Shown piece after piece: positions 1 to 64,000 of a DNA stretch of 64,000 bases. Positions within the stretch are counted from its first letter, which is position 1. The number at the start of each line of letters is the position of its first letter. Source of the stretch: Telopea speciosissima. Lineage: Eukaryota > Streptophyta > Magnoliopsida > Proteales > Proteaceae. The DNA lies in the NCBI RefSeq assembly GCF_018873765.1, contig NC_057924.1, positions 7,812,001 through 7,876,000 of the forward strand. The letters are read 5' to 3'. The translations under genes and the position numbers were made by a program. A model generated the notes under the pieces. The model did no database searches. It saw nothing but the letters and a program-made list of their open reading frames with translations, and had not been told where the DNA came from.

Positions 1-151
1 ATCGTTCAAGCACAATAATTTATTTTGCAGTTTCCTTGTTAAAATTTCTGTACTTTTTGCTATATGCTCTCATTTGGAATTTTCTTTAGAGTTTTATAGA
101 ATTCAATCTGAAGTTCTTTCAGTAATTTTTTCTCCCATATGTATGAAAAAG

Positions 152-3100
152 GTGCAATGGGCTGGGTTTGACAAGCTAGAATGTGATGGAGATGTCATCC
201 GTCAAGTTCTCTTGCTGGGTTATCGATCTGGTTTCCAGGTTTGGGACGTTGAGGAAGCTAATAATGTGCTTGAGCTAGTATCCAGGCATGATGGACCTGT
301 TTCTTTTTTGCAAATGCAACCAAAGCCAATTGCATCAAAGAGATCAGAAGACAAGTTTGTAGACGTTCGTCCATTGCTTGTTGTTGCTGGAGATGGAATG
401 CTTTCTGGAGGTGGTAATAACCAGGATGGGAATGCGAATGTTACTACTTGCCAAGAGTCTGCAAATGGCAACTTTGTTCCCACAGTTGTTCGGTTTTATT
501 CCTTGCGGTCTCAATCTTATGTACATATTCTGAAGTTCAGATCTGCTGTTTACTCAGTAAGGTGCAGTCCTCGAGTTGTAGCTATTTCTCAGGCAGCGCA
601 GGTATATTACTTGTTTGTGCTTCTCATTCAGTGATATCTTAGCTCAAACAACGATTGAAAAAAGGCTTACATTTTCCTTTTCTCTTTTCATTTTATTGCA
701 GATACATTGTTTTGATGCTGTAACATTGGAGAGAGAATATACTATTGTTACATGTCCTATAGTTTCGGGTAGTATTGGTTCTGGTGGTATTGGCTATGGA
801 CCGCTTGCATTGGGTCCCAGGTGGTTGGCTTATAGTGGAAGTCCTGTTTTAGTTTCAAATACAGGCCGTGTCAGTCCACAACATCTTACACCTGCTGCAA
901 GTTTCTCTGGTTCTTCAGATGGCAGCCTAGTGGCACATTATGCAAAAGAATCAAGCAAGCAACTTGCTGCTGGTATAGTGACCCTCGGAGATATGGGATA
1001 CAAGAAGCTGTCAAGGTATTGTTCTGAACTCCTACCAGATTGCAATAATTCTCTGAAACCTGGAAGTCCGGGCTGGAAAAACAACGGCACTGTCAACGGC
1101 CATTTGCTAGATACAGATAACATTGGAATGGTATGCTTTTCTCTCAATGTTATTATCTTGTGCTGTTGCTAAAAACTCTTGTGAGCTATGTTAATGTACA
1201 TATTTTTTTGATTCACTTGATTTGTTCCACTGAATCTACTTCTTGATGAATATTTGGATGTTTGTGCGTTTAACATGTTTCCCATTATTCCAAGCAAATC
1301 CACTGTTGTTAACTCAAGATTTTACCCTGTTATATCCCAAAACTGATTTCAAATCTTCTCAGTCAAAAGCATAAGTTTCCTTTCCTTGGCCTACTTTTCT
1401 CTGTGAAGAAAACAAGTGCTGTTATGATAACTATTCTATTTAACTGTATTTGTTCTTTGTTTGACAGTATGACCTATCTTGACTGCTGCAGGTAATTGTC
1501 CGGGATATTGTCTCTAAATCTGTTATAACCCAGTTTAGAGCACATAGGAGTCCTATTTCTTCATTGTGCTTTGATCATAGTGGAATCCTGTTGGTGACTG
1601 CTTCAATTCAAGGTCACAACATCAATGTCTTCCGTATAATACCCCCACTTGCAGGAAATTCATCCGGATCTGATGCTGGTGGTTCTTATGCGCATCTTTA
1701 CCGGCTGCAACGTGGCTTCACTAATGCGGTAATAGTATGATATTTGTTTTATCTTTTAATCAAATAGTTTTTGGCATTTCCTTGGTACTACTTTATTCTT
1801 CCATTTGTTATCAGGTTATACAGGACATCAGTTTCAGTGAGGACAGCCACTGGATTATGATAAGTTCCTCAAGGGGAACGAGTCACTTGTTTGCAATATC
1901 TCCTTCAGGAGGGTCTGTAAACCCTCAGTCTACTGGTTCTGGTCTTATTAATGGCAACAATGGCCTGGGTGTGATGACTAAGACTGCGGTTCGTTGGCCA
2001 CCAAATTCAGGTCCGTCAAAGCTCAATCAACAGAGCTTTTGTGCATCTGGTCCCCCTGTTACATTGACAGTTGTTAGCAGAATAAAGAATGGGAATAATG
2101 GGTGGAAAGGCACTATGAGTGGTGCTGCTGCAGCTGCGACTGGCAGGGTCAGTTCCCTTTCTGGGGCTATTGCTTCTGCTTTCCACAACTGCAAAGGAAA
2201 TGATTTGTATGCAAATGACAGGTCATTGAGTACCAAGTACCATCTTCTGGTTTTCTCTCCTTCTGGTTGCGTGATTCAATATGTGTTACGTCTATCTAAT
2301 GGGCCAGAGTCTGGGACAGTTTTGTCGGGATTGAGCACTCCTTATGAATCATCTCCAGATAATGATGCAAGGTTGGTTGTGGAAGCACTCCAGAAGTGGG
2401 ATATATGTCAAAGGCAAACTCGAAGAGATCGAGAAGATAATCTTGACATTTATGGTGAACAGGGTAATGGTAGAAAAATTTTCCCTGAGGGAGTAAAGAG
2501 GATGAATCCTATTTATCCTTCTGAAGGGCATGCGCTTACAAAAGTGAAGATCAATGCTGAGGAAAAAAATCATTTGTATATCTCAGAAGCTGAACTGCAG
2601 ATGCATGAAGCTCGGATTCCTCTGTGGGCAAAATCTGAGGTATTTTCTTATGATGCGGACAAAACCATAAACTTTTCTACACTTGTTTTTGCTGGTACTT
2701 TGACCTTACAGATTTCGCATTTTGTATTCTTAGTTCTCATAATTGTCTGTCAGATATACTTTCAGGTAATGATGATAGATGGCGTGAAGACAGTAGGGGA
2801 AAATGCTTCAGGAGGGGAAATTGAGATTGAAAGGATTCCAGCTCGCATGATTGAAGCAAGATCAAAAGATTTGGTTCCAGTGTTTGACCATCTTCAGACC
2901 CCAAAATTTCAACAGCCAAGGTGCACTGCCATTCTCTTAGTTTGTTATCTATGTATGATGTTCTCTTTTACTTGTCGACATAGGCTATATATTTCATCTT
3001 TGTTCTTGTATTTTGGAGATGCTTTGTATTAGTAATAATTCGACTGATGACAGGGTCATGCTGCTTGTTATTCAATCCGGCACGAATTTGTCCCACATTG

Positions 3101-3877
3101 GAACAAACAGAAGATGAGAATTGGTTCTCTCATAATTCATGGATCCACCAACATTAGAGTTTAGTTGAACAGTTAATTCCTTTGTACCATTCTTTCTACC
3201 TTTTGCTTTCGGTGCTCATAGAATACCTTATTTGTGGCTGCTTCAACCTTGCTGTTGCTTGCATATCCTAAATTTTAAGTCCAAGTGTCCAACTCAGCTT
3301 TTACTACAAGTTAGAGAGCAGTTAATTATGATTTGTTTCATAGAAATCAACATCTGAAATTGTTAACAGGCTTGCTTCCTTTTCTTTCTTTGTTGAGGGG
3401 ACTAATCATCTTGGTGTATCAGCCATTTTAGCTTTTTTGAAAGCGAGAGTTAAGCATGTTGACTGTCTGCAGTTACAGGAGTATGTAAACTGTTCCTTTT
3501 TTTTTCCCCCTTAATTCAGGATGCCTGCTTTAGATAACAATCGAAACTGTTCACCTCAACAAAGGTCTGGCCTGTCTGAAGATGGGAGGCTTTCATGCAG
3601 AAGCAGCTGTAGCTCTCTTGACTGTATGTCTGAAGTTGGCACTATGGTGGGTGAACTTCAGAGTGGCATTGAAGAAAATGGTTGGGGTGGTCGCCGAACT
3701 TCATCGGAATCAACTGAGGGCTTTGTAAATAACAATGACAGCCCCATGACGAAGACTCGGCTCGAGTTTGTAAATAATAGAGAGAGTCTGATGGATACCG
3801 ACCTCGAGTTTGTAAATAACAATAAAGAGAGCCTGAAGATGGAGAATCACTTAGAGAACGACAATGAGTTGGACTAA
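152..3877 (+). CDS. ATG18: Autophagy-related protein 18, BCAS3-domain class (ATG18f/g/h type), 5' part outside window
   Basis: Plant ATG18 proteins are WD40 beta-propeller (PROPPIN) proteins that bind phosphoinositides and act in autophagosome formation. Six exons are visible: 152-601, 702-1130, 1492-1728, 1815-2639, 2766-2920 and 3520-3877 (TAA). They join in phase to 817 residues. The first visible exon begins V-Q-W-A-G-F-D-K-L-E after a weak AAAAG acceptor, so the start codon and roughly the first 100 residues lie to the left; bases 1-151 are intron. Propeller blades run to about residue 450. The phosphoinositide-binding FRRG motif appears as the divergent YRLQRG (about residues 363-368), as in the long plant ATG18 paralogues. 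The C-terminal half has the BCAS3-type region (around LLVFSPSGCVIQYVL and HEARIPLWAKSE). The acidic tail repeats F-V-N-N three times. The family is clear; the choice between f, g and h is not certain. Confidence 0.93.
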
Positions 3878-4510
3878 AGGTAAAGTAATTCTGATTGAAC
3901 GTAACCCATGGAGTACTTTGCATGTTAGTATTTGCCATAACAGTAGTTTGTGGATTTCATAACTGAAGTAATCGTTTGATAGAATCATAGAACTGTATGT
4001 TGATAGAATCCTATTGTGCCATATATGTGTTTGGTTATATGCCTAAATCACTATGACAAATTCCAATTTGCTTGTCAAGTCTTATCATAGGCTTCCAGCA
4101 ACCCTTCACTTTTAGGTTCCTATAAATCATGTAGATGATGGTCCTGGTTTTTTTTTTTTTGGGTTCATTAGATAATAAATTAAAAAAGATGTTGATGATT
4201 TTTATATATTGGCATGCAGCAGGTGATGGTTGGACTTCAACTAAGTGTTTCATCCTCCTCGGGTGTGTGACAAATTCTTTTTATTCTCCTACGAGGTTTA
4301 TTAACTAGTGTTAATATTTGTGGGTGATAATGTAGAGAAGAGAGCGGAACAAGAGTTTACTACTACCAGGGAACTGTGGATATTGTGGTGGGGATTCCAT
4401 TTCTGTTTGACATTGTAAATAGCAGATTCTTGGATATATTTTCCAATGGTCAGTTGTAATAATATGTAAATAATACAAGCACCATAAAGTGTTTCCAAGT
4501 ACGAATTTTC
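3878..4510. other. 3' flank of ATG18, no gene
   Basis: AT-rich sequence after the ATG18 stop codon, probably the 3' UTR and flank. It holds a short T-run near 4148. I see no further open exon on either strand. Confidence 0.6.
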
Positions 4511-5033
4511 CTCTAAGACTATGATTGGTTGCAATGCAAATTAAAGCAAAGGGAAGGGAAAGGAAAATTTTCAAACCTAAAAAAGAAATTCTGGTAATTA
4601 TTATCTCATGTGACTATATATCATTCCATGTTTGGTTATTAAATTTTACTTCATTTTCCATCCAATTCCTTTTGATTTAAAAAATAAAATATAAATTACA
4701 TATAAAATTTATCATTACTAAAAACGATAAGAAATTGTGAATTTCAGTTCACTTTCCATCCAATTCCTTTTGATTTAAAAAGTAAAATAAAAATTACTTG
4801 TAAAAATCATTATTAAAAATGATAAGAAATTCTGAATTTCACTTCACTTTCCATCCAATTCCCTTTGATTTAAAAAGTAAAATAAAAATAATATGTAAAT
4901 ATATTCTTACTATAAAGGATAAGAAATTTAAGTAAATTATACAATCATATGAGATAATGATTACAAAAATTTCGTTTTTAGTTTTGAAAATATCCCTTCC
5001 CTTTAAATCCCTATGCAACCAAACGAAGCTACA
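4511..5033. mobile_element. Foldback MITE (family A) with an internal tandem repeat
   Basis: The two ends are about 100-bp inverted copies of each other: the left arm has GGTTGCAA, then GGGAAGGGA, then an ATTATCTCAT block, and the right arm has the same blocks in reverse complement, ending GCAACCAAACGAAGC. The interior (about 4645-4925) is three tandem copies of a 95-98 bp unit starting TTCCATCCAATTCC. No coding capacity. Related copies lie at 9890-10065 (partial) and 60328-60670. I could not identify a clean target-site duplication. Confidence 0.75.
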
Positions 5034-5179
5034 GATTATAGAGAGATAGAGAGAGAGAGAGAGTAGCTTCGCCGTTAAGCCGACTAGGGGGAGTTTTTTT
5101 TTCTTTTTGAGAATAAAAATTTTATAAACTAAAGAGACGAATATAAAAAGGAGTTGGAGTCTAGGCCTTTACGGCCAAA

Positions 5180-5960
5180 TTAGAGATTACAGCAGAACTC
5201 ATAATTCCTAATCATACTAAACTTTAAGTCCAAGTCCTGGGCAATAGAACTGATATATAAAAGATGTTGAAGAAGATGCCACAGCCAAGGATTGGTATTG
5301 GGAGAAGGAAGAATACTGGAGATCAGCTGATTCGAACACCACACTTCCTTTATCTTCAAACCTAAACTGGAGGCATGATCTAACCCTGTACGAATACAAA
5401 CTAACTCTGATTTCAACTTGTGGGAAGATAAGGCTGTGTACATGACTCTAATATTTTGTGCCTATTTATGACCATTAATGGTTGTAAGCTTCTTAGGGTT
5501 AGGATGTGTTTTGGCTGATCTTGACCAATTCCAAATCATCCGTGACGGCTTTGGATTCCTATTCCGGGGTTTTACAACTGTGTTGGCTTGTCTGTAAGTA
5601 AGACAAAACAAAATATGAGAGAACTGTCTTGAAAGTTGGAGACAATCCCTTAAGAAACGAGCAATCAGCCATGGATACGATGAGACCAGTCCTCCAAGAA
5701 GATTAATAATTGTCAAACTATCACTTTCCAAAAATGATAGCCGTCAATGTTTATCAGAAGCAATTTGTAGAGCTGTGTTCTAATAGCTAAAGTTTCGGCA
5801 ATTAAAGCATAAGAAACACCAAATATAGTCAGTAAATGCAGCAAGAAATTCCCCAATCACGATTTCTGAAAATTCCTCCTGTGCCAGCATGATTAGTGGA
5901 GCCAAAAACAAGTGCCATCCACATTAAGAGTCTATGATTTGGACTCTTTACTTATCCTAC
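5180..5960 (-). pseudogene. Non-LTR retrotransposon RNase H fragments
   Basis: Two successive minus-strand pieces resemble the C-terminal RNase H domain of plant LINE-type elements. One (about 5462-5960) reads ESDSLTIINLLGGL and then YRQANTV, the usual end of that domain, preceded by a degenerate AGTGGIFRN stretch. The other (5180-5443) reads IRTGLDHASSLGLK then VWCSNQLISSIL. Stops and frame changes separate them, so this is decayed debris; they may come from two different insertions. Identification is from motif pattern only. Confidence 0.6.
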
Positions 5961-7664
5961 ATATTAAAATATGGGTGTCATTAGGGTGGTTGGAGACTAG
6001 GTGGGCCCCTGACCATCTTTATCAAAATGGTCAGATTGGTTGCACCGACTGACTTACTCCCATATGGATGGAGCTGGCAGCCACCATTACTAGATAGATA
6101 TGTGGTTATGAATTCCAGACATGAATATTAAGAAGAAGATTTTATATGCCCATATAGAGATATTGTTTCAATGGCCGTCAGTATTCCCACAAGGCCAACC
6201 ATGGCATGGCTGAGTGAGTTTGTGGTAAAGTCACCTAGGCCTTTTGTTATTGGTGAAGCTTGGTCTTAGTCTAATCTAAGAAGTATTGCTCATTTTTTTA
6301 GGTTTTTTCCTTTCAATCGACCTGAATTGTTTGTACTCTTGAGAATTAGGGTTTTTTTAAAAAAAATATTATAACGCATTAAACACTATATAAAACAATG
6401 ATCTTGCAAGGAGGCGGCCGGTGTGTGAGGATCGTAATTTCTTCATCAGAATAATGGAATTGAAGCTTTGATTTATCGTTTGACCAGGGGCGTAACCCAT
6501 CTTGAGTGAACCACGTAAATCATTATGTTTGAATGTGTGCGATTTCCTATCCTTTTTTCTATTGTGTTCTTAATTCCTAACACCTTCCCCATTGGCCTAG
6601 GTGGCCAATTGCCACCCATACTACTCCTGGGCAGTTACTCATTAGGTCTCTAATATGTTGCACTTATGATCTCCTTCCCATATGTTTTTTTACATGAGAT
6701 ATTTTTTTGGGAGGATTCACTTTGATCATGAAAATTGTAGGCTTTCGTTTGACAAAAGAGAGAGAGAGGTTTTGTGCAAGGTGGAATGGTGGGCACATCT
6801 TGGCCGAGTTCCAACATGATTTTTGTCATGTGGTAAGTCAGTTGGGGCCCAAATTTCATTGAGTAATACTACTCACCTTACAAATTTTTAATGAATAGGA
6901 CTTGCCCTAAATTGCTCATTTCAATTGTGGGATGAAATGAACCTTACCACGTTTCAAATTCAAGTGGATATTACTGGTTAAGGATGAATCATGGTTGGAT
7001 GACTTCATATATATATATTTTTAAAGAGGGTGGGGGCAAAAATGCCCCTGATCTAGCGAGTATAGAAAGAATTACCTAGTCTAATGGAACTATTTGTGCT
7101 ACGTGGAAAGGTGATATGATCATTTTGATTGTTGAATATAGAGGACATGGTCTAGATTAGCCACATGCCAAATTTTAGAGCCTAATTCCATTGAACACTC
7201 TTCCTTATATGTTGATGCACGCCTACTATTACTCCTCCACTATTGGATTTCTCCTAAATTTTCAATGCTTTTGTTCTCCACTTAGAAAATTATGTTTGAA
7301 TTGAAACTTGAGGTGTGCATAGTGGACCATAGGATGTACTAATCCATAAAATTTCAGCTCTATCCTACGTGGCAAATGTAAACTTGCATTCTAGAATTTT
7401 TTAATCTATCAATATAGGAATCTCGCACACAAAAGAGAGGGGGGGGGGGGACAAATTTTTCATTATATGGTGAATCATCCAATTGAGTTAGAGTTTGAAA
7501 GTAATAGTTGCTTAATACACGGTGTCCTCTTCCCATTCAACAATCTGGGTTTCTCCACTTGATATGCCACATGGTAAAAGTTGGGGGAGGGGGGGGGGGG
7601 TTGAGTAACCTTTGGAGACACCTTGCCCAAGCTATTTTTTTGCCAAGGAAAATATGTACCATAA
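5961..7664. other. Intergenic sequence, no gene seen
   Basis: AT-rich non-coding sequence with poly-G runs near 7440-7450 and 7590-7600 and an (AT)n run near 7007-7020. No open exon or protein similarity was recognised on either strand. Confidence 0.55.
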
Positions 7665-7850
7665 TACATAGATGGGAAAAAGTTTTGTGTCGGAAGTGTG
7701 GCCTACACCAGCACTCCCATGAGTCTATCTCTCTCCTCCCCATGTGAAAAGACATCTCCATCCCCTTATTTTAAGAAAGAGAGAGAGAGACTCATGGGAG
7801 TGCTAGCGTAGGCCACACTTCGGTACAGAAAACTACTTCCCTACATAGAT
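7665..7850. mobile_element. Mutator-type foldback MITE (family B) with 9-bp target duplication
   Basis: The element at 7674-7841 has long terminal inverted repeats: the left end begins GGGAAAAAGTTTTGTGTCGG, and the right end read in reverse begins GGGAAGTAGTTTTCTGTACC, both followed by GAAGTGTGGCCTAC. Perfect 9-bp direct repeats TACATAGAT flank it (7665-7673 and 7842-7850), the duplication length typical of Mutator-like elements. The centre is a CT/GA-rich loop. A second member with its own 9-bp duplication lies at 30679-30873. Confidence 0.88.
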
Positions 7851-8955
7851 ATTCAAACATAGGCACGTACTGAAAATGAAGTTTTGTTTTGGTGTTTTTT
7901 TATTCAGAAGTCTTCTAGATACTTCTTGATATAAATAAATATTAAAAAATAAGTGATATAAAGACATTAATGAATCAGGATTGAAAACAAATGATGGGTT
8001 TAAAATTCAAATAAAATAAAAAAAGCAAAGACTAGATATGCTAGTGGTATACCGTAAGCTTGCAAGTATATCTCTTAATCTCCCTTTGAGGAATGGTAAT
8101 GAGGGACTCATATCAAAAGAGGGAGGAGAGAGAAAGACACATAAAATGTTAATTTACGGTATACCGTTAGCATACCCACCCATCCCCCTAATAAAAAATT
8201 AGGGTAAATTCGATTCAAATTCAAATTATGGCAAAAAGGACGCGGTAAATCCTTAAGAATTAGTTTGGGAAACGTACTTCTCTCATTATTGTCGATTTCA
8301 CCAAAAAAATCTGAACCTAAAAAATGTATGAGTCGTGTCAGAGTTGCTGTCACCCTGACATCCGGTGGAAATCTCCCTCCCCGCAATCCCTTCTCTGCCC
8401 ACTCTCTCTCTCTCTCTCTCCATCTGAACGGCGATGGTATTGCAGAGGTATATGCAGAGATATATCATTTCAATTCCTCTCTCTTCTCTCCTCTTCCCTA
8501 ACCCTCTCAATCTCTTTCTGATTTATGCTGTCCTCTCTCCTCTACCGTAACCCTCTCAATCTCTTCCTGATTCTGCCAGGTCCACGATTGGAAGTTGACT
8601 CACAAGGTGGAGTGCGACCCCATGGAGCGGTGATTCGCTGTTAACGCCATAAGGTGGAGTGCGCCATTTGGATTCTTGTTCTTAATCTTTATTTCGTTCT
8701 ATTTTGGACATTCGATTAAAATCACAGCATGTAAGAATGGCATTGTGTTGCTGTGTACGTAATATCAAAATTGAGAATTGATTGAAGTCCAATATTAACA
8801 ACACCTTAGCATCCCAAATTATGTTGGATGATCTAATTATTTATTTAGTATGGGTATCTCAAGAAATTTATACTTGAGAACCCAAATGTTATGAATTTTT
8901 CTCTTTATGTACATGTGGTGTCTAACATCTGTAATGTAAACATTGCAATACTCAG

Positions 8956-9114
8956 CTTGATGATATTGCAATTTCATCAGCAGGGTTTGCAATCAAGCTT
9001 GAGAAAACAGGGAAGTTCCCTGATCCACCCAAGCAAAAATTCAATTTTGATTTCTTGAATTTTATTCTCGCATTAACTCTTGAACACAGAGCTCTAGCTA
9101 GTTATGGATCTTGA
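8956..9114 (+). pseudogene. Exon-like open stretch, possible terminal exon of an unknown gene
   Basis: After a plausible acceptor (ACTCAG, ending 8955) there are 52 open codons and a TGA, beginning LDDIAISSAGFAIKLEKTG and continuing with FPDPPKQKF. The composition looks protein-like rather than random, but I do not recognise it and cannot attach it to other exons. It may be a relic or captured gene fragment. Confidence 0.25.
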
Positions 9115-9221
9115 ATCATGAAACCAGCCACCCTCTTTTACTAACCCCAGAAACCCAATGCAGTTGGGGAACTCTCTGTTGGTTGTGACAACACTTAAAC
9201 AGCAAAAGCAGACATACTTAC

Positions 9222-9331
9222 CCAACTTCTGATGCTTTTAACTGTTCTTGGAACTTATTTTCCTCTTCATCATCCTCACACAAACTTTCAAAATCATCAG
9301 AAAAAGAGAGCACTCCAGACAGATCTTGCTA
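9222..9331 (-). pseudogene. Exon-like acidic open stretch ending in a consensus donor
   Basis: Read on the minus strand this gives DLSGVLSFSDDFESLCEDDE followed by EENKFQEQLKASEVG and then a consensus GTAAGT donor at 9221. The acidic, protein-like composition and perfect donor suggest an internal exon, but no partner exons or known family were recognised. Confidence 0.25.
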
Positions 9332-9889
9332 CACTGTTCACATCAAAACTAGGTTTCCTAAGTTATTGTGCACTCGTTTCAGACCACCATCCAATTCTAA
9401 ATCATGATTAGTGAAAACTAGAGGCTTCTCAATCCAATCAAAGCCAATTCTTACTGAGTTGGTGAAAGCCAAGATGAAACCAACGATAAAAGCGGAAGAG
9501 GAAGATGGATGGACAAGCCCAGGGAGACAGGGTAAAAGCGGAAGAGAAAGATAGATGGGTACGCCCAAGAGAGAGAGAGATTTACCTTGTTCGTATAAGC
9601 AATAACAGATGCAGAGAGAAAGAAAGAGAACCCCAAGAGAGAGATTTACCTGGTTTGTCATGCTCAACTCTCCCACTCTCCCTTTGATTTCGGAAAAACA
9701 TAATCCTCGCGAGATTAATCCGTTGGGTTGGGATTGGGTTTTCAAATAATTACTAGCTGTCACGGTTTTGGGTGAACTGAGGGAGAAGCGGTTCAACGAC
9801 TCAGATTCTACTTGGTGAAATCAATGGTTAACAGAGAACAACGTTCTGCAAGCAAACAAATTCACACGTACGTACCGCGACCACTCACC

Positions 9890-10065
9890 TTAAAATTATT
9901 ACCATATTTGATAAATTTATATATTATTTTTAGGTAAATTTTATTTTATTTTTCAAATCAAAGAAATTTAATTGTAAAGAAAAGTGATTTTTTTTTAGTA
10001 AGAAAGAAAAGTGATTTTTTAAGTGCAAGTAAAATTTAATAACCAAATTTAATAATTTTTTGGAA
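9890..10065. mobile_element. Partial MITE, family A
   Basis: Shares the interior phrases ACCATATTTG, TTTTATTTTTCAAATCAAAG and AAATTTAATAACCAAATTT with the family A copy at 60328-60670, in the same order. The terminal inverted repeats are missing, so this is a truncated copy. Confidence 0.55.
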
Positions 10066-10189
10066 TCGGTTGGGTCCGAAAATAAGTTGCACCCATGTGA
10101 TCAAAATAGGTGATCCATGTATCAATCATGTTCGAAAGAAATTGGAATCTATGTCGTGCAGGATTTTAGATTTTGCTATCTTTGCTCAA

Positions 10190-11100
10190 CCGCCACCAAA
10201 ACCGATATAGTACCGATATGGATATGCTGGTATCGGTTCGTTTCAGATCAGTATCTTGGATTGAAATTTTTTTTAAAAAAAAATAAAATAAAACAAACTA
10301 TTTTTCAAACAATACTTACAATTAGTATATATCAGGATTGTATCAATATCAAGTACCGGCAATACCAATACATATCAGGTGATATGACCAATATGATACC
10401 GATACCTTGAACCATGCTATGCTGCCACTATAGCTTGATCAATAAAACTGGGCATTTGTGACCCAAGAATCCCATGTCAGTCCTAACTCCTACTCAAATT
10501 TGGTGCTCAAAGTAATACTTAAAAACTAAACATGCTATCCGATGTTCATCCATAGTTTTAAAAATCGGCAATCGACTCAATAAATCTCATTGAAGTGGAT
10601 TTGTAGTTTTCAAACCCTAAACAATTTGGGGAAGATGAGGGCATTTTGATTAATTAAAATAAAATTATAACATTTTCAATCACCAGTTAGTGGAGTAGGT
10701 TTTTTTGTTACTTAGTTTGAACCTCAAGAAGGTACATCGAAATTTTCAAACCTCACAGAAGAAAATGTAATTAGGTCAAACCTCAGGGGAGATACGTGAA
10801 ATTTACCCATGATTAAAAACAAAAGATATAAAGACATTCATGACCATGGTTCGTGATCTCGGTATCGGTTGAATCGGATCGGATCCGGATCAGATCAGCG
10901 ACATGGATCAAAATCGCCCAAACTTGAGCAAATATGATACTTTTGTCCCTGTTTTCTTATTAAAAAAAAACTAATTTTTTTATAAATATTTTTACCACTA
11001 TTCGTACAATTAGATCGGATCGATATTGGTATCGATCTCAACCGATACCAATCCGATCCAACTAAAATCGACCAATCCGAGCCGATACATCAAACCATGT
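10190..11100. repeat. Dispersed ACCGATA/GATCGGAT-rich repeat
   Basis: Two patches (about 10190-10420 and 10850-11100) are built from variants of ACCGATAC, GATATCGG and GATCGGATC. The same vocabulary occurs at 28490-28870 and, as an ordered tandem array, at 51880-52480. No coding potential. Confidence 0.6.
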
Positions 11101-11695
11101 TCTAAAGAAGGATTTAGAAGTCAAATATAACCAAACTTAGGGTAGAGAGATTCCAATTGAAATTGATCGATTCCTTGATGATTCTTCTGATTCTGAATCC
11201 AGGATTCCCGACTTGTTGTTTTGTGCTCTAGGACACAATGGTCATTGTATAAAGCAACTTGACATATCGGACATTTGAGTTTGATCTGATCAGACGTAAG
11301 GTACATGTCGGAATCCCAGACCCACGTGTACAACAGCTTTCTTGCATGTTCTGTCGCCAGCTCATCTTCTTATCCTAATCCCAAGACAATGTAATCCAAT
11401 CCAATGGTCCAAACACTCCTCAATTATTTAACATCAAATCTATGCCCTAATCAGAAGCACTTACACCACTTTTGACCGTTTTGACACATCTCCGTATATC
11501 CAAACACTACTTTTCTACTTTCTCTCTTTAATTCACATTCACTCACTCTTCTCTCGATACCCGATAGGCTAACAAACACGTGTCAACCACCCGTGCCTGA
11601 CCCATCTCTAAACTGATAACACATGGCACTCTCTCTTACCTCTTTTCTCTCTCCGCTAGTTTTAGTTACATTCGAGAGAAACTCGGGTGGAGAAA
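11101..11695. promoter_or_regulatory. Upstream region of the U-type cyclin
   Basis: The 600 bases before the cyclin hold G-box cores CACGTG at about 11323 and at 11577-11582, followed by a CT-rich stretch typical of plant 5' leaders. The G-box cores are seen directly; their use as regulatory sites is inference. Confidence 0.4.
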
Positions 11696-11704
11696 ATGGT
11701 GTAA
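11696..11704 (+). promoter_or_regulatory. Two-codon upstream ORF directly abutting the cyclin start codon
   Basis: The bases read ATG GTG TAA and the next three are the cyclin ATG (11705). The upstream ATG is in frame, has a strong context (A at -3, G at +4), and stops after two codons with zero bases before the main start. The main ATG has a weaker +4 base (C). A ribosome terminating here could reinitiate on the adjacent ATG, or the upstream ORF could dampen translation; both are inference. Confidence 0.6.
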
Positions 11705-12129
11705 ATGCTAAGCGGCGGCGAAAAGGGTGAGAGCCGATCGGAGCCTAACGAAGGAGAGCCAACAACGCCGAGGGTGTTGACGGTTCTGTCTTTCGTTATG
11801 GAGAGACTGGTGGCTAGAAATGATGGGTTGGTGGTACAAAGAAGTGGCTTGAACGAACAACCACCACAACAGGTGGTGGAGGGACTGAGGTCGCCGGGAG
11901 GGAAGGGGTTGGATGTTTTCCATGGAGTAAGAGCGCCAAGTATTAGTATACCAAAGTACTTGGAGAGGATATATAAGTACACCAATTGCAGCCCTTCTTG
12001 CTTTGTGGTGGGCTATGTTTATATAGATAGGTTGGTTCACAAGCACCCTAACTCGCCTGTGGTTTCTCTCAACGTTCATAGGTTGCTGGTTACTAGTGTC
12101 ATGGTTGCATCCAAGATGCTTGATGACGT

Positions 12130-12181
<52 letters not shown>

Positions 12182-14928
12182 CTTTCAGACAAACATACAA
12201 ACACTTGACAGATCGTTTATTTTGTTATGGGGGGAGAACGGTTGGTGTTGATGATTGGGGCTTTATGAATTGGGGGATTGATTGATTGATTGATCGATCT
12301 TTGTGGGTTATTGAGAGAATTGGTTTCTGGGTACTGGGTTGGATTTGAAACCAAGTTAAAGGGACCTGGGGAGCTATAGTGAGAGATTACAGATCAAGTT
12401 AATTGACGTTTTTAAGTGGGTTTTGGTGGTTTAATTGGTGAAGTGGGTTCTTTCTCTCTTGTTTAGTTCTTAGAGTTGAATTGTTGGGTGTTCTGATCTA
12501 CAAAGCTCGATCGGATAGATGGGTTTCTGTTATAAATTGAGTTTGAACTACTGGTTCAGTATCTTAGGGTTTTTGTACTGAAACTTGGGGAGTGGGAAGG
12601 AAAGTTGTTCGGAGCTGAGGGTTTGTGGATGATCTAGATTCCTTTTACAGTAATTGGGTTTTGGGGTTTTGGTGTTTTGGGTTTCTCTTCTGATTTTTTT
12701 ATTTTTTTTGTTGTTGTCGGAAGTGGGTCTTTGGTGGATATAACATTAGGGTGAGCCAGCTTGTAGGGTTTCTTACTTAATTCTAACAATGGATCCTTAA
12801 AAATGGTGGGTTCCACCGAGGTCATGAAACTTCATAGATAGCCTGTTTGGTTTTGTTCTTCTGCTTTGCATATCATGATGTCAGCGGTCTGTCATCCAGT
12901 CATTGGGTTGTAAAAAACCAACCCTAAACGGTTGGACCGATTGGGAAATCGAACTGATTCTTTTATTGTTCTATGTTTGGGTTGGGTTTTTTCTTCGTTT
13001 TTTTCCCACATTATTTGTTTTGGGTTCTTCTAGGCGTCATTAAACTTACTTCATTTGCCACATGACTATGAGAGGAGTTCGGTTCCTCTACACGTACCAT
13101 TAGGAGAACGTACATGTGAGAGCCAACCACCGGTCTTATTTTTGCCATTTACAAGAAGAGGAAGGGTTTTTATGGAAACAAAATTAAAAGTTGATTGGCC
13201 CTGAGATGTACGTTTACCTGTTGGTACGTGCAGATGATCCATTGTGAGTGTACATGGGTTAGTCCATGTGATAGAGGCCCAGTTAAGCTTCTCATTGATA
13301 TAATTTCAACTTGAAATGAGTACATGAAGCAACTTAAAATACAAAAGATGCAGTTTTGTTTTTGTTTTTGTTTTATTTGTTTTTATATGTCTTTCCATTT
13401 GATGAGTTTGAGTAACTTTCCCTCCTTATTTTGGACTAATATTTGGCCTATGAGATGCTTGTTTGGTTCTCTATCACATGGACTAACTCAACTGCCATGT
13501 GGCAAATAGTGAAGTATTATATTGCAATCGGAATTTCTTCTAAATTTTCAATTCTTAAAATTTTTTTTTCCTGCTGGTGCTTATTCAAGGGCTGTTTCCA
13601 TTAAAAAGGTTAAAAGGTCATAAAAGGACATTGTTGTTAAGTTAATATGCAAACATGTAGGGTCACATACGATCACAAAACCAATTAGGACTAACACAAT
13701 AATTAGGAAGCTTTTTATAAGGTATTTAACTACCTTTCTATCTGTTGGTCAAGTGATAGAGTGGGTAGGGTGTTCATACATAATGTTGCTTAAAACTAAG
13801 GAAAGTGTGTGTATTCAATGAAACAAAGCAGGGTGGAGTCCTAATTGTCAAGAAAAACAAAGGAGATTTCTATAATTCATTTGTCATTGGATGGTTGAGA
13901 ATTTCTAAGTGAATTGCTTTTTCATCATCGTTGCTCTCTACATGCTCTCTGCATGTACACCAAGGATATATGGTCATTGGAGGGTAATTAACTACGAATA
14001 GCTTGGTTGGATGTTGTGGGTTCTTGTGATATGATAGAGGACCTCATTTATAGGTCAAATTTCAACTTCTTTTCAAGTATGTAAGGTGCCTTAAAAAGTG
14101 AATTTAAACTTTAAAAATTTATCATAAAGTTACTAGCATGTCATTTAACGATAATAATAATAATAATAATGGATTACAGTAGTGATATAATTCTATATAT
14201 TTTTCTTTTTTGACTATTTATCCACACTCCTTGTACTTGTTTTGGGAAGAAAAAAAATCCTCTGTAGTGCCCTAATCTGGCAAGCATTGCAGTGCGGGCT
14301 TGAGAGCTTGACACATGGAAGATGCGACATCCAACGGTGCTGAGCTCGAGAAGAAAGAAAAGAAAAAAAAACTGCCTTGCTTCGAGCTTGCACCGTTATT
14401 CGAATCTCTTTCATGTGTCGAGCTCTTAGGGCCGCACTGCAATGCACCGCCAGATTAGGGCACTGAAGAGGATTTTAACTAATGACATATTTTTATGTTT
14501 GGTATCATATGGGTTCAATCACACAAGCCATGTGGTGAGTGGTTATGGATACAAATGTAACTATAGGTGTCATTATATATAGCTCATTGTTCCTTTAAAA
14601 AGGAACTTCAATATCAATTTATCTAATTTCCTAGGGTTTGAAATGTAACAGGCACTATGATAATGCATTTTATGCTCGTGTTGGGGGTGTAAGTAATGCC
14701 GAATTAAACAGGCTCGAATTGGAGTTATTGTTTCTATTGGATTTCAGCCTTATGGTCAGTTCTCGAGTCTTTGAAAGCTATTGTTTGCATTTGGAGAAGG
14801 AAATGATGTGGTTTGGAGTTGGCCAAAAAATTGAGAGGGCTGTCATGTTTGCTTCTGTTGATGATGAGACTGAAATATCGATCGAAGACACATTACAAAG
14901 CTCTTCACCTCCTCAACAAGTGGAGTGA
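11705..14928 (+). CDS. CYCU: U-type (P-type, PHO80-like) cyclin
   Basis: Two exons, 11705-12129 and 14652-14928 (TGA), joined in phase 2 to 233 residues, close to the usual 200-230 for plant U/P-type cyclins. These short cyclins resemble yeast PHO80, bind CDKs, and are linked to phosphate signalling and cell division. The single cyclin box starts at PRVLTVLSFVMERLVARND and runs through ISIPKYLERIYKYTNCSP, then GYVYIDRLVH and VASKMLDDV at the junction, and continues in exon 2 with FYARVGGVSNAELNRLE and LLFLLDF; the intron splits DDV-HY at the family's usual site. The low-complexity N-terminus (residues 1-20) is normal for the group. The start at 11705 is chosen because an upstream in-frame ATG at 11696 is stopped at once by TAA. 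The exact subfamily member (U4-type) is not certain. Confidence 0.94.
12135..12178 (+). repeat. (CT)n microsatellite at the cyclin donor site
   Basis: A near-perfect CT dinucleotide run of over 40 bases begins five bases after the GT of the cyclin intron donor (12130). Confidence 0.95.
13075..13250. mobile_element. Foldback MITE in the cyclin intron
   Basis: Left arm: ACACGTACCATTAGGAGAAC then GTACATGTGAGAGCCAA. Right arm in reverse complement: GCACGTACCAACAGGTAAAC then GTACATCTCAGGGCCAA. The arms are separated by about 50 bases. No coding capacity; no target duplication was confirmed. Confidence 0.6.
14254..14476. mobile_element. Foldback element in the cyclin intron, hAT-like ends
   Basis: Arms of about 90 bases are inverted copies: both begin AAAATCCTCT, then TAGTGCCCTAATCTGGC or CAGTGCCCTAATCTGGC, then GCATTGCAGTGCGG, and later GAGCT(C/T)GACACATG. 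The CAGTGCC terminus resembles hAT-type ends; the superfamily is a guess. It sits 175 bases before exon 2. Confidence 0.7.
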
Positions 14929-16325
14929 TGATCCTCTACTGCAATATTATTTTTCATCCTACTTTCATTGTTCTTGTTAGTCCAACTTAGCTAGGGTAAT
15001 TTTATTCCAAAATCCTATTCTTAATGGATAAGAGGAATGATTTCCTTATTGTCTTCTCTTAAAGTGGAGAGATATAGGCATATAGTTAACCAAGGAATGG
15101 AAATGAAATTTAAAAAAGAAAAAGAAAAAGAAAAAGAAAAGAGGCCTAGGGTGGTATTAGATGGGTGTCGGCTTGAATTGATTAAGCGAGATGTTGTAAC
15201 TTTCTTTTGATTTCTTGTTGTCTTATTCCTAAAAGTTATTTAAGTATAGATAAAAAATGATTTTAAAATAATTTGAAATTGACTTGTCATTATGTAGTGT
15301 TACTGTCACATGTGAAATAATAAGATTTAACTTCATTAAAAAAACCAAGTCTGTTATACTAAAAGGGTAAAAAAAAAAGTAAGATTACAACTTCTTTAAA
15401 GGGGTTTTCTTGTACTCATCTCTTTCTTTAAGGGGACTGTCTAAGTGACACTTCTATAGATGAATTTAGAATTTGTAATTTTCTTTTGATTGCCTTTGTC
15501 TTATTTTTAGAAATTCTTTAAATCAATTATAGTAAAAAATGGGTTTTTAAAATAATTTGAAAGAGACTTACCATTATGTTATAATAAAAAAAAATCATTG
15601 TTTGTTTTTGAAGGCATCTGATAAATTGAAAAAACGGTCAGTCTTGCAAATTTTTCTTGTAAATATATAAAATGATAAGATTTATCCTCATTGAAGAAAA
15701 ATAATAAGTTACATCAAAAGGACACAAAAGTAAGGTTATAAAGTATTTGTCACCTCTCATCAATAAGAAAATCCCTTCTTTAAATGATGATATGGAGACA
15801 CGACTGTAATTATGTGTGTGTATATTCACATTTTTCATTAATTAAATTGTTTGGATGACTATTTTTGTTAAAATTATAGTTAACTTTTTTTTTTGGTTGG
15901 AATTGTAGTTATCTTGTTATTGCATTTTGTCCAAAATTGCCCTCTACGTCAACTAGTAAAGATGGAATTAGATGTCTAATAGAGAAGGTTGTTTTACTAA
16001 ATTACTAACCAATTAAAACTTCTAAAGATGCTCGTTAAGCTGTGAAATGTATTATCCGAGGTTCAATAAGGGTTGGTCTTGTTTATAAGAATTAGGGTTT
16101 TGAATTTCTTCGTGAATCAAGCGAAAGAGACTAACACAACACATCAAGATTCTTTTGCGCGAGATAAGATTGTATATCTTAATGCAAACACGTCACAAGT
16201 TAATAGTGGCAATAAAGTTCTTGGTAGCAAGAGGGAGGGAAGATCTCCACTCATTCATTCAACGTCTGCAATGAGGTGCGACTCACAACAAACAAAGGGG
16301 GATTTCTTGAACATTCCCATTGGCG
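14929..16325. other. 3' flank of the cyclin gene, no gene
   Basis: AT-rich sequence with a duplicated motif (ATTTTTAGAAATT-type phrases with AAAATAATTTGAAA near 15255 and 15546) suggesting a decayed tandem duplication of about 290 bases. An open frame at 16073-16381 runs into the tRNA relic and is not considered a gene. Confidence 0.5.
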
Positions 16326-16399
16326 TGCATCTAGCAGGAATTGAACCTACGAATTTGACAATTATAAGTTGGATGACTTAACCATTAAACCATGGATGC
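16326..16399 (-). pseudogene. trnI-CAU: Decayed copy of plastid tRNA-Ile (CAU)
   Basis: The minus strand reads GCATCCATGG at the 5' end, the T-arm phrase GTAGGTTCAATTCCTGC, and a 3' acceptor strand pairing with the 5' end, 74 bases in all. This is the plastid trnI-CAU gene as I know it, with roughly ten substitutions. It continues three prime with CGCCAATGGGA, also as in plastid DNA, and then the similarity stops. The anticodon loop reads CTTATAA where the plastid gene has CTCATAA, so the anticodon would be UAU. Together this indicates a small, old nuclear insertion of organelle DNA, not a working tRNA. Confidence 0.85.
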
Positions 16400-17889
16400 A
16401 ACACGGGAAAAAAAAAAAAACCTTCTTTCAACTATATCTTTCTATTGTTGAAAGACATTTGAAAGCAAAGTTTTAAAAGTTAAATTAAGCATTAAATTGG
16501 TTTCCATTGAATTCAATTCGGATGATATGGATGATAAAGGAGGGAAGAGAGTTTGATTTGAATGATCGAGAAGGAGAGGAAGATGAATTGAAAACATGTT
16601 AAACTGTTTTTACTGAAATAACACCTTTATTGTCATAAATCCAGACCCAACAATCATAAAAATAATAAAACTCCTAGGAATTTTGCCACCTCATCAACAA
16701 AATCAGAAGAAATATTTGATTAAAGGATGTTAACTGTCCTCTCCCTAATGACTGGATCACTAAGATCAACAACAAACTCCAATTTACCATTCTCAAGCTT
16801 AGGATGAAGAACTCTAAAATTTTGGGTAAAGAAACCCAAGGATCAAACTACATATCAACTGATGTGTGATTTGTCATTGGTAATGATCTTTCTAATGTCC
16901 TCGAAGAGGAAGACTGTTACACCCATTATACTTTTCCAATCATAAGCGATTTTTCTAAAAATTTGGGCATCTAGAAAAGAGGAATTATGAAAATAACGAG
17001 CTTTCAAATTACAACTTAGTTACCCAATGATTTAAAAAAACTATATATGAGATACCTCACGTTTGAAATATGGGCGATGTTGGACAAGTGTGTGTCCATC
17101 AAATCCGGTTCGGTCCGATTCAATCCGATTCGATTCGGTTCGGTTCAACCCGATTCGGTCCGGTTCAAGCCAGTTCGCCTTTGTATTGAACATTTATACA
17201 TTTTAGTTTAATATTGTCACATGCGATATAAATTTTTTGAGCATTATATGTCCGTAAGTTATACTTAAAATGGTAGTCACGACTAGGGTTTGGGCTGGAC
17301 ACCCTTATCATATGGTCGTCGCATTGGGTATGCCTAGACATATGATGTCAGGGTACGAATGCGAGTGCTCACATGTTTGATGTGTGCATTGGCGAAGAAC
17401 CTACTTTGTCGATTCCCTCATGTATTACTGCCAGATGTAGGAAGGGATAGACATGTGTCACCGACACCCTATACTGAGGGAACCCCATCACTTGCAAAGT
17501 GTGATCGCATTCTTTGGTTCATCAATGACTGAGACTCAAGCGAGTCAAAGCCGGTGTTTTGGGAATGCGTGAACACTTTGTGAGTGAAGGAGTTATCCAA
17601 TACGGTCACCACTGCCCGATTGGGGAACACCAAGATAGAGACTGTCTGTGCATGGTCGGATCAGAATCTGGATCTAGTACCGTTTTGGAAATGGTTTTGC
17701 AAAATTTATTTTACATAAAATGATACATTATTTATAGTTATTTCAAATAAAGTGTTTTATCGAGTTTTACGGGATCCGATCAAATGCACAGACGCTCTTA
17801 TATGGACATGTACTATGGATTGGGGTTTGGCAGTACATGTATACATGCCCTAGATTCCATAATGATGGTGTTGATTAGTGGGGGGGGGT
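16400..17889. other. Intergenic sequence, possible non-coding retroelement body
   Basis: Contains a dense run of TTCGG/CCGATTC variants at 17095-17175, then a less AT-rich non-coding block at 17320-17700 without open frames, unlike the surrounding sequence. This could be the body of a non-coding LTR element associated with the LTR-like stretch that follows, but no paired terminal repeat was found. A poly-G run sits at 17881-17888. Confidence 0.4.
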
Positions 17890-18560
17890 TGTATATGATA
17901 AATTGTTATCATATAGGGAGTTATTTGGAATTTGCTAATTTAATTGGCTCTTTATTTAATTAATGGATTTGGTGCTAATTGTAATTATCCATTAATAATT
18001 AAATAAATAATCTAATTAATACTTTCCCTATTAGATTCTCGCTTCTTCACCGCCAGAAGACTTTGAGTTTAAACAGAATCGCGATCGAGAGAGAGAGAGT
18101 CAGACTCTCACTAGGGCTCTATTAAATCTATATAGGATTTAATTAAACCCTATTATTATAAATAGGAAACCATAAAACGCAGAAAAGATAGCTCTCCACG
18201 TTTTTGGAGCAGACACTCTCTCTCCTGTGTTTTTTATTTCTCTCTCTTCCTCTTGTGATCTCTCTTCTTCTTCTTGCTTCTCTCACCTGTGTTTGAGAGT
18301 TAGGGTTTGTGAAACCCTAGATCTGTGTTGAGGAGTTTGAGGGCATCTGGGACTGACGTGTAGAACCTTGGTAGCACCATTGGAGGTTCAGATTTGTTTG
18401 CTTGGAGCGCTCGCTGGAGGAAGAACCACTGTCTATTGGAGGAGCAACACTTGAGGCTCACCAGGTTAGCAGTTCTTCATTAATTCTTTCAATTTATTGA
18501 TTATTAATATTTATGGGGTGCGAAAGAAACTCGAATCAACCTTTTCCGCTGCACATTCGA
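17890..18560 (+). mobile_element. LTR-like sequence, possible solo LTR
   Basis: Begins TGTATATGATAA with a short perfect hairpin, has a TATA-like TATTATTATAAATAGG near 18150 followed by CT-rich leader-like sequence and a GGGTTTGTGAAACCCTAG palindrome near 18303. This layout resembles an LTR promoter. Ends and target duplications were not defined, so the call is tentative. Confidence 0.3.
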
Positions 18561-19245
18561 GTTAGGGATGGATCCCCCTTGCCATGTGATGTACTAGGGA
18601 TGAGTTTCTTCGTCCCTACTGTGATAATAAATTTTATGGGACACATGAGGGAAGGAGAAACCCTAACAGGGATGCACCAGGGTTCCCATGGGCGACCATG
18701 GGAAGCCCTAAAAATTATAATGGGGCACCCATGGCTTGTAAAACCCTAAGGATAAATATCTTGGTCTCCCTAGGAAACCATGATTTGATCCCTGGACCGG
18801 TGTTTGGCCAACAAACGATGGCTGGGAGCACAAGCTACGCCCAAACACATGGATCCATCATTTCGGTCATTAAGGAGAAAGGGAAGGGCAGGGCAATCAT
18901 TTTGCCCACCCCCATGTGTACATTCTCACACAGATCTTATGCCTTGACATTGAAGGATCGACGTTGGTGAGAATTGTTGATCACTGAAAGAGGTACCTCG
19001 CGACGTACCGAATTGAGCCTTTATTCATTAATTTTTCTGCAATGTTACTAGGCTCGACTCCCGAGCTCGACAGAAGCAGAAGAAGGAAGGGAAGAGTCAA
19101 GACTCAAGAGAGAGAAATTTATAGCTCAAAAATTCCTCCAACGCGTCAGCAACCTTCTCTCTCATCAGTCTATCGTCCACGGAAGGAATTACAAACAGTT
19201 CTCTTTCGTTGTAGAAGTTTACCCGCGAAATTTGCAGTAGAAAAC
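18561..19245. other. Upstream region of PEX22
   Basis: No gene. The last 250 bases, with GAAGAG and AGAGAGAGA tracts and an ATTTATAG TATA-like box near 19118, are the likely promoter and 5' leader of PEX22. Confidence 0.4.
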
Positions 19246-19287
19246 ATGGCTGATTCGTGTGTTTTGGGGGTTTATCTGAGACGGTAA
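19246..19287 (+). promoter_or_regulatory. Upstream ORF of 13 codons before PEX22
   Basis: ATGGCTGATTC here is repeated exactly at the true PEX22 start (19319); the upstream frame reads MADSCVLGVYLRR and stops at TAA, 31 bases before the main ATG. If the transcript starts upstream of 19246 this would be a short uORF; the shared 11 bases may be a small local duplication. Confidence 0.4.
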
Positions 19288-19318
19288 GGCTAAAGGACGA
19301 GCACGTTTGGAGTTCGAT

Positions 19319-22300
19319 ATGGCTGATTCATCTAAAGATGAGTTGGTTCAGCTGCTCAAGAGATTAGGCGAATACCTTACCATTAAGATATCCAATCTCT
19401 TCTCGATTTCCCCAGATAATCGGGTTCTCATCTTTGCCTCCTCTTCTTGTTATTTCCGTTTGAATTTCTTTGATTTGGTTGTAGATCTGTTAGGTTTTAC
19501 TCACATAAATGGTTTCCTTCTGATTAATTTTTCCTTTTTGAAAAAATTGTCCATTTTTTATTTCTTTAGCTGATTGTTAATTGCGTTTGGAGGTTAATTT
19601 TCAGATCGATTATTCATTAATTCACTTCATTGGGGGTACTCTGGGAGAAAAGAGTAGATTGATTATAAGTTCTCGATGATACTTTTTTTAGTAGTAGTGA
19701 AGCTACATCCACCTTGATTATCTGAAGGGTGAAAATCCATCCTTGTTGAATATTTTCGCCAATATTTGTTCGTACATAACTTTTTTGAAACTGAGTGCGG
19801 AGAAGGAAAATCCGCCTTGGCTCTGGAGTGTAGAGATATCTCTTTTATTCCTGATAATTGAGTATGTGAAACATTGTGAATTCTGTGGACTATTTCCATA
19901 CTCTCCCAATATGACCTTTCCACAGATGGTAGTGCTTCTTGAAGTGGCACTAACCACTGGATTTCATCATTGAGAAACTTCAATATTTTAAACTGTCTTC
20001 ATGATTCTCCCTTCCCCCCTCCCCCCAACTCAAACAAAAAAATAATAAATAAAAGAATGCGAAGGAGGGTGTCAGTTGTTTGGTGACGAGGCCAAGTCTT
20101 ACATTTTGACAGTTGTCTTTACCAAAGCTATATCACTTGCAAATTGATTTTGTGATAGATAGGATTTTCTCACTACCTTTGTAATTGATCTCAGAGTATT
20201 CGAAGCACTGGGGTTGGGGTTATTGCGGGGCTTGCTATTGCTATAGTTTTTACTTGGAGGTTGTTGAGAACTCCCCCCACACCTCGAAGAAGACAGCCCA
20301 AACGTCTGTCCCAGAGACCTAGTAGTTCGGGAGTCAGTCATACTGCTGAAGGTATAGTTGCTTCTGGAGTGAATTCATCTTTGGAGGATTCAAGAGCTCA
20401 GAATGTAATTGATGAGTTCTTCCTGCCAGTAAAGGTAATGATATTGTTGTTTTTTGTAATTTAGTTGCGTCTTTCAGATTTTTCAATGAATTTTGACATG
20501 CTTTATTTTCCTTATTTCAGCCGACGCTTGGGCAAGTTGTTAGACAAAAATTGAGTGAAGGAAGGAAGGTATTTGGTTTTCTATCCTCTCCCATTTATTA
20601 AGTCATTAATCATGCAAGCTTTCATCTGACAGTTAAACTTGTTGGATATTGGGATTTGTTTTTTGATATTGAGTTGAAGCAGAACAGATGCAAGTCTGAA
20701 AGCGATTCTGACACAAGATATGATGACAGGGAGGCCCTTAGACATAAGGGGAAAACTACTAAACAAAGGGAGGGAGAGAGAGAGAGAGGGTTTTTAAGGC
20801 ATTCATGCACCATGGTGGATTAGCCCCAGGGTTTTTAAGGCCATTGCACCACCTATGGAGGGTTGGATTACTTTGAGATACTGATTTTGGTTAACCGTTC
20901 TGCACTGTGGGAACATACCTACTTTGAGTGAGGCTTCTGTATGAACTGTCAAGCTTGAGATTCCTGCATTTTCTGGAGGTTTAGAGGCCTAGTGTTTATC
21001 CTTCCTGCACTGTGGGAACATACCTACTTTGGGTGAGGCTTCGGTATGAACCAAGCGAAAAGTGTGTTCACTTACAAAGGTCTCCTAGGGAGCAAGTATG
21101 GGCACTGTACTGCCAGAATTTGCTTAGTACATGTTGCATAGATGTTAGATAATTTGCATTAGAGGGTGATGAGCAGATATGAACGATTTAATTCTTGAGC
21201 TGTCAAGAAGGACATCATGATGACAGCTTGCCCCTTTGAATTATAGAATGGATCTACCATTGGATCACTTCCTTTGACAGGGGTGAGACTTCTGTAAAGT
21301 TGACTACATTGGGTCAAATGAAGGAATCTGATGATCTATTGATTATACCAGATCTCACAAACCAATATGGATTTGGAATGGGTTATTTGTTTCCCAAATT
21401 ATTGCTTAATTCTTCACAAATTTACTCTGTTATGCACACATTATAAAATTTGATTAGCTTTATTAAGATGGTGTACTCCTGAATGGTGGATTACTTTGTT
21501 TATATTTCTTGTACTATTGCATCCTTGCATCTATAAATAATTTAGCTGGAGCTTAGTTTGTTTATTTCTCAATTCATGGAGAGTAGTTATCTAGTAACCT
21601 GCTTCTGTTCGCGGTTTGCTCTAGTATGTTCCAGACGAGGATGATAACTGTTTCAAAGCTGAAAGGCTTAAAAATCCTTGTTTCATTTCCACACTAATTC
21701 TATGGTACCAATGAAATAATCTGGGTAGCTTAATTTATGCAGTATGGTGTTGTGTTATTTGGTTACATATATGCGACCAATTGGACATTTTCTTTTTTGT
21801 GGGATTCTTGTTTTTTTCTACCTTATTATGGAATTTACATAGCATGTTTCATGGTATTTTCACCACATGTTTGTAGGTTACATGCCGGTTGCTTGGTGTA
21901 ATCCTTGAGGAGAGTCATCCAGAGGAGCTTCAGGTGATTTTTTTTTTTTCTGTTGCTCTTTTTTTTAAAAAAATTTAATGGGTCTTTTATGCAATAAGTG
22001 GAATCTTCTAAAAGAGTTATATTGTTGTCTACTTCTCTATTGAACAGAAACAGGCAACTGTGAGGTCTTCTGTGCTTGAAGTGTTGCTGGAGATTACAAA
22101 GTTCTGTGATCTTTACCTCATGGAAAGAATACTGGATGATGAAAGTGGGGTGCGTGCTATATTTCCTACATATTGGCAAAGTAACATTGGTGTCATAGCA
22201 TTGTTTCATGAAAACATTAAAATGATGCAGGGTGTTGATATGGCTCAACAACAACAACTACTCAGCCTTATCCCAACTGAATGGGGTTGGCTACATGAAT

Positions 22301-25300
22301 CCTTGTAAAGACAAAAGATTAATAAAAAGTAAAAAAGAAAAGAACATAACAACAATAACGACACAACTCAGTATTATTCCAACTAAAAGGGGTTGGCTAC
22401 ACGGAGCCCTCCAATCAGCTCTATTCGAGGGCATACATGAAACAAGACCTAAGTTATGCATGTCTTTCCTCACCACTTCTCCCAGGTTCATTTTAGGCTT
22501 GCTCCTTGCTCTTTTAGTACCTTCAATTTGAATCAAGTTACTCTAAACTGTAGCATTTGAAGGCGTCAGTTGAACACAACCATGCTACCTGACTTTCTTG
22601 AAGCCAATCTTGAATTGGGACAACTCCTAGATCAGCTCTAATATGATCATTTTGTATTTTATCCTTTCTAGTTTTGCCACACATCCATCTCAACATCTTC
22701 ATCTCTGCGACACTTAGCTTATCTATATGACGCTTCTTAACTGCCCAACATTCTGCACCATACATCATAGTCAATAGTATGACTGTCCTATAAAATTTTT
22801 CTTTAAGCTTTAAAAGAATCCATTAGTCACACAACACTCTGGATGCACCTCTCCACTTCATCCATCTTACTTTAAGTCTATGTGAAACATCATCCTCTAT
22901 ATCACCTTCGTTATTGAGGATTGATCCCAGATACTTAAAATAATCACTTTGCAGAATCTCCCTCTCATCAACTTTCACCCCCTCATCCGTTCTGGAGTTA
23001 CTAAAGTTACACACCATATACTATGTTTTTGTTCTACTTATTTTAAAACATTTTGCTTCCAAAGTTGATCTCCATGACTCCAACTTGGTGTTAAATCTTG
23101 CCTTTGGCTCACCCACCAATACAATGTCATTTGCAAAAAGCATGCACCCAGGAACCTCATCTTGGATGTCCTTGATTAACTCATCCATGATAAGCGCAAA
23201 CAAATAAGGGCTTAAAGCTGATTCTTGATGTAATCCAATTGTAATTGGGAATTCACTCCCTTGACCCCCCATGGTTTTTGCACAGTCACCACATCATCAT
23301 ACATATTTACTTGAAACACCTCTCTTCCCTAACACGTACCAGATTAAATGTACATCAGTGATCTTATGTGCATTTCTAGCACCTATTTGTGCTGGGGTAT
23401 TGAGTCAGGCCTCTCTTATGTTTATTGCACTTGTGCTATTTGCCATCTGTCTTTATTGACTATGCTTAAGAAGATTTGGAATTCTGAATAACAATGCTAG
23501 TCCTTTCAAAAATGAAACATTCAACCAATTTGTAAAATGGTGAGCTGGGATCTACCATGTTACACTTTCAAGCGAGTAATCCTTAAACGATTTTTTTTCC
23601 TCCATGACTGTTTGATTGTTTTTAAGTGTACTACTACGAATTTTTTAGAGTGTTAATTATGGGTGTTTTTGTGCCAAAGATAAGCATAACTAGGTATGTA
23701 TTTGCATTAGCATTTCTAGCATTCATTTTCCCAGTGTTCTGATTTTTGAGTGTGTGTTAAATATGGGTGTTTTTGTGCCAAAGATGAGCATAACTAGGTA
23801 TTTATTTGCATTAGCATTTCTAGCGTTCATTTTCCCGGTGTTCTGATTTTTGAGTGTGTGAGTGTGTTAAATATGGGTGTTTTTGTGCCAAAGTAAGCAT
23901 AACTAGGTGTTTATTTGCGTTAGTCATTTTCTCAGGGCTGGTTCTCCAACACTGGGAAGCAAATTTTGATTTATATAATATTCATATTATAGGGGTTTAA
24001 TAACTGATTTATGCATTTCTATTCTTTCTTATACTGAATGTGGGGAGCGATACTGTGCAGGAAAAGGTTCTTTTGGCGTTAGAGAATGCTGGGATTTTCA
24101 CTTCTGGTGGTTTGGTTAAAGATAAGGTACTAATCATTGTGATCTTGGAAAGATATATCTGGCAATGTTCAAACTACTAATGAATCATGATTCCAGTAGA
24201 ATTATGGTTGTAATTTATTTCTACCATCAGATTTCTCACTTAATCCAATTCTGCAAATTCTCTGTTGTATTAATGTCTATTGTGTTGTTATAGCATTGCC
24301 CACAACTGCCTTATCCTGAAACCTTGAATTGCTAATAAATTTTCAATTTTTCTCAGTGTTGCCTTTTCTGTTAATACTTTCTCAACTTTTCTTCGGAGAT
24401 GCTAATAATGTTTTGGTTTACTTAGTCTGTAACATTGCAAGAATCAGTTAACGCTTGTTAGAATCTTTCGCTTGTTTAGAAAAGCTTTATCTGGAAGGAG
24501 CTGAATTTGCAAATATTTACATAAATGCATGAAAAAAATTTAGAGTAGCCAAAGAAAAAATGTGAATCCTTTGTGACACTTTTATGCAGAAGAGCATCAT
24601 TGACATCCTAGCCTTCTCAGTATCCTTCCCTGGAAAATTTTTACTGCATCTTCCTTTTCTCCTAGTTGGTAGTGCCTCTAAACTAACGTCAATGACCAAG
24701 ATTGCTTAAAATTCTAACCTTCTAAATTGAGTGTTAACCAGACTCAGGGAGGCCAAGACAGGTCCCATAACTGGTGAAATTGGGTGTTGCCTGTGGAATT
24801 ATTTGAGTTAACCCCAAACTTGGTTACACTAATTGATTCTGATTGGGCCTGAGAATACTAGTTTTGCTCCTTGTCCTGGAGTTGTCTGACTAGTAATATT
24901 TCACTTGTCAATTTTTTATTTTAATTTTTAGGTGTTTATATCTCTGATACTTTTGATAGAAGTTGAGAAATTATTATTCTTATTTTTGATATGTTGTTCT
25001 CTCTCTCTCTCTCTCTCTCTCCCCCCCCCCAACTCCGGGTTTTGTTTATTTCCTTCTTTCTTCACGTGATGTTTTTTGGTATGGCTGCAGCCGACTTTTA
25101 ATCCCATACAAAATGCACCCGCAGGTTCTCTTCTGTAGCATAGAAAATGGCAGGACATCATTTGTTCGACAATTGGAACCAGATTGGCATATTGATACAA
25201 ATCCTGAGATCATCTTTCAGTTGGCTGTATGTTTCCATCATCCATGCTCATCATTCTTGGCCTGTTTTTTCCACTACTTTGCTCATTATAGAATGCATGC

Positions 25301-25460
25301 CATGAGTTCATATCTGTTTTTTTAACCCTTTGCTCTATTTTTTCAGAGGTTCATCAAGTATCAGCTTCACATCTCTCCCAATAGATCTGAACATACTGCT
25401 TCTAATGTATTCACCTCCCCAACATTGGAGCAGTTTTTTGGATTCACAGACCGAAATTAA
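19319..25460 (+). CDS. PEX22: Peroxisome biogenesis protein 22
   Basis: PEX22 is a peroxisomal membrane protein that anchors the ubiquitin-conjugating enzyme PEX4, needed to recycle the import receptor PEX5. Eight exons: 19319-19423, 20195-20434, 20521-20568, 21877-21933, 22048-22149, 24061-24126, 25125-25226 and 25347-25460 (TAA), all phase 0, giving 277 residues, near the plant family length. The N-terminus MADSSKDELVQLLKRLGEYL is followed by a membrane segment (about residues 41-57, GVGVIAGLAIAIVFTW), a basic proline-rich linker, and the conserved lumen/cytosol domain: FFLPVKPTLGQVVRQKLSEG, TCRLLGVILEE, LYLMERILDDESG, RTSFVRQLEPDWHIDTNPEI, RFIKYQLH and a C-terminal LEQFFGF. The first donor (CGG|GTTCTC) is non-consensus but the join restores the family length exactly. 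Intron 5 holds a LINE fragment and a tandem repeat. Confidence 0.95.
20795..21065 (+). repeat. Short direct duplications in PEX22 intron 3
   Basis: GGGTTTTTAAGGC occurs twice (near 20789 and 20829), and a longer phrase CACTGTGGGAACATACCTAC followed by TTTG(A/G)GTGAGGCTTC occurs near 20903 and near 21008, about 105 bases apart. Confidence 0.7.
22245..23280 (-). mobile_element. RTE-type LINE, 3' end with reverse transcriptase remnant
   Basis: On the minus strand, in order: a piece reading GLHQESALSPYLFALIMDEL and CMLFANDIVLVGE (the catalytic FADD box here altered to FAND), then KYLGSILNNEGDIEDDV, then YGAECWAVKKRHIDKLSVAE and RWMCGKTRKDKI, all typical of plant RTE-clade LINEs, broken by stops and frame changes. 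The 3' tail (TTG repeats, seen as CAACAACAACAA at 22247) and the terminal phrase AATGGGGTTGGCTAC are present, the latter in two versions at 22282 and 22388. It is 5'-truncated, lies in PEX22 intron 5, and runs antisense to PEX22. Confidence 0.85.
23645..23930 (+). repeat. Tandem repeat, three copies of ~104-110 bp, in PEX22 intron 5
   Basis: GGGTGTTTTTGTGCCAAAG starts copies at 23661, 23765 and 23875, each followed by AGCATAACTAGGT and by a TTTGC(A/G)TTAG phrase; the third copy is shortened and more diverged. Confidence 0.9.
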
Positions 25461-26639
25461 TTCATAAGTATACTTACTCAAACTGGTAAGAGAGTTTCTT
25501 ATTTTCACATGGAGTTGTGTTAGCATGTGTACTATAAATGGTGATGGTGTTGTGCTTTGTTCACACTGTTTGGTCCACAACTCAAACCCAATGAACCGGA
25601 CAGGATCTGATAAACTTACTACAATTTTGGGTCTACTCAAGCCTTTTTGTTTTTTTAATTTCTAGTTTTAGCCAATGAATAGCAGTTCTATCTTTTTGCA
25701 CCCCTTTTGAGGATTGAACCCTTGGTCGCATTGGCTAAATTCAGCATGCTTCAGTGTTTAGAGCCTCTTCTTTGTTTTGGTTGCTGCTCAAGGTAATTGG
25801 GAAAACAATCATGAACCCTGGTGCTTGGAGCTGTGTTCTGGTTGCTGGTTACTGAGATAAAAGACCCAGAAGATGATTTGCAGTATTCCCATGGAAGAAG
25901 CTTTCGATATTTTGAAATTGCGCACGACATTAACTCCTTTGAAACTTGAGAATTGACTGTGAATGATTTAGTTGTTGATGTAATTATAGAGACGTCGTTC
26001 ATTTACTATTGCTACTTGTCAATTGTGTTGATTTACGTGAGAAACATGTTTTTTTTAAAAAAAAATCTAAAGTTCCTATGTGGGTATAGCCTGATGGTTT
26101 GAATGCCTGATTGCCGTTAGTGAATATGCAGCTGGGTAGGTGTTGATCGCAGAAAGGTATCAAATCTCAAGGCCTATATTAATGGTAAATGTTCTTCATT
26201 TTCTAGAACCAAAGCATTGAACCCAAATTCTGGGTTCTCACCTTATCCTTTCCCCCGAATTAAACAGAGCAGCTATACACCTCATTAATTAAAATGAGCT
26301 GCCCCAAATTTATAACATAACCAGGAATAAAAGCATCATCAATGGACTCCAAGGGACACGAGTTTACAGTCATTGTATCAATCCATGTTCTTTTGTCGGT
26401 TCAACGAAATGTGGCATCACTGAAGCATTGCTCTACGTGCCAGTGTACCTTGCATTACCTGGTAGCACTCTAATGTACTATTTAAAAGAAATCTCCCTGT
26501 GGCGCATAAATGGCTGGGATCCCATGTTAAATGGGGTTTGAGGCATAGCTGTGGAGTATAACATATGGAAATGGATACTAGCCGTTTGATATAAAGAAAT
26601 TGTCCCACATAAGGAAATTTTCTGCGTCTTCTAAGGCTA
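25461..26639. other. Flank between PEX22 and ATXR2, no gene
   Basis: 3' flank of PEX22. No open exons were recognised on either strand. Confidence 0.5.
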
Positions 26640-26835
26640 GTTAATCCGGATATGGCAGTTCTGGACCATGCCAGGAGGGCCCAGCCCAGCAAAACAAGGA
26701 GGGTTTTGATCATTTCACAGGTGGGACTCAAGTGTAGCCCCCTGTGAAATGACCAAAACCCCCCCCCCCCCCCTGTTTTACTGGGCTAGACCCTCCAGCT
26801 CCCGCTACGATGGAGGAGAGCCAAATTGGCCAGTG
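26640..26835. mobile_element. Foldback MITE (family C) between PEX22 and ATXR2
   Basis: The left arm CCCAGCCCAGCAAAACAAGG then TTTTGATCATTTCACAGG is matched in reverse complement on the right by CTAGCCCAGTAAAACAGG then TTTTGGTCATTTCACAGG. A run of 16 C at 26759-26774 lies in the right arm. A single arm of the same family is at 42045-42115. Confidence 0.65.
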
Positions 26836-27143
26836 ATTGCCAATTCACCCTTTCAAGCAAACTTCGGACAAACTCTGTTTGGTTGGACTAGATTAGCCCC
26901 ATTGATACCTACTCGATTATGGGCATAAGTTGCTGCCTGAAAACTCAAGTCAGGTTGTAATTACTTATAGAAACTACTTATTGCTCTCTCTCTAAATCAC
27001 GACGAATCTTCGAACATCTGCCCTCCAAAAATCATTCTAGAGAGCTATAAAAAATCTTGCACGTGAGAAGTAATAGCTAAGAATCTTATTTCTTCCAACA
27101 GCAAAATTTTTTTAAGATGACATTAAAAAATCAAAGCTTTATG

Positions 27144-27493
27144 CTCAATGGACTTTCCTACAATGTGTTCATGTGAAACTGCATGGGCAGAAACAGCAAC
27201 CATCAAATGGCGATACTACCTCCCATCTATAAAATTTTCACTGTTTTGAGTTTTTTGGGCTCAATGGACCTCCCCACAATGTGTTCATGTGAAACTGCAT
27301 GAGCAGAAACAGCAAGCATCAAATGGCAATACTATCTCCCGTCCATAAAATTTTCACTGTTTTTGAGTTTTTTGGGCTCAATGGATCTCCCTACAATGTG
27401 TTAATGTGAAACTGCATGAGCAGAAACAGCAAGCATCAAATGGCAATACTACCTCCCATCAATAAAATTTTCACTGTTTCGAGTTTTTTGGGC
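27144..27493 (-). repeat. Tandem repeat, three copies of 116-117 bp, just downstream of ATXR2
   Basis: CTCAATGGA starts copies at 27144, 27260 and 27377; each contains ACAATGTGTT, GAAACTGCATG(A/G)GCAG and AAATTTTCACTGTTT. The array ends 57 bases past the ATXR2 stop codon in gene orientation, so it probably lies inside the 3' UTR. Confidence 0.93.
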
Positions 27494-27549
27494 CACTCAT
27501 AGATGATAGCATTAAAACTGACAGCTGAGTTAATAGTTACAATGGAGCA

Positions 27550-30500
27550 TCAGGGTTGATCCTCTATACACTTTGGGCACCTGCATCTGAAACCGTAGTC
27601 TGCAAGTAGTACTTGCCTCTCTTCGAAAGGTAGGTCCTCATCAATGTATGAAATGGTAATCTGACAATTTCGATAATATCAACATATCACCATCATTCAG
27701 TCTGATTCTCCAGAAACTTAAATGGAGTTTCTTCAGATGCAACTATGTTAGGAAGAATCCCAAATGTGCTTTTTTAACGTCTAATCAATGAGGGACTTAA
27801 AATAGATTATTTTTCATGTAAGGGAAAAACCTTACCTCTTCTCCTCTGGAGATGGGCCGGAGTGAAATTATTGTTGCCTGGCCATCTTTGTCCTGCAATT
27901 GAACTCAAATTTGTTATTAAATTTTATGTGATTAGAGCATTCACTATAAGCCAAATTATGCACGAGAAAAGCTGAAAGGAGATTAAAAATAAAGATAACT
28001 AAGAGAAATATACCACAGTAATCTAATTCATTGTATGATTAAAACTACATGATTTCGAAATTTACCAAAGATGTGTGAATTCAAGAGAAAAGGTGCCATA
28101 TTTTGGATACATAATTTGTTCAATCAGTTACTGTGAAATAAACCTATTCAATCTACTGCAGGAACTGCCATGTCTAACAACATAATTTAAATACTTTGAA
28201 CCATAAGTCCATAACTAACCCCACCACAAAGCAATTCCTAGCCTTACAAGTTTCTTAACCAAAGACCCAAATTCAGTAAAACACAAGAAGCAAAGGAATT
28301 GCTTGATAATTTTCTGGTGTAGCAGTAATTTGTGATGGATCAGTATAGGAACTTTTATTTGAGTCCAATTGGTGCGGGGTGACTATACTAGGAGTTTCAG
28401 GCTTTCTCTTGATCTCAGATTCGCTCACTCTGGGGGTCTACAGAGAGAACTGTGGAGGGTAATTATGCCTGTCACTGGGTCTGGCACAGGGATTTAAAAT
28501 TCAGATCGGCAAGTAGGATTGGCCTCCAATTCCAGATTCAGATCAGATCAGAATCAGCTGGAAATCGGATGGAATCAGTCCGAATTGGCCGGAACCCTAG
28601 AAAATGGCAAAGGGAAAAAAGGCATAGACTTACACGTATCTTTGGGTTTTTGAGATTTTGACTAATAAATCTTGCAGATTTAGCTACAAGAGGTTCATTG
28701 ACCCCCTGCACCTATAGTAACTAAAAGGAGAAAATGGCCAACAAGGGTGATCTGTGTGCATTCATGGCCGATCCAACATTCCCAAGGTCAGGGTTAACTG
28801 GAATCGGATCGGTCGATTTCAGTTTGAATCGGCTGATATTACCAATTCCGGTCTGATTTTTCAAAAACCATGGTCTGGCAGGCTCATTCCTTGGCAGCTA
28901 CCATGTCCATCTCATGACAAAGGAAGCCAAAGTTTGCAACATGAAAAGCTTGCAGCTACCACAGTATTTGTCACAGGACATTGTAGGACTTACTCCTTAC
29001 TGATTGGCCTAATGTTCTGATTGACCCTCCTAACTGCTTCTCTCTATCTCGCTGTCTCTCTCCCTCTCTCACAACTAATTGGCGTTGCTTGCTATAGGAG
29101 GAGAATTGGTGAGACTCCTGATTGTACTAGGCTATGAATCCTAGGTGCAAAAGAGTTCGAAAAGCGAAACTCTAGTTTCAATTTGAAAAATTGGAACTCT
29201 AGTTCCAATAGGGAATGGAAAGTTTTAGTCCTCATTGATGCAACTCAAAACGAATTGCAAAATCAACTAGAAAATGATAAGTTTTAGTCTACTCATTCAT
29301 CACATAAGGAGCCTTGGAGACATAAAGAGTCAAACATCCATATCCCACGAATTGGGAGGTGAGGCTAGGCTGGGATTTGAAGGGGCCTATCAGGTTACGT
29401 TGGACCAGCCTGGGGGCTGACCTTTGGTCCTCTTTGCTCGGATGCTCTGTATAAAACGGTCCTAATTCTCAAAACATAATTGAATTTTTCCCCTTTAACC
29501 ACAAAGTTAGATTGGATAAAAAAAAAGTAACCCAATGCGTCGAAAATGATAAATAGTTTAAGTGCTAACCAACATGCGGCATGACAGATAATAGTGAATG
29601 CGTGAAATAAGGGTTTTACTTTGCAGCCCAGAAGGCAGCAAAATTGCATTTGAAGCGGAAGTCAATCCAATCACAACAACAACAATAACAACATAGCTTT
29701 ATCCACTCATATCATATAATTTTAAGTTAGAAAATACCAAGACTTAAAACATTAAATATCATAATTGTTACTTGATGCTGAAGCGTGACATCAACTTCAC
29801 AAATTTGAACTAAAATGCAAAAAGAAAGCTTACAGTCTTTTGATTACAACTTTGCAGCACATATTACCTCCTCTCTTTTGAATGCTTTGGCATTAGGACA
29901 ACAGGAATGGTTCATACAACTCTGTATGGGGAAGAATGCGGTGCCTATAACAAACCCAAACCACACCCCCCCCAAAAAAAAAAAAAAAAAAAAAAAAGAA
30001 GAGAAAGTTAGCAATTGAACAAGCTCATAACTACACAATAATTTGTATAGAAGGACACTGTGACAGTTTAAACTCAAAGCAATTGGTCCTCAACAGATAA
30101 GAAAAATTCATGCAGATGATAATGGAGTGCATGATTAATAAGTTAATATAGTTGAGAAAGTTTCACAATTACCACATTGTTCAAGGCAAGTATGTAAGTT
30201 GTAACTTTATCTTAATGAGTTAGTCTAGGAACAATGAATAGCAGGAATATTTGAGTAGATACTTAGTGTAGCTTTCAGACAAGACCTGTCATATAATGAG
30301 ATAATCCTCATGTAAATTGAATCCCTGGATACAATTTGTTTGGATTAGATCATCTGCAAGAGAATTTACCAACATGGGCACCCAATACAACATGTTCCTA
30401 AAGGGTGCAATAGCAAGAAGAGCCCCCCAAGGGCCACCTTTCCCAAAGCCATTCTGCTTCTCACTGTCATTGAGTCCCATTCAGTCAACATGCTCTAAGA

Positions 30501-33500
30501 AAAGGCACCAATCTGAGCTCAGAGGAATGCTCTAATATCCATTGGCATGGAATCCTAACAGTCAATAGGGTACGAGAAAACCTGAATGAGTCTCCTGGGC
30601 TATCCGTGAATGTCGCTCAACACCTACAGCTTGGTGCAATAAAATGATGCAAGCATTCAGAAGTGACATTCTTAATATTTATTATTTGGGGTGAGTTTTC
30701 TGTCTGGGAGTGTGGCCCCTGTGCCAGCGCAGTGGCCACTGAGAGCACATGTGGAAGCATCAATAGGGGCGGCACTTCCGGTTTTCATAGGGGCGGTGGT
30801 GTCATTTTGAAGGGGCCTGTGTCTGCGCACAGGAGCCACACTACCAGACAGGCTCCTTTTTCCCTTATTATTTATAATTATAACTTCTCCACATAAAAAA
30901 AAGCTATAAGTTGGCAATTTATTTTATGTTCTATCCTATATTTCTAGTCCAAAGTATAACACTTACATGGGTTACTTCCATGGTTACAATCTAGTCATCA
31001 ACTTCAGTTGGGCTTGGAAATTTTGGGTGGGAGTTTGATTTCAGTCCACAAACCAACAAGGTTTAAGGCCCAATGTTTTGTTTCAGGCCTCTGAAATTTC
31101 GGCACATATGCAACATTTTGGACATCCAGTTTTGAGGCTGAAAATGGATCTTGTTCACCATGTTTAGGTAAGGGGACAGGCAAACAAGACCCTACATACC
31201 ACATACCTAAACTTTACCAACAGGTCAACTGTATCAGTTGTGACTAAGTATATAGTCTTTATATCTTTGTAATAAATGTATACACCAATAAGTTAGAAAT
31301 ATCCCAAAAAAAATCATTTGAGACACCAAACAAGAAACAGCCACTTAAAACAAAATTTAAAACTCAGGTACAGGATATTAGGACAAGTAAACACAAGAGG
31401 GATGAAGAGAAATATGAGGCCGAATTTTGAAGCTTTCAAAGTATTTTAATATCCAGTGAAGATACTGTGGGAATCTTACAGAAAAGGGTATCCAATAAAT
31501 TACATTTTCAATATGATGCGATAACAGCTCAGCTCTGCCAAAATGAAGCCATACCTTGACAACAAACGGAATAATCATCACCCAGAGCATCAAGAAATGG
31601 CCGTGTTATTTGTTCAGCTTTTTCCTGCAGTACATTTTACAAAGCATGAATACCGTAAATAACACAACAAGCTTTCTCTTCATGAATGATATAAGTTGCA
31701 CTGACCTTTTCCGGATGAGGCAGATCATCGATATATAAGAAATAATCCTCCACTGGTGATGCTACAACCAAATCACTACACACAAGCAATTTAAGTAAAG
31801 TTTTCTCAAAGAACCCAAACAAGTTGCTGATACAACATGTCAACTTCCGAATTGGAGAGAGCTGCAGTGTCTTCCAAAAATCAGCCTATTGTTTTAGCTA
31901 ATTGGAAATCTAGATCTATAAAAGGCAGAATACCAGAAGCCTTACAAAAATGAAGAACTTACAGGTTATTTAACTCAAACATGCCAATGATATGCCCATA
32001 GATTTCAAGTGAAAATACTAAGCAGAATCAAGGAAACTAATTTGTTAACCTTCTTTTAAAGTAGAAAGAGAGAATTGAAACAGAGAGTGTAGTTCAATTT
32101 GACACTAAAGGATACAGGGCGCACATTCTTTGTCAAAGATTGCTTCCTTTAGAAGCTGCAGTGACTGGAAAATCAAAATGATTCATCAAGAACATTGATC
32201 AAAAGAAGGAATAAGAGAAATGCTTTAAGTACAACCCAAATACATATATCATTCTACGTTAACAGTCAAAACAAATTAACTGCTCCATTGAACTAATTAA
32301 ACTTTAAATTCACAAGATATTGGACCACAGCAGGGAAAATGTGGACGGAGGAGGAGAAAATAAAAGAGCGCATTCAGTGTTACAAGAAAGAGTGAATTAG
32401 CTATGAGTTCTAGATAATATAGGCAAGCCAAAAATGATACGAGGTGGAGATAATAAAGCTGCTCAAGGTTGGAAGAGCACAATAAAGGGGTGGGGGGAAG
32501 CAATTGATATTCAGAACATGTCTCTTAAGAAATGGAGTCAAAAAACCAAGGGTTTACCGTGAATGCTAATTCCCTTATCTGCAGTCTAAAAGAAGCCTCG
32601 TCATGACTACCAACATCATCTGGCAAAGCTATGCAATCCCACCACCTATTGAAAACCAGAAACAAATTTATTACCTGATATATCCTATAAAGCTTAGAAC
32701 AAAAAAGAAAGAAGACATGAATGGCAGTGATACTAACGTATCATCGACCAAAAAAAAAGAACGATGTTTGACAGAAGTGTCAATATATCTATATCCAGAT
32801 TGTTATCCTCAAAACAGTGGAAGTGTTTTCTTTATTCATGCAACCAGCCTATCTCTCAAGGTAAGATCGCATTAGGATTGTTCCTTTTTCTCTGAGGGCC
32901 TTTGAAATAAAATAAATGGATGGGTTTTGAAGATAGAGGATGGTAACCGCTACAAGTATCTAAGGTCCATACAAATAATTAATGGTTCATAGGGGAATGG
33001 AATAAAATAAAATTATTTTTCAAGGTGAAGTGAGAGTCTGCATTTGGTAAAGCTTTGGATTTTCTACAGTGAGTCTCTTTGGAAACATTTCTTGATTCAT
33101 ATATGTGATTCTCACAGTAAATTAATCCTTTCTGCAAATAATCCCAACCAAAAACAAGAAAGTGATTTCTTGGATGACAAGGGAAACTTCTTTGCGTAAA
33201 AAAAACACTCTGAATAATCAAATTTTTGCCAGACATAAATAATTTCAAAGAATAGAAAAACCCTTAGAATCCTTTCAGAAAAGTAACACTAAACAGACCC
33301 AAAGCTTCCCTCTGTAGAAATCTATTAAAAATAGGTGGAATAGAATGACTTGTAGGAAAGCCATCCAACAATCTAGTTCAACTCGCATTTTGGGCTGGCC
33401 TGGAATTAATGGAAAAATCATTAATGCATGAATATTCAGGGATTCTTGTTTCCTAAAGTTCATGAATATGCAACATACAGAAAGTCGGTATCTATTCGAC

Positions 33501-36500
33501 ATATGTTAAATAAAGTATTCAGTGGTATGGGAAATGAGATATCCATTCACAATTTTATGTTTAAATTTTAACGATTAGGACTCTATCAATTTGATGAAAG
33601 AGCAAAACTTGGCCACAATTCAGAGGCATAGTAGTTTATGTAATGAACTCACTTTTTCTTATAACCCATTGACAATGGTTTCCAAGCCTCCAAGAGCAGA
33701 GAAAATCCATAATCCTCTGAACTATTCAGATGACAGTAACTTTCTTGGTTTTCGAGACGAGCTGCTTTCAATTTCTTGTAATTTAAGATAGTGAATGAAA
33801 CTGCCTGAAAATTCGGATCCGAGTAAATCAGGTTATGGATGATCAATCTGCAATTCAACTTCCTAGTTCTTTTACATTTCTATCTGCATATTGAACAGGA
33901 TAATTTACCATTTCCAAAAATAAGACAAGCATGACACATGTACTAACATACTCCGATACATTGAATTTGCCTTCAGCATTTACACAAGTGCGGTTTGTTT
34001 GATATTAAAATAACATATGTAATGTTTTTGGTATATTTCAACTTCTATTATCTAAACTATTTACCAAAAACTTCTATTATCCTCTGTCACCAATCCAAGG
34101 GTTAAGATTGACGCCAATCCTCCATCTGTCTACTAGTTATTTTTTATCTCATTCCTATAGCAAGTGCACATTTTCCATAATTTTAACTTGGACATTGTTG
34201 CATTTGAACAAAGAAAAAGGCACAATCAAATGTATACACAGACAAAGGCGTGATCAAATTTATCAGACTATAGACAAAGAATTGAAATAAGGTTCAGAGT
34301 GTATTTCCAAGAACTAATCCATGATGGGTACAAGCAAGCTGCAAGCATACCTTAGCAGCAGGGAAGAAAATGTCGTTTGTTTCTGAGGAATGGAAAAAGA
34401 AAAATAGCAATAATTAGAAGAAAAATATAAGAAACATGCCTTGAATCTTTGAATATATAGTCAGACATTACCATTAGCATGTTGTACAAACTTCATAAGT
34501 GCCTCCCTGCATGAAGATCCTGACCTCTCTCCCGTGCACAATAAAGAATGAAACAATTCCCAATCAGCTTCCGCACATAATTTGCTGCAAAAGTTTGCAA
34601 TTCAACATCATTTAATATAGTCTTCAATATAAGAGTTTAAGATAAAGATTAATAAATGATCATCAGTGTTAATACTCGAGTTTCCAATCAAAAGCCAAGT
34701 GTATTTGGGAAGCACTATATGTAAGAAATAGCAGGAGACCAGGAGTATCGGACTACTACATCAAATAGATTCTGTTTAAGGGACTAATTTTCATATGGGA
34801 AACATGAACAACCTCGGAGATTATCATGGAAATTGAATTACAATGTTACGATGCTGATCCTCCATTCTTTTCCTTTTCCCCTCCCTTTCAAAGAAAAGGA
34901 TCTGTAATAGGTGGAAATGAGAAGAAAGGGGCAAAATGCTCTTGGATATAGAAGCAGCCCTGGGTATAAACATCATAAACAAAAAGAACTGAATGAGAGC
35001 TTAGAGAGAAGAGAAAAACGAGAGAATGAGAGAATAATAACTTGTTGTTTTCATTGATAGGAAAGCCCCTCTATTTATAATAGAGGGGAAATTACAAATA
35101 GAAAGGGGAACTCCTAATCAGATTAGGAATTCCTAATCATGATAGGATTCCAAGTTACAATAGGAAAAGAACTAGAACTAACAATTCAAATTGAAACTAA
35201 GACTAACAACTCACAGTAGAATTAGGACTTGACATAATTAGAAACTAGGACTCCAACTAGGACTAGGAAAATAGAAGATACACATATCAACCAAATCACT
35301 GTTCATGTGAACAGTGTCACGTGAATAGTACTTCTCAACACTCCCCCTCAAGCTGGATTATACAAATAAGTAAAGAAAGAAGATCCAACTTGAACTAAAA
35401 AAAAAAGAACTCCTAATAATGCTAACACTCCCCCTCAAGTTGGCGCATACAAGGTACTAATGCCCAACTTGAACAAAATGAAAAAAACTAAGTTGTAGTA
35501 GAATCCAGCTTGACATATGAATGCAGCTCCCACATAAACCTTCAAGAACTTGAAAAAATAGATCTTCAAAACTTGGACAAACATGATCAGCAAACCGGGA
35601 CTGGAATGTCTTCCAAAAAGGCAGCTTTCAACGATCTTCAATAGCTATCCAGTGATGAATCTCAGATTGTCATAGTGACTTAGAATCTTGAAGTGAAATA
35701 ACTAGAGCAACAAGTAGCGAAAACAAACTGAATCAGGCAACGGAAAAAAACTGTATCAATCCAATCGAAAGTCCTCAAATAGGCAACAACCAAATATCTT
35801 CAATATTTCAATACTTCAATTTCCCCTTTACGGCAGACTCAACCCAATAACAAAGTAGATACCCATTGGCAATGGTGAAAACTCTGATCGTCTATGCTTT
35901 GCACCAAGTGTTCCTGCAAGTTCTGCTTCTACAATGTCTACAGGTGTACTGTACATAATCCCCCCCTCACGTGTAGTACACGTGGACATAACAGAGATAA
36001 TGTAAAAGATAGGGCAAAAACATAATATTCCAAAATTTTCTAAAAGTGCTATGAGTAATTAAAAAAGAAGGAATGGCAAAATTGTAATTTACCAGAAGTT
36101 TCCAAAGGTGTTATGGGTAAATGCCAAAGGTATGTTTTGGGATATGAAGGGAATTAGAATTATTGAAAGGAAACGGTGTTGGAAAAAAAAAGGATGGCAT
36201 GACTGTAATTTGGTGGAAATCCACTTTTAATTACAATCCAAGCCAAGGGGTAAACTGTTAATAAACCAGAATTTTCAAGGGTCAATTGGGTAGTCAAATA
36301 GGAGAATGTATTAAACAGGTAATGGCAGTGCCGTAAATAACCACAATTTTGCAAGGATTTTTTGGTAATCAAAAAGCAATGGATTGCAATAAGTAAAATG
36401 ATGGTTATGGAGAGTGGCAATTTGGTAAATAATCACAATTTTCAAGAGGCTCTTGGGTAAATAAATAGGGGAATGGCACAAGCTAAGGCAAAAAAAAATG

Positions 36501-39500
36501 TTACAGTCGTAATTAAGGTGAAATCCAATTTTAGCACAAGCTAAGGCAAAAGGGTAAATCTGGAATGAATTATAAAATAATGACAAAGGAGACTTAGCCA
36601 CAAAGGAAGGGGTATATACGGAAACACATAAAGTAGATAAAGATATGACTAAAGGAGATACTGTAGATGGACTTTAAGTGGAAGGGTAGTTTGGAGAAAC
36701 AATATTAAAAACAGTTTAAAGATAAATACCATGACTAGCAAAAGAGGGAAGTCACAATGAAGAGGAAGTCTACCTCCTCACAAAACAGAGGCAGCGTTAC
36801 AAACAAGGCTGTGAAACCACGACTCTTGCGGGAGTAGGCTCTCTTCTTATAGAGGACAACAATCAACAATCGGCAGCAGAGATAGCAGCAACAATCGATA
36901 CCAGTTGAGACAACGCAGCATCGATCAGCTAGCACAGCCGAGATATTGATGAACAAGCAAATACTTGATGGAGAATGAAGGCGAGACAGCAAAGCAGTTT
37001 AATCGATCAGCAAATCATGGTAGTATAACAACTCCTAATTCTACTATGAGTTGTTAGTCTTAGTTTCAGTTTGAGTTGTTAGTTCTAGTTCTTTTCCTAT
37101 TGTAACTTGGAATCCTATCATAATTAGGAATTCCTAATCTGATTAGGAGTTCCCCTTTCTATTGTAATTTCCCAATAGAGGGGCTTACCTATCAATTAAA
37201 TAATTCAAGCATTACAATCAATTCTTCTTCCATCTTCTCTTCTCTCTCAAGTTACTGGTTACAGGTCCTAGGTTTTCTACATGATATCAAAGCTAGGCAA
37301 CCAGTGACAGATTCTCTCCAAGATTGCCGTTTTGAGAGTCGGTTTGGGTTTTTTGGTTTGAAGAAGAAACCCCTAGTTCAAAGAAGAAGAAGAACTAGGG
37401 TTTCATGTATTGAGTTCGTATGACTTTCGTATACTCGGTTCCACCTTGATGTTTGAATATCTCGTTGAAGATTTATTCAATAAACTCTACATCGATTTGA
37501 AAAGCTCTTCTTCGAGATGCGAACATTGATTTGTTTATCTCTACATCGATTTCGAATATGATTTCAGCTCTTCTTCCGAGATGCGTTGCGGACTACATAC
37601 TGATTTGTTTATCGATTAATGAGAAACCTGGTTCTGGGCTGTAGTTGCTTTTGAAGAACCTGCTTTCGTTGAAGGTACAAACCCTTTTGTTTTTCCTCTC
37701 GATTTGATGGTGATCAAGGGGTTGAAGTTCAGGACCTGCCCAATTTTTGCTCGGTTTCTCCTTGCTTTTCGTGAGGAAGAAGAAATCTTCTTCATTATTC
37801 TCGTTCGCTGGTTGTTAAGAGGTTTCTGATCTCTGCCGGTCTCGAATCTGGTCTCTGACTCCTCCTTTCTCTAGTTTCTCGGTTGCAAGGTTGAAGCCGT
37901 TCTTTCCCAGATTTCTTGGTTGCAAGGTTGAAGACGCCACCTTCTTTTTTTATCTTGGGATTATATGCTGATCGAACTCTTCATTGTCGCTGCTGCTGTG
38001 TGGTTCGATATGCTTATTGCTTCCTTTGATGTGATCGATTTCTTCGCTACTTTCTCTGATTCAATCGAGTCATGAGGCTGAAGATGTTACTGTACCAAAG
38101 GTTTGATTGCTGCAAACGGTATTCTGGTTGCAGATGTTCTTGTAGTTTCTATCGCTTCTGGCTGGTTTTCCCCCTTGTTATCGAAACCCTTGAGATCTTG
38201 TTTTCACGGTTTGGTGGTTGCTTGAGGAAGACGATGAATGTTTCACAATGGGTTTCCTTTTATGAGTTGGTTTCTTTTTAGTTACTTTATTCCTAAAGTC
38301 TTATTTTATTCCTTTAAGTTTCCCTTCATGCCCTTAGCATCTTCCCTTATTTGCCTTTGTCCTTATTTTACTCTAAATTCCCTTCATGTCCCCTTACTTC
38401 TTTATTTGCCAATTACCCCTTGAAAATTCTAGTTATTTTTCAAATTGCCACTCTCCATAGGCATTATTTTACTTGTTGCATCCAATTGCTTTTTGTTTAC
38501 CAAAAGGCCCTTGCAAAATTTTGGTTATTTACGGAACTGCCATTACCTTTTAATACATTCCCCTATTTGACTACCCAATTGACCCTTGAAAATTCTGATT
38601 TATTACCAGTTTACCCTTTGGCTTGGATTGTATTTAAAAGTGGATTTCCACCAAATTACAGCCATGCCATCCTTTTTTTTCCAACACCGTTTCCTTTCAA
38701 TAATTCTAATTCCCTTCATATCCCATACCTTTGGTATTTACCCATAACATCTTTGGAAACTTTTGGTAAATTACAATTTTGCCATTCCTTCCTTTTTCAT
38801 TACCCTTAGCACCTCTTGGAAAATTCTGGTATATTATGTTTTTGCCCTATCTCTTACATCATCTTTGTTATGTCCACGTGTACTACACGTGAGGGGGGAA
38901 TTATGTACAATACATCTACAGACATTGCAGAATGTAGAACTTGCAGGAACATTGGTGCAAAACATAGAAGATCAGTTTTCTCCACTATTGCCATTGGGTA
39001 TCCTTCGTTATTAGGTTGAGTTGCCGTAAGGGGGAGATTGAAGTATTGAAATATTGAAGATATTTGGTTGTTGCCTATTTGAGGACACTTTCGATTGGGT
39101 TGATACAGTTTTTTTCCGCTGCCTGATTCAGTTTGTTTTCGCTACTTGCTGCTCTAGTTATTTTACTTCAAGATTTTATGTCACTATGACAATCTGAGAT
39201 TCATCACTGGATAGCTATTGAAGATCGTTGAAAGCTGCCTTTTTTGGAAGACATTCCAGTCCCGGTTTGCTGATTATGTCTGTCCAAGTTTTGAAGATCT
39301 ATTTTTTCAAGTTCTTGAAGGTTTATTTGGGAGCTACATTCATCTGTCAAGCTGGATTCTGCTGCAACTTAGTTTCTTCTCATTTTGTTCAAGTTGGGCA
39401 TTGATACCTTGTATGTGCCAACTTGAGGGGGAGTGTTTGCATTATTATGGAGTTCTTTTTTTTTCCTTTTAGTTCAAGCTGGATCTTCTTTCTTTACTTA

Positions 39501-41732
39501 TTTGTATAATCCAGCTTGAGGGGGAGTGTTGAAGTACTGTTCATGTGACACTGTTCACGTGAACAGTGATTTGGTTGATATGTGTATCTTCTATTTTCCT
39601 AGTCCTAGTTGGAGTCCTAGTTTCTAATTATGTCAAGTCCTAATTCTACTGTGAGTTGTTAGTCTTAGTTTCAGTTTGAGTTGTTAGTTTTAGTTCTTTT
39701 CCTATTGTAACTTGGAATCCTATCATAATTAGGAATTCCTAATCTGATTAGGAGTTCCCCTTTCTATTGTAATTTTCCCTCTATTATAAATAGAGGGGCT
39801 TACCTATCAATTAAATAATTCAAACATTACAATCAATTCTTCTTCCATCTTCTCTTCTCTCTCAAGTTATTGGTTACAGGTCCTAGGTTTTCTACAGTTA
39901 AGCTATGATTAGTACTGCACAATTCATTGCTTCTTTCTCAATGGCTCATTCTACAAATTGGAAACAGGTGCATTCAATGGTATGGTCTGTAGACAAAGTC
40001 AAACAAGCAATGCTCTCTCTGTTTTAATTTATTTACAAGTGTCTTCACACATGCAAGCACACATATTTTCAGAATAACAAAACCGAAATGGGGGAAAAAA
40101 AAGGTCTTCAATTATAGAGACTAGTGATTAACTGGATCCTTTTCTATGTTCCACACATCTCGTGAATTATGATTACAGTACCAAAGTGTGTTATGTTCTT
40201 GAAGCCCTGGTAAATTCATGGTAAAATTTTCACCGCAAATGATATTTTACATGAAAATTTTCTTATTTTTTCAATGTCATTTTTTGCATTTTACATCAAA
40301 ACAAACAGCAGAAAATCGTTTTTTATAAGAAAAGTTCACTTTCTCAACTTTGCACATGGAAACAAACGGATCATTAACAGAAACCTTTGTCCAAGTAACA
40401 CCATGAGCTAAACAGCGATTATTACTCTAAACTGTAGCAAAGAAACTAGTTTTCCTAACCTGCAGTAGTTTGCTTCTCCACATCCACCAGGACAGGGAAC
40501 AACTGAAGGTAAGGAGAACTGGTTAGAGTGAGGCAAAACCAAGTCACCATTCATTAATGCCGCGATAACCTCTTTAGGGAGAGGAATTTTATCATCTTGA
40601 TCACTTGATGAGCATGATTCTGATTTTTTATGACCCATCATAAGAGAATTCTCTTCTTCATCCAATGAATCATCTAGACAAAACCCTTTTGAAGTGTGTT
40701 GATGCATTCCCACACAATCCTTGCTCGAAGATAAACCCAAGTCTTGCAGATAGAGTTTCCTCCCAATTTGAAGTTCTATTGAACCAATAAATCGGAAACA
40801 ATAGCTACATACCAAACAGTCAACCTGCAAAGTTGGAAGAAGGAAAAAAGATCCAACCTTTTTATGCCTTTCAAAAAAATAGTGGAAGAAATGAGCTTTA
40901 GTGGAGTGAAACAAAGTTCAGATAAGACCTTATTTGAACTGTGCTGAGCACCAACAACCATTTGATCTTTCAAAACAAGATTATCTTCTGCAAATTCTCT
41001 TTCTGCATAGACACCTGCAGCTCACCGGTTGAAATAGAACATATCACACCATGTAACCCAATTTGCTTTCTAATAATGCATCGAAAGTGACAACACTCAA
41101 CAAACTTAGCATGAAGCTAAGTAGTACAAATAACGACACACACAAAACTGTTTGTTAAAATTCATAACCGAACAAAAAGCAGATTACAAGAATCGCACAA
41201 AGAATTACCATGGAAAAGGAAGGAGGAAAGTTAAACAATGGAGAAAAAAGAACGACATTTTAAAAGATGCATACCCTTCCCGTACTCTCCATCCTGCTTT
41301 ATGCTGATACCTCGGCATTGCCTGGTTTTTATTAGCTTGTCGAAATAGTCCTGCACACTCCAAAGATTAGGAAACAATTAAACCGTGTCATCGATCTGGA
41401 AAACAAACAGAAATATAATCTGCTCTTAAAGCGGATGAAGAGCATGAAAAATAATCACATTTACTTCCAAATTAAGTGTGAATAATTAGGAAAAACTGTT
41501 CGTTTGTCAGCATTAATGGAATTTCACGGAATTGAGTCAAAGAAAGAACACAGATTATAATGTGAAAAAAAAAGAGTCAAAAAGGAGGAACAGAACACAG
41601 AAAGATAACCGAACGCGATAGAGAGAGATGGGGAGGGGGGGGGGGGACCTGAACTTCGTGAGGAGATGGAGGTTTAAGAAGCGTATCGATTTTATCCGCG
41701 AACTCAACATCGAGAGTGCAGATGCTCGTCAT
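27550..41732 (-). CDS. ATXR2: SET-domain histone-lysine methyltransferase ATXR2
   Basis: ATXR2 is a plant SET protein reported to raise H3K36 methylation at LBD genes during callus formation. Fifteen exons, 5' to 3': 41732-41649, 41350-41275, 41014-40929, 40824-40460, 34584-34472, 34382-34351, 33804-33653, 32645-32558, 32164-32116, 32017-31963, 31775-31706, 31624-31555, 29944-29868, 27892-27836, 27660-27550 (TGA). All phases close: 494 residues, against about 473 in Arabidopsis. The SET domain begins near GVYAE (residue 54) and is split by a MYND-like cysteine insert (CLVCSYCFRF; CPGGCGEANYC; C-terminal H-x4-C). It resumes with LVVASPVEDYFLYIDDLP, the cofactor-site NHSCCPN (425-431), Y463 in ISYIDED, and post-SET cysteines C484, C486 and C489. 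No catalytic motif looks damaged. Intron 4 (5.9 kb) hosts the paired LTR elements. The first donor is followed by a long C run (41640-41648). Confidence 0.97.
28490..28870. repeat. Dispersed GATCGG/AATCGG-type repeat in ATXR2 intron
   Basis: Two patches (28490-28600 and 28790-28870) of imperfect CAGATCAG, AAATCGGAT and GAATCGG phrases, as at 10850-11100. Non-coding. Confidence 0.5.
30679..30873. mobile_element. Mutator-type foldback MITE (family B) in ATXR2 intron 12, with 9-bp target duplication
   Basis: The element 30688-30864 has inverted ends: the left GGGGTGAGTTTTCTGTCTGG and the right, in reverse, GGGAAAAAGGAGCCTGTCTGG, both followed by AGTGTGGC(C/T)CCTGTG. Perfect 9-bp direct repeats TTATTATTT flank it (30679-30687 and 30865-30873). 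The GGGAAAAA end and GTGTGGCC motif make it a relative of the element at 7674-7841. The interior is GC-rich and short; no coding capacity. Confidence 0.88.
34985..37020 (-). mobile_element. Non-coding LTR retroelement, minus orientation, 5'-truncated
   Basis: Its 3' LTR is about 34985-35340 (starting TGTTGAGAAGTAC on the minus strand at 35340), preceded in element sense by the polypurine tract CTTGAGGGGGAG at 35341-35352. The internal part (35353-about 37020) has no gag or pol and contains several roughly 100-base imperfect repeats around TTTGCCATTCC and CCTTG(A/C)AAAATTTTGG. The outer 1.5 kb is a reverse-complement relative of 38380-39896. No 5' LTR or primer-binding site is visible, so the 5' end is lost at the junction near 37020. 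Confidence 0.8.
37030..39896 (+). mobile_element. Non-coding LTR retroelement, plus orientation, partial 5' LTR
   Basis: The 3' LTR is 39527-39896 (TGTTGAAGTACTG ... TTTTCTACA). The partial 5' LTR ends at 37281 with the same GTTTTCTACA and is followed at once by TGATATCAAAGC, a two-mismatch version of the initiator-methionine tRNA primer-binding site. A CTTGAGGGGGAG polypurine tract precedes the 3' LTR. The interior carries no recognisable gag or pol; a 152-codon open frame at 38351-38809 overlaps the internal repeats and reads as repeat, not protein. It is copia-like in its signals and fits a LARD/TRIM-type non-autonomous element. It lies in ATXR2 intron 4, antisense to the gene. Confidence 0.85.
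39551..39566. promoter_or_regulatory. Perfect 16-bp palindrome with G-box core in the LTR
   Basis: CTGTTCACGTGAACAG equals its own reverse complement and centres on CACGTG. It lies 24 bases into the plus-oriented 3' LTR; the minus-oriented LTR has diverged versions (GTTCATGTGAAC and CACGTGAA). A binding role in the LTR promoter is inference. Confidence 0.5.
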
Positions 41733-42044
41733 TGAAGACGCTAGTTACTATCACTTCTTCGGATTTCTCACTCACTTCGAATAACGAAAATCTCTACATA
41801 AATCGCTTCATCATGATGGCAGCGGTAATGACTAGTGAAGGAACAAAGTGCCGTTTTATCTTTCACGGGGCACCGCCGGACTCTCCGTTCTCGCTGGTGG
41901 CTGGACTGGTGCCGAAACTTGGGCTAGGACAACAGTGTGAGAGAGAGATGTAAATGGAGAATCGAAAACCCGGATTTGATTCGAATTCGTATCCGTTAAT
42001 TAAGATAACCGAACCCGTTTCGTGACGACCACGCCCATATGCAT
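41733..42044 (-). promoter_or_regulatory. Promoter and 5' leader region of ATXR2
   Basis: The 300 bases upstream of the ATXR2 start are GC-richer than the surroundings up to about 41935. No clear TATA box was seen on the minus strand. Short frames here are not considered genes. Confidence 0.4.
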
Positions 42045-42115
42045 TGGGTCATTTCACAAGTTGCTGGGCTGGATCCTCCGGCTCCCGCCACGCCTGGAAG
42101 AGAGCCGCATAACCA
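42045..42115. mobile_element. Single arm of MITE family C
   Basis: TTTCACAAGTTGCTGGGCT, then CCTCC(G/A)GCTCCCGC and GAAGAGAGCC, match in order the right arm of the element at 26640-26835. The other arm is absent. Confidence 0.5.
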
Positions 42116-44034
42116 AACGTCACGAAGGAAGCAGACTGAGGATGGCATTTCAAAGTTGTCAAGCAAAGTGCCAAATCTTAAGCATAAAGGGACAACGGTT
42201 CAGGAGTTTTTGATCTCGAACTTGGAATAATCAAGTGGACATCTTCGATGTTTAATAAAGGGAAAAAATTTAAAACCAGTTCCGATTGAACGACTTCTAA
42301 AAATGAACTGGTGGCAGAGCTCTGTGGCATTCTGCATGGATGGAGGACAGCGGTTGCAGATCATATCATTCTAAGGGAGATATGGTGCTGCAACAGGACT
42401 CTTTTTGACCATTTGTCTAGAGAGACCTTCTCTTCCATATCTTGATACTGCTTATCGTATTTTTTTAAACTTGTAGAACTAACGCATAACTTTGCTAACA
42501 TATCTTTTGGATGGCAGGCTTTCTGTTTCTACCTAATTATATATATATATGTGACCTTTTTCATAAAAAAAAAATTCTTAAGCATAAACTGACGAAATTT
42601 TGCTGCTACCTGGGTTGCAAGAATGTTTCTACCACCAGGGTTGCAGGATTGTTTCTGCTACCCGGTTCACAATCAAAGAAATGGAATAAAAATGATATTT
42701 TGGAAAATACAATAACCTAGGAAGGTATTTGTGAATCCTAAGTGGAAGTGAATTATTCCATTTCTTTTACTGCAAACCCAAGTAAGAGGAACATTCATGC
42801 AAACTAGGTAGCAGCAAATTTTTTTTTTGCTAAACTCCCCATTGCCCTTAATTAGCTACTTGAAGTTTCAGCCACCTTCGTAGCAATTTGAATTTAAAAA
42901 ATAAAACATTGAGAGAATATCCTAATTTGATTCCGACGATTTATGACTTAGCTTTGTCATTTTTTATCTTGAATAGTTTGACTATTGATTAGGCTTTTCA
43001 AAAGTTTGATTTGACTTGACTTGATCAACTCCCTCCAGTCGAAAACCAAACCTAATTTTCTAACTATGGGTAAATTTATAATTTCTTATTCATCAAAATT
43101 GGTTACGATAAGATTTTTTCCCTTCTTTAGAGAGAGAGAGTTTCATCCTATAGTTATGAGACGGTGAAGTCACAGGTTGCAAAAGGTGTCTTTAAAATGC
43201 AAAGTTCTCCTTGACAATGCCTTCGTTCTTTACTTACTTCCTTGCTTGTCTTGCTCATGGATCGCCTTGAAAGAAAGAACCATGTATTATAATCGGAGAG
43301 GAAATCAGGAGAAGTTTCATTGATGGTCAGTTGTTCTCGGGCAAAAAACCGCTTGGTCGATTGGTTGGTGGCTTGCTAATTAGAGCACATGCCCCCCAAT
43401 GGTTAGATATCTCTTGTAGTTGATAGTTAAAATCCCATGGGCATTTTGGTGAGATGTGTCTTTCTCGGGATGAAATAAGGTGCTTCGCACTAGGTCAAAA
43501 AAATGCCTTGCTCATGGGTTGTTGGTCTTGGTCATTGAGGGTGTGGCGTTTGTAAGTGGTTAGAAGTGAGCTTTTGGGTTTTATTTTAGGTGGTTGGTTT
43601 CACTGTTACTAATAGATATCAAAAGAAACGACAGAATGGAAATCACAACTTTTTTTTTGTTTCAAGAACTTGGAAGTTATTTGTATGTTAGGAGTCACAA
43701 TTTATCTTGTTGCAAGAACTTTGAAGTTATGTATGTATTATTACATGGGAAGGAAAAGTTTTGTGGAAAAAGAAAATCATTTGCAGACATGGAAAGAACT
43801 GATGCAGAGTCAATCAATAGAAATGGATAAAACTGCTAATGTGGTGTTGGATATTAAGGGTGGTTCTTCTTCTTCTTCTTCAACACATGATTCGTTGGGT
43901 CTGTGTTATGCGTTACTCTATTATTTTCTCATCATTAAAGAGGATAGAGAGCGATTAAAGAAGTAATTTTGCAATTTGCAAATTCCATTTTGTAATTAGT
44001 GAAATAGTTTTGCCAAATTGGTACGACTTTGCCA
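42116..44034. other. Intergenic sequence, no gene seen
   Basis: AT-rich. Short frames at 43594-43966 overlap a near-duplicated phrase (GAACTT(G/T)GAAGTTAT at 43666 and 43718) and match nothing known. Confidence 0.5.
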
Positions 44035-44280
44035 GTAGGGATGTAAACGGATCGGATTCAGCTCGGATAGTGCTATATCCGCATCCGCATCCGATTAGCT
44101 TTCGGACGGATTCAGATAGTGCTAAATGGATACGGACACGGATACGGATCGAATATTTTATCTGTTTCATGTAAATATAGCTTTTCAGATAGCTATAGCC
44201 TATCTGTATCTGTTTAGCTTTCGGACGGATTCAGATAGTGCTAAACAGATATGAACACGGATACGGAAATGGATTTTGAC
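44035..44280. repeat. Dispersed ACGGAT repeat, duplicated
   Basis: Begins GGGATGTAAACGGATCGGAT; the phrase TTTCGGACGGATTCAGATAG then TGCTAAA occurs twice (near 44100 and 44220), each followed by ATACGGACACGG-type sequence. Confidence 0.65.
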
Positions 44281-45069
44281 TATTCATTTACATCACTAGA
44301 TTTTGGCAGGGGTAGGAAAACTGCTTTGCATGAATGGTCTGGCAACTTTCCCACTCCAATTAATCAAACAATCTATTTTTTTGTGTTTTTTAAAAAATCT
44401 GTACAACTATCGCACTGTATCAAAACCCTGCTAAACAAATGGGCTATGTATATGGTTTTTCTTTAGATTCACCTAAAAGTTCTTGTCATTTGATTCTACA
44501 TCATATTAGTGTTTCCATCAATGACCCACCTTCTCTATTTTACTAATTTATTAGTAAATGTCTTCAAGTGTGCTCTTTTTAACTTCCACAATCTTATCCT
44601 AGCAGAACAAATAATCTCACATTTCCTACAATTCAATGTTTTACAATATGTCCATTAATCTATGTTGAGTGGTTAAGCTCACCCCTAATATAACGTTACA
44701 ATCTTTAAATAATAATCTATCGGTCCTTTTAGTTAGAAATAAATCTATTTGGCTACCATTTTGCCCATTTTAGATTTTTTTTTAAGTGTTCTTTTCTCTT
44801 TTCAAAGTATGTATTTATTATTGATAAATCATAAGTCACAATAAATTCTAAAACTGAAGCCCCCTCCTCATTCCTATCTCCAAGATTGTACTCTTTGTGA
44901 ATACTTTCATAACCTTTACTATCTTTTCAACATGTCCATTTGGATTCCCCTTATAATAATCTTTTCTCTCATTCGTTCGGCAAACCCAGACATATTAAGG
45001 AACAAACTTCTCATTCTTTTGATGACTCAATTCCTTTGAGATCAAACTCAAATGTTTTCCCATTCATTC

Positions 45070-45262
45070 AACAAGCCCAGACGCATTAAGAAATATGCAT
45101 CTAGCCTCATGTTGGGATCTATCTCTAATTTCTTCTTTATCCCCGACTTTTTGGAGTATCATCCTACTATTGATGTTTTTGTCCTTCTCTGATTTTTGTT
45201 GTATCATCCTTTTATTGATGTTTTGCCCTTCCCCAGGCTTTAGATGTATCATCTTTTAATAG
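45070..45262. repeat. Short tandem repeat of ~65 bp
   Basis: GTATCATC(C/T)T followed by TTATTGATGTTTT-like sequence recurs near 45157, 45202 and 45248. Confidence 0.6.
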
Positions 45263-45355
45263 ATGTATTGATACTTAGATATAGGTCCCCCTTCCATCTT
45301 GCCTTTGGGCTTTGTTATTGTACTCTGCTTTTAGTCTTAATTAATTTTCCATTCA

Positions 45356-45364
45356 CAAAAAAAA

Positions 45365-45434
<70 letters not shown>
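45356..45434 (+). repeat. Poly-A run followed by (AT)n microsatellite
   Basis: About 25 A residues followed directly by about 50 bases of perfect AT repeat. Confidence 0.97.
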
Positions 45435-45435
<1 letters not shown>

Positions 45436-46049
45436 CTTACTAATTCCTTGAACTAAATTTATCCATTTGTTTTCAAAATTGTTTCTTTGTATTTTTATTT
45501 AATCCTATTTGAGGTTTGTAAACACTAATTATATTGATAATTTTATTTCCTAACACAAGTTTGATGGATATTCATCTCCATTTCTTTTAACATCTACAAC
45601 ATCTTTTTTTTTTAATTTATCAACTTTTATTATGGTAATTCTTCTTCTTCTCATGATACCTATCAATTCTTAACTCTTTCCTTTTAAAGTTCCTATGCTC
45701 CAAGATGCTAGTCTAATCCTACATTTTTTGACTAGCTTCTTTACCCGCACTCATCCGTGGTGTGAGAATCCTTCTCACTTGTCACCATAATTAGGCGTTG
45801 AAGCAGTGTGTCACTTATTGGGGACACTAGCTAACCCTTGCTCACATTCGTTACATCTTGGGTCATAGTGCAACGCATCATTTCTGAGGGATGCCGTATC
45901 ATAAAGTTGAAAATATAAAATTCTAGAATCCATGCAAAAGGGTTTGGCTAAGGTTTTTACAATCTCGGCTGCCGACCTAATGCACCAAACCTCATCTTTT
46001 AGTTGGGATTGGGATCGGCAATAGAAAACATTGAAGGAGTTTGCTCACT

Positions 46050-46640
46050 AATGGTGTAAATTGCAAACCAAAACCGTTTACTGAAATTGAATCAAACTGT
46101 TTAAACTGAAACCGAAAAATCGTTTACTAATCAGTTCAGTTTTAGTGTTAAGAAGTGATTTATTAAAATGGTTTGAATTTTGATTTTAAATAGTGAAACC
46201 ATTTAAACCTTCAGTTTTGACTAGAACAGGTATGCTATTGAAACCGATTATACAAACTACACCAATTAAAAAAAAGGGGTTAGCCTTGGCATTCTTTATT
46301 CGCCCTCTAGTGTTTTGTACTTGTTTTATACCATGTAAATTATTTAAATTATTTTTATTTCTAAAGTCACAATTTGTGCTTAGATGACATGGTTCAAGTC
46401 CAACAACATCAGATTTCTTTATTGGACTACAAAAAAATTGGTTCGTTCGACTCAAATCAACAAACAAAATCGAATCCAAAACCGATAAAAACATTGAACC
46501 AGAACCATTTATTAATTGGTTTCAATTTGGGATATTGAAACAGTCTTATGAATATATGCTTTGATCGTGGTTTCTACCCTTTATACTTTGAACCTAACCA
46601 ATTACAGAACCAAACTGATTAACACCCTTAGATCCCCTCT
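46050..46640. repeat. AACCG-type dispersed repeat, no gene
   Basis: Runs of CAAACCAAAACCG, GAAACCG and AATCGAACC variants typical of plant dispersed repeats of this vocabulary. A similar patch on the other strand sits in a GAUT12 intron (48660-49150). Confidence 0.5.
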
Positions 46641-46860
46641 CCAGCGCACTCCCAGATGTCAACATGTGGCCAAGGTGCTGTTCGAACAGCGAGGATTGAT
46701 ATACACACCCGAGCTGGAAACCTTTTTCTCTATTGCATGTGCACTACGCTCAAATGTGCACATCCATTCTTGTCGTTCGAACGACACCTCGGCCATGTGT
46801 CGATCGCTCGGGGTGCACCGAACATCTTCCAGCGTACCCCCGCACCGCCGTCGAGGAGCC
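46640..46860. mobile_element. Probable foldback element upstream of GAUT12
   Basis: ACATGTGGCCAAGGTG then TTCGAAC near 46660-46690 is inverted near 46765-46800 (reverse complement ACATGGCCGAGGTG then TTCGAAC). Outer arms also partly match (CCAGCGCAC and its inverted variant). Unusually GC-rich for the window. Ends not defined. Confidence 0.45.
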
Positions 46861-46968
46861 CGATCCTAGATCCTCACCGCCCAACCAATGGTGGTCTTGG
46901 TAGAATCGTTAAGGAGCTTCCTGTAATTTCACTCCTTTGAAGACTGCTCTCCAAACTCCAAAATCCAT

Positions 46969-47165
46969 ACCAACCCTCCTGCATCGGCCATCTTAGAAGC
47001 TCTCGTTGTTGTTGTTGAGGTCTGAAACCTCAGAAAGGTCGTTTTCCCTTATTAAGAGACGCTGTTCCATCAAACTCAAACACAACCCTTTCTATTAATT
47101 TTCAAACCCGCCTCTCTTCTCTCCTCCAAACTTCATTTGCAGGCAAAGCGAAGCAATACCAAACA
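46969..47165 (+). promoter_or_regulatory. Secondary-wall MYB-type elements upstream of GAUT12
   Basis: ACCAACC (AC-II/SMRE core) at 46969-46975 and ACCAAAC at 47159-47165, with another ACCAAAC at 46609-46615. These match the published consensus ACC(A/T)A(A/C)(T/C) bound by secondary-wall MYB46/MYB83, and IRX8 is a known secondary-wall gene. Short motifs like this also arise by chance. Confidence 0.45.
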
Positions 47166-47566
47166 ATACCTTCTCAAACGCATTTAAACAAATAATATAA
47201 ACACACAAACTCTACTTCAAAACCAAGCCAAAACTATTTAAACTGTCACATTTGTGAAATAGACAACACCCTCTAAGTCCCAAGTCCTTTTCTCCTGAAC
47301 AACCTTTATTGCTCTGAAATCAAAAAAATGAGCCCAGCAAGCTTGAATTTTTTTTAGCCTAAATTTTAAGCAAGGTTAGGTAAAGGATTGCAACATCCTT
47401 CCTTTTACGGTATCTTTCTGGAATTAGTTTCTGCAATTCAATTGAGTTCTTCGACGAACATCTTCAAATGAGACAGTCAGAGACAGAGAGACAGGAAACA
47501 CCCTCTCAGTGAATTTAATTTCGTTCGCAAGTGTTGTTTCTTATTCTTCCATTACTGTTTCTCAAA

Positions 47567-50500
47567 ATGCAGCTTCATATATCGCCAAGCTTGCGCCATG
47601 TAACTGTCTTTCCTGGTAAAGGGGTTAGGGATTTTATCAAAGTGAAGGTCGGATCTAGAAGGGTTTCTTATCGAATGGTCTTCTATTCTCTTTTGTTCTT
47701 GACTTTCTTACTTCGCTTTGTGTTCGTCTTGACGACAGTAGATACTATCGATGGCGAAAACTACTGCTCCACCATAGGTAAAATTTTGTCTGCCTCTGTA
47801 CTCTGTTTGCAGGTGATTCAGAGTCACTGCCAAATTTTGGTTTCCAAAAAAAATAATCTTCACTTGCAGTTCTGGCAATGACGAATGGAAATTTTGATTC
47901 ACTGATGTAGGGTGCGTGGGGAAGAAAATTTGGAGAAGACGACCAGAGTCAATGGTAAAATCCCCCAAAATGCAAAATTTTGAATTCAAATATTATATTG
48001 AATGCTTAATTTGTTCGATTGTAAACATTTAAGTTTGATACTTGTTACAGAAGGTCCCGGAAGAGATATATCGAATCTTGGAAGAAAGTGGAGACGAAGA
48101 GGATATACAAGGAAGATCAGAGGCTCCACAGTCATTAGAGGAGTTCGTAGCAGAGATGAAGAGCAACAAATCTGATGTGAAGACCTTTGCGGTGAAGCTA
48201 AAGGCTATGGTGAGTACCATCTTACACTTTTGCTTAATTACCAATCTTAATGCCATGCTTAAGACAAAATAGCCGTTGGGAAGTGTACGCTAAGTTAGGT
48301 TGTTTAAACAAACCTTTCACTCTTCGAGAGGGGTGAAAAAGGGAGGATTTAATTTTGGACCAAAATTTTCTTTACCTCATGGTGATCTCCGCACCATGGA
48401 GATCATTCTCATCCTTTGAATAGCATGGGAAGCGTATTTTCTACCTATACAATAGGTTAATGGTCATTTACAATAGGAGGTGGGACTTAACATTGAGGCA
48501 TCCAATGGCGGGGCTGCTCTGTGCACGTCGAGGTGGGATCAGGCACACATCCTAGGGTGCGCAAAGCATCCCTGCTAGTTGTTGGATGTCTTACTAGGTA
48601 CTCACTGGATAGGATGCTCGCAGGAGAGGAGTGGCACACATGAGTGCAATCACAAGTAATTAAGGGTGTCAATCAATTCAGGTCCTTTCTTTGGTTTGGT
48701 TTGGCTCAGGATACAATATGTACAAATTTCAATCAAATAATTTTCATAATCTCAAAATCGAAACCAAACTAATTTGGTTTCTATATTTAGTTTTATTCGG
48801 TTCATACGTGATATCAGTCATTTGGTTTAAGTGAAAATACCCTGTTGAAATAAATAAAATTAGAAAGAAAATTACAACCTCATGAAGATACAGACATACA
48901 GTCTTATAATGTCAAATTTGGTATCTTTCAACTTTTTTACACAACCCAACAAAGAAATCGCTCATAGATAATTTCACATAAACAAAGACCCTTGATTTTA
49001 GGATTCTTTGATTTATACAGGTTACACTTTATTTAGTTTGGTTTTTTAATCTAAACTCGAAATCGAACCAAATGATATTTACTTTTCAAAACTAAAGTTG
49101 ATTTTTTCAGTTCATTTCAGTTTCGATTTTCGATTCTAATTGTAAATTGACTCCCTTAATCATAAAGTCACCCGTCCTTCTATTAAGTACAAGAAAACTT
49201 GATTCTTTATTTTTTCTTCACAAATTAAAGAGAATCTCTTCAAGAGTGATTTGATGTTATGATTGGAATATGAATATTTAAAATACCCTTCTTAGTCCAA
49301 TCGAAGATTAAATCAAAGGTTAGATCCTATGGTTGAAGATATTCTCTCTTCACCATTGGATAAGAAAAACTAGAATGAGAAAGAAACACCTGGGAATTTA
49401 GGTTGGTAACATCGGATAATTCTGAATCGTCAGATATGTTCGACCATGCAGGTGTCTCTACTAGAACAAAAGACTCGAGCAGCCAAGATCCAAGAATACT
49501 TGTACCGACACGTGGCATCGAGTAGCATACCAAAGCAGCTTCACTGCTTAGCTCTAAGGCTGGCTAACGAGCACTCCACCAATGCCGGCGCACGGCTACA
49601 GCTCCCGGCCCCAGAATGCGTACCTTACCTTGTGGACAACTCATTCTACCACTTCGTCTTCGCCTCCGACAATGTCTTGGCAGCTTCCGTCGTCGCAGCA
49701 TCTCTGGTTCGCAACTCATTAACCCCCGAGAAGGTTGTGCTTCACATCATCACCGATCGTAAGACATACAATTCCATGCACGCATGGTTCTCCCTGCACC
49801 CATTGACGCCTGCCATTATTGAGGTTAAGGGTCTGCACCATTTCGATTGGTTCACCAAGGGAAAGGTTCCGGTGCTGGAGGCGATGGAGAAGGACCAGAA
49901 AGCCCGGTCACAGTTCAGAGGAGGATCGTCTGCAATTGTCGCAAATAACACCGAGAAGCCTTATATCATTGCGTCGAAGTTGCAAGCGCTTAGTCCCAAG
50001 TATACTTCGCTCATGAATCATATACGTATACATTTGCCAGAGGTAACGTAAGAAGAATTTAAGAATTTGAAAGCTCTGTTTTAGCTTTTAATTAGTGCTC
50101 GTTATGTGCTTGTATTAAGGTGTCTGTTAAAATGTCTCGCCATTTATTTGCAGCTATTTCCGAGTCTTAATAAAGTGGTCTTCCTTGACGATGATATTGT
50201 GATTCAAACTGATTTATCGCCTCTATGGGAGATTGATATGAGAGGCAAAGTGAATGGAGCAGTTCAGACATGCCGAGGTGGTGACAAGTTTGTCATGACC
50301 AAGAGATTGAAGAGTTACTTGAACTTCTCCCATCCTTTGATAGCAGAGAATTTCGATCCAAATGAATGTGCATGGGCATATGGCATGAATATCTTTGATC
50401 TAGAGGCTTGGCGGAAGACAAATATTAGTCACAACTACCATTACTGGCTTCAAAAGGTATAATTCTATCACTTTTGCCTTCCCCACTTCCTATTGTCGTT

Positions 50501-51177
50501 CTTGCTTCCAAAGAACTTGTTTTTTTATCCCGTTTAAGACCCAGTTGGGTAAGTGTTGTGAAAATCTCTTCAACTATAGCTTCTGATCTTGTGATTGGAC
50601 TAGGGATTTAAAAATCAGATCGAGCTATTGGGCCAGCAATATGGGATAAGTTAAAAGGTTTAATTTAACGTGTTCCATTGGCTTTGAAACTTTTGACGTA
50701 TTGATCCAAGTATCAACAAAAAGGACTACTTAGGACCTGTCAAGAAAGGACTACTTGCTTACGTAGAACCCTGGGCAGAGTGGGATTGAAAATTGACACC
50801 CTTAGGAGAATGGTTTATTTGTCACAGTATTTTTTTCAAATTTCTTATATTTACTGGTTTCTTACTTAGTTGTGTTCAATTTTCTCTTACAGAACTTGAA
50901 ATCAGACTTGAGTCTTTGGCAACTGGGAACTTTACCCCCTGGCTTAATAGCGTTTCATGGTAATGTTCATATTATAGATCCATTTTGGCACATGTTGGGG
51001 CTTGGCTACCAAGAGAATACGAGCATTGCAGATGCTGAAAAGGCTGGTGTCATCCACTTCAATGGCAGAGCAAAGCCTTGGCTTGAGATAGCCTTTCCAC
51101 AGCTCCGACCTCTTTGGACTAAATATATTGACTTCAATGATAAATTCATCAAGAAATGTCATATCAGAGCTTCCTAA
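47567..51177 (+). CDS. GAUT12: Galacturonosyltransferase 12 (IRX8)
   Basis: GAUT12/IRX8 is a Golgi type II membrane glycosyltransferase of family GT8 needed for glucuronoxylan and pectin in secondary walls, acting at the xylan reducing-end structure. Six exons: 47567-47777, 47911-47954, 48051-48209, 49452-50042, 50154-50456, 50893-51177 (TAA); all phases close to 530 residues, against 535 in Arabidopsis. The N-terminus MQLHISPSLRHVTV is diagnostic for this member. A single membrane anchor lies at about residues 37-58 (MVFYSLLFLTFLLRFVFVLTTV). Then come a stem, EYLYRHVASSSIPKQLHCLA, ASDNVLAASVV, the metal-binding DDD (347-349, in VVFLDDDIVIQTDLSPLW), ECAWAYGMNIFDL and the C-terminal HFNGRAKPW (491-499). 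Exon 2 is only 44 nt. No damage is seen in the catalytic parts. Confidence 0.97.
48660..49150. repeat. GGTTTGG/AAACCAAA dispersed repeat in GAUT12 intron 3
   Basis: Starts TTAAGGGTGTCAATCAATTC and ends with its imperfect inverse near 49140-49160 (AATTGACTCCCTTAAT), enclosing TTTGGTTTGG and AATCGAAACCAAA phrases. The matching ends suggest a small inverted-repeat element; no coding sequence. Confidence 0.5.
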
Positions 51178-51879
51178 CTTGAAGATATATAAAGTAGGAA
51201 ACACCAACGACGGTGTTGATTGAAGGAAAAGAGTTGTCGAGAGAGTTCATGGAGCTTTGACAAGTGAAAGGAAGGGGCGTACAACGGGGGGAAAGAAGGC
51301 TAAACAACAACTTTTGTAGAATTTTCGACTCTTGGTTTTCTCTCATTTCTGTCTAAATGAAATGTTGTTCAAGTTTTCACGATATTAGATTTTTCAAAAC
51401 CTATATACGGCTGGCCAATCAAACATTTGAATTAAAATTTTATGGGAAAAGTTTTCCTTCTCGAACCCTATAGGGTTTTAGTATGTTTTTCAAAATACCT
51501 TTCCATACCTGCCCTTGAGCATCTGAAACCCCATAGTGAATACATTCCCATCCATCTCACCTGCCTCTTGTCATCTTGAATAGAAATGCAAATTTTCTGG
51601 AACGATATTGACTCGTTCTTCGCTCACGAAAATCTTTCTTGACTCATAAATTTTAAGTATGAGTAGGGGGACCATAGGATCTATCAGTATAGAGAACTGA
51701 TCTCTCCCTTAAAATGTAGGGACAAGAATGAGAGGCGAATGTGCTGGTGGCCCACATCACCCAATTGTGAGGGGTCATCAAAATGGTGAGGATTCTAGCA
51801 CCCTCGAGTGCCTTAACCATGGTTTTAAATATCGGTCGGGAAAAATGTATTCTTACTAAGAACCATTCCATCAATATAG
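51178..51879. other. 3' flank of GAUT12, no gene
   Basis: Likely 3' UTR and flank of GAUT12. A GGGG/TAGAATC-rich stretch at 51660-51800 has no open exon. Confidence 0.5.
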
Positions 51880-52480
51880 GCATGGTTTTATGAATCAGAA
51901 TTGGATCAGCCAGCCGTATTCATATTGGCTGATACCGATATCTAGCTAACCAATACCGGATCAGTGATACAGTATAGAGAGGGTAAAATAGTAAAAAATA
52001 ATACAATATCGATATCTTTAAGGGCAAAATCGTTAGATACGGGTCAATAGGTATTAGATACTGTCTTAGTTTCAGAATTTTCACATACCCATTTTGATAC
52101 TATACAAGGCCGATATATACCGAATCAATGATATGGTACGGACAGAGGTTAAAATAGTAAAAAATGGTTTGGTATCGATATCTGTGAGGGCAAAACCGTT
52201 CAATGCGGATCAATAGGTATTAGTTATGGTATCCAATTTCAAAACCGGCCGATACCCATTCCGATACCGTGAACTAAAACCCTAGATACGAGTCTGATAT
52301 CAATACCTACTCGATATCAGATTGATGATACAGTACAAACAAAAGTGTAAAATAGAAAAAAATGGTATGGTATCGATATCTTTGAGGGAAAAACCGTCCA
52401 ATATGGACCAATAGGTAACGAATGCGGCGTCAATTTAGAACTGGTCGTTACCAATATTCAAACCATACTGTTAACACTTC
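51880..52480. repeat. Tandem array of a ~180-190 bp CGATATC unit, three copies
   Basis: Each copy runs: TGATA(C/T)(A/G)GTAC or AGTAT, then GTAAAATAG(T/A)AAAAAAT, then TATCGATATCT, then GAGGG(C/A)AAAACCGT, then CAATAGGTA. Copies start near 51962, 52128 and 52322. This is the ordered form of the repeat vocabulary scattered at 10190-11100 and 28490-28870. Confidence 0.85.
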
Positions 52481-52549
52481 AAACGATGCCGTTAACACTT
52501 CCTTTAAGCAATCTTATTAACTTTGATGTCTTAAGCAAACTTATCAACT

Positions 52550-53640
52550 TTTTTTTTTTTAATTTTATTTTGGCCGAAGAGGAAATTATGCATTAGAAAT
52601 ATGGCAAGGATCAAGATCAAGAACATCCCAAAGAAAGTAGGGGGCATACTCACCCATTTACAAAGTGATGAATCGTTCAAGGATGATCCAAAAGTAGCTA
52701 AGAGACGTGCAAAAGAATTTGCATATCTCAGAACATGTATAACAATAACATAATAAAAATTAGAAAGTAAGCTCTAAATATCATGAACGAGAGGTAAAAT
52801 TTCTCATGGGGGATTAGAGAGAGACCTAGTGTTTTGAATTAATTGCACAATCAGATTTAACCATAATGTCATGAATCTCTAACTCCAAAACAAGCAACAA
52901 ATCTAGTCTCATAGCTGTACATAAATAGAAAATGACAAATCTTGGAATATCCTTGAGAGTAACACCTCCCAAAGCAGTAAGTAACTCCTTTGATGAAAGC
53001 ACCATTAGAATTTAATCTTGTATAGGAGCAGTCCAGTGAGTTTCTTGTGATGGATTGATGATGGAGGCAAATTTGTCAATGAGGCGTTCACCAAGTCCTG
53101 GACCAATCTATTGGCCAAAAGTAATGTTGTTTTTCCCCCCAGGTTAGTAGAAGTATTATTTAAATCTTTTCTATTTCTTATGTGTCATATTTCCTAAGAG
53201 AAAATGATATAAACTTGGGTTAGCTTTCTACAATCTCTCTTATAGTAACCTCAAACCTCAAACCTCCAACCTCAAACCATGACTTTACATACTCTGCAAA
53301 GCTAAAATAGGACACTAAAGGCCGAAGGTAGAAAGGAAATTCAAACACGACTAACTTAGCATGATTTCATGATAAGAGGGCGTGCACAATATTTCTAATG
53401 GTTGACTTAGTCAAGGTACCACTATCAATAATTTTCCTGATGCCGTTAACAAGAACATCCTTTCTAGCCATGACACTCCTCCACCCAGACGAAGCATTAT
53501 TTGGAACTTGAACATGCAAAATTGAGGAATTGGGAAAGTAACGAGCGTTCATGCATTTGCCCCATAATGAAAAAAGATTAACCAATAATCTCTAATTAAA
53601 ATAACAAAAGTCTGAAACCTAACCCACATTCACTCTTAAT
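52550..53640 (-). pseudogene. L1-type LINE remnant (zf-RVT to RNase H region)
   Basis: On the minus strand 53585-53367 reads LFSLWGKCMNARYFPNSSIL and then ASSGWRSVMARKDVLVNGI, the linker typical of plant L1-type LINEs after the reverse transcriptase. Downstream (53040-52560) is weaker RNase H-like sequence with many stops. Strongly decayed. Confidence 0.65.
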
Positions 53641-54526
53641 ATCCAAGTAACCCAACAGATTTTTTTTCACATCTTTAACTTGATCCCTCTAAAATTGCCT
53701 CTGGATACGGTTAATCTCATTTGTGATATTTTTAGGTAAGAGAAAACAAAACATCAATAGGCAATCTTAGCAACTTTGATGTCCACCTTTTTAGATTTTT
53801 CATAAAAACCTATCAGAATATAACACGTGGCAAATTCAAGATGCCAAAGACCCGTTCCAGTCGCTCCCTATAGCATATATGTCCTAAGTGTGCAATGCGG
53901 GTAAGAAGAAAATTATCATTATCTCCTTAATACTAATTTCACGCCGTTAAGGTTGGTATTTTGAGACACGTGTATAAATTCAAAACCAAGAGAAAAAAGA
54001 TAGTGGGCCACCCCCAACGGATCTATTTCGAGATAGAGAAGTAAGAGTTGAGGTACTAGGGACAGTGGGGAGCGAGTAAAACGGCGTGACCGTCTACGTG
54101 GCTTTTTCCATAGATGTCATTTTTCCACGTAAGCATCCAGTTTCTTTTTGTATTTACTTAAAAACTAATAATCAAGTAATTAACTTTAATTAGGGAGCTT
54201 TCTCTCTCTCGCTCGACTGTGACACCATAGCAGTGCTCGTAGGGATTGATTTTTTTTTCTTCTTTCAGGAGATTTTCAATCTTTACTCTATCTGAAACCG
54301 ATAGAAGTTGTGTGTTTTTGTTATTTTTCACTATTTCCAATGCTATATGATGGCTAGGGTTTCTCATCTATCTCACAATTTTGAGCTCGGATTCTTTTGG
54401 ATTTTTTCGATAATGTGGTTTGTGAGATTAAGATTATTATAGATATTGGAGAGGTTGTTGTGATTAGCGATTAGAAAACTGGTTTGAACATTAAATTTGT
54501 GAAGTTAGATTAGTTTCAGGGAAGAA
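53641..54526 (+). promoter_or_regulatory. Promoter and 5' leader of the CONSTANS-like gene
   Basis: CACGTG G-boxes at 53824-53829 and 53967-53972; the second is immediately followed by TATAAA (53973-53978), and another ACGTGG sits near 54098. G-boxes next to a TATA box suit a light-regulated gene, as expected for this family. From the TATA box the leader would be about 520 bases. Confidence 0.45.
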
Positions 54527-57500
54527 ATGAAACCTTTATGTGATTTCTGTGGAGCTGCGAGGGCTGTGGTATACTGCACATCAGATTCTGCTCATCTTTG
54601 TTTGAGTTGTGATGGATATGTACATTCAGCTAATGCACTATCACAGAGGCACCTTCGTTCACTTATTTGCGACAATTGCGATTTAAAGCCTGCAGTTGTT
54701 CGGTGCATTGAAGATAAACTGTCTTTGTGTGAGAACTGCAGCGCTAATGGGAATTGCTGCTTGGATCTTGGACATCATCGGCAGACACTAAGTTATTACT
54801 CAGGATGTCCTACTCTTACAGAGCTTTCCAAAGAAGTAAATACTAGATGGGGACAACAAGGGATGATGCCAATGAGCAACTGTTGGGAAACTGGACAACA
54901 AGAACAACATAGCTTGATGGTAGCCACCAAACTGAATGAGTTGGAGCATTGTGTTTCCTCAGAACCTTGGACGGATCCATCTTCAGTGGTTCCTCCTAAT
55001 GTGAATTCGGTATCTTGCAGTGTAGATAAACCACCATCATACCCTGAGAACCCAAACTTGTCAAAGGTGATTTCTTTGATTTGCTCCTTATATTTGTTCT
55101 CAACTTTCTAAAAACAAGTAATCTTCTTAAAATGGCCATTTTGCTTGAACCCATTCCCTTGTTATATGACTTGTGTATATGCACACAGGCGGGCACACAA
55201 GCACACGCAAAGGTGGAAAAAAGAAATGTTCAAAAACCTTAATGGATGGCAGTGTTGTTTGATAAGGGTCAAAATATGAATCATTTTCTTACAATTATGG
55301 ATCTACCCTGTCGTTTTCATTGATTTATTTGATTTGATTCTTGTGTGATTCTATTTATTAGATGTGTAACAGGGTTGTTCTCCATTGAAGGATGTTGGAG
55401 TTTGTGATGGTGGCGATCTCTGTGATGGTTTCAACATGGATGATATTGGGTTAAATTTTGAGAACAGCGATGAGATTTTTGGCTGCTCACAAAGTCAGTC
55501 CAATATTGTTCTTGATGACGTGCCTATTGATTGCTTATTTATGGACAAGAACTTCTCAGTTGCAGATTCTAATGCTCCCAATGAGAATGCAATAGAGGTT
55601 CCTTTCTGAATTTCAATCCATTTATAGCTTATTCTTTTTGTTTATTCACTTTAAATGATTTCAATCATTTTTTCCTTTCGGTTGTTCCTTCAACATTGTC
55701 CCTCTCTCATCATGAATTTGTTGCATACCTTTTTCTTTAAACCCTGGAACTCCGTGCCTCGAGCAGCGGTTAGCAATTTTATTAAATCAGAAAGAAATAA
55801 ACAAAGGGGGGGGGGGATGTCCCTCCTCACCCCTAAACCCAAACAAAATAGAGACTCACTTAAGCAATCAAACCCATAGAAAGACTAATGCACACACATG
55901 GCTCCTCAGCCAAGCTTATATTCCAAATCATGTTCCTAACAGAGGTAGGCAAATCCTCAAAAGAAAAGGAAAAGACCTCCAAGACCCAGAGCATCAACTT
56001 TCTGGTACATCTTCTTCTGGATATTATTTAAATTAAATCTTACAAGTACCAATCCATGTTTTCGCACTGCTCTATCTCCTATTTTTCACACCATTTAGGT
56101 TTTGTGCTCCTTCATTAATCATTATTCATATCGTTAAAAAGTGCACTTAACATCCAGTGCTGTAGTTTGTTTTATGCTTTTACAGTATCCGTCTCGCTTG
56201 GCTTCTATTACTTTTTTGGTGAATTGACTCTTGTCTTGTGAATGGCACACTTTTGTGACAATTGTTTGAGAATTAAATTTTCACTTCTTGAAGATTTTAT
56301 GGGTTTGTAGAATACAGCCTACAATATCAAAGCTCCTATGATCTGTGGGATGGAACTTGACCTTAACATATTAGGATTTTAAATCCAGTACTCTACTGAT
56401 TGAATTTAGTTTTCCAATACTCTGATTTGAGATGAATGGGATTACAAAGCTTCCATTGGATTAGGCTTAGACTTACTGCTTCCATAACTTTAAGCAGTTA
56501 CAGTAATTAACACATAATGTTGTGCATATTGCCCAAAAATTCAGTCTAGAGTCTCTTCTTTGTCATCACACTATCTACTACAACGTTCCAAGTTAGTCCT
56601 GCAGTATTCTGAAATGTGAGATTGGGCATAAAATTGTGTAGACATTATGTTTAGACTTGGTGATACATGTACACTGGGCACAGAATGCATTAGACTACGT
56701 CATATGTCCCAGGTTGCTTGCAGTGTTAAGTTTCCAGAAGGTGCTCCCTAATCATTCTGCAATCTAGAAGTCTTACTAAATCATAAAAAGATCCCTTAAG
56801 AGCATGATCCTTTGCGCGAAATGCAACCTAAATCTTGATTTTGGGTTTCAGTAGTCTCAAACACTCATCGGATTAGATACAGCTTCATCTTGCTGAAAAT
56901 GCCTACTCAACTCAATTTAGTTGCATCCATTTGAGTCATGCTGTCTCTGCTTTAATTGTTATGTGTGTATTCTTTGATGGATACTAGTTTACCTTCTCTG
57001 TTATCTCTTGTTCATAGCTTCCATGATTCACAATTTAAGAGTTTAAAATCCTCTATGGTTATGTAGGACTGGATTTCATACACATATACAGCTGACAGTC
57101 CCTTCCCTGTCATTCCTCAGGCATCATCATCAGGGCAACATGACTGCTTGGCTCTTCATTCTTCTTGTGCTGCTGGGTCTGCTCCTGGAGCAGATCAGGT
57201 ACTTCTAAATCCTGGTTGCAACAGAAACATCAGGCTAAATTTTCCTACTGGACAAGTCCATTCAGGCATGCCACTTTCATTCTCCAACCTGATCGGAGAA
57301 AGTAGTATTGCTGATTATCAAGACTCTGGAGTATCATCAGTTTTTCTAACAAATGAATCACCTTGGGATTCAAATTTGGAAACTAGTTGCCCCCAGGCAA
57401 GGGACAAAGCAAAGCTCAGATACAATGAAAAGAAGAAAACACGAATGTATGTGGTTCACTTCTTTAATATTGAACAGAATAAATTTTAGATTTATTGATA

Positions 57501-58745
57501 TACTAGTTTGAGCTTCATGCTTTCTGTTATATAACACAAACCAACATGGATCACTAAAAAACTTTAAAATGGCTTTTTAATTAAATCATGATCAAACAAC
57601 TGTGGTTTCTGAAAGAGTTGAGTTTGTATCTTGTAGATCAGAATTCAGAGAGAAGTTAAATTATGAAGCCAATATTTTTTACTACAATGTTTGAATGTCT
57701 CTTTTCCATCCCTCCTCCCACCCCCAATTTCCTCCGCTTTAAATTAGTCATAGTAAAGAAGGAAAAGAAAAATTTTCAGTTTTTTAATGTCCATTACTAA
57801 AATTTTCTCCCCTCTGTCACAACAGAAGCAACCGGTAATAAAGAAATGGTTAGGATTTGCTTGAAAGTGGTCTGTTTGTAAAAAATCTGGTTATTTCTGA
57901 CATACTTATGGATGTTGTTGCCATGTTGAGTTTTTTTAAGGGGCCGATGTCTTGGTTATACACTGCAATATGAACTGCAACTTCTTGTCTTCTTGCAATA
58001 TTCAAGTACTGCTTGACTTGGAAACCTGTACTATTTGCCTTATTTGTATGTGGAAAATTAAACTTTGATTTTATTCAGAAACAAATATATATGTATATAT
58101 ATATATATATATTTGATGTATGTGTTAGTATGTTCTTTGTGTTCCACTTTTCCCCTACGAGAAACAGTCAAGTCCTAATCTATGTTGATTACAAGCATAT
58201 TGTTGGAATTATCTCACTTTTGAAAACTCTAGGACATTGGATGCCTTCATATACCAGTTTGGCCTCTCCACCTAATAGCTTAAGTTGTTATGTTGGACGC
58301 TTCAACATGGCATCAGAGCCATCAAGCCCACTATGTTAGTAAAAGATTTTTGTAAGGTTACCCTAAGGAGGGGCCACATATGCCACATGTATTGCAGCCC
58401 AAAAGAGGGCAACACCTGAGGGGGAGTGTTGGCAATTATCTCACATTAAAAAACTCTAAGACCGTGGATGCCTTCATATAGTGGTTGGGCCTCTCCTCAT
58501 ATTAGCGTAAGCTTTTTGGGTGGATACTTCAACACTTATATTAAGTTCTTTCATTTTAAAATTCTTGCGTTGTTTATGGCTTTAGTCTCCTAACAGATTT
58601 TACATGTTTGATCCATAGGTTTGGGAAACAAATAAGATATGCTTCTCGTAAAGCCAGAGCAGATACCAGAAAGCGCGTGAAAGGTAGATTTGTGAAGGCT
58701 GGTGAAGATTATGACTATGATCCTCTTGTAGAAAGAAATGACTAA
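54527..58745 (+). CDS. COL9: CONSTANS-like B-box/CCT zinc finger protein (COL9/COL10 type)
   Basis: COL9/COL10-type proteins are nuclear regulators of flowering and light responses. Four exons: 54527-55066, 55373-55597, 57121-57446 and 58619-58745 (TAA), giving 405 residues (Arabidopsis COL9 is about 372). Two tandem B-box zinc fingers lie at the N-terminus: [13 protein letters not shown]...[18 protein letters not shown] (about residues 5-42) and [13 protein letters not shown]...CENC (about 48-73), followed by the [11 protein letters not shown] motif. The acidic middle is variable. The C-terminal CCT domain (about 348-391) reads [10 protein letters not shown] across the last splice, then [20 protein letters not shown] and the family ending DYDYDPL. 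The second donor (GAG|GTTCCT) is weak, so retention of the 1.5-kb intron 2 would give a B-box protein without CCT. The last intron carries a miniature LTR element. COL9 versus COL10 cannot be settled by eye. Confidence 0.93.
58201..58534 (+). mobile_element. Miniature LTR retrotransposon (TRIM/SMART-like), complete
   Basis: Two direct terminal repeats of 107 and 108 bp, 58201-58307 and 58427-58534, both starting TGTTGG(C)AATTATCTCAC and ending CTTCAACA. The left repeat is followed with no gap by TGGCATCAGAGCC, a one-mismatch initiator-methionine tRNA primer-binding site (58308-58320). The right repeat is preceded by CCTGAGGGGGAG, a polypurine tract. The internal region is only about 119 bases and cannot code. 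The flanks CATAT (58196-58200) and CTTAT (58535-58539) may be a decayed 5-bp target duplication. It lies in the last COL intron, sense orientation, 84 bases before the CCT exon. Confidence 0.93.
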
Positions 58746-60327
58746 TATTTCTGGTTCTCTTCCTCTGCAATATGCAAAGCTTGTTGGTTAAGGTATCAAT
58801 CATGCAACCTGCAAGAAGTTTGAAACGGTCATTTTCTGTATAGCATGACCTGCTCAGAACTTCCTCCTCTCTCATTTAAAAGTATAGCATCGGGAAATAT
58901 AAATGAAAGTGAAAATGAAAAAAAAAGGACAGGAAAATAAAAATGGTTTCTCTATGTGATAATCTGTATTAGCTTAAGTTTGGTAGAAGGAATTCAATAA
59001 TTCCATCTTTCCAAATGGATGAGGCTTTCACCAGACTATTTTATTTTCTATTTTCTTTTCCCGTTTCTCGCTGGAAGTTGCTTCAGATGTTATCATTTTG
59101 CTGAGTGTAGAGTTTGCAATGTTTTTTTGTTCCCTACCCTGATGCTCCCAATGTCAATGTTTCTCCAAGTTGCTAGGGCAGGAGAAATTTTTGGACTCAT
59201 TCCTTGTGAAACTTTCAGAAATGTGGTCAATTATACACGCTGACCCTCCTGTAAGTAATAAAATAATGATTCATTCTTTGCAGGGTGGTTAGAGGGTGAG
59301 ATTTATTTGCAGTCTGTACAAAATTCATAGCTTTCTAGATTCTCACTAAATTTCTGTATCTACTTGAGCTGCCATTTCATTGTTAGTTCTCTTAACTTGG
59401 AACCCATACTAGCAACAAATGACTTAAAGTTCGTTATGCTGCTTTCCTGTATCTGAGAGTAATTTGCATTACCTTTTATCTATTAATTCAACCATACATT
59501 TCTACGTTACAAATGCTCATCCTTTCTCTAATGTGTAGGGTTTGAAAGTCCATTTGTGAATCTCAGCAATCCAGCAGTGATATCTGAAGAGGAAATTCTC
59601 TAATTTATTTTTTATTGTTTTAAACACAATGAGACATGCTATCCCTATTATTAAAGAATAGTAAAGTCGAAACTTCCAATTTTGCAACAATTGTGGAGTT
59701 TTGGTAGATAGGAGAGTATAGGTGCTGATAGAGTGCCGTAATGAAATTTGACCTAAATTATCCTCCATTCTTAGTCCTCCTCAACTTGTTCCATAAAAGT
59801 TGCAATGGAGGACTTGTCAATAGAGCAAGAAAAGGTCTTACTCTTCAGTTATCATAAGCTTTAGTCAAAGAATTCGCAAACTGATAAGATGAAAAACTGG
59901 AGGGATACAAACCACTGTAGATTAAAGAGTGTACCAACCAAAGAAGTAAGCTTTGTCAGTATATCGTCTTAAATATTACGTGATAGTGTTTCTATGTTCC
60001 TATTCACAAGAATAATTTTTTCCATTTCAAAGTTTCATGGTAAGGAAACACTCCTTTTACCTATATTTTTAATAATAAATTCCATTTCTACCAATATCAA
60101 AACAACAAAGAAAGGATTTCTTTGGGGCAGGGGTTCACAATATTGGATCAAGTAATTCATCTTCTGAAGAGAATTTTCATGAAAATAACCGTGCCAACTG
60201 GAATTATAAAAGTTCCTTTCTCAAGGGGACCAATAAGGGATAACTAAGGAAGAGGTTTTAGTGAAAGATGGATGAATCACTATGCCCCAGGCAGAGAGAC
60301 GGAAAACATAATGGGAAGTGGCTTTTT
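58746..60327. other. 3' flank of the CONSTANS-like gene, no gene
   Basis: Likely 3' UTR followed by AT-rich non-coding sequence. No open exon was recognised on either strand. Confidence 0.5.
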
Positions 60328-60670
60328 TGTACAACTCTGTCTGGTTGCAAGTAGAAAGAAGGGAAGGGAAGTGAAATCAGTTTTGAAAAGAAAACGGAAA
60401 GTTCTGTAATCATGATTGTGTAACCTACCCAAAACTCTTACCATATTTGGTAATCATACTTTTCAGATGTAATCTTTATTTTACTTTTCAAATAAAAGAG
60501 ATTTGGTTGCAAAGTAATGTAAAATTTAATAACCAAATTTGGAATGTTTTGGAGTTAGTTACACAATCATTTGAGGTCTTGATTGGTTGATTGCAAAAAT
60601 TTCCACTTGAATATTGATATGGTTTGACTTCCCTTACCTTTATTTCCCTTGCAACCAGACGGAGCCTACA
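60328..60670. mobile_element. Foldback MITE, family A
   Basis: Inverted ends: left TGTACAACTCTGTCTGGTTG, right in reverse TGTAGGCTCCGTCTGGTTG, both continuing CAAG and then a GGGAAG tract; the ACACAATCAT/ATGATTGTGT block is mirrored inside. The interior is AT-rich without reading frames. Same family as 4511-5033, without its internal tandem repeat. Confidence 0.78.
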
Positions 60671-60989
60671 GGTGTGGGACTGGTGTTGTTGGTTATGCGA
60701 GCCTGCTGGGTTTTTCCTAACTCCCTCTTGGAAATGACAGTAGACTTGGATGGGTGTTGATGGGAGGCGAGGGCTACTGTTGTGTAAAAACTAATTCCGT
60801 TTTGCAATCTGCTGGAGCATTGGGGGGGAGAGAAATTCGTGCACTTTTGAAGCAAAAAGAAGAGGAAGCATGTTTGTGGCTATAATTCAATGAGATTGAT
60901 GTCTAGCTGGTGTTCAATAATTTTGGATTTTTGGTAGTTTAATACTTTCAGATTTTGGGAAGAGTGGGGTAATTATGTAAATGGGTGGG

Positions 60990-61264
60990 TTCATTTTCTG
61001 GTTTAGCCTTTGCAGTCTACATGTAAAGGGGTGAGATAGTTTTTTGTGGAATGTCCTTTGTGGATTGATCCTTTTGTACAGCATCCTGTGTGTACAGGTT
61101 TCTCTTTTTGAAAATATTATTAATACAGAGTACCATTCATTTTCTGGTTTAGCCTTTTCGGTGCACATGTAAAGGGGTGAGATGGTTTTTTTGGTGGATT
61201 GATCCTTTTGTACAGCATCCTGTGTCTACAGGTTTCTCTTTTTGAAAATATTATTAATACAGAT
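60990..61264. repeat. Tandem duplication of ~140 bp
   Basis: TTCATTTTCTGGTTTAGCCTTT begins copies at 60991 and 61136; both contain ACATGTAAAGGGGTGAGAT, GATCCTTTTGTACAGCATCC and TTTTTGAAAATATTATTAAT. The second copy has a short internal deletion. Confidence 0.93.
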
Positions 61265-61788
61265 GCTGATACTCTTAAATTTTCAGAGAGAGAGAGAGAG
61301 AGAGAGAACACATTGACATTCTCTTAAATAATAATAATTTTATTTTTATGTTAGTAATAGTAACAATAACAACAATAATTATAGATGCTGGACTTGTCTA
61401 GAAAATGAAAAATTGCAGCTCATTGTTTCATAAACCTCATCTTTGAAAATTCATTGTCTCCATCTGGTTCTTGTCAAATATGCTTATATAACCTCTATTA
61501 ACTCGTCACAAATTTAACTGGTGGAAATTAAATACTTGATTTCAGAAAATTTTCTAGAAGACTCTTTTAGTGCAAGTGCAGCTTTTGACATTTCAATTGA
61601 TGTTTTATTGCTAGTGCAGTTTTAAAAACATTCTTACGTTTCTCCTAATGCAGAGGAGCAACTAGTTTAATTTTCGTATCCTGTTAATTTTACATATACT
61701 GCTCATATATGTCAAGAGATTCTCTTAGCTGATCACCTGTTAATTTTATACATTATTGTTGTGATTTGGGGCATGATGACTTGTCAAT
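61265..61788. other. Intergenic sequence, no gene seen
   Basis: GA microsatellite at 61286-61307 and ATA-rich runs at 61328-61380; no open exon. Confidence 0.5.
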
Positions 61789-62439
61789 TGACAGAGGCCT
61801 AGGCTTTATTTATAATAGAATAGAATAGGTACAAGTACAGGACAATTCTACCCTTATACCCATGCATAGATATCTGATTACCCAAAAAACGGCCTGCCAA
61901 TGACTGCAGGACACGTGGCATGGGCCCCACTACATAAGGCCACAGCATGAGAAGGCGACGGGTGGAGGCAACAGAGGACCCACAATTTCCTTGCAGGTCA
62001 AGAATGTCCCATCGGTGCATGATCAGGGGACAGTTGAAGTAAACCATCACGTCATGGCCCTAGTACAAGCGGGTGTCAACAAGCGTCATCCTCTAACTAT
62101 GGGACACATTCCCCGAATCAGGGTGGAAATCACCTCCCACTCTGCCACATGCATGGGAACACATAAACATCAAAGATTCCAGCCTCCACAAGGACTCAGC
62201 CAACCGCTCGATAACCCTCCAAGTATAAATAGGTAAAGGGGTACCTAGGTAACTATCTGACAACTCACTTACTCTTATTACTCTCTCCATACCCCCTCTA
62301 CTAAATTCTATCTGTGCACCGGATTGACTTAGGCATCGAAAAGTCCTCCCTCGGAGTCCGCTCCGAGTCTCTTCAGTGTCTGTTTTGCCTTTACAGAGCG
62401 TCCACGTCATCAGACGGTATTCCAACGGCAACAATATCA
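61789..62439 (-). mobile_element. 3' LTR of a copia-type element, minus orientation
   Basis: Lies directly after (in element sense) the copia RNase H remnant. On the minus strand it can be read from TGATATTGTTGCCG (62439) to CTCTGTCA (61789), TG...CA ends, about 650 bp, with a TATTTATA box near 62225. The ends are inferred because the matching 5' LTR is not in the window. Confidence 0.6.
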
Positions 62440-63565
62440 AACATGCCCAACTTGCATACAATTGGATGAAAAACCCTACTACTAAAACCCTTAGTAAAAA
62501 CATCAACTAACTGATTACCAGACTTAACGAAAAGAACAAAACTAACACCTGCTCTAACTTTTCTTTGATGAAATGGCTATCAATCTCTACATGCTTCATC
62601 TAATCATGTTGAAAAAGGTTATGAGCTATACTGATGGCTGATTTACTATCACAATATAGCATCATAGGGAGGTGAACTGCAACACCGAGATCTTGGAGAA
62701 GATTCTAAAGCCACAACAACTCACAAATACCTTGGGCCATAGCATGAATTTCTGCTTCAGTACTTGATTGAGCAACTCCAGGTTGCTTCTTGCTATGCCA
62801 AGTAACAAGGTTACCACCAACAAAGTTAAAATAATCGGATGTGAACTGCTTGGTCATCAAGAGAACCAAGTCTAATCAGCATCAGTAAAAGCTTCTACAT
62901 GCATGTCACCATGGGAAGAAAAAAGTACACCTTTCCTTGAAGCTAACTTCAAATAATGAAGGATTCAAAAGACAGCTTCTAAATGTGTAGAATAGGGATC
63001 ATACATATATTGGCTGACCAAGCTTACAACATAAGCAATGTTTGGCCGAGTATGTGAAAGATAAATCAACCTCCCAACCAATCTCTGAAATCGGCCTTTA
63101 TCAACCTGCTCACCATCCGTACTCTTGAGATGAGCATTAGCCTCAAGAGGTGTATCTGTAGGTTTGCAGCCTAACATCCCAGTTTCTGATATAAGATCAA
63201 GGGTATACTTCATTACTTCATTTGAGACAAGAAGATACCACAAGTGGAGCGAGCAACCTCTATACCATGGAAATACCGAAGCTTTTCCAGATCTGTAATC
63301 TCAAATTCCTTTCCCAAATAGGCCTTCAGATGAGATATTTCAGTAGGATCACTTCCAGTGACAACAATATCATCAACATATACAATAAGAATAGTATGTG
63401 ATCACCTGATTTTTTGATAAACAGTGTAGGATCAACATTTCTTTGCTTGTATCCAACGGAAATCATAGCCTTGTGGAAACAGCCAAACCAAGTCCTGGCA
63501 AACTGCGTCAGTCCATACAATGCCCGCTTCAACTTGCAAACCTTTCTTTGTGTTTCCTTGGAAGA
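62440..63565 (-). pseudogene. Copia-type pol remnant (reverse transcriptase and RNase H)
   Basis: On the minus strand in order: KVCKLKRALYGLTQFARTWF, then after a frameshift the intact catalytic YVDD (63380-63369), the connection region with GCKPTDTPLE and RLVGRLIYLSHTRPNIAYVV, and the RNase H motif TWHSKKQPGVAQSSTEAE with LLYCDSKSAISIAHN-type sequence and in-frame stops. This order is that of Ty1/copia pol. The similarity stops near 63565, so gag, protease, integrase and the first part of the reverse transcriptase are missing. Inactive. Confidence 0.9.
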
Positions 63566-64000
63566 AAATGTTGAACTTTGGCATTCTTCAATGTGTTAGA
63601 GATGTATATGTTGTCATTGTTGGCAATAGTACATTGGTGTTGACGTTGGTATGTGTGGGAAGTGTTTCAGATAGTGTTGGAGGTGTTCCTGATACTTTCG
63701 AGGTGATTCTTCTTGTGCACAGTGAGTTTGGTGTGTTTTTATGACCTAGGGGCATTGTCATAATTTTCCCATGGCCTTGGTATGTTTGTGGCATGTCTGG
63801 AAAGCCCAAGGCATGTTTCGTTAAATTGCATGGTCAATATGTGGTGGTGATGACCTAGTTGATGTGTGGTGTTTTTTGAAATAATGGTAATATGTTTAAT
63901 GGAGAGTTTTGTGTGCTTATAAGTGTGTGGGGCCCACTAGGGGCTTGGTGGCCCGATGACATGGCATTGAAGTGGCTAGTTTCATGGTGTGAGGTGGCAA
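63566..64000. other. Unassigned sequence at right edge
   Basis: After the copia similarity breaks, the sequence is GT-rich on the plus strand with no recognised exon. A TATGACCTAGGGGCATTGTC phrase resembles LTR-type sequence but cannot be assigned. Confidence 0.35.

Follow-up and report, generated by a model that had tools for sequence, protein, structure and literature searches.

Two non-coding LTR elements joined head to head in an intron of an ATXR2-like gene of Telopea speciosissima

The host intron and its two inverted arms

We analyzed a stretch of 64,000 nucleotides from Telopea speciosissima (hereafter the window), in which a minus-strand gene holds two LTR elements, here called element 1 and element 2, within one intron (Table 1; relatives at other loci of the genome carry L numbers). 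On the minus strand, 40460 is the last base of the upstream exon and 34584 the first of the downstream one, with the intron (40459-34585) between them. The donor ACTGCAG/GTTAGG and the acceptor TTTTGCAG/CAAATTA preserve the frame (...GEANYC-SKLCAEADWE...) through a MYND finger, which spans the exon join in a Pfam scan of the hand-joined exons (E=1e-5, above the cut-off); this bears out the claim of a preliminary description of this DNA that both arms lie inside one intron. A SET match in a separate piece of the hand-joined protein was weak (E=0.085, below the cut-off), and a PDB search with the host protein gave MYND and SET matches that were likewise weak only (best E=0.011). This minus-strand MYND gene is, by its sequence, consistent with ATXR2, a name that we adopt from the preliminary description. 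In a search of the genome (822.9 Mb, 1287 contigs), the left flank and its exon proved to be single copy, with one match (itself) from one candidate, and since the flank matches itself alone, no empty site is available.

Table 1. Features of the intron and of the two elements it holds (positions in the window)
Feature	Position	Strand	Basis or remark
Intron holding both elements	34585-40459	-	5,875 bp, of which 4,893 bp is element sequence (35004-39896)
Left inverted arm	35003-36465	-	self-BLAST, aligned inverted to 39862-38401
Right inverted arm	38401-39862	+	self-BLAST
Element 1, fragment	35004-37033	-	relatives' alignment
Element 1 3' LTR, without last 33 bp	35004-35340	-	L029, L030, L031 and L035 run 33 bp further to TTTTCTACA
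Element 1 polypurine tract adjoining LTR	35341-35352	-	AACACTCCCCCTCAAG at 35337 and 35424
Element 1 second polypurine tract	35428-35439	-	AACACTCCCCCTCAAG at 35424
Element 1 interior, 3' portion, without 5' LTR	35341-37033	-	break at 37029-37033
Join of element 1 and element 2	37029-37033		5-bp microhomology; relatives read CAAGT on either side, the window CAACT
Element 2	37029-39896	+	without first 107 bp of 5' LTR
Element 2 5' LTR, first 107 bp missing, 10-bp internal deletion	37029-37281	+	matches 39634-39896
Element 2 degraded primer binding site	37282-37293	+	TGATATCAAAGC; relatives TGGTATCAGAGC or TGGTATCAAAGC
Element 2 non-coding interior, ~2.2 kb	37294-39526	+	ORF list, Pfam scan of 8 of 31 ORFs
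Element 2 polypurine tracts	39422-39433 and 39515-39526	+	tract matches at 39421 and 39514
Element 2 3' LTR, whole	39527-39896	+	TGTTGA...TTTTCTACA, then GTTAAG

Self-BLAST aligned the two arms, each ~1.46 kb long, in inverted orientation over 1477 columns at 90.7% identity (E = 0), and a MAFFT alignment gave 91.8% over 1448 ungapped columns. The spacer (36466-38400) measures 1,935 bp. Both the long inverted match and the separation of about 1.9 kb reported earlier were thus recovered, and the phrases named as shared are present in both arms. By 100-column slices, identity was 78.8% in the innermost (first) slice, 71.1% at the LTR end (last), and 86.6%-98.0% in the others; the ungapped blocks between the arms include a perfect complementary block of 53 nt.

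Several details of the preliminary description required adjustment. The left LTR, placed at 34985-35340, is real, but its start is not as described: family homology begins at ~35004, and 33 bp of the LTR end are absent. The elements do meet at their 5' ends, at 37029-37033 by the relatives' alignment instead of near 37020. Both 5' ends are truncated as claimed; element 2 nonetheless retains most of its 5' LTR and its entire 3' LTR. The imperfect internal repeats of ~100 bases are real but weak (41-nt copies, 66-73% identity, spacings of 92 and 74 nt; an 80-column self-BLAST match at 68.8%). In agreement with the reported lack of gag and pol, none was detected in the 8 of 31 ORFs that were scanned with Pfam, which gave no hit above the curated cut-off and two chance-level hits below it, and the elements contained no Rfam family at the gathering threshold and no tRNA found by ARAGORN.

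Relatives of element 1 match up to 37039 in the genome search and diverge past CAAGT in the alignment, and L029, L030, and L031 continue ~500 bp beyond the inner break, reaching a 5' LTR. As judged from these relatives, the CAACT at the join is the CAAGT microhomology plus one later change. The 5' part of element 1 was found at seven other places at 96-98% identity and at one at 89%, to query base 560, with three shorter matches; the LTR part of this query starts at base 545-551, and all remaining matches are to the LTR part. No clear microhomology was seen at the outer join. Element 1 retains neither end and shows no target duplication, so that an integration of its own is putative, and both elements of the window are without the ends needed to read a target-site duplication.

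The LTR pair of element 2 is 96.2% identical over 261 aligned columns (K2P 0.040), in a comparison that took in a few bases beyond the LTR itself. At plant substitution rates of 0.65-1.3e-8 per site per year, this divergence would correspond, as a rough figure, to ~1.5-3 million years.

A non-coding LTR retrotransposon family

We fetched 20 loci of 5-8 kb (L029-L040 and L042-L049), picked for matching the family. The LTR and 3' interior recur at 19 of these, the exception being L034, whereas the 5' interior of element 2 is matched over only its first 137 bp at 12 loci, in four stretches at L040, only close to its end at L045, and not at all at 6. Exact 5-bp target duplications flank the copies at nine loci (L029, L031, L035, L037, L038, L039, L045, L047, and L048), which are 2.8-3.3 kb long; five more loci have 4-of-5-bp matches, some of them chance, since each locus was tested with several combinations of ends, and six have nothing. 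A primer binding site follows the 5' LTR, and a polypurine tract (CTTGAGGGGGAG) precedes the 3' LTR, in the relatives; in element 2 the former is degraded and the latter good. Direct LTRs with TG...CA ends are present in element 2, one cut LTR remains in element 1, and whole pairs are found in the relatives. From these LTRs, primer binding sites, polypurine tracts, and target-site duplications, we conclude that the relatives are a genuine non-coding LTR retrotransposon family. We take the tRNA of the primer binding site to be iMet, and we regard its type, together with the TGTTG ends, as a presumptive hint of the Copia superfamily.

LTR pairs were 94.3-99.6% identical at 13 loci, and 99.2-99.6% at the young copies L035, L036, L039, and L048; the L033 pair was 80.7% identical, with 35 gap columns. 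The family has two polypurine tracts ~90 bp apart, LTRs start at either, and both elements of the window carry both. Long LTRs of ~454-460 bp begin at the upstream tract; their target duplications are exact at L029 and L039 and agree in 4 of 5 bp at L036 and L049. The short LTRs are ~356-388 bp where measured (L031, L035, L038, and L048), with exact duplications at L031, L035, L037, L038, L045, L047, and L048. These two LTR lengths apparently reflect alternative plus-strand priming. A tandem array was considered as the cause of the ~90 bp of interior sequence before some 5' LTRs and was rejected in favor of longer LTRs from the upstream tract, given the exact duplications at L029 and L039.

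Two of the fetched loci have unusual structures. L036 (G000:C6:680500-688500) is a dimer with three LTRs, whose units are 99.7% identical over 3194 columns and which is surrounded as a whole by the near duplication ATTCG/ATTTG. At L037 (positions 1185-4054), an exact 5-bp duplication, CTAAC, bounds a copy in which an inverted LTR abuts the sequence preceding the 3' LTR, a self-integration-like or nested product to judge by its layout.

Other repeats were seen elsewhere in the window. A tiny LTR element of ~334 bp at 58201-58534 has direct repeats (58201-58307 and 58427-58534) at 79.6% identity, a PBS-like TGGCATCAGAGC at 58308, and a PPT-like CCTGAGGGGGAG at 58415; it resembles the grass SMART elements, which measure 292 bp (PMC3281118). 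At 16325-16399, Rfam matched the plastid ycf2 5'UTR family on the plus strand and a tRNA on the minus strand, where ARAGORN found no tRNA; this is perhaps a plastid-derived insert. Short tandem arrays at 4642-4928, 23646-23929, and 27143-27493 have consensus units of ~95, 104, and 117 bp.

Descent of the arms and origin of the pair

A tree was built along the shared 1.2 kb from 13 rows that had been picked by likeness to either element; in it, element 1 clustered with L029-L032, L035, and L036a/b (seven other rows from six loci) at a support of 100/100, and element 2 fell outside. Element 1 is 97.0-97.5% identical to L029-L032, compared to 93.8% to element 2. Self-BLAST found no mutual match at E 1e-4 between the 5' internal halves of the two elements. 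The divergence figures were mixed: K2P between the arms was 0.088 along their whole length and 0.086 within the interior, compared to 0.040 between the LTRs of element 2, but it was just 0.047, hardly above 0.040, over the U3 part of the LTR, so that divergence alone cannot separate one event from two and the tree is the main evidence. As judged from that tree, neither arm is a copy of the other; they come from different branches of one family, and we reject their origin by a single duplication.

L033 has an element-1-type 5' interior (97.4%) and lies outside the element 1 group, and L036 lies inside the group and has none; this mismatch makes the 5' halves a weak sign of descent. The family is modular, its 5' and 3' halves not travelling together, which suggests that members recombine.

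We also considered the possibility that the pair moves as a unit, and this was rejected. The join was carried by none of the 42 other matches listed, from 40 scored among 494 first-look candidates, a sample from which a rare copy of the join could escape; head-to-head arms were present at 0 of the 20 fetched loci, and the two elements fall in different groups. An opposite-strand LTR was seen at one of these loci (L037). Each of eight groups of neighboring matches had one orientation, a count that says little because neighboring matches are mostly the two LTRs of one element. By our own arithmetic, with ~900 elements taken as half of 1813 first-look LTR candidates (40 scored), the number of head-to-head pairs expected by chance at distances up to 5 kb is of the order of one, and the pair therefore needs no special mechanism.

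Taken together, these data make it probable that the locus is ordinary intronic transposon debris, in which two different family members were joined head to head by separate events. In the order of events that we reconstruct from the structure, the different groups, the truncations, and the join, two members of one non-autonomous LTR retrotransposon family would have reached one intron separately, DNA breakage would then have joined their 5' ends at the microhomology, and loss of the outer end of element 1 would have left a fossil inverted repeat. As it stands, the locus would represent an inverted repeat built from two separate copies and break repair, not a mobile pair.

A reading that overlaps with this one, and to which we give tentative but appreciable weight, is that element 2 inserted normally and that the repair of a later break in its 5' LTR drew in a copied piece of the element-1 type. 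A single repair of this kind would account for the two ends of element 1 as well as for the missing 107 bp of LTR, in keeping with a fragment that is truncated at both ends and lacks a target duplication, and with the microhomology at the inner join. However, two insertions followed by two deletions give the same ends, no donor stands out among the four nearest rows (97.0-97.5%), and the outer join is without clear microhomology. It is much harder to see the pair as a palindrome made in one go by an accident of reverse transcription or integration. L037, where an element flanked by a single exact 5-bp duplication encloses an opposite-strand LTR, shows that the family includes inverted LTR structures, and the U3 divergence of the arms is close to that of the element 2 LTRs. 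Both points would fit such an accident, but the two arms cluster apart with a support of 100/100 and their 5' halves differ; the tree rules out a single event except through an unlikely joining of two different RNAs. An assembly artefact is equally improbable, given that the arms differ at ~8% of sites, the flanking exons are in frame with each other, and the left flank is single copy.

Predicted hairpin and comparison with known systems

The preliminary description had further proposed that the pre-mRNA carries long complementary arms as a source of double-stranded RNA. The arms can indeed pair by prediction, with a longest Watson-Crick run of 114 nt, 18 runs of at least 21 nt (724 nt in total), and a duplex energy of -2215 kcal/mol. 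This prediction sets a ceiling on what the sequence permits and leaves the 1.9-kb loop, splicing, and proteins out of account. We infer that a long intronic hairpin is physically possible; double-stranded RNA as its real consequence stays conjectural. Under the reading of separate insertions and break repair, transcription could form a long imperfect hairpin, the arm RNA would most likely be removed with the intron, and the locus would be treated like other intronic transposon copies, with no special effect expected.

It is unlikely that the hairpin pre-mRNA is diced into small RNAs in the manner of sirtrons (whose original paper is reportedly Chen et al. 2011), methylating the intron in cis and the family in trans and altering splicing or polyadenylation. 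The 1.46-kb stem with its perfect runs would suit such a process, but the stem is mismatched at 8-9%, and the loop and splicing would limit pairing. The presence of small RNAs alone would prove little; transposon copies commonly attract them. There are precedents in a head-to-head inverted repeat, VIM4-VIM2, that feeds small RNAs in Arabidopsis Cvi (PMC13213937) and in the intron-derived, DCL2/3/4-dependent siRNAs named in a review (PMC5545994), although neither counts as evidence on the present locus. A limited literature search turned up no earlier case in which intronic LTR elements lying head to head serve as a source of double-stranded RNA. Were the hairpin diced, one intron would yield small RNAs matching two branches of a family that includes young copies, and the locus would offer a natural test of the idea that intronic inverted repeats formed by accident contribute to transposon silencing. 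The stronger version, in which the ATXR2 intron is a built-in silencing trigger and small RNAs from its hairpin target the two branches of a family that was active recently, seems very improbable to us; if true, it would link the activity of a likely chromatin-modifying gene to transposon control.

Compared to known systems, the locus shares with VIM4-VIM2 and PAI4-PAI1 (PMC13213937) an inverted repeat, head to head in the VIM case, that could give double-stranded RNA. VIM4-VIM2 differs in its demonstrated small RNAs, its genic arms with 100% identity over the first exon and intron, and its 50-bp center (PMC13213937), whereas the arms here are transposons at ~91% identity around a center of 1.9 kb, whose pairing is predicted. 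Sirtrons (PMC5545994) are single-stranded introns with internal double-stranded stretches, as here, and have small RNAs shown, whereas here there is a predicted stem only. With TRIM and LARD elements (PMC7215508), the family shares LTRs, a primer binding site, and a polypurine tract with no gag or pol seen, and their tandem multi-LTR form corresponds to L036. A TRIM is a short element with almost no interior, which sets the family apart: the interior measures ~2.2 kb in element 2, the nine relatives measured are 2.8-3.3 kb and have far more interior than the TRIMs of PMC7215508, and the LTRs of the family have two alternative starts.
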